Assembly (NCBI GenBank): GCA_026128865.1
Contig: JAHCJE010000015.1
Location: forward strand, 1-35,360
Source: Phycisphaeraceae bacterium
GTDB taxonomy: Bacteria; Planctomycetota; Phycisphaerae; Phycisphaerales; UBA1924
Reading direction: 5' to 3'
Length of the DNA: 35,360 nt
Program-made: the position numbers and the translations under genes
Shown here: one piece after another, positions 1-35,360 of the stretch
Position numbering within the stretch: the stretch's first letter is position 1
How the letters are laid out: the number at the start of each line of letters is the position of its first letter
Notes under the pieces: model-generated
The model's input: only the letters and a program-made list of their open reading frames with translations
The model's database searches: none
Told to the model about the DNA's origin: nothing

Positions 1-273
1 CCCCCGTGCCTCCCGCGCGTGAGCGCTCAGCCGCTGCTGTAGTACGTTGGATGGTCCGTGCTGATGGGCGCTGTCAAACGGGGAAACCCTGGGGACGTGG
101 GTCGTCCCAACCGAGGGTTTTGGCCCGAATTGAGATCGAGGGTTCCGTAGACTGCGACGGGGCTGTACTCTGGACGGGAACCGAAGGAAGCGGGGTCTCG
201 AATGGCCCGGTGTTCCAGAGGGGGCGTTCCCGACCGTCGTTGTTGTGTTTGCGGGCGGGTAGCCCCGTCGGTG

Positions 274-299
274 ACCGATCCCCGAGCGTCGGGGTCGGT
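274..299 (+). other. stem-loop in 5' region of first dockerin gene
   Basis: An 11-bp stem (arms 274-285 with one bulged T at 279, and 289-299) closes on a 3-nt GCG loop. It ends 37 nt before the start codon at 337 and has no T-tract, so it looks more like a structured 5' leader than a terminator. The rest of bases 1-336 shows no convincing gene; the short frames there have no ribosome binding site and no family resemblance. I could not pick a clear sigma70-type promoter. Confidence 0.4.
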
Positions 300-336
300 G
301 TCGCCTGATTGCCGACCCAGCCGGAGAAGAAAACAG

Positions 337-3108
337 ATGAAGCACCAGAATCGTTGTCGGATCGCCGTTGCTGCGCTGGTCGTGGCTGCCGGCACTGCGC
401 TCGCGGCGTCGAGCGGGACCATCGGCGGGATCGAGGCGCTGCACACCGCGCCCGAGGGGTTCGTTGAGTTGACACGGCAATACCCCGGCGTGCAGGCCTT
501 CGTCGCCGAGGATCGCATCATGCTGATCTACGGCAAGCCGATGACCGGCGCGCAGACGCCCGAGGATGCCGCCGCGAACTGGTGGGCGGAGCACGGGCTG
601 GCGTTCGGCGCGGGGGCACTGGACCTCGAGGAGGTGTGGGTCGCCGAGACCGCGATGGGCAAGTTCACGGTCTTCGGGTACCAGCAGCACATCGACGGGC
701 TGCCGGTCGAGTACGGCATCGGCCGCGTGATGGTACTCAACGGCTTCGCGGGTGAGCAGGACCGGGTCGTGTACGCCGCCGGCAAGTTTGCCAAGCGGCC
801 TGAGGGCGGCTTCGGGCTTCCGTTCGTGCAGGCGAGCGCTGCGGTGGGCTCGGTCCGCGACATGATCAACTTCGAGCACCTGCCGGTGTGGACGGAAGCC
901 GAGCTGGTGGTCTTCCAGGGAGACGACACCCGCATCGACCCGGTGCTGGCGTGGAAGTTCGTGGGCGAGGAACCCGACCGCGTGATGCGGGAACGGTACT
1001 GCTTCTTCGTTGATGCCCAGACCGGCGCGCTGATCCATACGCGCAATGAGGTCCTGCACGTCGACGTCATCGGGAAGCTCGAGGGCATGGCGTCGCCGGG
1101 CACGAACCCGGACTTCGCCGGCAATCCACCGGTGATGATGGCCGTGCAGGACATGCGCGTGGTCGTGCAGGGCGGGAACAACGCCTACTCGGACGACAAC
1201 GGCAACTTCGTCATCCCCCACGGCGGCGTGAACCCTGTCACCGTCACCAGCAACCTGGACAACGGGCTGTGGGTGGACGTCAACGACAGTTCGGGCACCC
1301 CGGTCCTCTCGATCAGCGGCACCTTCACCCCGGGCGTCCACGGCGTGCTGCAGTACAACACCAGCCCATCCCAGTTCACGACCGCGCAGGTCAACGCCGC
1401 CATCCACACCGCCAAGACGCACGACTACATCCGTTACCGCACCTCGTGGACGGGGATGGACTTCAAGTGCCCCGCAAACGTGAACATCAACTCGAGCTGC
1501 AACGCCTACTTCGACGGATCCTCGATCAACTTCTACCGAGCCGGCGGCGGGTGCAACAACACCTCCTACTCCTCGGTCGTGGCGCACGAGTACGGGCACT
1601 ACATCGTCGCCCGCCTCGGCCTGGCGCAGGGCGCGTTCGGCGAGGGGTACTCCGACACCTGCTCCATGATCCAGTACGACGATCCGATCGTCGGTCGGAA
1701 CTTCACCACCGGCGGCGGGTACGTCCGCTACCCCGTGCAGGCCAACGTCCAGTACCCCTGCCCCGGCGGCGGCGTCCACCATTGCGGCCAGCTCGTCGGC
1801 GGCGTCGTCTGGCGCATCCGCGAGAACTTCGGCAATACCTACGGCTCTGCCACGGGACTGACGCTCGTTCAGCAACTCCACGTGGACTGGTCCATGATCA
1901 CCATCGGCGGCATCGGCAACAACTCCGCCCACCCCGCCACCGCCATCGAGTGGCTCACCGTGGATGACGACGACGGCGACCTCGGCAACGGCTCGCCGCA
2001 CTACAGCGAGATCTGCGCCGCGTTCAACGCGCACAGCATCTCCTGCCCCGCGCTCCCGGCCATCAGCATCTCCTTCCCGGGCGGCAGGCCGATGGAGTTC
2101 GACGCGCTCTCCCCTGGTCAGGCCGAGTCCTTCGCCGTCCGCATGGTTGCCGGCACCACGAGCCCGATCCCGGGCACCGCGCGCCTGCACTACGCGATCA
2201 ACGGCGGCGGGTACCAGGAGGTTGCGCTCGTCCACGAGGGCGGCGAGAACTACAAGGCCACCATGCCCGGCGTCGAATGCGACGCCCTCGTCAACTACTA
2301 CATCCGCGTCCAGGGAACCAACGGCCTCTTCTACACCAGCCCCGCCGATGCGCCGGCGTCCGCGCACGGCACCGGCGCCCTGCTCTTCGCTGACTACTTC
2401 AACACCGACAGGGGCTGGGTCGTCGGCGCGCCCGATGACAACGCCATCCGCGGCATCTGGGGGCGCATGAAGCCCAACCAGACCACTTCCGGGGGCATCA
2501 TCGTGCAGCCCGGAGCGGCGTTCCTCGGCGAGAACTGCTACGTCACCGACGGCCGCGGCGGCGCAGCCGGCGACTGGGACGTGGACAACGGCAAGACCAC
2601 CCTCTTCTCCCCCATCCTCGACCTGACCGGCGGCCAGGATCCCGTCGTCTCCTACCAACGCTGGTTCTCGAACCACGCCGGCGCAGGGCCCTACACCGAC
2701 GTCTTCGTCGTGGATGTCTCTAACAATGGCGGCTCGACCTGGACGAACTTCGAGACGGTCGGCCCGACCGGGCAACAGGTCGAGGGTGGCTGGTACCTTG
2801 CGTCCAAGCGTCTCGCCGACGTCATCCAGCCCACGTCCGCCGTCCGCTTCCGCTTCATTGCGTCGGACTACGACCCGCAGTCGCTGGTCGAGGCGCTCGT
2901 CGATGACTTCCGCGTGACCTACGGCGGATGCGTCTCCTCGTGCCCCGCCGACTTCAACGGCGACACGATCGTCAACACACTCGACGTGCTCGCCTTCCTC
3001 AACGCCTACACCGCCGGCCACTCCTCTGCCGACTTCAACGGCGACACCATCATCAACACGCTGGACGTGCTCGCGTTCCTCAACGCCTACACGGCGGGCT
3101 GCGACTGA
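337..3108 (+). CDS. secreted thermolysin/fungalysin-like zinc metallopeptidase with C-terminal dockerin module
   Basis: A 923-aa exported protein. The start at 337 is chosen over an upstream GTG at 202 because it has a GGAGA ribosome binding site at 323-327 and begins a clean signal peptide (Lys-His-Gln-Asn-Arg then a hydrophobic Ala/Val stretch). Residues ~30-280 resemble an FTP-type propeptide. The catalytic core has HEYGH at 417-421 and a downstream Glu436 in GEGYSD (Asp440), the HExxH...ExxxD arrangement of gluzincins (M4/M36 clan). Residues ~575-685 look Ig-like, ~686-866 form a jelly-roll/MAM-like domain, and 869-923 are the 55-residue dockerin with two DxNxDTxxNxxD calcium loops bracketed by Cys869 and Cys922. 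The Ig-like, jelly-roll and dockerin block is homologous to the end of the next gene. It is probably exported and anchored or assembled through the dockerin. The peptidase class is solid; the exact family is not settled by eye. Confidence 0.88.
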   Translation: MKHQNRCRIAVAALVVAAGTALAASSGTIGGIEALHTAPEGFVELTRQYPGVQAFVAEDRIMLIYGKPMTGAQTPEDAAANWWAEHGLAFGAGALDLEEVWVAETAMGKFTVFGYQQHIDGLPVEYGIGRVMVLNGFAGEQDRVVYAAGKFAKRPEGGFGLPFVQASAAVGSVRDMINFEHLPVWTEAELVVFQGDDTRIDPVLAWKFVGEEPDRVMRERYCFFVDAQTGALIHTRNEVLHVDVIGKLEGMASPGTNPDFAGNPPVMMAVQDMRVVVQGGNNAYSDDNGNFVIPHGGVNPVTVTSNLDNGLWVDVNDSSGTPVLSISGTFTPGVHGVLQYNTSPSQFTTAQVNAAIHTAKTHDYIRYRTSWTGMDFKCPANVNINSSCNAYFDGSSINFYRAGGGCNNTSYSSVVAHEYGHYIVARLGLAQGAFGEGYSDTCSMIQYDDPIVGRNFTTGGGYVRYPVQANVQYPCPGGGVHHCGQLVGGVVWRIRENFGNTYGSATGLTLVQQLHVDWSMITIGGIGNNSAHPATAIEWLTVDDDDGDLGNGSPHYSEICAAFNAHSISCPALPAISISFPGGRPMEFDALSPGQAESFAVRMVAGTTSPIPGTARLHYAINGGGYQEVALVHEGGENYKATMPGVECDALVNYYIRVQGTNGLFYTSPADAPASAHGTGALLFADYFNTDRGWVVGAPDDNAIRGIWGRMKPNQTTSGGIIVQPGAAFLGENCYVTDGRGGAAGDWDVDNGKTTLFSPILDLTGGQDPVVSYQRWFSNHAGAGPYTDVFVVDVSNNGGSTWTNFETVGPTGQQVEGGWYLASKRLADVIQPTSAVRFRFIASDYDPQSLVEALVDDFRVTYGGCVSSCPADFNGDTIVNTLDVLAFLNAYTAGHSSADFNGDTIINTLDVLAFLNAYTAGCD
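2980..3048 (+). repeat. 69-nt dockerin segment identical to 6477-6545
   Basis: This stretch inside the dockerin of the first gene matches base for base the corresponding stretch (6477-6545) in the second gene, including the linker codons between the two EF-hand repeats. Flanking codons differ at synonymous sites, which points to recent duplication or gene conversion of the module rather than only protein-level selection. Confidence 0.85.
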
Positions 3109-3141
3109 TGCTCAACGCTATGTCCTAGCAAGTACCGAACG

Positions 3142-3170
3142 CCCCGCGGGCAACCGCGGGGTTGTTCTTT
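3142..3170 (+). terminator. Rho-independent terminator after first peptidase gene
   Basis: A perfect 8-bp GC-only stem (3142-3149 with 3154-3161) closes on a GCAA (GNRA-type) tetraloop and is followed by a T-rich tail to about 3170. It lies 33 nt after the stop codon, so the first gene is probably transcribed separately from the second. Confidence 0.85.
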
Positions 3171-3518
3171 CCTTTCGCCTTCGTCGGGAGATTCGGGTTG
3201 ATCGCGCCCGGTCCAATCTGCTATGCAGACGCTGTCGGGCGACGAAATTGCCTCGACCGTCCGACGGTTCGGTTCGTATGTGCTGGTGCCGCCTGGGGCG
3301 GGCCGGGCGGTGAGTGCCGTTCCCGATCGTCGGGAGCGGTTGAGTCCGAGGAGGGGCCGAGAACCGGGGACAGGACGATTCGTGCGGCATGGGACGGCGC
3401 AGCGTTGTGTCGCCTTGCCGCACTGCCGTACCGGGCGTGCAGCACGCTCCGGCACGGGCCGATCTGAAACACACTCGCCCGAGGTCAACCGCCCGGGCAC
3501 AGCGGAGGTCGATCGAAA
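3171..3518 (+). other. gene-free 348-nt leader region with two stem-loops
   Basis: No credible gene lies here. Two hairpins stand out. One at 3317-3339 has a 10-bp stem including one G-T pair and a TCG loop. One at 3426-3457 has about 12 bp with one mismatch and one bulge around a GCAGC loop. The first resembles in arm composition and loop the hairpin ahead of the first gene (274-299). The region must hold the promoter for the subtilase gene, since a strong terminator precedes it, but I see no clear consensus. Confidence 0.45.
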
Positions 3519-6500
3519 ATGGGCATCAGGAAGACATGGTCGAAGGCGAGTCGGGTTTCGGCGCTGGTGTTGTGTGCGTGCCTCGCGGCAAGCGCGACGG
3601 GCATGTCTGTCCTGGCGGACGACGTGGTCGCCGACCCTGCGCTCGCGGGCCTCGCCCCGATCAGCCAGACCGCGCTCTACCTGCGGGCGGGCACGATCGA
3701 CACGACGGCGGGTCGGCCCGGCGTCGCCGATATGGCCGGGCAGCCGGGCCGCTTCGTGATCCAGCTTGACGGACCGATGACTCCCGCGTGGCGTGCCGCG
3801 CTGCTCGGCGCGGGCGTGCAGCTGGGCGACTACCTGCCCATGAACGCGTGGATCGTGCGCCTGGAGAACGCGGACCCGACGCTGCTCGGGGCGATGGGCT
3901 TCGTCCGGTGGTGGGCGCCGTTCGACAACGCCTGGAAGCTCGCGCCGGAGGTCGGAAGCCGCGAGTTCACGACGCTGGAGCGCCAGGTTCTCGCCGGGCA
4001 GGGCCGATCGCTCCTGCTTGTCGAGTTGTTCATCGATGCGGACCTGCACTCGACGGTGCAGGCGGTCGACGCGATCCAGGGCGTCTCGGTCTCATTCGTG
4101 GACTGGATCGGCACGCACGCCGCGCTTCACGTCGAGGCGCCGACGATGGCCGCCGCAACGATCGCGGCTGTGCCGGGCGTGCAGTTCATCGAGGACTTCC
4201 CCGAGATCACGCTGCGCAACAACACGACCCGCTGGATTCTTCAGACGAACGTCAACGGCAATCTGAAGCTCTACAACAACGGGCTGACGGGCGAGGGCCA
4301 GGTCGTCGGCATCATCGACGACAAGATCAACGTCAACCACTGCTCGTTCAGCGACACGAACCCGATCGGGCCGCTGCACCGCAAGATCCTGGCGTACAAC
4401 ACGTCGCTCGGGTCGCAGTTCCACGGCACCCACGTCGCCGGCACGGCCGCGGGCGACGCGGGAGCGAACAACGACAACCGCGGCATGGCGTACCTCGCGA
4501 AGATCGTCTACAACACGATCCCTTCGTTCAGCGAAACAGCGATCTTCCAGCGGCTTGAGCAGCATCACAGCCAGGGCGGTCGCGAACACACCAACAGCTG
4601 GGGCAACGACGGCACGACGGCGTACGACGGCCTGTGCCGCGGCTTCGACCGCTTCCAGCACACCTACGAGGAGAGCCAGACCTACCTCGCCGTGACGAAC
4701 GGGAGCAATCTCCGCAACCCCGAGAACGCCAAGAACCTCCTCGCCGTCGGCGCTTCGCAGGATACCCCGAATCAGGACCAGCACTGCTCGGGCGGCCAGG
4801 GGCCGACCAGCGACGGCCGCCGCAAGCCAGAGATTTATGCGCCCGGGTGCAACACCAACTCGAGTTGGAACTCATCGTCGTGCAGCACGACTGCCGCGAC
4901 GGGCACCTCGATGGCCAGCCCGGCGATCGCGGGAATGGGTTCGCTCGTCCGCCAGTACTACACGGACGGCTACTACCCGACCGGCGCGCCCAAGCCCACG
5001 GACGCCTTCACCCCCAGCGGTGCGCTCGTCAAGGCGACGCTCATCAACGGCGCGGTGGACATGACCGGCATTGCCGGCTACCCCAGCAACCGCGAGGGTT
5101 GGGGCAGGCTTCTGGCCGACGTCTCGCTGTATTTCCCGGGCGATACCAGAACGACCGTCGTGCGCGATGTCTGGAACGCCTCGGGCCTGAGCACGGGGCA
5201 GACCGAGACGGTCCAGTTCAATGTCGTCGGCTCGGCCGAGCAACTGCGCGTCACGCTGGTCTTCACCGATGTCGCCGCCAACGCCGGCGCTTCCTTCGCG
5301 CCCGTCAACGACCTTGATCTGGAGGTTGTCGCACCGGGCGGCGTGATCTACAAGGGGAACCAGTTCTCCGACGGCGTGAGCGTGCCCGGCGGCAGCAAGG
5401 ACGACCGGAACAACGTCGAGCAGGTGCATGTCAACACGCCGCCGATCGGCGTCTGGACCGCGCGCGTGATCGGCGCGGGCGTGCAGCAGGGCAAGCAGGG
5501 CTACGCCCTCGTTGCGACCGGGCAGGTCGCTCAGGAACTCCCGCTCCAGGTCTACCTCGCCGCCCCCGCACCGGAATCGCTCACCCCGCTCACCCCCTAC
5601 AACGTCGACGCGATGATCGTCCCCGGCACGGACACGCTGATCGCCGGCAGCCCGACGCTGCACTACCGCACTGGCGCGATCGGCGCGTTCACGAGCGTTC
5701 AGATGACCCATCAGGGCGGCGACCTCTACCGCGCCCCGCTCCCCGGCTTCTCCTGCGGCGAGATCGCGGAGTTCTACGTCTCCGCGCAGAGCGTCGAATC
5801 CGGCACCGTCACCGCCCCCGCGCTCTCGACCTATGCCCCGTACCAGTCCATCGTCGGCCCGATCGTGTTGCTCGCGCTCGACTACTTCGAGATCGACAGC
5901 GGCTGGACCTCCGGCGCCTCGGGCGACACCGCCACGGCGGGCGTCTGGAACCGCATGGCCCCGCAGGAAACCGTGCACAACGGATTCGTTGTCCAGCCCG
6001 GCAGCAATCACACACCGGGCGGACTCGCCTGCTGGGTAACGGACGGCGTCGCGGGCGCGAACGCCAACGCACGCGACGTGGACGGCGGGCACACCACGCT
6101 CGTCAGCCCCTCCTTCAGCACCTCGGCTTACCGCCATGCCATGCTCGCCTATTGGCGCTGGTACACCAACTCTCGAGGCAACAACCCCAATCAGGACACC
6201 TTCCGTGTCTCGCTTTCCGCCGACGGTCTGAACTGGTCGCTCGCCGAGACGGTCGGGCCGGGCGGGCCGATCGCTGATGGCGGCTGGTATCGCCAGATGA
6301 TTTCCACGCGCGGCCATACGCCGGCATCGTCGAACGTCCGCATCCGGTTCGTGGCCGAGGATCTCGCGCCGGATTCGCTCGTCGAGGCGCTCGTCGACGA
6401 CTTCGAGCTGTATGGGTTCGACTGCCCGCCGGACTCCTGCCCCGCCGACTTCAACGGGGACACGGTCGTCAACTCGCTCGACGTGCTCGCCTTCCTCAAC

Positions 6501-6605
6501 GCCTACACCGCCGGCCACTCCTCTGCCGACTTCAACGGCGACACCGTCATCAACACCCTCGACGTGCTCGCCTTCCTCAACGCCTACACCGCCGGGTGCG
6601 ATTGA
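3519..6605 (+). CDS. secreted subtilase (S8 serine peptidase) with C-terminal dockerin module
   Basis: A 1028-aa exported serine peptidase. A GGAGG site at 3504-3508 precedes the ATG; the signal peptide ends near the Ala-Asp-Asp of VLADD. The catalytic triad is readable: Asp267 (VGIIDD), His302 (FHGTHVAGT) and Ser464 (GTSMASP). About 240 residues precede the catalytic domain and look like a long propeptide or N-terminal domain. Residues ~545-675 form a beta-rich domain of the kind that follows S8 catalytic domains. After that come an Ig-like segment (~680-790), a jelly-roll/MAM-like domain (~795-970) and the 55-aa dockerin (974-1028, Cys974 and Cys1027). The last three blocks align with those of the preceding metallopeptidase, so two unrelated catalytic domains share one C-terminal delivery module. 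It probably acts outside the cell or at the cell surface on proteins. Confidence 0.92.
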   Translation: MGIRKTWSKASRVSALVLCACLAASATGMSVLADDVVADPALAGLAPISQTALYLRAGTIDTTAGRPGVADMAGQPGRFVIQLDGPMTPAWRAALLGAGVQLGDYLPMNAWIVRLENADPTLLGAMGFVRWWAPFDNAWKLAPEVGSREFTTLERQVLAGQGRSLLLVELFIDADLHSTVQAVDAIQGVSVSFVDWIGTHAALHVEAPTMAAATIAAVPGVQFIEDFPEITLRNNTTRWILQTNVNGNLKLYNNGLTGEGQVVGIIDDKINVNHCSFSDTNPIGPLHRKILAYNTSLGSQFHGTHVAGTAAGDAGANNDNRGMAYLAKIVYNTIPSFSETAIFQRLEQHHSQGGREHTNSWGNDGTTAYDGLCRGFDRFQHTYEESQTYLAVTNGSNLRNPENAKNLLAVGASQDTPNQDQHCSGGQGPTSDGRRKPEIYAPGCNTNSSWNSSSCSTTAATGTSMASPAIAGMGSLVRQYYTDGYYPTGAPKPTDAFTPSGALVKATLINGAVDMTGIAGYPSNREGWGRLLADVSLYFPGDTRTTVVRDVWNASGLSTGQTETVQFNVVGSAEQLRVTLVFTDVAANAGASFAPVNDLDLEVVAPGGVIYKGNQFSDGVSVPGGSKDDRNNVEQVHVNTPPIGVWTARVIGAGVQQGKQGYALVATGQVAQELPLQVYLAAPAPESLTPLTPYNVDAMIVPGTDTLIAGSPTLHYRTGAIGAFTSVQMTHQGGDLYRAPLPGFSCGEIAEFYVSAQSVESGTVTAPALSTYAPYQSIVGPIVLLALDYFEIDSGWTSGASGDTATAGVWNRMAPQETVHNGFVVQPGSNHTPGGLACWVTDGVAGANANARDVDGGHTTLVSPSFSTSAYRHAMLAYWRWYTNSRGNNPNQDTFRVSLSADGLNWSLAETVGPGGPIADGGWYRQMISTRGHTPASSNVRIRFVAEDLAPDSLVEALVDDFELYGFDCPPDSCPADFNGDTVVNSLDVLAFLNAYTAGHSSADFNGDTVINTLDVLAFLNAYTAGCD
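6477..6545 (+). repeat. 69-nt dockerin segment identical to 2980-3048
   Basis: Second copy of the identical stretch described at 2980-3048, inside the dockerin of the subtilase gene. Confidence 0.85.
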
Positions 6606-6626
6606 GCGAATGAGATCGAGCCGGGC

Positions 6627-6648
6627 GAGTCCGAGCGCGGGCGGACTC
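6627..6648 (+). other. stem-loop between subtilase and metzincin genes
   Basis: A perfect 7-bp stem (6627-6633 with 6642-6648) encloses an 8-nt loop, 21 nt after the subtilase stop. It lacks a T-tract, so it is a weak terminator at best and may instead protect or process an mRNA that continues into the next gene 63 nt away. Confidence 0.4.
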
Positions 6649-6710
6649 TCCAGGCTGCTCCACCGCCCGTCCCGCCCTGATCGATCGCAGAAGACGTCGG
6701 AGGAGAACGC

Positions 6711-8882
6711 ATGGCAAGGACATGGTGGCTGACAGCGGTCGTGACGGCTGCGCACGCGTCGTCCGCGCTCGGGCAGGCGCACCTTGCCTCACCCGTCAAG
6801 GCAGTCCCGCGGCAAGCCGCCCTGCCCTTCGTCGCTGCCGAGGTCGATCTCGGCGGGCTTGATGCGATCCGCCGAGGCCCGGTGGTGCTCGAGGGCTTCC
6901 CGCTTCCCGGAGGTCCCGTAGACCTGCGCGTTGAGCCGTTCTCTGTCCTCACGCCCGACGCCGAACTCGTCGTTTCGACCGGATCGGGCGAGCAGCCGAT
7001 GCCCGTTCCTGATGTCGTCCTCATGCGCGGCACTGTGGAGGGCAGCCCTGGCTCGCGCGTCTTTCTCAGCCTTTCGGAGTGGGGCAGCCACGGGCTGATC
7101 CTCGCGGACGGTCGCCGGTTCGCGCTCGTTGCGCCGCCGTTCGGCATCGGCGGCCCGCACGTGGTCTACAACACGGCGGACTTGCCCGACCACTTGCAAC
7201 CGTCATGGGTTTGCCGGGTGAACGCGGCGGAGCACGACGTGCTGGGGCTTGCGCGCGCCGCGACGGGGTCCGAAGGCGAGGGGCTTCGCAGCGCGCCGTG
7301 CCGCATCGCCACGGTCGCCGTGGACTCCGACTATGAGTACACGGCGTGGCTGTTCGGCGCGAACCCAGACGCCTCGGCCGCCTACGCCCTCACGCTGATG
7401 GCGGCCGTCAGCGAAATCTACACCTACGAACTCAACGTCAGACTCATGGTCCCGTACCTGCGCGTCTTTGCGCAGAACAATGACCCCTACGGCGGGGGCG
7501 ACCGTCTCGGCGAACTGCTCAACCACTGGCGAGCCACAAAGGGCAACGTGCAGCGAGACCTCGTTCACCTCTTCTCCGGCGACTTCGGGGGCGGCGTGGC
7601 TTACGTCAGCGTCACCTGCTCCAAGGACTGGGGGTACGCCGTGTCGGGACTCGGCGGCTGGTTCCCATACCCCCTGCAAGACCACCACGGGGGCAACTGG
7701 GATCTCATGGTCGTCGCCCACGAACTCGGGCACAACTTCGGAACGCTCCACACCCACGACGGGTACAACCCCCCCATCGACGGGTGCGGCCTGGGCGACT
7801 GCTCGCAGGCCTGGGGGGGCACCATCATGTCCTACTGCCACACCTGCCCGGGTGGGATGACGAACATCGTTCTTCGCTTCGGCGAGCGCGTCATTGACCG
7901 CGTGCTGCACTATCTCCAGTTCGAGGCCCCGTGCAATCTGACAAACCGGCTCTACGGCATGGACGATCACGCCGTCGCGTGCCGCGACACGCCGCTCATC
8001 ATCGACCTGCTCGCGAACGACACCGCGGTGAACTGCGACGGCATCGTGCTTGCGTTTCTGCCCGGCGTCTCGCGTCAGGGTGGCACGATCACACTCTCGC
8101 CCGGCACAGGCCCCGGCGGGCGCGATGAGGCCGTTTATCTCCCTCCGGCCGGATTCGCCGGCGTGGACGACTTCGAGTACGTCATTCATCGACCCGGCGT
8201 CGGCTATGCGACGGCTGTCGTCTCGATCTCGGTCGTGACGCCGCGTCCCTCGGACGCCATCGGCATCACCGCGCCGGGGGTGTCCGTCGCGTACTACGCC
8301 ACGACGGGCGGCTCCTCGATGCCCGACTTCGCGGGCATGACACCGTACAAGCTCGACGTCCTGCCGAAGATCGACTTCCCATCCACGAACGGCAACTTTG
8401 CCACCAGCAACCGGAGCGATCACGTCGGCGCGGTGTTCCAGGGGCTGTTCTTCGCGCCACAGACCGCCGTCTACACGCTCTCGGTCGAGTCCGATGACGG
8501 GTCGATGCTCTACCTGGGCAACGATCTCCTGATCAACAACGACGGGTTGCACGGCATGATCGAACGCAGCGCCTCGATCGCGCTCGAAGCGGGGCCGCAC
8601 CGCCTTCGTGTCGATTTCTTCGAGAACACGGGCGGCGCTGGCCTGATCGTTCGCGTCGATGGGCCTGGCCTTCCCCGCCAGCCCATCCCCGCGTCGCGCT
8701 GGCGCCACGACGATTGCGTCCCCGACTGGTTCCGCGACGGCATCGTCAACTCGTACGACTTCATCCTCTACCTCACAGACTGGAACCTCAAGGACCCTCG
8801 GACCGACCTCAACGGCGACGGCACGGTCGGCACCCTCGACTTCCTCCAGTTCCTCAATGCCTTCGTTGCGGGGTGCCCGTGA
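6711..8882 (+). CDS. secreted metzincin (reprolysin-like) zinc peptidase with PA14-like and dockerin domains
   Basis: A 723-aa exported metallopeptidase. A GGAGGAG ribosome binding site precedes the ATG, and a signal peptide ends around the ALGQA stretch. The zinc site is the full metzincin motif HELGHNFGTLH at 337-347 (His337, His341, His347, Glu338), followed by a Met-turn in TIMSYC, as in M12B-type enzymes. Next come a cadherin-like/bacterial Ig segment with the LLANDT signature, a PA14-like beta-barrel domain (about 520-655, with VESDDGSMLYL), and a 55-residue dockerin at 669-723. In this dockerin the first calcium loop is degenerate (DWFRDGIVNSYD) while the second is intact (DLNGDGTVGTLD). 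PA14 domains commonly bind carbohydrate or aid membrane interaction, so the target may be a glycoprotein; that is inference. Confidence 0.88.
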   Translation: MARTWWLTAVVTAAHASSALGQAHLASPVKAVPRQAALPFVAAEVDLGGLDAIRRGPVVLEGFPLPGGPVDLRVEPFSVLTPDAELVVSTGSGEQPMPVPDVVLMRGTVEGSPGSRVFLSLSEWGSHGLILADGRRFALVAPPFGIGGPHVVYNTADLPDHLQPSWVCRVNAAEHDVLGLARAATGSEGEGLRSAPCRIATVAVDSDYEYTAWLFGANPDASAAYALTLMAAVSEIYTYELNVRLMVPYLRVFAQNNDPYGGGDRLGELLNHWRATKGNVQRDLVHLFSGDFGGGVAYVSVTCSKDWGYAVSGLGGWFPYPLQDHHGGNWDLMVVAHELGHNFGTLHTHDGYNPPIDGCGLGDCSQAWGGTIMSYCHTCPGGMTNIVLRFGERVIDRVLHYLQFEAPCNLTNRLYGMDDHAVACRDTPLIIDLLANDTAVNCDGIVLAFLPGVSRQGGTITLSPGTGPGGRDEAVYLPPAGFAGVDDFEYVIHRPGVGYATAVVSISVVTPRPSDAIGITAPGVSVAYYATTGGSSMPDFAGMTPYKLDVLPKIDFPSTNGNFATSNRSDHVGAVFQGLFFAPQTAVYTLSVESDDGSMLYLGNDLLINNDGLHGMIERSASIALEAGPHRLRVDFFENTGGAGLIVRVDGPGLPRQPIPASRWRHDDCVPDWFRDGIVNSYDFILYLTDWNLKDPRTDLNGDGTVGTLDFLQFLNAFVAGCP

Positions 8883-8904
8883 AGGGTTCCGGCCCTTCAT
8901 TTCC
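8880..8904 (+). terminator. hairpin overlapping metzincin stop codon
   Basis: A perfect 7-bp stem (8880-8886 with 8893-8899) around a TTCCGG loop begins at the TGA stop codon itself and runs into a short TTT tract. The tract is short, so termination may be partial. Confidence 0.55.
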
Positions 8905-8915
8905 GTGGAGAACCG

Positions 8916-8944
8916 TTGCACAGGCAGCGTCGAACCAATAGCCT
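8916..8944 (+). promoter_or_regulatory. sigma70-like promoter for 9017 gene
   Basis: TTGCAC (8916-8921), a 17-bp spacer and TAGCCT (8939-8944) lie just after the hairpin that ends the preceding gene and 72 nt before the next start codon. Both boxes keep the most conserved positions of the consensus. Supported by pattern and position only. Confidence 0.45.
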
Positions 8945-9016
8945 GACGATCGATCGTCCCTGGGAGACCCCGGGCCTCGGACGCGACCGAACCCGCGAAG
9001 ATGAAGGAGAACTGCC

Positions 9017-11821
9017 ATGCTCGATCCATGCCTGACCCTCGCCGTCGCCGTGGCGATCAGCGGGACCGCCCCGACCCCGGCTGCGGACCTCGCGGTGCGG
9101 GCTGAGTGGCGCGCCAGCACCTATACCGCCAGCGCCCAGACCGACGCCGCCCTGACCGTGATGGACTGCGGCGGATCGCTCGTGGTCTGGACCAGCCGCC
9201 GCCAGCAGGTCGGCTCGTACGGCGTGTACGGGCAGCGTTTCGACGCGGCGGGTGTGGCCATCGGCGAGGAGACGCAGATCAATCTCTGGACGCGCTCGCA
9301 CCAGTTCGCGCCGGACGCGGCAGCGACGCCCGACGGCGGCGCGTGGGTCGTCTGGCAGTCGCACGGTCAGGACGGGCACGCCGGGTCGATTATCGCACGC
9401 CGGTTCGGTCCTGGTTTCGTTGGGGGTGAGGAGCTCCTCGTCAACGAGACATGGCGTGGAGACCAGTCCTCGCCGATCGTCGCCGGGCGACCCGACGGCT
9501 CGGCGGTCGTGGTGTGGGAGAGCGTCGAGCCTGGCAAGATGCGCCGCGTCATGGCGCGCCTCCTCGGGAGCGACGGCACGCCGATCGGACCTGAGTTCCG
9601 CGTGGCCGAGATCGACGAAGGCGCCCAGGCGACCCCGGCCCTCGCCGTGCGCCCCGACGGCTCGTTCGCGGTCGCATGGTCGGCGTTCGAAGGCTCCCCG
9701 ATGATGCCCGCGGGCGTGTTCGTGCGGGTGTTCGCCTCCGATGGCGGTGCGCTCGGCGAGCCACGTGCGATCACCGAGTCGCCCGCGACATCCCAGATTG
9801 AACCCGCTCTGTCCGCGACCGCGGACGGATTCGTCATCGCCTGGCTCGACGCCGAGAGCGACGGTGATGACTATGGGGTGCTGGTCCGGCTGCTCGATGC
9901 CCGCGGCATGCCGACCGGCGGCGAGCCTGTCGTCGTGAGCGGCGCGACGCCGGGACCGCAGACCGGCGCTTCGGTTGCCGTCGCAACCGACGGCACGATC
10001 GCGGTGGCGTACAACGGGCTGACGGATGGCGTGCCGGGGGTCTTCGGCCGGCGCTACTCGCCCGCTCTCGAAGCCATCACCGACGAGTTCCGCGTGACGG
10101 AGCGCGCCGAAGGCCCGCAGGCGATGCGCGTCGCAGCGGCGACGTCACGCCTGATGTTCACGCCTGACGGTGCGCTCCTCTGCGCCTGGTCCGGCGACGG
10201 CGGGCTCGGCGATTCGTCCGCTGCGCATGTCACGATGCTCGGCGTGTCCATCCCTGAAGCTCCGGCCGCACGCGGCGTGACCGAGGCGATGAAACCAGCC
10301 CTGCCAGATCGTGACGAGGACGGCCGGATCGTGGTCGCGCAGGGCCCCGGCCCGCACGAGCCGCCGACGTTCGATGCCCGCAACATCGAGCACGCGGAGC
10401 GAGAGTTCGTATTCACGCCGCGCGGAGTCGGGTTCACCGCCATCACGAACACCGGCTGGACGCCGCCCGACCCGCACATGGCCGTCGGCCCGAACCACAT
10501 CGTCGTCATGACGAACGGCGCGATCGCGTTCTTCACGAAGAACGGGACGAAGACCTTCCAGGACGAGATCGAGGATTCCTTCGGTTTCTGGGGTTCGGTC
10601 GGCGCGACCGGGTTCGTGTTCGATCCGGAGGTGCTCTACGACGAGTTGTCGGGCCGGTTCTTCGCCATGGCCGCCGAGGGCTACGCGCCGGGCAACCGCT
10701 CCTACGTCCTCATCGCCGTCTCGGACGACAGCGACCCCAACGGCACGTGGTACAAGTACCGGCTCGAAACGACGGGATTCGCGGGCAATCTCTTCGACTC
10801 GCCCAACATCGGCGTGACGAACGACGCTGTCGTTGTCACCGGCGACGGGTTCGGGATGGGCGCGAACTACCCGGTCTACATCTTCGACAAGGCATCGATG
10901 CTCGTGGGGAACCCGCCTGCCATCGTCAAGTCGTTCACGCTCGCGACGAGCACGCAGTCTGCCGGGTATCCGCCCGTCAGTTTCGACAACCCGCCGGCGC
11001 TCTACCTCATCGAGCACCGCGAGCAGAGCAGCAACACCTCCGTCCGCCTCATCGCGATCCGCAATCTGCTGACCACACCCGTGGTCTCCGACATTTCGCT
11101 CACAGTGCCGACCTACGGCCCGCCGGAGAACCCGCCCCAGATGGGCACCGGCGTCCGTCCGACAACGTTCGATGCCCGCTTCTGGTCCGTGGCCTATCGC
11201 AACGGCTCGCTCTGGGCGACGCACCACATCAACAACAACCGCGTGCTCGCCCGCTGGTACGAGATCGCCATGAACGGCTGGCCCACCTCGGGCAACAACC
11301 CCACGCTGGTCCAGTCCGGCAACGTGGACCTCGGCGCGAACATCCGGACCTACTTCTCGTCCATCACGGTCTCGCCCGAGGGCGCGGCGGCGGTCTGCTA
11401 TGCCCGGTCCTCGCCCAGCGAGTACATCTCGATGGAGACCGTCTACCGCCTCCCCTGCGACCCACTCGGAACGATGCGCCCGCCCGTGCGGCAGGCCGAA
11501 TCGAACGCGCCGTACACCACCAGCCGATGGGGCGACTATTCCGCCGTGCAGGTCGATCCCGCCGACGGACGGACCTTCTGGTCGCACCACGAGTACGCGA
11601 TCAATAACTCGTGGCGCACGTGGGTCGCCTCGCTCATCCCTGAGAAGTGCCTCTGCGAGGCCGATCTCGACGGCGACGGCAAGACCGACACCCTCGACTT
11701 CCTCATCTTCCTCAACCGCTTCGCGGCTGGTCATCCCGATGCCGACCTCAACGGTGATACCGTCGTCAACACCCTGGACTTCATCGTGTACCTGAACCTC
11801 TGGACAGATTGCCGGGACTGA
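9017..11821 (+). CDS. large secreted beta-repeat protein with C-terminal dockerin module
   Basis: A 934-aa exported protein of unknown function. A GAAGGAGA ribosome binding site precedes the ATG and the first ~23 residues form a signal peptide. Residues ~30-400 hold roughly six or seven degenerate repeats of about 55-60 residues with the pattern 'P..A..PDGs.vVaW.s...dG....vR..d.dG..lG.ef.V', typical of extracellular propeller-like proteins. Residues ~470-875 form a second beta-rich domain starting around PPDPHMAVGPNH. The dockerin is 880-934; its first loop is DLDGDGKTD and its closing Cys is one residue earlier (position 53 of the module) than in its neighbours. No catalytic motif was recognised, so a binding or structural role is likelier than an enzymatic one. 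The stop codon lies 26 nt before the preferred start of the next gene, suggesting co-transcription. Confidence 0.8.
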   Translation: MLDPCLTLAVAVAISGTAPTPAADLAVRAEWRASTYTASAQTDAALTVMDCGGSLVVWTSRRQQVGSYGVYGQRFDAAGVAIGEETQINLWTRSHQFAPDAAATPDGGAWVVWQSHGQDGHAGSIIARRFGPGFVGGEELLVNETWRGDQSSPIVAGRPDGSAVVVWESVEPGKMRRVMARLLGSDGTPIGPEFRVAEIDEGAQATPALAVRPDGSFAVAWSAFEGSPMMPAGVFVRVFASDGGALGEPRAITESPATSQIEPALSATADGFVIAWLDAESDGDDYGVLVRLLDARGMPTGGEPVVVSGATPGPQTGASVAVATDGTIAVAYNGLTDGVPGVFGRRYSPALEAITDEFRVTERAEGPQAMRVAAATSRLMFTPDGALLCAWSGDGGLGDSSAAHVTMLGVSIPEAPAARGVTEAMKPALPDRDEDGRIVVAQGPGPHEPPTFDARNIEHAEREFVFTPRGVGFTAITNTGWTPPDPHMAVGPNHIVVMTNGAIAFFTKNGTKTFQDEIEDSFGFWGSVGATGFVFDPEVLYDELSGRFFAMAAEGYAPGNRSYVLIAVSDDSDPNGTWYKYRLETTGFAGNLFDSPNIGVTNDAVVVTGDGFGMGANYPVYIFDKASMLVGNPPAIVKSFTLATSTQSAGYPPVSFDNPPALYLIEHREQSSNTSVRLIAIRNLLTTPVVSDISLTVPTYGPPENPPQMGTGVRPTTFDARFWSVAYRNGSLWATHHINNNRVLARWYEIAMNGWPTSGNNPTLVQSGNVDLGANIRTYFSSITVSPEGAAAVCYARSSPSEYISMETVYRLPCDPLGTMRPPVRQAESNAPYTTSRWGDYSAVQVDPADGRTFWSHHEYAINNSWRTWVASLIPEKCLCEADLDGDGKTDTLDFLIFLNRFAAGHPDADLNGDTVVNTLDFIVYLNLWTDCRD

Positions 11822-11847
11822 TCGTGCCCGGATCGCGGAGAGTACGC

Positions 11848-14733
11848 GTGCGGCATCGTCGTTTCGTGCTCGTTGCGGCGCTCGCTGCGTGCGCTCCGCT
11901 GTCCTCTGCCAACCCCGCGGGCTGCACCGCGGACTTCAACGGCGACACCATCGTCAATACGATGGACGTCATCGCGTTCCTGAACGCCTATGCCGCGGGC
12001 GACCCCGCCGCGGACCTCAACGGCGACACGAACGTCAACACGCTCGACGTGATCGCCTTCCTGAACGCCTACACCGCCGGGTGCGGCCAGGATTCGGTCG
12101 TCCACGTCGTTTTCAACGGCGGGGTTACTGGCAACGCCTCCCCTTTCTTCACCCGCGCGAACCCGGCCCGCGGCCCGGATGGAGTCCCCTACGACTCCGA
12201 CCAGATCCGCTGGGACACGGAGCGCGCCGTCTTCGGCGCGACCCAGGTCGAGATCGTGGACGATGAACCGGTCGTGTATACGGTCAAGTCCGCCGGTATG
12301 GGCGCGGGCGGCGTGCCGATCGTCGTCTATCGCAAGGGCGTCTCCCGGATCGTCGTGCGGAACGCCGAGACGCTCGACGTGCTCTCCTCGACCTGGACCC
12401 AGAACGCGCCCTCCCACTTCGTCAAGCCCGACGCCATGGACGACATGATGCGAGGGCAGCAGGGAGAGGAAGAAGACCACGGCTACAACCCACGCGGCCA
12501 CGCCTTCGTCCACGACGGTCTCATCGTTATCCAGTGCGGCGTCTGGACCTACAAGGGCTACGGCGACCGCACCAACCTCTACAACTGGTCACGCCGCGGC
12601 ACCGGCGCGGTCTATTCCATCGACAACGGAGCCTCGTGGAAAGTCCACTACCGCGGTCCGGAGGAAGGCTACCCCGGCCTGCGCACCAACGAATGGTCCG
12701 GGTGCGCCTTCCCCACCACGCGCATGGGCTTCACCCCCGGCGACAGCGTCCCCGATCTCATTGTCGCGCACGCGGACTACCGCATCGACGTCAAAGACGG
12801 AGCGTCGGCCTATCTCGGCACCTTCCGACGAGTCGGCGGGGTGTGGACGCCGGGCGTCGTCCACCGGCAGACGTACCCTGACCCCGGCGGCCGCAAGACT
12901 CACCTGCACATCCTCACGGTGTTCCGCGACCCCGCGAATCCGGACGGGCTGCGTGTTATCTGGTCGATCGGGGACGGTCGCCCCTACAACGTCACGCTCG
13001 AAACTCGGGTCGCGTCGCTCGACTGGACCGACTCGTATCCCGTTGACGGCGCGGTCAACGTGGTCGGCGGGTGCCCCGCGTTTGTCGGCCCGCAAGTGAT
13101 CGGCGGCGCGGCGACTGGCGACGTCGCCACTTCCCTCTATGCCGACCAGCCCATCTCCATCGCGCCCGCCTTTGCCGCGAATGAGTACGCCCTGGGCAAC
13201 GACGAGGGCATGAGCGCCGTGCTCCGTGCGGTCCCCCCCCCGAACGCCGGCGATCCCCTCCAGCTCCGCGCCTCGCACACGCTCCCGACGCTCTCGTTCG
13301 ATTCCGGGAACCTGCGGGTCTTCCAGTTGCACGCGCAGTCGCTCGACGCGGCCAATCCCGCCGTCGTCGGACTGCTCACGCCGGGGGGGCGCTTCGTGAA
13401 CCCCGACACGGGCGGCGTCCACGACGCGATCCAGCGATGCCCACGCGTGATCTGCAAGCCCGAGAACGAGTCGGCGTGGGGCGTCCTTCACCCGCTCCTG
13501 GGCGAGACGAACGTGGACAACCAGCGCCGACCTGCCATCGACCCGCTCGGCTGGGTCTGGCTCTCCACCGGCGAGCCGTTCGGGCTGCGCCGATTCAAGG
13601 TGCCCCCCTCCCGAGTTGTGCGCGGCGCGTTCGCCGGGCCGGGCGGCACGAACCACGCTCGCAGCACGTGGTCGCAGGTGTCCGCCCCGGCTTCGGGCAA
13701 TGCCGTCATCCCCGGCTACACCCTCCAGGACGCCGAGCCTGCTTCCGACGCGCCGGTCGCACGGATGGTCTCCGGAGGCGTGCAGCTGAACATGGGGCGC
13801 TACCGCGTGACGCACGCCACGGTTCCACGGCCGCACACGAACCTCTGGCTCGTGTCCTCGGTAGGGCCGGTTCTGTGGGACGGCGTGAACTCCACGACGC
13901 ACGCATCGCAGTACCACCGCGTCCGCCTCAACAGCGCGGAGGACGGCACGGGCGGACAGAACACGCCCTACCGCGGCACCAACCGCGTCGAAGCGGAAGG
14001 TTCGTACACCGTGCTCTGGCAGCGGTACGTTTCGGGAGGCGTGGACTGGAACACCGCGAACATCAGCACGGACCCCTTCACCGTCACTGTCCAGCCTCAG
14101 TTCGGCGACGGCTCCGCGCACGAGGGCGACGCCGCCGTGCAGTTCGCGATGGTGCTCGTCGATCCTCCCACGCCGCCGAGTTACATGCTCCCCACGGCCG
14201 GATCCGGGGTTGCGTGGGGAGATCACGAGACGCTCTATGTCCCCGTCTCCTGCAACAGGCGGTGGCACGCGCTCGTCTCGCTTGTCCTCCACTCCCGCGA
14301 CCCGTTCTGGCACGACCAGACGACCTACCGCCCGGTCGTCGCGTTCTGGGAGAACGCGCAGAACATGATCGTCGTCGAGCACAACGGTTCGCGGGGCATT
14401 CGTGCCCGCATCATCGCAGACGGGGTGGAGGAGGCGCAGATCGGCACGACCCTCGAGGCACGCCTCCTGCGCACCGATCCGCTCCACCTCGCCGTCTCGT
14501 CCGACAACGGGGCGTGCGTGGTTCGGCTCTCTGTTGCCGGTTCGCCTGTGCTCACCCTCCCTGCGACATGGGGGAAGGCGATCCAGCCGACGCGGGTGTA
14601 CCTCGGCTCGGACGGCTCGACCCACGAGGCGGTCGTTTGTCTCGCGCTGAAGGTGAACGAAACCCGCTCCGCCTCGGCGGAGCAGCTCGAGGCCGCTCTG
14701 CGCTCCCTCGACGCGTTTGTTCCTCCCCCCTGA
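11848..14733 (+). CDS. secreted sialidase/propeller-like protein with N-terminal dockerin module
   Basis: A 961-aa exported protein. I prefer the GTG at 11848: it has GGAGAG at 11837-11842 and gives a standard signal peptide (MRHRRFVLVAALAAC...), whereas the farther TTG at 11809 would overlap the previous gene and spoil the signal. The dockerin module sits right after the signal peptide (residues 26-80, Cys26 and Cys79), the reverse of its five neighbours. The remainder is beta-rich. The stretch with VYSIDNGASWKVHY resembles a BNR/Asp-box repeat of sialidases and propellers, and residues ~780-955 look like a concanavalin/LamG-type fold. No catalytic residues could be assigned. It may bind or cut glycans, but that is inference from fold only. 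Confidence 0.8.
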   Translation: MRHRRFVLVAALAACAPLSSANPAGCTADFNGDTIVNTMDVIAFLNAYAAGDPAADLNGDTNVNTLDVIAFLNAYTAGCGQDSVVHVVFNGGVTGNASPFFTRANPARGPDGVPYDSDQIRWDTERAVFGATQVEIVDDEPVVYTVKSAGMGAGGVPIVVYRKGVSRIVVRNAETLDVLSSTWTQNAPSHFVKPDAMDDMMRGQQGEEEDHGYNPRGHAFVHDGLIVIQCGVWTYKGYGDRTNLYNWSRRGTGAVYSIDNGASWKVHYRGPEEGYPGLRTNEWSGCAFPTTRMGFTPGDSVPDLIVAHADYRIDVKDGASAYLGTFRRVGGVWTPGVVHRQTYPDPGGRKTHLHILTVFRDPANPDGLRVIWSIGDGRPYNVTLETRVASLDWTDSYPVDGAVNVVGGCPAFVGPQVIGGAATGDVATSLYADQPISIAPAFAANEYALGNDEGMSAVLRAVPPPNAGDPLQLRASHTLPTLSFDSGNLRVFQLHAQSLDAANPAVVGLLTPGGRFVNPDTGGVHDAIQRCPRVICKPENESAWGVLHPLLGETNVDNQRRPAIDPLGWVWLSTGEPFGLRRFKVPPSRVVRGAFAGPGGTNHARSTWSQVSAPASGNAVIPGYTLQDAEPASDAPVARMVSGGVQLNMGRYRVTHATVPRPHTNLWLVSSVGPVLWDGVNSTTHASQYHRVRLNSAEDGTGGQNTPYRGTNRVEAEGSYTVLWQRYVSGGVDWNTANISTDPFTVTVQPQFGDGSAHEGDAAVQFAMVLVDPPTPPSYMLPTAGSGVAWGDHETLYVPVSCNRRWHALVSLVLHSRDPFWHDQTTYRPVVAFWENAQNMIVVEHNGSRGIRARIIADGVEEAQIGTTLEARLLRTDPLHLAVSSDNGACVVRLSVAGSPVLTLPATWGKAIQPTRVYLGSDGSTHEAVVCLALKVNETRSASAEQLEAALRSLDAFVPPP
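11923..12087 (+). other. N-terminal dockerin module (55 codons)
   Basis: This segment encodes the complete two-repeat module directly after the signal peptide. Calcium-loop residues are DFNGDTIVNTMD and DLNGDTNVNTLD, and the bracketing cysteines are retained. It starts only 104 nt downstream of the end of the C-terminal module of the previous gene (11654-11818), so two modules in different genes lie almost back to back. Confidence 0.85.
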
Positions 14734-14888
14734 ACCCCCAGCCGATCCGCACCCCGAAAATCCATGCCGAGGATCTCCCCGCGTGTGGTACACTGCCATC
14801 GGCTTGCTCCTCCCTTGGCGCAGACGTCCGCTGCGACGGGAAGCACGAACGGATCGGTAGAGCCTGACGACAGACACGGAGAGCGGTC

Positions 14889-15716
14889 ATGCACGCACGG
14901 ATCACTGTGATGGCAATCTCGGCTGCGACGATCGCGGCTTCCGCCTCGGGGCAGGTCGCCGATCTCACCGTCGATCCCGCCCAGTCCTCGATCAACGCGA
15001 GGATCTGCCTGACACCGCCCACCATCGGCGAGCGCTGCGACACCGAGGCGTCTCCGATCGCCGGCTTCGTTGACGTGGAGCTTGACGATTACGCCTTCCC
15101 GTCTTCGATCATGCTGCACGACTTTTCCTTCGCCCTGACGAACACGATGGTGTACGACTTCGACTGGGGGCCTTTCATCGGCAAGATCAAGATCACCCTC
15201 ACGGATGTCGCCGCGTCCTACGCCCTGCCGGGACTTCCCGAAGGGCCTGTTCCCGTCGAAGGGACGGGCGACTTCGTCTTCCCCTACGTCCAGACGGTGA
15301 TGACCGGCACCGGCGCCTACGTCGGCAGCGGACTCGTCCTCGGCCCGCTCATCGGCTCGGGCGAGTTCAATCTCGGCGACTTCGGCGCGATGGAGACCGC
15401 AGTGGCCGGGGTCGTGAAGATCGTGGGCGGCGAAGTCGTACTCAGCGGCTCGTTCGTCTTCGCCGTGGAGGGTGATCTCGAAGGTGTCGAGACCTCGCTC
15501 GACGGCACGGCGACGATCGTGGCATCGGGGCCGATCCCCGAGCCGGATTGCCCCGCCGATTTCAACGGCGATACGGTCGTCAACACCCTCGACTTCGTCG
15601 CCTTCCTGAACGCCTTCGTCGCACAGTCCCACACGGCGGACTTCAACGGCGATACGGTCGTCAACACCCTCGACTTCGTTGCCTTCCTGAACGCCTTCGT
15701 CGCCGGGTGCGGCTGA
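14889..15716 (+). CDS. small secreted beta-rich protein with C-terminal dockerin module
   Basis: A 275-aa exported protein of unknown function. A GGAGAG site precedes the ATG; the signal peptide (MHARITVMAISAATIAAS) ends near SGQVA. Residues ~25-215 alternate hydrophobic and polar positions with many Gly and Val, suggesting a beta-barrel or lipocalin-like fold; I recognise no family. The dockerin is 221-275, and its two EF-hand repeats are nearly identical to each other at the DNA level, implying recent internal duplication or conversion. The 155-nt gap upstream contains TACACT at 14789-14794 as a possible -10 box without a good -35. As the smallest of the cluster it could be a structural or accessory component. 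Confidence 0.82.
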   Translation: MHARITVMAISAATIAASASGQVADLTVDPAQSSINARICLTPPTIGERCDTEASPIAGFVDVELDDYAFPSSIMLHDFSFALTNTMVYDFDWGPFIGKIKITLTDVAASYALPGLPEGPVPVEGTGDFVFPYVQTVMTGTGAYVGSGLVLGPLIGSGEFNLGDFGAMETAVAGVVKIVGGEVVLSGSFVFAVEGDLEGVETSLDGTATIVASGPIPEPDCPADFNGDTVVNTLDFVAFLNAFVAQSHTADFNGDTVVNTLDFVAFLNAFVAGCG

Positions 15717-15817
15717 CCCTCACGGCCGGATGGCACGAGCCGACCCCGCGGTCGCCATGGTCCCCGCTCTGAAGGACCGCCCGCAACGGTACGGACGGGC
15801 GAGATATCGAGCCTTGA

Positions 15818-15846
15818 CCCCCCGGCGTCAACCCGGGGGCTTTTTG
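15818..15846 (+). terminator. Rho-independent terminator closing the dockerin cluster
   Basis: A 7-bp GC stem (15819-15825 with 15833-15839) around a 7-nt loop is followed by CTTTTTG. It lies about 100 nt past the last dockerin gene and marks the end of that transcription unit. Confidence 0.85.
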
Positions 15847-15847
15847 C

Positions 15848-15877
15848 TTGTGTGCCGGGGGGGGTGGTGCTTAGACT
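15848..15877 (+). promoter_or_regulatory. sigma70-like promoter for methyltransferase gene
   Basis: TTGTGT (15848-15853), an 18-bp spacer and TAGACT (15872-15877) lie immediately after the terminator and 85 nt before the methyltransferase start. Pattern-based. Confidence 0.45.
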
Positions 15878-15962
15878 CAGGCACCCGATGCTCAGGTGGT
15901 AGCCCCCCGGCGACCCGCGTGCGTCCCCGCGAGCCGTCCGAACCCGACGGAGGTCGGACACG

Positions 15963-16670
15963 ATGGCCAACGCAACCCAGACATTCCAGCGCACGAAGGT
16001 CGAGGTGCCGTTCGAGCTCGATGCGCCAGACCCCGTCGCGGCGCGAGTGGCAGAGCACTTCGAGGGTGTGTATCGAGATGCCGCCGGCGATGACTCCCGC
16101 CTGCCATGGCACGACGGCCGGGCCAACCCGTCCCTGGTCTGCTGGTTGAACGCGGAGGCGCCGCGACTTGTGCGTCCTGGGGTGCGTGCTGTCGTCGTCG
16201 GGTGCGGGCTGGGGGATGACGTTGCCGAACTGGAGACCCGCGGCTACGACGCCGTCGGGTTCGACGTTTCGCCGACGTGCGTCGCGTGGGCGCGCGCACG
16301 CCATCCTGGGCTTGCCGATCGGCTCGTGATCGCAGACGCGACCCGACTCCCCTCGAACCTGCGATGCCGATTCGAACTCGTCGTCGAGTGCTACACGATC
16401 CAGTCGGTCCCGCCCGAGATGCGCGATCGCGTTGTGCGCGGCGTGGTGTCGCTCGCCAAGCCGCACGGGGTGGTCGTCGCGGTGGCACGGGCACGCCCCG
16501 AGGGTTGGCCGCTCGCCGAGGTCACCGGCCCCCCGTACCCGCTCACCCGCTCCGAGCTCGTCTCGCTCTTCGAGGCGGAAGGCTTCGTGCCGGTGCGTGC
16601 ACCTGACGAGTTCGAGGACGACGAGACCCCGCCGGTCGCCCGGCTCCGGTGTGCGTTCCGGCGCGCGTGA
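15963..16670 (+). CDS. class I SAM-dependent methyltransferase
   Basis: A 235-aa cytoplasmic protein with a Rossmann-type SAM site: motif I is VVVGCGLGDD at about 77-86, and the acidic end of strand 2 is at Asp101 (AVGFDVSP). The next motif is ADATRLP, then FELVVECYTIQSVP where strand 4 lies. A run like PWHDGRANPSL near residues 48-57, before motif I, recalls thiopurine methyltransferase-like (TPMT/Tehb-type) small-molecule methyltransferases, but the substrate cannot be read from sequence. A GGAGG ribosome binding site precedes the ATG. The C-terminal PPYPLTRSEL...FEAEGF resembles the substrate-side helices of the same superfamily. Confidence 0.82.
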   Translation: MANATQTFQRTKVEVPFELDAPDPVAARVAEHFEGVYRDAAGDDSRLPWHDGRANPSLVCWLNAEAPRLVRPGVRAVVVGCGLGDDVAELETRGYDAVGFDVSPTCVAWARARHPGLADRLVIADATRLPSNLRCRFELVVECYTIQSVPPEMRDRVVRGVVSLAKPHGVVVAVARARPEGWPLAEVTGPPYPLTRSELVSLFEAEGFVPVRAPDEFEDDETPPVARLRCAFRRA

Positions 16671-16712
16671 ACGGGGAAAGTCCGTTTCGCTGCGCCGTTT
16701 CGAGGTGCGCGG

Positions 16713-16718
16713 TAGGCT
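16713..16718 (+). promoter_or_regulatory. -10-like box for leaderless glycosyltransferase mRNA
   Basis: TAGGCT ends 6 nt before the GTG start at 16725 and no Shine-Dalgarno sequence precedes that start, so transcription would begin at or next to the start codon. The -35 side is weak. Confidence 0.35.
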
Positions 16719-16724
16719 TGCCGA

Positions 16725-17480
16725 GTGCGTTTGGCCGTGGTCATGCCGGTCTACAACGAGGAGGCGACTCTCGCCGAGGCCGTCGCGCGTCTCGACGCCG
16801 TTCCGGCGCCTGCCACCCCCGGCGGCTCAGGCTCGCTCGAACGCCGCCTGATCCTGGTTGACGACGGTTCGACGGACGGCACGCCGCGCATCGTGCGTCT
16901 GCTCGGCGAGCGACCGGACGTGCTGACGGTGATCCACAAACGCAACATGGGCAAGGGGGCGGCCTTGCGATCAGGCTTCGCGGCTGCGCTGGCCGACGGC
17001 GCGGACGTCGTCCTCATCCACGACGCGGACCTCGAGTACGACCCCGCCGACCACGCCCCCCTGCTGCGACCGATCCTCGACGGGCGGGCTGACGCCGTCA
17101 TCGGCACGCGCTTCCTGGGGCAGACTCACCGCGTCCTCTACTACTGGCACTCGGTGGCGAACCGCGTCATCACCACGCTGAGCAACATGCTGACGAACCT
17201 GAATCTCACCGACGTCGAGTGCTGCTTGAAGGCGTTTCGGCGCGAGACTCTTGAAGGCATCCGCGTCGAGGAGGATCGCTTCGGCGTCGAGCCGGAACTG
17301 GTGGCGAAGCTCTCCCGCCTGCGGCTGCCGCGCGAGGATCGCATGGGTGAGACGCGCCCCGCGCGCATCTACGAGGTGCCGGTGAGTTATGCCGGCCGAA
17401 CATACGCCGAGGGCAAGAAGATCACGTGGCGCGACGGCGTGGCGGCCGCCTGGTGCATCCTCAAGTACGGGCTGAAGTGA
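16725..17480 (+). CDS. family 2 glycosyltransferase (polyprenyl-phosphate sugar transferase-like)
   Basis: A 251-aa GT-A fold enzyme. N-terminal VVMPVYNEE is followed by LVDDGSTDG (~44-52), KRNMGKGAALRSGF (~72-85) and the metal-binding IHDADLEYDP with Asp100 and Asp102. This is the dolichyl-phosphate mannose/glucose synthase-like branch that uses nucleotide-sugar donors, often onto a polyprenyl phosphate. There is no C-terminal membrane segment, so it is a soluble or peripheral enzyme. The GTG start is set by the family's N-terminus; no ribosome binding site is visible. The gene is likely monocistronic, as it faces a convergent cyclophilin gene. Confidence 0.88.
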   Translation: MRLAVVMPVYNEEATLAEAVARLDAVPAPATPGGSGSLERRLILVDDGSTDGTPRIVRLLGERPDVLTVIHKRNMGKGAALRSGFAAALADGADVVLIHDADLEYDPADHAPLLRPILDGRADAVIGTRFLGQTHRVLYYWHSVANRVITTLSNMLTNLNLTDVECCLKAFRRETLEGIRVEEDRFGVEPELVAKLSRLRLPREDRMGETRPARIYEVPVSYAGRTYAEGKKITWRDGVAAAWCILKYGLK

Positions 17481-17490
17481 CCGAGTGACG

Positions 17491-17526
17491 AAGTGGAGGC
17501 GTGGATCGAGCGTCCACTGTCCACTT
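17491..17526. terminator. two-tier hairpin between convergent genes
   Basis: A 7-bp outer stem (17491-17497 with 17520-17526) and a 5-bp inner stem (17501-17505 with 17513-17517) form one long hairpin between the glycosyltransferase stop and the cyclophilin stop. It could serve as a bidirectional terminator, although the flanking T-tracts are short. Confidence 0.55.
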
Positions 17527-17538
17527 TCGCTTCCGGGT

Positions 17539-18030
17539 TCAGTCGCGTGAAACGCTTTCGATCACGACCGGATGGACCGGCACGTCGTCGTGCCCCGCCT
17601 TGTTTCCGGTGCGCACGGCCTTGATGCTGTCCACCACGTCCATCCCCTCGACCACCTTCCCGAACACCGCGTAGGCGGCGCCGTCGCTCTGGGGCTGGTC
17701 GAGGAAGGCGTTGTCCTTGACGTTGATGAAGAACTGGGCGGTGGCGGAGTCCGGCTTGCCGCCGAGGCGCGCCATAGCGATCGTGCCGCGCCGGTTCTTC
17801 AGCCCGTTGCGCCATTCATTGGCGATGCCCGGCCGCGTCCGCTTCTGCTTCATGTCGGGCGTGAACCCGCCGCCCTGGATCATGAACCCGTCGATGACGC
17901 GGTGGAAGATCGTGCCGTTGTAATGCCCGTCGTCGAGATAGGCGAGGAAGTTCCCGGTTGTGACCGGTGCGTTCTCGCCGTCGAGTTCGAGCACGATCTC
18001 GCCCATGGAGGTTGTCATTCGCACGCGCAT
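17539..18030 (-). CDS. cyclophilin-type peptidyl-prolyl cis-trans isomerase
   Basis: A 163-aa single-domain cytoplasmic cyclophilin that catalyses proline isomerisation during protein folding. Core motifs are present: [13 protein letters not shown] (catalytic Arg in FHR), MAR and [13 protein letters not shown], and the C-terminal [13 protein letters not shown]. No signal peptide is visible. I start it at the ATG at 18030 because GGAG lies 6 nt upstream; a GTG four codons earlier lacks a ribosome binding site. A TAGTAT box (18071-18076 on the minus strand) just past the previous gene could give it its own promoter. Confidence 0.93.
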
Positions 18031-18076
18031 GGTCTGCTCCACGAGGTGATGGGGATCAGATCGGAGCGGGATACTA

Positions 18077-19228
18077 TCACTCCAGCGCGCGCTCGACGTC
18101 GGCGATCAGGTCGTCCCCGTCCTCGATGCCCACGCTGAAGCGCACCAGCCCGTCGGAGATGCCCAGGCGGGCGCGCTGCTCCGGCGGCACGCTCGCGTGC
18201 GTCATGATGCCGGGGTGCTCGACCAGCGACTCGACGCCGCCGAGCGACTCGGCGAGGCTGAAGATCGTCAGGCGTTCGAGGAACCGCCGCGCGTCGTCGA
18301 TCCCGCCCTTGAGTTCCGCCGTGATCATGCCGCCGAAGCCGCGCATCTGCCGCGTCGCCAGGTCGTGCTGCGGGTGCGACGAGAGGCCGGGGTAGATCAC
18401 GCGCTTGACCTTCGGGTGCTGCTCCAGCCAGGCCGCCATGCGGCAGGCGTTCATGCAGTGCCGCTCCATCCGCACGTGCAGCGTCTTGGTCGAGCGCAGC
18501 AGCAGGAAGCAGTCGAAGGGCGACGGCACCGCCCCCACGGCGTTCTGCACGAACTTCAGCCGCTCGTGCAGGTCCGGGTCGTTCACGACCAGCGCGCCGC
18601 CCACCACGTCCGAGTGCCCGCCGAGGTACTTCGTCGAGGAGTGGCACACGATGTCCGCCCCCAGCGCGAGCGGGTTCTGGAGGAAGGGCGAGGCGAAGGT
18701 GTTATCGACAGCGAGCAGTGCGCCGCGCTCGTGCGCGATCGCGGCCGTGCGCTGCAGGTCGATCACCTTCAGCATCGGGTTCGTCGGCGTTTCCAGCCAC
18801 ACGAGCCGCGACCGATCGGTCATGGCGTCGCGCGTGGCGGACTCGTCCGTCATGTCCACGAGCGAGACCTTCAGCCCGTGGCGCGTGAACACCCGGTTGA
18901 ACAGCCGGTTCGTCCCGCCGTAGACGTCGTCGCAGAGCAGCACGTGGTCGCCCGGCTCGAAGAGGTGGAGGACGCACTCCATGGCCGCGCACCCGCTGGC
19001 GAAGCACAGCCCGTGCCGCCCGCCCTCGAGCGACGCGAGGTTCGCCTCCAGCGCCTTGCGCGTCGGGTTGCTCGACCGCGAGTAGTCGTAGTCGCCCTTG
19101 ATGACGCCCGGGCTTTCCTGCACGTAGGTCGCCGTCTGGTAGATCGGCGTCATGATCGCGCCCGTCGTCGGGTCCGGCCGCTGGCCGGCGTGGATCGCGC
19201 GCGTCCCGAACCGTTGCTCGTTGCTCAT
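18077..19228 (-). CDS. Cys/Met metabolism PLP enzyme (cystathionine gamma-lyase/synthase type)
   Basis: A 383-aa cytoplasmic PLP enzyme of fold type I. The Schiff-base lysine is Lys200 in [11 protein letters not shown]. Other family marks are YSRSSNPTR (~49-57), the phosphate-binding FASGCAAM (~76-83) and the aspartate that holds the pyridine nitrogen in AVDNTFASP (Asp175). Family members make or split cystathionine, and sequence alone does not separate gamma-synthase, gamma-lyase and beta-lyase. Its position downstream of cystathionine beta-synthase on the same strand favours gamma-lyase, completing homocysteine-to-cysteine reverse transsulfuration. It is separated from that gene by 187 nt occupied mostly by a palindromic repeat. 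Confidence 0.9.
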
Positions 19229-19250
19229 GCTCTCGCGGTCCCTCGATGGG

Positions 19251-19405
19251 ATTCACCACAGAGGCACAGAGTAGAGACTTTGCCACGGATGGGCACAGAT
19301 GGGCACAGATGATTCAAGAAAAGGGGCCTGGGAGTCCTCATCAGTGTGCATCTGTGTTCATCTGTGGCTCATTCGCCTTGTTCTCTCTGTGCCTCTGCGG
19401 TGAAT
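19251..19405. repeat. 155-bp imperfect palindromic intergenic element
   Basis: The outer arms 19251-19271 and 19385-19405 are inverted copies matching at 20 of 21 positions (ATTCACC(A/G)CAGAGGC). Inner arms at about 19282-19311 and 19342-19368 also match in inverted orientation and are built from short direct repeats of CACAGATG. No protein is encoded. The element fills the gap between the two transsulfuration genes and, if transcribed, would fold into a long hairpin. Base composition is visibly more A/T-rich than the genes around it, as expected for a mobile or REP/MITE-like element. Confidence 0.85.
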
Positions 19406-19415
19406 CCTGTTTCCT

Positions 19416-20801
19416 TCAACCCTGCGCCCGTCGGCTCAGGTAATCGATCACGTCGATCTGCGACACGATCCCCACGATACGCCCGTGGTCCACGACCACC
19501 GCCACCCGGTCCTTCTCGAAGATCGGGAACAACTCCTCCACCCGCGCCTTGGGGTACACGACCCCGTCCAGCGGGTTGGCCACCTCTCGGACCGGCGAGT
19601 CCGGCCGCACGCGCCCCGTCTGCAGCCCGCGCAGCAGGTCGATCTCGTGGACGATGCCCTTCGGCCGGCCCTGCCCGTTCGTCAGCGGCACCTGCGAGAT
19701 GCCGCGCGTCCGCATCAACTCCGCCACGCGGGCCACTGTCGCCCCTTCGTCCGCTGTCACCACCTCGCCGTGCGGCTGGCGCAGCACGTCCTCCACCACG
19801 CCTATCTGCCGCGCCGGCTCGAGGAACCCGTGGTCCTTCATCCACGCGTCCGACAGGAACTTCGTGATGTAGCGCGTGCCCGAGTCCGGCAGCACGGTGA
19901 CCACGCGTTTGCCCGGCCCGAGTTCCTTGGCCAACTCGACCGCGACGTGGACGTTGCCGCCTGATGAGCCGCCGCAGAAGAGGCCTTCCTCGCGCACCAG
20001 CCGGCGCGCCATGACGAAGCACTGGCGGTCGTCCACCTGCCGCATCTCGTCGACGGCCTTCATGTCGAAGGCCTCGCAGACGATGTCGTCGCCGAGCCCC
20101 TCGACCTTGTACACGTGCGCCTCGCCCGGCGTCCCCGTGTAGAACAGGCTGTAGTGCACCGAGCCGAGCGGATCGACGCCGACGACGCGCACGCTCCGTC
20201 CGGTCTCGTGGTTCTTCTCCTTGATGAATCGGCCGATGCCCGAGATCGTGCCGCCCGTGCCCACGCCCGCCACGAAGGCGTCGAACTCGCCGCCGGTCTC
20301 GTCCCAGATTTCGGGTCCGGTGCGCCGGTAGTGCGCGTCGATGTTCGCCGGCGAGTGGTACTGGTTCACGTAGAACCCGCCCGGCGTTTCGCGTGCCAGG
20401 CGCTTGGCCACGTTCACGTAGTGCTCCGGCGAATCGCCGGGAACGTCGGTGGGCGTGATGACGACCTCCGCGCCGAACGCCTTGAGCATGTTCACCTTTT
20501 CGAGGCTCATCTTGTCCGGCATGGTGAAGATGCACTTGTAGCCCTTCACCGCGGCCGCCATCGCCAGCCCGAGGCCCGTGTTCCCGCTCGTGTTCTCGAC
20601 GATGGTGCCGCCCGGGCGCAGTTGCCCCGTGCGCTCGGCCTCCTCGACGATGTGCAGGGCCATGCGGTCCTTGATCGACCCGGCCGGGTTCATGTACTCG
20701 CACTTGACGAGCACCTCGGCCGCGCCCGCAGGCACGACCCGCCGGAGACGAACCAGAGGCGTGTGCCCGACAGCATCGAGAATCGAGTCAAAGCACTTCA
20801 T
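19416..20801 (-). CDS. cbs: cystathionine beta-synthase with C-terminal CBS-domain pair
   Basis: A 461-aa cytoplasmic PLP enzyme of fold type II that condenses serine and homocysteine into cystathionine. The Schiff-base lysine is Lys44 in NPAGSIKDR; TSGNTGLGLA (71-80) binds the substrate carboxylate, and GVGTGGTISG binds the PLP phosphate. Residues ~330-461 form two CBS motifs (regulatory adenosyl-ligand domain, SAM in animal enzymes). The ATG at 20801 has GGAG 8 nt upstream; the open frame continues far upstream but there it runs antisense through the MgtE gene and is not coding. The gene heads an apparent two-gene transsulfuration set. A TATCCT box upstream is a possible -10. Confidence 0.92.
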   Translation of the reverse strand: MKCFDSILDAVGHTPLVRLRRVVPAGAAEVLVKCEYMNPAGSIKDRMALHIVEEAERTGQLRPGGTIVENTSGNTGLGLAMAAAVKGYKCIFTMPDKMSLEKVNMLKAFGAEVVITPTDVPGDSPEHYVNVAKRLARETPGGFYVNQYHSPANIDAHYRRTGPEIWDETGGEFDAFVAGVGTGGTISGIGRFIKEKNHETGRSVRVVGVDPLGSVHYSLFYTGTPGEAHVYKVEGLGDDIVCEAFDMKAVDEMRQVDDRQCFVMARRLVREEGLFCGGSSGGNVHVAVELAKELGPGKRVVTVLPDSGTRYITKFLSDAWMKDHGFLEPARQIGVVEDVLRQPHGEVVTADEGATVARVAELMRTRGISQVPLTNGQGRPKGIVHEIDLLRGLQTGRVRPDSPVREVANPLDGVVYPKARVEELFPIFEKDRVAVVVDHGRIVGIVSQIDVIDYLSRRAQG

Positions 20802-20881
20802 GGCAAGGCTCCGGGGGACTCGCGACGGGGTCGGGGACCGCCCCCGCTGTGGAGGATAGCGACCGCCGACCCCCAGCCCCG

Positions 20882-22282
20882 CTATCCCAGCGCTTCGTGC
20901 AGCAGCACGACCGCCACGGCGAAGTAGATCAGCATCCCGGAGGTATCCATCAGCGTCGCCACCAGCGGCGTTGAGGCCACGCCGGGGTCGAAGCCCGCCC
21001 GCTTGAGGATCAGCGGCAGGAGCGAGCCGACCATCGTCCCCCACGTCACGACGCCCGTTACCGCCAGCGCGATCGTCATCGCGATCAGGTGCATCGGCGC
21101 GGCCTCGTCGCCCGCCCCGATCGACCGGCGGTAGGTGTTCCAGATCAGCACCGTGACCAGCCCCAGCGCGCCGAGCGTCGCCCCGAGCAGCAGCCCGCTG
21201 AAGAGTTCGCGCCGGACGATCCTCGCCCAGTCGCCCGGCGTGACCTCGTCGAGCGCGAGGGCGCGGGTCACCAGCGTCGCCGCCTGTGAGCCGGAGTTCC
21301 CGCCGCACGAGATCACGAGCGGGATGAAGACCGCCAGCGCGGTCAGCGCGTGGATCTGGTTTTCGAAGATGCTCAGGACCGCGACGGTGAACGTCTGCCC
21401 GATGAAGAGGGCGGCGAGCCACCCGCCGCGCTTGCGGAACATCTCTGCCGCGCCCGTCTCCATGTAGGGCTGGTCCAGCGCGGCGACGCCGCCGAGTTGC
21501 TGGATGTCCTCGGTCGCCTCTTCCTCCGCGACGTCGGCCACGTCGTCGAAGGTGACGATGCCGAGCAACTTGTCGTCCGCGTCCACGACCGGCAGCGCGG
21601 TGCGGTCGTAGCGGCCCATGACGCGCACGGCCTCCTCGCGGTCGTCGCTCGCCCGCAGCGCGGGGGGCCGCTTCTCGCACAACTCGTCGATCGGCGTCTC
21701 CGGGTCGGCCAGCAGCAGGCGGCGGATGTGCAGGTCGCCGACCAGCCGACCGTCCGGCCCCACCGCGTAAATCCAGTGGATGGTTTCCGCGTCGCGCCCG
21801 TGCTTGCGGACGTGCTCGATCGCGTGCGCCGCCGTCCACGCCGCGTCCACGCGGACGTAGTCCGGCGTCATCATGCGCCCGACGCTCTCGGGCGGGTAGC
21901 CGAGCATGGCCTGCGTGACGCGCCGGTTGTCGGGGCTGAGGGCGTTGATGAGGCGCGTCGCCACCTCGGCCGGCAGTTCGTCGAGGAACGCGACGCGGTC
22001 GTCCGGGTCCATGTCCTCGAGCAGGCGCATGGAGCGCTCCGCGCCCAACTCCTCGATCAGCCGCTCCTGAAGGTCGCCTTCGAGATAGGTGAACGCCTCC
22101 GCCGCCACGTCGCGCTTGAGCACGCGGAAGGCCAGTGCGGCGTCCTCCGGCTCCATCTCGGTCAGCACGTCCGCGACATCGGCCGGGTCGAGTTCGCGCA
22201 GGGCGGCCCGCAGATCGACGAACCGCCGTTCGACGATCAGTTCCTTCAGGTCCGGCGCCAGCAGGTGACCCGTGCCGCTCAT
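20882..22282 (-). CDS. mgtE: MgtE-type magnesium channel/transporter
   Basis: A 466-aa inner-membrane Mg2+ channel. Order: N-terminal helical-repeat domain (~1-130, with EMEPEDAALAF), a CBS-domain pair (~135-255) that senses cytoplasmic Mg2+, a linker or plug helix, and five membrane segments (~290-466) with the family's PLVISCGGNSGSQAATLVTRALA pore motif (split here by position: about 320-342). Length matches the family. Upstream there is no M-box-like structure. A TACCAT box sits 8 nt ahead of the ATG and no ribosome binding site is visible, so the mRNA may be leaderless. Confidence 0.94.
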   Translation of the reverse strand: MSGTGHLLAPDLKELIVERRFVDLRAALRELDPADVADVLTEMEPEDAALAFRVLKRDVAAEAFTYLEGDLQERLIEELGAERSMRLLEDMDPDDRVAFLDELPAEVATRLINALSPDNRRVTQAMLGYPPESVGRMMTPDYVRVDAAWTAAHAIEHVRKHGRDAETIHWIYAVGPDGRLVGDLHIRRLLLADPETPIDELCEKRPPALRASDDREEAVRVMGRYDRTALPVVDADDKLLGIVTFDDVADVAEEEATEDIQQLGGVAALDQPYMETGAAEMFRKRGGWLAALFIGQTFTVAVLSIFENQIHALTALAVFIPLVISCGGNSGSQAATLVTRALALDEVTPGDWARIVRRELFSGLLLGATLGALGLVTVLIWNTYRRSIGAGDEAAPMHLIAMTIALAVTGVVTWGTMVGSLLPLILKRAGFDPGVASTPLVATLMDTSGMLIYFAVAVVLLHEALG

Positions 22283-22290
22283 CGCGGGGG

Positions 22291-22296
22291 ATGGTA
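22291..22296 (-). promoter_or_regulatory. -10-like box for leaderless mgtE mRNA
   Basis: On the minus strand TACCAT is followed by CCCCCGCG and then the ATG. The same arrangement (TACACT, CCCCGCG, ATG) occurs ahead of the adenine methylase gene at 26792-26805. Confidence 0.4.
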
Positions 22297-22322
22297 CCCC
22301 CCGGCCCCGCCCGCGTCGGCTC

Positions 22323-23720
22323 TCACGCCCCGGCTGCGGCCGGCGCGTGGGCCTTCGCCGGGTTCGTGCGCGCGATGATGTCGCTCACGCCCTTCTGGTT
22401 GAAGCCCTTGAAGCCGTCCTCGCGCTGGAGGTTCTCGAGGTGCGACCCCATCGCGCCGTGCTGGCGGAAGTTCTCCGCCTGCGCCGCGGTGATCGAGCCG
22501 TCAGCGACGAGGCCCGCGAGCCGGCGCTCGTCCACCGGCCACATCTCCGCCTCGGTGAACGCCTGGCGCAGGTAGGGCAGCGTCGTGAAGGGGTCCATTG
22601 TCTTCACCCCCCCCTCCTTTTCCAGTTGCTCCTTCAGGGCGTGCCAGTCGAACTGCGCCTCGAGGTGGTGCATCCCCGCCTGCAGCATGGACTCGCCGTG
22701 CAGGCGGACCCACAGGCCGATCGTCCCCGCGCCCTCGCGCCGCGGCAGCGGCTGGTGCGCGAAGTCGCCGGCGATCTCCTCCGGGCCGAGGTCCACGTCC
22801 GCGAAGACCGTGATGCCGGTGACCGGGTGCTCCAGCACCTGCGCCCCCCAGCCCGCCTCTTCGCCCGCGTAGAACCGCTCGCGGCAGCGCAGGCCGACCT
22901 TCTCCAGCGTGGCGATCGAGAGCGTGTACGCCGCGCGGCCGCAGCGGTAGGTGTGGTGGTCGTGGTTCGCCCAGCCGAGGCCCAGCGCGTCCTGCCGGAA
23001 CTTCTGGAACCGGCCCGCCTTGTTGCGGCGCATCCAGTAGTCGCGCTCGGCCGCGAAGAACACGTCGCACGCCCAGTCCGTGCCCAGGTCGGCGATCGCC
23101 TCGTCCAGCACGCGGTGCAGGTGCGCGAAGCCGTCCTCGTCGCGGTCGAAGGCCCGATCGCGCCGGCAGAGGCGGTCGAAGTGGCGCAGCGAGGCGAGGC
23201 GCACGCGGGCGTCGTCGCCGGTCGGCGCGAAGCCCTGGTACCCGTGCCGCTCCACCGCCCACAACTCCGCCCCCGGCGTCGCGAACGCCCGCGCCCACCG
23301 GAACCGAGAGAGTGGCTCGCCCTCGATCTCCACCCGCCCGCTCACGCCCTGGGCGGCCAGGAAGTCCTCGACGCGCTCGACCTTGATGCCGACGCGCATC
23401 CCCGCCCCGCCGCCGAGCAGCACGGCCGGGAAGAGGCCGCCCTCGTGGACGAGCCGGTTTGGCGCGCCCGGCTGCGGCCGCGCCACGAACCCGGTCGCTT
23501 CGAGCCGCCCTCGCAGGCCGTCGGCTTCGGGGGCCTCGATGAAGTCGATCCAGTCTCGGAAGCGGGTGCCGGTCTGGGTCCGCATCCGCTGGGCCAGCCC
23601 CTGCGCGGGCGGGGAGGCCGCCAGGAACGCCTTGACCAACTCGTCCACCACAGCCTGTGCCCGCGGCTGGGGCTCCCAGTGAAACGCCTGCTCGGACGCC
23701 AACCCGCCAGTCGTCGCCAT
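22323..23720 (-). CDS. protein of unknown function, 465 aa
   Basis: I do not recognise the family. The protein is soluble, has no signal peptide or membrane span, and is rich in aromatic and acidic residues. It carries clusters that look conserved or functional: NHDHHTYR near the middle, VRLHGESMLQAGMHHLEAQFDW and a C-terminal segment with ENFRQHGAMGSHLENL. The many His and Glu residues in these clusters could bind metal, but that is inference. The start at 23720 is chosen because GGAGAG lies about 9 nt upstream; an ATG five codons earlier is too close to its only purine tract. The ribosome binding site and first codons lie in a sequence repeated at the start of the substrate-binding protein gene at 26631. 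Confidence 0.75.
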   Translation of the reverse strand: MATTGGLASEQAFHWEPQPRAQAVVDELVKAFLAASPPAQGLAQRMRTQTGTRFRDWIDFIEAPEADGLRGRLEATGFVARPQPGAPNRLVHEGGLFPAVLLGGGAGMRVGIKVERVEDFLAAQGVSGRVEIEGEPLSRFRWARAFATPGAELWAVERHGYQGFAPTGDDARVRLASLRHFDRLCRRDRAFDRDEDGFAHLHRVLDEAIADLGTDWACDVFFAAERDYWMRRNKAGRFQKFRQDALGLGWANHDHHTYRCGRAAYTLSIATLEKVGLRCRERFYAGEEAGWGAQVLEHPVTGITVFADVDLGPEEIAGDFAHQPLPRREGAGTIGLWVRLHGESMLQAGMHHLEAQFDWHALKEQLEKEGGVKTMDPFTTLPYLRQAFTEAEMWPVDERRLAGLVADGSITAAQAENFRQHGAMGSHLENLQREDGFKGFNQKGVSDIIARTNPAKAHAPAAAGA

Positions 23721-23790
23721 TGTGCGGCTCTCCATCTCCCGGAATCGTCAATCCTTGGCCGACCGCGGGTCGGGGGAAAGGCGAGGGTCG
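23716..23790 (-). repeat. ~75-bp direct repeat, copy A
   Basis: This segment and 26627-26703 match at roughly three quarters of positions by eye, with the same orientation. Shared blocks include CGGCTCTCCAT, CCGGAA, CAATCCTTGGC and a G-rich end. Copy A contains the ribosome binding site and first codons of the 22323-23720 gene and also the last 14 or so codons and stop of the ABC ATPase gene. Confidence 0.65.
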
Positions 23791-24899
23791 GGCGACGCTG
23801 AGGCGTCTTCGTCATCCTGGCGGGGCACGTCCGTCCCTGCCGACGGACGACCGGGAGCGTTCGAGCGTGCGTCCTGTGTGTCGTGCAGGTAGAGCGCACC
23901 GTGCTGCGGTATGGAGACGGCGACCTCACCCGCCAGACTGCGCTGGAGTTCCGCGGCCCTCGCATGGTTCAGCACGACCTCGAGTCGCCAGGTGCCATGC
24001 ACTGTCAGGCGGGCGATGACGCTCGATCCGCACGGGATGAGTTCGTCGAGTCGCCCACGCAGACCGACGCCGCGCTGCGCTGACACCGGCGAGAGGACGA
24101 CGTCTTCAGACCGGATGGCAAGGTGGGTGCAGCCGTTGCTCGATCCCGTGACAAGGTGGCTCGCCTGAGGCGGCAGATCACTCATCGGAATGATGTTGCG
24201 GATGTTGAGGAAGCGAGCGACTGTAACGCTGCTGGGATGCCGGAAGACCCTGTCCCGCGGCCCGGACTCCACGATCCGCCCGCCGATCATGATCGCCACG
24301 TCGTCCGCGAGGAGGCTCGCCTCGTGCAGGTTGTGGGTGACGAGGAAGACCGTCGTTCGCGTCTGGGTGCGCATCTCGCGGAACGACCACAGCAGGTCGG
24401 AGGCCGTCGCGGCGTCGAGAGAGGAAAACGGCTCGTCGAGAAAGAGCACCCTCGGCTGCACGATCATCGCCCGCGCGAGGGCGACGCGCTGCCGCTCTCC
24501 GCCGGAGAGTGTGCCGATGTTGCGCCGATTGAGAATGTGCTCGATCCTGAGCATCGCGGCCAGTTTCGTTATGACGTCATTCGCGGTGCGCCGGGCGGCT
24601 CGCGAAGGCAGGCCGAAGACGATGTTGTCACGCACGGAGAGATGTGGGAAGAGCGCGAGGTCCTGGGGGATGTAGGCGATGCGGCGTGCCTCGGGTGGAA
24701 GGGCCGTGATGTTCCGGCCGTCGAGCAGCACCTCGCCACCCCTCGGACGCCGGGCCCCCATGACGGTTTCCAGGAGGAGCGTTTTGCCCGCCCCCGACGG
24801 GCCGAGAATGGCCAGGCAACCGCCTTCGCGCAGGTCCAAATTGACGTCATGGAGGGTGAAGCCTCCGTACGTCGCGCGGAGATCGCGGACGGAGATCAT
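23748..24899 (-). CDS. modC: ABC transporter ATPase, ModC-type, with TOBE domain
   Basis: A 383-aa ATP-binding subunit that powers oxyanion import. It has Walker A GPSGAGKT (33-40), Q-loop Gln79, signature LSGGERQ (131-137), Walker B VLFLDEP (151-157) and the H-loop His189. Residues ~275-355 fit a TOBE-type oxyanion-sensing domain as in ModC and similar ATPases. The last ~30 residues are low-complexity and charged, and the final ones are encoded inside direct repeat copy A, so the C-terminus may have been extended by that junction. The start at 24899 overlaps the permease stop by 4 nt (ATGA), indicating coupled translation. Confidence 0.85.
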   Translation of the reverse strand: MISVRDLRATYGGFTLHDVNLDLREGGCLAILGPSGAGKTLLLETVMGARRPRGGEVLLDGRNITALPPEARRIAYIPQDLALFPHLSVRDNIVFGLPSRAARRTANDVITKLAAMLRIEHILNRRNIGTLSGGERQRVALARAMIVQPRVLFLDEPFSSLDAATASDLLWSFREMRTQTRTTVFLVTHNLHEASLLADDVAIMIGGRIVESGPRDRVFRHPSSVTVARFLNIRNIIPMSDLPPQASHLVTGSSNGCTHLAIRSEDVVLSPVSAQRGVGLRGRLDELIPCGSSVIARLTVHGTWRLEVVLNHARAAELQRSLAGEVAVSIPQHGALYLHDTQDARSNAPGRPSAGTDVPRQDDEDASASPDPRLSPDPRSAKD

Positions 24900-25678
24900 G
24901 CCGGCCGCCCCCGCGCGAGCACGCGCACACTGAGCAGGACGAGCAGGGCGATAGCCGTCAGCACCATGACGAGCGCGACAGCCGCCTCGATGCGCACAGC
25001 GGACCAGTTGAGCACGATGGCGACCGGGATCGTGTCCGTCTTTCCCTTCACGCTCCCGGCGATCGTCACGGTCGCGCCGTAGTCGCCAATCGCTCGGCCC
25101 CACCCCCGCACCAGCGCGGCGATCAGCCCCGGACGCGCCAGCGGCAGCGTGACCCGCCACATCGCCGCCCAAGGCCCGCATCCGAGATACCGCGCCACCT
25201 GCTCCAGCCGCGGGCTGATCTCCTCGAATGTAGCCTTGAGCACCCGGATCTCGAGCGCAAGCGCGATGATGAACTGCGCCAGGATGATGCCCGGCACCTC
25301 GAAGACGAACCGGACCAAGTGCTCCTGGACCCAACTGCCCGGAGCCGATCGGAACATGAGCAGCAGCGTGATCCCGATGGCGATCGGCGAGATGATGATG
25401 GGGACGTCCAGAAACGCATCAACCAGCATCCTGCCGGGGAAGCGGTACCGCGCGAGCGCATACGCCGCGGGAACGGCGAACACCATCGCAAGCCCCGCGG
25501 CGACGGTGGCGCAGAAGAGACTCAGGCGGATGGCGTGCTGGATGTCAGGCTGGGTGAGCGCCGCCAGCGGCTCGCGCACCCCCGCGTAGCCCACCTGGGA
25601 CGCGAGCATCACCAGGACGAGCGAGAACGCCCCCCCCAGGCCGCACACGAGACACAATCCGAAGAGCCTCCGGCTCAT
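24896..25678 (-). CDS. modB: ABC transporter permease, ModB-type
   Basis: A 260-aa inner-membrane permease with about six hydrophobic helices. The EAA-type coupling loop lies in ARYLGCGPWAAMWRVTLPLA, followed by GRAIGDYGATVTIAGSVKG, the hallmark of molybdate/tungstate/sulfate permeases (usually GEFGA). I place the start at 25678, where GAGG lies 5 nt upstream, rather than at a GTG or ATG 13 codons earlier that runs into the binding-protein stop. It is 14 nt downstream of that gene and overlaps the ATPase gene by 4 nt, so all three form one operon. Confidence 0.87.
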   Translation of the reverse strand: MSRRLFGLCLVCGLGGAFSLVLVMLASQVGYAGVREPLAALTQPDIQHAIRLSLFCATVAAGLAMVFAVPAAYALARYRFPGRMLVDAFLDVPIIISPIAIGITLLLMFRSAPGSWVQEHLVRFVFEVPGIILAQFIIALALEIRVLKATFEEISPRLEQVARYLGCGPWAAMWRVTLPLARPGLIAALVRGWGRAIGDYGATVTIAGSVKGKTDTIPVAIVLNWSAVRIEAAVALVMVLTAIALLVLLSVRVLARGRPA

Positions 25679-25692
25679 GCACACCTCGCAGC

Positions 25693-26631
25693 CTACCAGC
25701 CCTCCGGGAGGGGCCACTCGCCGCCGACCGGCGTATCCGGCAGGGCGTGGCGCCTCGCCTCATCGACCGATGTCAGATAGTTCCACTTCTCGTAGATCGC
25801 ACGCCCTTCCGCCGACGTGAGAAAGTCGAGGAAGGCGCGCGCCAGTTCGCCGTCCTTCGTACCGGTGCCGATCGCGGCCGGGAGGAACCCGATGCGAGGG
25901 ACGCGCTCATTCGGGAGGTAGATCGTCCTGATCTTCGCCGGTTCCCAATGCTCGAAGACCTCCCAGCCGAGCACGGCATCGACCTGCCCAAGCGCAACGA
26001 CCTGCGCGGTCTTGGCGCACGACTCCGCGTGGTTCACGATGTTCGGGCGCACGGCCGAAGCCAGCCCGGCACGCTCCAGCGCCTCGACCGCGTACAGCCC
26101 GACGCACACCGTGTCCGGGCGGGCGATCGCCACTCGCACGCCCGGCCTGGCAAGGTCTTCGAGCGAGTGGATGCCCTTCGGGTTGTCCCTCGGCACGTTG
26201 ATCGCCGGCACCATGTACGCGACGATCGTCTCGCTCGCCGGATCGACCAGCCCCTCGCGCTTGGCGAGTTCGATGTAGTCCGACGAGCCGGGGAAGTACA
26301 CGTCCCCGCGATCAGCGAGTTTCATGCGAGCGAGCATCTCGCCCGAACCGCCGAAGTGCGCCTCGACCCTCGCCCCGGTCAGTTCCTGAAACCGCTGCAC
26401 GGCCAGTTGCGTCGGCGGCTGCGAAGCCGAGCCGACGAAGACCACCAGCCTTCGCCCTTCATACGCCCGCGCGGGCTGCCCGGCGATGGGGGTCTCGGCG
26501 TCGCCGCAGCCGGGTAGAAGCACCGTCAGCCCCGCTACGAGCCACGCGGCCACGCACTTGGCCGCGTTCTTCCGCCGATCCCGAGACCACGGCTCTCTGT
26601 CGGCCCGCGGCTGGGGAGTCTGCATCGCCAT
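25693..26631 (-). CDS. modA: molybdate/tungstate-type ABC substrate-binding lipoprotein
   Basis: A 312-aa exported binding protein. The start at 26631 has GGAGAG about 9 nt upstream and sits in direct repeat copy B. A long, Arg-rich n-region leads to a hydrophobic stretch and the lipobox LPGC (lipidated Cys42), so the mature protein would be membrane-anchored. Ligand-site motifs typical of ModA-like proteins are VVFVGSASQPP, FGGSGEMLARM and DVYFPGS; the C-terminal lobe has YLTSAEG-like FLTSAEGRAIYEKWNY. The gene heads a three-gene operon with permease and ATPase. Substrate could be molybdate, tungstate or a related oxyanion. No molybdenum-cofactor riboswitch is evident in the 170-nt upstream region. 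Confidence 0.85.
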   Translation of the reverse strand: MAMQTPQPRADREPWSRDRRKNAAKCVAAWLVAGLTVLLPGCGDAETPIAGQPARAYEGRRLVVFVGSASQPPTQLAVQRFQELTGARVEAHFGGSGEMLARMKLADRGDVYFPGSSDYIELAKREGLVDPASETIVAYMVPAINVPRDNPKGIHSLEDLARPGVRVAIARPDTVCVGLYAVEALERAGLASAVRPNIVNHAESCAKTAQVVALGQVDAVLGWEVFEHWEPAKIRTIYLPNERVPRIGFLPAAIGTGTKDGELARAFLDFLTSAEGRAIYEKWNYLTSVDEARRHALPDTPVGGEWPLPEGW

Positions 26632-26703
26632 CGCACGGCTCTCCATGGCCCCGGAACCCAATCCTTGGCGGGCCGAGGGGCGGGGGGAAGGGGTGAGTCC
26701 GGG
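26627..26703 (-). repeat. ~75-bp direct repeat, copy B
   Basis: Counterpart of 23716-23790. On the minus strand it runs from a G/C-rich end through CCAAGGATTG to ATGGAGAGCC and the start codon of the binding-protein gene. Together the two copies flank exactly the three transporter genes. Confidence 0.65.
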
Positions 26704-26791
26704 GCGGGAACCACAGCGTCAGATGACTTGCCAACGAGCCACTGGGTCTCTGAGCGAGAGAGGCACTCCGACTCGGTGCGCGCCGGTGCGT

Positions 26792-26797
26792 TACACT
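26792..26797 (+). promoter_or_regulatory. -10-like box for leaderless adenine methylase mRNA
   Basis: TACACT ends 7 nt before the ATG at 26805 and there is no ribosome binding site, so the transcript would start at the initiation codon. The -35 region is not recognisable. Confidence 0.4.
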
Positions 26798-26804
26798 CCC
26801 CGCG

Positions 26805-27785
26805 ATGGCGAGAAAGCGGACACATGCCCGGCCGATGGCGATCATGGACGATGCGGAAGCCGAGTCTCCGATCGTGGGACGAGCGAACGGCAATGGAACG
26901 AAACGGGGCGCGCCTCCGCCTGTATCCAGGCTTGAGACGCGACGCAAACTCATCGCGTTCGGCTGGTACGGCGGGAAGTTCTCGCACCTCGATTGGCTGC
27001 TGCCCCTGCTCCCGAAGTGCCATCACTACTGCGAACCCTTCGCGGGATCCGCTGCGGTCCTGCTCAACCGGCCACCCTCGCCGATCGAGACGTACAACGA
27101 CCTCGACGGCGAAGTGTGCAACTTCTTCCGGGCGCTGAGAGAGCACCGCGAGGCATTGACGGAAGCGATCGCTCTGACGCCGTTCTCGCGCGAGGAGTTC
27201 GCGATCGCCTGCGACCTCGACCCAGCACAGACCCCACTCGAACGTGCGCGAAGGTTCTATGTCCGGGCAAGGCAGGTCCGAACCGGCCTCGCGCAGACCG
27301 CGAGCGTGGGGCGTTGGGCAAACTGCAAGGACACGAGTCGCGCCAGCATGAGCGGCGTTGTCAGCCGGTGGCTCGGGGGCGTCGAATCCTTGCCGGAAAT
27401 CGGCGGGCGACTCCTGCGCGTGCAGATCGAGAATCGACCGGCGCTGGATGTGATTCGGCTCTACGACTCGAAAGAGACGCTCTTTTACTGCGATCCCCCG
27501 TATGTGCATGACACGCGGGGCGATTCCAAGGCCTACATGCACGAGATGACGGACGAGCAGCACCGAGAACTCGCCGACGCGCTCAACTCGGCCAAGGGCA
27601 TGGTCGCTATCTCGAACTACGATTGCCCGCTCATGAACAACCTCTATCCTCCGTGCCGATGGCGCAAGATCGTCGGGCCTGAGCGCACGATCCACTCCAC
27701 AAAGGACACTCGTTCTGAGGTTTTGTGGGTGAACTACGAACCGGAGAGGATCGATCCGAGCGACATGCTCTGGGAAGCGAAGTGA
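26805..27785 (+). CDS. D12-class DNA adenine (N6) methyltransferase of a restriction-modification system
   Basis: A 326-aa enzyme that methylates adenine in a short target sequence. Family motifs appear in the alpha-class (Dam/DpnM-like) order: FGWYGGKF (~46-53), EPFAGSAAVLLNR for SAM binding (~70-82), then a long target-recognition region, then the catalytic CDPPY at 229-233. The N-terminal ~40 residues are a charged extension not expected in the family; a later start is possible, but the one at 26805 follows a promoter-like box directly. Its stop overlaps the start of the nuclease gene (TGATG), so modification and restriction are coupled. Codon use is less GC-biased than in the neighbours, consistent with transfer. 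Confidence 0.92.
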   Translation: MARKRTHARPMAIMDDAEAESPIVGRANGNGTKRGAPPPVSRLETRRKLIAFGWYGGKFSHLDWLLPLLPKCHHYCEPFAGSAAVLLNRPPSPIETYNDLDGEVCNFFRALREHREALTEAIALTPFSREEFAIACDLDPAQTPLERARRFYVRARQVRTGLAQTASVGRWANCKDTSRASMSGVVSRWLGGVESLPEIGGRLLRVQIENRPALDVIRLYDSKETLFYCDPPYVHDTRGDSKAYMHEMTDEQHRELADALNSAKGMVAISNYDCPLMNNLYPPCRWRKIVGPERTIHSTKDTRSEVLWVNYEPERIDPSDMLWEAK

Positions 27786-28909
27786 TGCCGACCCCGAACG
27801 AGATCCTCGCCGAAGCACTGACGAAGGCGGAACAACTCGGGTCTACTCCTGCGCTCGCGGACGAGAAGATTCACTCAAGCATCGAATACGTGTGCCGGTG
27901 CCTCAGCAACCGGGCCGGCGTTCGCCTCCTGATGTCGTGCATGCTGGCCAAGTTGGACAGGCCCGGGATAGACCCTCGCAAGCCGTATACCGAGATCGGC
28001 GGGCCGGACTCCTTCTCCGGACGCACTTACGACGAGCAGTATCTCACGTCCTTCACCACGGCCAATCGACTGCCCTGCAACAGCACCACCGCGTTCCTGA
28101 CCCCTGCGCTGCGCAATCAGGACGCGATGCTCACGACGGCGACGGTGCTTGTCGGTCGCCCCGCACAGGTATACAGCGACACGCTCCAGATCCTGGACGA
28201 TGTTGCGAACGGGCGAGTGTCGGCACACGACGTCCTCGTCGAGGCCATCCGTCATCTCGTCCTCTTGCGCAACGAGAACAACGCTCGCATGGAGTCGCTG
28301 AAGGCGAGGCTGAATCACGACACGGACGGTCTCCCCCTCGCGTCCGAGCAGATTGTCACGCTACTGCGGCAGCACCTTGCTTGCAAGCACAGCAGCCGTC
28401 TCCCAGTCCTCATTGTTGCCGCGGCATATCAAGCCGTGTCGACCAATCTCGGGGAGCAGGCAAGGCCCCTTCGCGGTCATCTTGCGGCCGACAGACAGAC
28501 GGGCGCCGGCGGAGACGTCGAGATATGCCTCATCAACGACGATCGCGTGTGCACGGTCTATGAGATGAAGGCCAAGCGGGTCACGATCGATGACATCGAC
28601 GTTGCTCTTCAAAAGATCATGGCGCTATCGCCGCGCATCGACAACTACGTCTTCATCACTACGGACGTGATCGAGGATGGAGTGGCCGAGTACGCGGCCG
28701 GAATGTACGAACAGACATTCGGGACAGAGATCGTTATCCTGGACTGCATCGGGTTCCTTCGACACTTTCTTCACCTCTTTCATCGTCACCGGACTCGGTT
28801 CCTTGATGCCTATGAGAAGTTGCTCCTGAACGAGCCGGCCAGCGCCGTCAACCAGCCACTCAAGGAGGCTTTCCTGTCGCTTCGTCAAGCCGCTGAGTCG
28901 GACGAATAG
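27785..28909 (+). CDS. type II restriction endonuclease (PD-(D/E)XK, possibly SacI-like)
   Basis: A 374-aa protein, the nuclease partner of the adjacent methylase. A catalytic set is visible: Asp244 in GGDVE and Glu260-x-Lys262 in VYEMKAK, the D...ExK pattern of PD-(D/E)XK nucleases. Surrounding text (LTPALRNQDAM near 110-120, SSRLPVLIVAAAYQA near 200-214, VILDCIGFLRHFLHLF near 315-330) recalls proteins annotated as SacI-family endonucleases, from memory and not verified. The ATG at 27785 shares one base with the methylase stop; an in-frame GTG 20 codons upstream is inside the methylase gene. The DNA is visibly poorer in G/C than flanking genes. Recognition sequence unknown. Confidence 0.75.
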   Translation: MPTPNEILAEALTKAEQLGSTPALADEKIHSSIEYVCRCLSNRAGVRLLMSCMLAKLDRPGIDPRKPYTEIGGPDSFSGRTYDEQYLTSFTTANRLPCNSTTAFLTPALRNQDAMLTTATVLVGRPAQVYSDTLQILDDVANGRVSAHDVLVEAIRHLVLLRNENNARMESLKARLNHDTDGLPLASEQIVTLLRQHLACKHSSRLPVLIVAAAYQAVSTNLGEQARPLRGHLAADRQTGAGGDVEICLINDDRVCTVYEMKAKRVTIDDIDVALQKIMALSPRIDNYVFITTDVIEDGVAEYAAGMYEQTFGTEIVILDCIGFLRHFLHLFHRHRTRFLDAYEKLLLNEPASAVNQPLKEAFLSLRQAAESDE

Positions 28910-29012
28910 AACCGCCGCACGCTGTGTCTGCGGCCGGAGAGTTCGATGTACTCTTATTCGCGGAGCTCGATACTGCTCGTGTTGTTCACGACTTGATTGC
29001 GAGTATCTCCCC

Positions 29013-29705
29013 ATGCCCACACCCACCCCCCTCATCCCACTCCTGGCTCTCCTCGCCCTCCTCGCCACCTGCTCGACCGCCCCCTCCGGCTCGCGGGACG
29101 GCCAGGCTGCGCCGAGCGCGGCCGCCTTTCTGTTCGACGGCTCCTCGACCGACGCCTGGGTCATGGCCCGCGACGGCTCGCCCTGCCGGTGGGAGATCGA
29201 CGCCGAGGGGGCGATGGTGGTGAACGTGGGGGCCGGCTCGATCCGCACGCGCGAGGCCTTCTCCGACTTCCTGCTGCACCTCGAGTTCGCCGTGCCGAAC
29301 AACCCGCCGGAGTTCACCGGGCAGGCCCGGGGCAACAGCGGCGTGTATCTCCAGGGCCGCTACGAGGTGCAGATCCACGACTCGCACGGGCTGCCGCCGT
29401 CGGACAACCTGTGCGGGGCGATCTATTCGAAGGCTGCCCCGCGCGTGAACGCCGCCCGCCCGGCCGAGGAGTGGCAGACCTACCTGATCGACTTCACCGC
29501 ACCGCGCTGGGGCGAGGACGGCGTGAAACTCGCCAACGCCCGCGTCAGCGTCTGGCACAACGGCATCCACATTCACGACGATTTCGAGATCGACGGCACG
29601 ACGGGCGGCGGCGCGCCGGAAGGCCCGTCGCCCGGCCCGATCCTGCTCCAGGACCACGGCGACAGCCGCGTGCGGTTCCGGAACATCTGGATCGTCCCTC
29701 GCTGA
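29013..29705 (+). CDS. DUF1080 / 3-keto-disaccharide hydrolase-domain lipoprotein
   Basis: A 230-aa exported protein. The N-terminus (MPTPTPLIPLLALLALLATC) ends in the lipobox LATC with Cys20 as lipidation site. The rest is one concanavalin-like domain of the DUF1080 family: FLFDGSSTDAW (~43-53), NSGVYLQGRYEVQIHDS (~109-125), and PILLQDHGDSRVRFRNIWI at the end, all standard marks. DUF1080 proteins are abundant in Planctomycetota; characterised members hydrolyse 3-keto-glycosides. No ribosome binding site is clear ahead of the ATG. It follows the restriction gene by about 100 nt and is probably unrelated to it. Confidence 0.88.
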   Translation: MPTPTPLIPLLALLALLATCSTAPSGSRDGQAAPSAAAFLFDGSSTDAWVMARDGSPCRWEIDAEGAMVVNVGAGSIRTREAFSDFLLHLEFAVPNNPPEFTGQARGNSGVYLQGRYEVQIHDSHGLPPSDNLCGAIYSKAAPRVNAARPAEEWQTYLIDFTAPRWGEDGVKLANARVSVWHNGIHIHDDFEIDGTTGGGAPEGPSPGPILLQDHGDSRVRFRNIWIVPR

Positions 29706-29733
29706 CCTCACCGAGGCACCGCTACGCGAAACG

Positions 29734-29761
29734 TTGGCCGGGCGGCCTCATGCAGTAGAAT
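29734..29761 (+). promoter_or_regulatory. sigma70-like promoter for 78-aa ORF, leaderless
   Basis: TTGGCC (29734-29739), a 16-bp spacer and TAGAAT (29756-29761), then 6 nt to the ATG at 29768. This is the best-formed of the leaderless-type promoters in the window. Confidence 0.5.
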
Positions 29762-29767
29762 GGCCCC

Positions 29768-30004
29768 ATGCTGTGGAGTTTCGGCGGCCGCGGGCGGCTG
29801 CTCACTCGCGCCGAGATCGCCCGCCGGGAGCACGAGCGATGGCTGAACCGGGCTATCGCCTCGGGCACGCCGTACCCCCGCATCCCCACGCGGCTGGTCC
29901 GTCGCGGCGGGTTCTCGGGGCTGATGGCTCGCCCCGGCGGGCCTGAGCGTGCTGCACGGTGGTGGGACGCGGCCCTGGCACGGGTCGATGAACTGGGCGG
30001 ATGA
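29768..30004 (+). CDS. small basic protein of unknown function, 78 aa
   Basis: A 78-residue Arg-rich protein with a possible helix at RAEIARREHERWLNRAIASG and no membrane span or known motif. Support for coding is a good promoter placed so that the transcript would begin at the ATG, and a gap between the surrounding genes that it fills. No ribosome binding site. It could be a spurious frame in high-GC DNA. Confidence 0.45.
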   Translation: MLWSFGGRGRLLTRAEIARREHERWLNRAIASGTPYPRIPTRLVRRGGFSGLMARPGGPERAARWWDAALARVDELGG

Positions 30005-30068
30005 AGGCCGGGTGCGCCGGTCGCCGATGGTCTAGGGTCGCGGCACAGGCCGCACACGGGAGGGGGCG

Positions 30069-30938
30069 ATGTCGGAGTCCAACGTGCCGCTGGCCCAGAC
30101 CGCGACGCCAACACCGACCCGCACGACGCTCGCACGCCGGTGGCTCATCCGCGTCGTGCTCATCACGGTCGCCCTGTGGGCCTTCGGCGGTTGGGGCCTG
30201 TACGACGCGCTCGTTGCCTACCCGAAACGCGGGGCGGCGTACGCAGAACTCATGCAACTCGAGTACCTCCGTACCGCCAACGACCGCGGCGTGCTGGGGC
30301 AGGCGAGCATTGACGACCCCGTCGGCGAACTGGCCCGCTTGCGCGCCAAGGACGTGACGCAGCGGTCCGCCGTCGAGCAGCAGCGGCTGCTCTGGCTCGA
30401 AGCCCTCGCCACACCTGGGCTGGGGATGCTCGACCCGCAGCACACGCGGATGGAAAACCCCGGCGCGACGCTCGCCCGCCTCCAGAGCGAGTGGGCGCAG
30501 CGGCCGGCCCCGAAGCCGCTCAGTTGGTTCGACCTGCCGAGCCAGTGGCTCATCCTCGTCGTCTGCTGGGGGTTCGGTACGTGGATGCTGATCCTCTTCG
30601 GCATGGTCGCCTCGAAGCGCTACTCGTGGGAGCCGGAGCCGCAACGACTCACACTCCCCGGCGGCGCGACGCTCGTGCCCGCCGACCTCGACGACGTGGA
30701 CAAGCGCAAGTGGCACAAGTTCATCGTCTTCCTGAAGATCAAGCCGGGGCACGCCACGCTGGGCGGGCGTGAACTGCGTCTGGACCTCTTCCGCTACGAC
30801 CACCTCGAATCGTGGGTGCTGGAGATGGAGAAAACCGCCTTCCCCGACCGCCAAGAAGAGGAAGAGAAAGCGGCCGAGAATGGCGCGCCCGAGCCGGGCG
30901 ACGGGCCGCGGACGGAGCCGGATGGCGCAGGGGCTTGA
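30069..30938 (+). CDS. membrane protein of unknown function, 289 aa
   Basis: Two hydrophobic spans are predicted, at about residues 26-46 and 158-182. Between them lies a ~110-residue, charged, probably helical region with QRSAVEQQRLLWLEAL; after the second span come ~100 cytoplasmic or periplasmic residues including DLFRYDHLESWVLEMEKTAF and a low-complexity acidic tail. I recognise no family. GGAGG lies upstream of the ATG. The last 17 nt overlap the next gene (DUF456), suggesting a shared transcript and perhaps related function in the envelope. Confidence 0.78.
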   Translation: MSESNVPLAQTATPTPTRTTLARRWLIRVVLITVALWAFGGWGLYDALVAYPKRGAAYAELMQLEYLRTANDRGVLGQASIDDPVGELARLRAKDVTQRSAVEQQRLLWLEALATPGLGMLDPQHTRMENPGATLARLQSEWAQRPAPKPLSWFDLPSQWLILVVCWGFGTWMLILFGMVASKRYSWEPEPQRLTLPGGATLVPADLDDVDKRKWHKFIVFLKIKPGHATLGGRELRLDLFRYDHLESWVLEMEKTAFPDRQEEEEKAAENGAPEPGDGPRTEPDGAGA

Positions 30939-31446
30939 CCTTGTCGCGGTGGGGATCGTGGCGCTCGCGTCGCTGGTCGGCGTCGTGCTTACCCTGCTGA
31001 CGCTCCCCGGCACATGGTTCATTATCCTGGTCGCGCTGCTCTGCCAGTGGTGGCGCGAGGGCCTCTTCGAGTGGTGGACGATCGCGCTGTGTGCCGTACT
31101 CGCACTCGTCGGCGAGATTGTCGAGTTCGCCTGGTCCGCGCGCGGCGCGAAGCGCACCGGCGGCACGCGGCCGGGCATGATCGGCTCCATCGTCGGGGGC
31201 ATCATCGGCGCGGTGCTGGGCACGTTCCTGATCCCCGTGCCGCTCGTGGGCACGCTGGCTGGGGCGGCGATCGGGGCCGGCCTCGGCGCGGTCGCGGGCG
31301 AGCGGGGGATGTCGCAGCGGACGTGGCGCGAGTCCGCCGCCGTGGGGCGCGGGGCCGCGGTCGGCCGCCTGACAGCCGTCGCCATCAAGACGGGTATCGC
31401 CGGGGTGATCGGGCTTGTGCTGACCACGGGCGCGCTGCTCGCCTGA
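30922..31446 (+). CDS. DUF456 family membrane protein
   Basis: A 174-aa integral membrane protein with about four hydrophobic segments and the Gly-rich central region GMIGSIVGGIIGAVLG followed by GAAIGAGLGAVAGE, typical of DUF456. Function of the family is unknown; it sits in the inner membrane. The ATG at 30922 has GGAG 4 nt upstream and lies inside the end of the preceding gene. Confidence 0.82.
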   Translation: MAQGLDLVAVGIVALASLVGVVLTLLTLPGTWFIILVALLCQWWREGLFEWWTIALCAVLALVGEIVEFAWSARGAKRTGGTRPGMIGSIVGGIIGAVLGTFLIPVPLVGTLAGAAIGAGLGAVAGERGMSQRTWRESAAVGRGAAVGRLTAVAIKTGIAGVIGLVLTTGALLA

Positions 31447-31495
31447 GCGCCCGGCGCAGTATGCTCACCACGACGGACCCGCGACGGAGCGCAGC

Positions 31496-32959
31496 GTGAC
31501 CGCACGGAAGAAGGACCAGAAGCCGACCCCCGCCCGGCCCGACGGCGTGAAGCACTTCGTGCTCGACACGAACGTGCTGCTCCACAACCCCAACGCCCTC
31601 TTCGTCTTCCAGGAGAACCACCTCGTCATCCCGTTCCCCGTCATCGAGGAACTGGACAAACTCAAGCGGCGCGACGACGACATCGGGCGCAACGCCCGCG
31701 AGTGCATCCGCCACCTCGACCGTCTCCGCGTCGCGGGCAGCCTGACGGAGGGCGTGGACCTGGGCGCGATCAGGCCCGCCGCCGGCGAGGCCGCCAGCGC
31801 GGGGCGCAACGGCGCGACCGGCACCGTCCGCATCGACGCCGCCGACCACCAGCGCCCCGACCTGCTGCACGAGGACATCCCCGACAACCGCATCATCGCG
31901 GTCGCGCTGGACCTGCACCGCGAGGGCAAGCGGACCGTCTTCGTCTCGAAGGACCTGAGCGCCCGCATCAAGAGCGACGCGCTCGGCATCCACACCGAGG
32001 ACTTCGAGAACCAGAAGGTGGACGCCGAGCGGCTCTACACCGGCTACCTCTCGCTCACCGTCGAGGGCACGCTGATCGACGATCTCTACGAGCAGCGCGC
32101 CCTGCCCCTCGAACGCCTCGTCGGCGTGCTCGCGGGCGCGGAGGAGGGCGGCGAGCCGTGGCCCGTCGAACTCCGCGCCAACCAGTTCCTCCTGCTGCGC
32201 GACGCCGACGACGAGCACCACACCGGCATCGCCCGCCGGCCCGGCGACACCGACCACGTCATCCCCATCACCGGGCCGCGCAAGCCCGTCTTCGGCATCA
32301 TGTCGCGGAACCTTCAGCAGATCATGGCCCTCGACCTGCTGCTGGACGACCAGGTCAAACTCGTCACGCTGCTCGGCTCGGCGGGCACGGGCAAGACGCT
32401 GCTCGCCCTGGCCGCGGGCATGTCGAAGGTGCTCACCGAGGAACGCTACGAGAGGATGCTGTGCGCGCGCCCGATCATGCCCATGGGGCGCGACATCGGC
32501 TATCTCCCAGGCGACAAGGACGAGAAACTGACGGCGTGGATGCAGCCGATCTTCGACAACCTCACCTATCTGCTGAGCACGCGCGGCTCGCCGGGGCAGT
32601 CCGCCGAGAGCCAGAGCACCGAGCAGCGCATCCAGAAACTCATGGCCGACGGCGTGCTCGTGCTCGAGCCGCTCACCTACATCCGCGGCCGCTCCATCCC
32701 GCACCAGTTCATGGTGGTGGACGAGGCCCAGAACCTCACGCCGCACGAGGTCCGCACCATCGCCAGCCGCGTCGGCGAGGGCACCAAACTCGTCCTCACC
32801 GGCGACATCGGCCAGATCGACAACCCCTACCTCGACCAGTCCAGCAACGGGCTTTCCTACGCCGTGGAGAAGATGAAGGGCCTGCCCATCGTCGGCCACG
32901 TCACGCTCGCGAAGAGCGAACGGAGCGAACTCGCCAGCCTCGCCGCCGAGCGCCTCTAG
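31496..32959 (+). CDS. PIN-PhoH fusion ATPase (PhoH2-like)
   Basis: A 487-aa cytoplasmic protein with two parts. The N-terminal PIN nuclease domain (~18-160) has the acidic residues of FVLDTNVLLH (Asp23) and FPVIEELDKLK. The C-terminal PhoH ATPase has Walker A GSAGTGKT (294-301) and Walker B VVDEAQ (Asp409, Glu410). Proteins of this layout are ATP-driven RNA helicase/ribonucleases in studied actinobacterial PhoH2. The GTG start has GGAG upstream at 31485-31488, and a TATGCT box at 31460-31465 could be its own -10. A ~25-residue Ala/Gly-rich insert near residue 100 is unusual and low in complexity. Confidence 0.92.
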   Translation: MTARKKDQKPTPARPDGVKHFVLDTNVLLHNPNALFVFQENHLVIPFPVIEELDKLKRRDDDIGRNARECIRHLDRLRVAGSLTEGVDLGAIRPAAGEAASAGRNGATGTVRIDAADHQRPDLLHEDIPDNRIIAVALDLHREGKRTVFVSKDLSARIKSDALGIHTEDFENQKVDAERLYTGYLSLTVEGTLIDDLYEQRALPLERLVGVLAGAEEGGEPWPVELRANQFLLLRDADDEHHTGIARRPGDTDHVIPITGPRKPVFGIMSRNLQQIMALDLLLDDQVKLVTLLGSAGTGKTLLALAAGMSKVLTEERYERMLCARPIMPMGRDIGYLPGDKDEKLTAWMQPIFDNLTYLLSTRGSPGQSAESQSTEQRIQKLMADGVLVLEPLTYIRGRSIPHQFMVVDEAQNLTPHEVRTIASRVGEGTKLVLTGDIGQIDNPYLDQSSNGLSYAVEKMKGLPIVGHVTLAKSERSELASLAAERL

Positions 32960-32962
32960 CGC

Positions 32963-34003
32963 TCACACCTCCCCACTCGCGAGCGCGAGCAGTCTCCCCA
33001 CCGCGGCCGGGTCAAGATTCCCGCCGCTGATGACGATGCCCACGGTACGGCCGGCGACTTCGTCGGGCTGCTCGCGGGCGAGGCGGAGGAGGCCGGCGAG
33101 AGCGAGCGCGCCGGTCGGTTCGACGACGAGTTTGAGCCGTTCCATGGCGAGCAGGGCCGCTCGGGCGATCTCGCCCTCGGACACGATCATCATGTCGTCC
33201 ACGTGCCGCGTCACCAGCGCGAAGGTGTGGCGGCCGAGGTACGGCGTGCGTGCGCCGTCCGCGATCGTCGGCGGGTTGCGGACGGTGCGAAGCACGCCGT
33301 CGCGGAAGCTGCTGGTCGCGTCGTCGGCGAGTTCCGGTTCGACGCCGATGATGCGGCAGGTGCGGCAGAGGGCGCGCGTGGCGACGGCGCACCCCGAGAG
33401 CAGCCCCCCCCCGCCGCACGGAGCGAGCAGCAGGTCGATCGGCCCCGCGTCCTCGCACAGTTCCAGGCCCGCGGTGCCCTGCCCCGCGATGACGGCCGGG
33501 TGGTCGTAGGGGGGCACGACCGTCATGCCGCGCTCGGCGGCGAGGCGCGCCCCGAGTTCCTCGCGCACCGTCGTCGCGGGGTCGTAGAGCACGACCTCGC
33601 TCCCCTTCGGCGCGCGCTCCAGGTACGCCCGCGTCGCCGCGAGTTTCACGCGCGGGGCGTTCTCGGGCATCACGATGACGGCCGGCGCGCCGAGCAGCGA
33701 CGCCGCCAGCGCGACCGCCTGGGCGTGGTTGCCGCTGGAGTACGCCAGCACGCCCGCGCGGCGCGCCGCGTCGTCGAGCGAGGCGATGGCGTTGTACGCG
33801 CCGCGGAACTTGAACGCCCCGACGCGCTGGAGGTTCTCGCACTTGAACCGCCCCAGCGCGCCCGTCATGAAATCGATCGAGCGCGACGACATGACCGGGG
33901 TGCGGTGGGCGACGCCGTGCAGCCGGTCCGCGGCGGCACGGACGTCGTCGATGGTGACACAGTCGCGGCGGGAGGCGTCGGGGGGCGAGCCTTCGGCGTG
34001 CAT
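32963..34003 (-). CDS. threonine dehydratase/serine racemase-like PLP enzyme
   Basis: A 346-aa cytoplasmic PLP enzyme of fold type II. The Schiff-base lysine is Lys65 in GAFKFRGAYN; SSGNHAQAVA and GGGGLLSG bind substrate and PLP phosphate. Members deaminate threonine or serine or racemise serine. There is no C-terminal ACT domain, so it is a catabolic or racemase-type enzyme rather than an isoleucine-regulated biosynthetic one. The start at 34003 is preferred: an ATG 15 codons earlier lies in the loop of a terminator. No ribosome binding site is clear. The gene ends 3 nt from the convergent PhoH gene and is preceded by a structured RNA with an attenuator-like terminator. Confidence 0.85.
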   Translation of the reverse strand: MHAEGSPPDASRRDCVTIDDVRAAADRLHGVAHRTPVMSSRSIDFMTGALGRFKCENLQRVGAFKFRGAYNAIASLDDAARRAGVLAYSSGNHAQAVALAASLLGAPAVIVMPENAPRVKLAATRAYLERAPKGSEVVLYDPATTVREELGARLAAERGMTVVPPYDHPAVIAGQGTAGLELCEDAGPIDLLLAPCGGGGLLSGCAVATRALCRTCRIIGVEPELADDATSSFRDGVLRTVRNPPTIADGARTPYLGRHTFALVTRHVDDMMIVSEGEIARAALLAMERLKLVVEPTGALALAGLLRLAREQPDEVAGRTVGIVISGGNLDPAAVGRLLALASGEV

Positions 34004-34026
34004 GACCGGACGATAGCGGGCGCACG

Positions 34027-34061
34027 AAAAAGGCCGCCGGCCCTGCATCGGGACGGCGGCC
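34027..34061 (-). terminator. Rho-independent terminator just upstream of dehydratase gene
   Basis: On the minus strand an 8-bp stem (34061-34054 with 34039-34032), extended by 3 inner base pairs, is followed directly by TTTTT (34031-34027). Its end lies 23 nt before the dehydratase start at 34003, so it either ends a stand-alone RNA or attenuates the downstream gene. Confidence 0.88.
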
Positions 34062-34126
34062 GAGATTCGGACTCCGTAGGAGTCGCTCAGGGCTGCACCG
34101 CGGGCAACCCGTCGGTCTGCCCGCTT

Positions 34127-34162
34127 CTAGCGGGGCAGCCCTCGCGTACAGGCGTGCTTCAC
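34127..34162 (-). CDS. 11-residue leader peptide ORF
   Basis: GTG start, sequence MKHACTRGLPR then TAG. Its ribosome binding site is exceptional: AAGGAGGTGATCC, 13 nt matching the standard 16S 3' end, with 7 nt from GGAGG to the start. The ORF spans the 5' arms of helices P1 and P2, and the stop codon is in the P2 loop, so translation would remodel the RNA. There is no run of one amino acid as in classical attenuators; it has a single Thr codon and ends Leu-Pro-Arg-stop. A 39-codon frame (34159-34278) overlaps its start by 4 nt but has no ribosome binding site. Confidence 0.5.
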   Translation of the reverse strand: MKHACTRGLPR

Positions 34163-34359
34163 TGGATCACCTCCTTCAGAAAGAGCCATCCCAGCCGCGC
34201 GGCGCTGCACACGCCGCCGCCGGGCTTCTCCCCCCCGGGCCGTCGCCCGGGGCACACCGCCCGCACGGCTTGGGCCATGCGGTCGTCGCGGGTCGTCCGG
34301 CCGCCTCGGGGGGTGGTTCTCACGCCCTCGGCCGGGTCGGCGCTCGCCGCGATGTCGGC

Positions 34360-34387
34360 ATTATCGTCCGACTTTTTCCCTACGCAA
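34360..34387 (-). promoter_or_regulatory. sigma70-like promoter for the structured RNA
   Basis: Minus-strand TTGCGT (34387-34382), 16-bp spacer and GATAAT (34365-34360). The -10 box keeps five of six consensus positions. It follows a terminator for the operon upstream without a gap. Confidence 0.6.
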
Positions 34388-34389
34388 GA

Positions 34390-34409
34390 GAAAAGTCCCG
34401 GGTTCCGGG
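34390..34409 (-). terminator. terminator after 61-aa gene
   Basis: A 5-bp CCCGG/CCGGG stem (34409-34405 with 34101+300 offset, i.e. 34401-34397) around a 3-nt loop is followed on the minus strand by ACTTTTCTCTT. The stem is short but all G/C; it would end the metal-transporter operon. Confidence 0.5.
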
Positions 34410-34424
34410 GCCGCCGGGCGGGTT

Positions 34425-34610
34425 TCAGCCCTCGAACTCGTCAAAGGCCCCCTGGGCAGCCTGCTCGTCGAGGTACTTCTGGAAGTCCCCCATCTTGTAC
34501 GACACGAAGCAGAAGACGTGGTGCAGCGTCAGCCATTCGATGTCGCCCGGGTCTTCGTCGAGGTCCTTGCGCAGGCGGTTCAGTTCGGCGAGGATCGTCT
34601 CGGCCTTCAT
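34425..34610 (-). CDS. 61-aa protein coupled to metal ABC permease
   Basis: A 61-residue acidic, largely helical soluble protein (starts MKAETILAELNRLRKDLDED). The middle holds LTLHHVFCF, two His and a Cys close together. I know no family for it. An AGGAGAG ribosome binding site precedes the ATG, whose first bases overlap the permease stop (ATGA, 34607-34610), so it is translated with the transporter and may serve it, for example as a small regulator or metal-handling partner; that is inference. Confidence 0.75.
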   Translation of the reverse strand: MKAETILAELNRLRKDLDEDPGDIEWLTLHHVFCFVSYKMGDFQKYLDEQAAQGAFDEFEG

Positions 34611-35360
34611 GCGGGTCTCTCCTGTGCGGTGGTGCGCCGGGCGCGGATCGTCGAGCACGCGCGGGCCGCAGCGAACATGGCGGTCAGCGCGAGGACGATG
34701 CTCGGCCCCGGCTGCCAGTTCATCTCGAAACTCAGCACCAGGCCGAGCGCGACGCCCAGCACGCCGACCGCCAGCGCGATGACGTACACGGGGCGGAGTC
34801 GGTCGCTCAGTTCCAGGGCGGCCGCGCCGGGGAGCACCAGCAGCGCGGTCGCCAGCACGACGCCCGCGAGGCGCATCGTCACCACGATCGCCAGCGCGAG
34901 GACGATGAGCAGCATCGAGCGCATGGCGCGCGAGGGCACGCCGAACGCCGCGCTCGCTCCCTCGTCGAACGCCCAGAAGAGCATCGGGCGGCGGTACCAC
35001 CAGACGACGGCGAGCACGCCCGCGGTGACGACCGCCGCCAGCGCGGCGTCCGCGGGGCCGACGTTCAGCACCGAGCCGAAGAGGATGGACTCGACGCCCG
35101 GCGGGGGGGGGAGACCGGCCTCGCGCATCCGCCCGGCGACGCCGCGGATCAGCAGGAACCCGACCGCCATCGACGCGGCGAGGACGATGCCGATCGCCGT
35201 GTCCGTGCGCGCCCCGGGGCGGTCGCTGAGCCAGGCGATGCCGAGCGCGGCCGCGACGCAGAAGAGCGTCACGACCGCCAGCAGCCCCGTGCCCTGCGAC
35301 GCCCATCCCGCGACCAGCCCGAGCGCGAGCGCGACGCCCACGCCGCCGAACGCCGCGTGG
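34607..35360 (-). CDS. zinc/manganese-type ABC transporter permease (ABC-3 family), 5'-truncated by window end
   Basis: The frame stays open to the window edge; the upstream codons read HAAFGGVG, matching the conserved SHAAFPG-like segment of ABC-3 permeases, so the true start is outside. The visible ~250 residues hold about six or seven hydrophobic helices and the family's segment AFGVPSRAMRSMLL...RLAGVVLATALLVLPGAAA. Such permeases import Zn2+, Mn2+ or Fe2+ with an ATPase and a binding protein, presumably encoded to the right. Metal specificity cannot be told. It ends in a 4-nt overlap with the 61-aa gene. Confidence 0.88.
   Translation of the reverse strand, partial: HAAFGGVGVALALGLVAGWASQGTGLLAVVTLFCVAAALGIAWLSDRPGARTDTAIGIVLAASMAVGFLLIRGVAGRMREAGLPPPPGVESILFGSVLNVGPADAALAAVVTAGVLAVVWWYRRPMLFWAFDEGASAAFGVPSRAMRSMLLIVLALAIVVTMRLAGVVLATALLVLPGAAALELSDRLRPVYVIALAVGVLGVALGLVLSFEMNWQPGPSIVLALTAMFAAARACSTIRARRTTAQERPA

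Follow-up and report, generated by a model that had tools for sequence, protein, structure and literature searches.

A conserved planctomycete RNA gene with a micro-ORF behind a 15-nt complement of the 16S rRNA 3' end

What does a structured RNA with a tiny reading frame do when its terminator ends just short of an enzyme gene? Such an RNA lies on the minus strand of the window analyzed here, a 35,360-nt stretch of contig JAHCJE010000015.1 from a Phycisphaeraceae bacterium (GCA_026128865.1). A sequence-only reading had proposed an attenuator with a leader ORF upstream of a threonine dehydratase-like gene, with an independent small RNA as the alternative. Judged by comparison with related genomes, it is a conserved structured RNA gene across planctomycete bacteria, and it probably does not control the neighboring enzyme gene. 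We favor, with a probability of about 0.6, a free-standing RNA of ~327 nt whose micro-ORF would be translated and whose 3' half would be refolded by the ribosome.

The RNA, its helices, the conservation of its ORF, its terminator, its free-standing position and both alternative pairings of its 3' half were established by computation; all features are on the minus strand. The sigma-70-like promoter noticed earlier (TTGCGT-16-GATAAT) is found at 34387-34360, with similar TTGNNN/GATA(A/C)T pairs at a similar distance, ~185-242 nt 5' of the Shine-Dalgarno sequence (SD), in 29/39 relatives; transcription is predicted to start near 34353. The 5' domain opens with a hairpin, H5 (ACGACCG...CGGGCGG, 34257-34286), present in 29/39 relatives, whose ends are conserved and whose stem is hypervariable yet self-complementary. 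It is followed by the strong hairpin P0 (GGGC-GACG-GCCC, 34251-34234), already recognized in the sequence-only reading, with double changes in 6/6 pairs and 96.6% of cells paired, and by a two-part helix P2 (CCGGC...GCUGG plus an inner stem, 34190-34224), whose components (helices 4 and 5) are paired in 94.4% and 85.0% of cells with double changes in 8/10 pairs. Downstream come a 15-nt SD (34162-34176), a micro-ORF of 11 codons (34127-34162), a four-segment bistable element (34090-34141), a small hairpin of non-conserved sequence (GACUC-CUACG-GAGUC, 34070-34084) and a Rho-independent terminator (34061-34027; -25.9 kcal/mol). As the earlier reading had it, the last T of the terminator stands 23 nt before the ATG (34003) of a PLP-dependent ammonia-lyase gene (32963-34003, 346 aa), which we count as a neighbor and not as part of the RNA gene. 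The RNA of 327 nt folds with z = -3.1.

The structure is borne out by covariation. In an alignment of 36 related sequences, from which the structure was itself partly read, the 34 pairs are matched in 88.8% of cells, versus 34-46% for slid structures; both sides change in 26/34 pairs, and none of 500 shuffles reaches any covariation measure. The result is the same with 50 aligned sequences, where again 0/500 shuffles reach any measure. R1, a covariance model built from 36 members, gives the window 120.6 bits and has matches in 74/248 genomes of the class; outside it, members reach 31-69 bits, among them L021, L022, L015 and L023 at 42-69 bits. The pattern AAGGAGGTGATCNNDTG, comprising the extended SD and the start codon, occurs in 61/201 genomes of the order, usually in one copy per genome, with no hit for the reversed control, and in 22/294 genomes of a phylum sample, where the control gave 2. 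Its matches share a TTGNNN/GATAAT-like pair, an end-conserved 5' hairpin, hairpins with GACG loops, the SD, a short ORF, a hairpin and a terminator.

The SD is a feature absent from the sequence-only reading. At 34176-34162, AAGGAGGUGAUCCAG is perfectly complementary to the 16S rRNA 3' end CUGGAUCACCUCCUU, and we refer to it as a super-SD. The 16S end was read in two genomes of the same genus and seven more from the family and order; the window's own assembly gave no match for it. This 15-nt complement is near-invariant in relatives, some members having one SD mismatch. A 16S rRNA fragment or pseudogene was ruled out: the match covers the 15-nt tail only, in antisense, and is followed by a start codon. 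In Staphylococcus aureus, extended SD helices serve productive initiation (PMC13009471).

The 11-codon ORF of the earlier reading runs from GTG (34162) to TAG (34127), encodes MKHACTRGLPR and is kept among relatives. The start codon is GTG in 59/59, though the search pattern also admitted ATG and TTG, and the frame meets a stop after 9-19 codons in all 59, versus 2/59 and 1/59 for the other two frames. Indels keep the frame: the distance from start to switch block is 18, 21, 24, 27 or 36 nt, multiples of 3 once regex artefacts are removed. Of the four off-frame distances, three come from misplaced pattern matches and the fourth (L157) from slippage in a GGGG run. Unlike this distance, the spacer after the stop has a length that is not a multiple of 3. 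Two further observations concern ORF length: at an R1 match in L224, a 20-codon Cys-rich in-frame insertion (VIEDCTTCPSDCCTRTPYHCSDCCGQKQSGLR) separates DCT from SGLR-stop, while in another family of the class (L222, L225, L228) the same super-SD precedes ORFs of only 6-7 codons (MKGDKR, MKGGKH, MTGGTKR).

The ORF end also takes part in the bistable element. Its segments are 1 (34141-34130, at the end of the ORF), 2 (34124-34118), 3 (34107-34100, after a GACG loop) and 4 (34098-34090). In state A, 1 pairs with 4 and 2 with 3; in state B, 1 pairs with 2, with the stop codon in the loop, and 3 pairs with 4. In a permutation test that compared cognate with swapped partners in 21 non-redundant sequences, all four pairings stand out (1:4, z = -9.4; 2:3, -6.7; 1:2, -3.9; 3:4, -4.8) against the control pairings 1:3 (-2.1) and 2:4 (-1.1). 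Since cognate partners out-pair swapped ones in both states, both appear to be under selection, state A more strongly. Two earlier claims thus hold, namely that the helices are mutually exclusive and that the ORF stops in a hairpin loop. The 1:2 hairpin itself exceeds GC-matched controls in strength by only a modest margin (p = 1.5e-4, from related sequences that are not independent). As a trait of all super-SD RNAs, the stop-in-loop hairpin was rejected: it is weak against simple controls (p = 0.012) and absent in non-Rhodobacteraceae alphaproteobacteria (p = 0.9), and we claim it only for Planctomycetota for this reason.

Does this switch govern the neighboring gene? The proposal that translation of a leader ORF sets transcriptional read-through into the dehydratase gene draws on the mutually exclusive helices, on an enzyme ATG 23 nt past the terminator and on same-strand synteny in nine loci (L001, L160, L161, L017, L018, L052, L116, L178, L179). 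These nine, however, are all that the expected synteny amounts to among 64 loci; the 55 others, where no dehydratase follows, still keep the RNA and mostly its terminator, and their neighbors are unrelated, several of them convergent. The terminator, present in 52/59 relatives, looks constitutive, because no excess cognate pairing or covariation links switch segments 1-4 to its arms (abs z of at most about 2), whereas the two arms do covary (z = -18). This permutation test on the terminator arms found no anti-terminator competing with the terminator stem. The contact once suspected between GCCCTG and CAGGGC in the terminator loop is already lost in L161, a relative of the same genus, and neither the window's ORF nor the family consensus has a run of Thr, Ile or other regulatory codons. 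Synteny and the terminator test lead us to reject dehydratase attenuation at the family level, and a cis-acting attenuator is improbable overall; the independent small RNA that the sequence-only reading had kept as its alternative is the better reading, most copies having their own promoter and terminator. In the window's genus, read-through probably matters as a local arrangement, because the 23 nt leave no room for a promoter of the enzyme's own and the lyase would depend on it. For the enzyme, labelled threonine dehydratase-like in that reading, the best name is threo-3-hydroxyaspartate ammonia-lyase (NCBIfam NF005454, 458 bits, cut-off 452). Upstream of the RNA, more than half of the 64 loci retain a metal-ABC permease, a 61-aa protein or both. 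The 61-aa protein (34425-34610, minus strand) lies between permease and RNA, is 57-97% identical among these loci and has no match in Pfam or NCBIfam.

We infer that the RNA is transcribed and translated, that the ribosome drives its refolding and that its output is exerted in trans, as a ribosome decoy or sensor, and not on the neighbor. The gene would make a terminated transcript of ~327 nt with a structured 5' domain, the 15-nt 16S complement, a micro-ORF of ~11 codons and the four-segment 3' switch. A 30S subunit would dock very tightly on the super-SD and initiate at GUG; the ribosome would read a few codons, move onto segments 1 and 2 and halt within the 1:2 loop. Where it stands at the stop codon would then select between 1:4 plus 2:3 and 1:2 plus 3:4, and the shape of the RNA may in this way report how often ribosomes load and finish. 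As the transcript ends in its own terminator, we would expect the output to be in trans or to operate via held ribosomes.

Two other accounts compete with this one. Without any switch, the super-SD might simply titrate free 30S subunits or mask the 16S 3' end, the ORF merely permitting release. The near-invariance of the 15-nt complement speaks for such a decoy, as does a downstream CUCC anti-SD mimic in Rhodobacteraceae RNAs of the same architecture (30/31 loci versus 4.7% of control windows). We consider it unlikely, since on its own it leaves the covarying alternative pairings and the elaborate 5' domain unexplained and would require the RNA to be abundant. Less probable still is an mRNA for a tiny functional peptide, with the family consensus DC(T/M/I)(K/R/Q)GL(R/H)x. 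Here, the conserved frame and a C-terminal motif that recurs in Phycisphaerales have to be set against signs that the motif can be a nucleotide constraint: the conserved Cys codon is TGT in 69/75 cases, in GC-rich genomes, a hint that the RNA is constrained too, and the GLR codons form one arm of a covarying helix. Other families, moreover, encode unrelated peptides such as MKGDKR.

The window RNA belongs to no attenuator or riboswitch class in Rfam 15, as the sequence-only reading had suspected: none of 4227 models matches at its curated cut-off, even with E up to 10. The nearest is CC2171 (RF01867), an alphaproteobacterial sRNA catalogued as non-coding, at 23.5 bits for the window against a gathering cut-off of 75 (E = 0.0087 in the window's own genome). 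Like the window RNA, CC2171 is free-standing and has a super-SD (AAGGAGGUGAUCCAGUG), the GTG start of a short ORF and its own terminator hairpin. Five of the alphaproteobacterial loci scanned pass its cut-off, and their ORFs have 21-25 codons versus 11 in the window. The ~150-nt 5' domain seems to be missing from the alphaproteobacterial RNAs, to which R1 gives only ~9-21 bits, mostly from the SD. Because no homology is found beyond the SD, the likeness seems to be one of architecture rather than demonstrated homology. Within open-licence papers, neither a function for CC2171 nor an account of the window RNA turned up.

Among characterized RNAs, the window RNA resembles dual-function or small coding RNAs such as SR1 of Bacillus subtilis (PMC8501984) and Pos19 of Rhodobacter (PMC5036791): like them it is a candidate sRNA gene that stands by itself and contains a short ORF, here with predicted translation. 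RNAs of that kind carry an ordinary SD and a longer ORF and work by pairing with mRNAs; the window RNA differs in an SD that is the full complement of the 16S 3' end. Its putative coding-sRNA features, read from sequence, are a promoter in 29/39, a terminator in 52/59 and the ORF frame in 59/59 relatives. It is also reminiscent of amino-acid attenuators of the trp/his type, including rnTrpL/peTrpL of Sinorhizobium (PMC7298713), with which it shares a short leader ORF, four pairing segments, exclusive helices and a terminator. Unlike them, it lacks a regulatory codon run and a conserved downstream gene, its terminator lies outside the switch and its stop codon sits in the 1:2 loop. By analogy, its mode of action may combine that of a leader-peptide switch with that of a dual-function sRNA.

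Rfam 15 does not recognize this family, whose most conserved part is directed at the ribosome itself. When named genomes were scanned for the super-SD pattern, there were at least 116 matches, mostly Alphaproteobacteria among those listed, together with Phycisphaerales, Gemmatimonadota, Krumholzibacteriia, Acidobacteria, Myxococcales, a spirochaete and a Nitrospinota bin; a few of the listed matches are ordinary mRNAs with longer ORFs. The family also suggests that super-SD micro-ORF RNAs recur in many phyla and that CC2171 may carry a translated micro-ORF. It is conceivable, though rather doubtful, that Planctomycetota, Alphaproteobacteria and several other phyla share an RNA class in which a 14-15-nt super-SD docks the whole 16S 3' end and translation of a 5-25-codon ORF flips a switch, as a global sensor of, or brake on, free ribosomes. 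If it is true that the RNA senses or titrates 30S subunits, this would be RNA-based control of translation capacity.

Several related loci show features of their own. In Azospirillum (L094, L137), the super-SD precedes an ORF of 57-59 codons that resembles a secreted small protein and is not a micro-ORF. In Rhodobacteraceae (L029-L139), the CUCC mimic is found 90-190 nt downstream of the super-SD; predicted pairing between the two could let the RNA hide its own ribosome-binding site. Most Rhodobacteraceae (L032, L038, L114 and others) have arfB (ribosome rescue) as the gene following the RNA, and one planctomycete family (L023-L026) has prfB (release factor 2) there; both products are RF-1-domain proteins, which may be coincidence.
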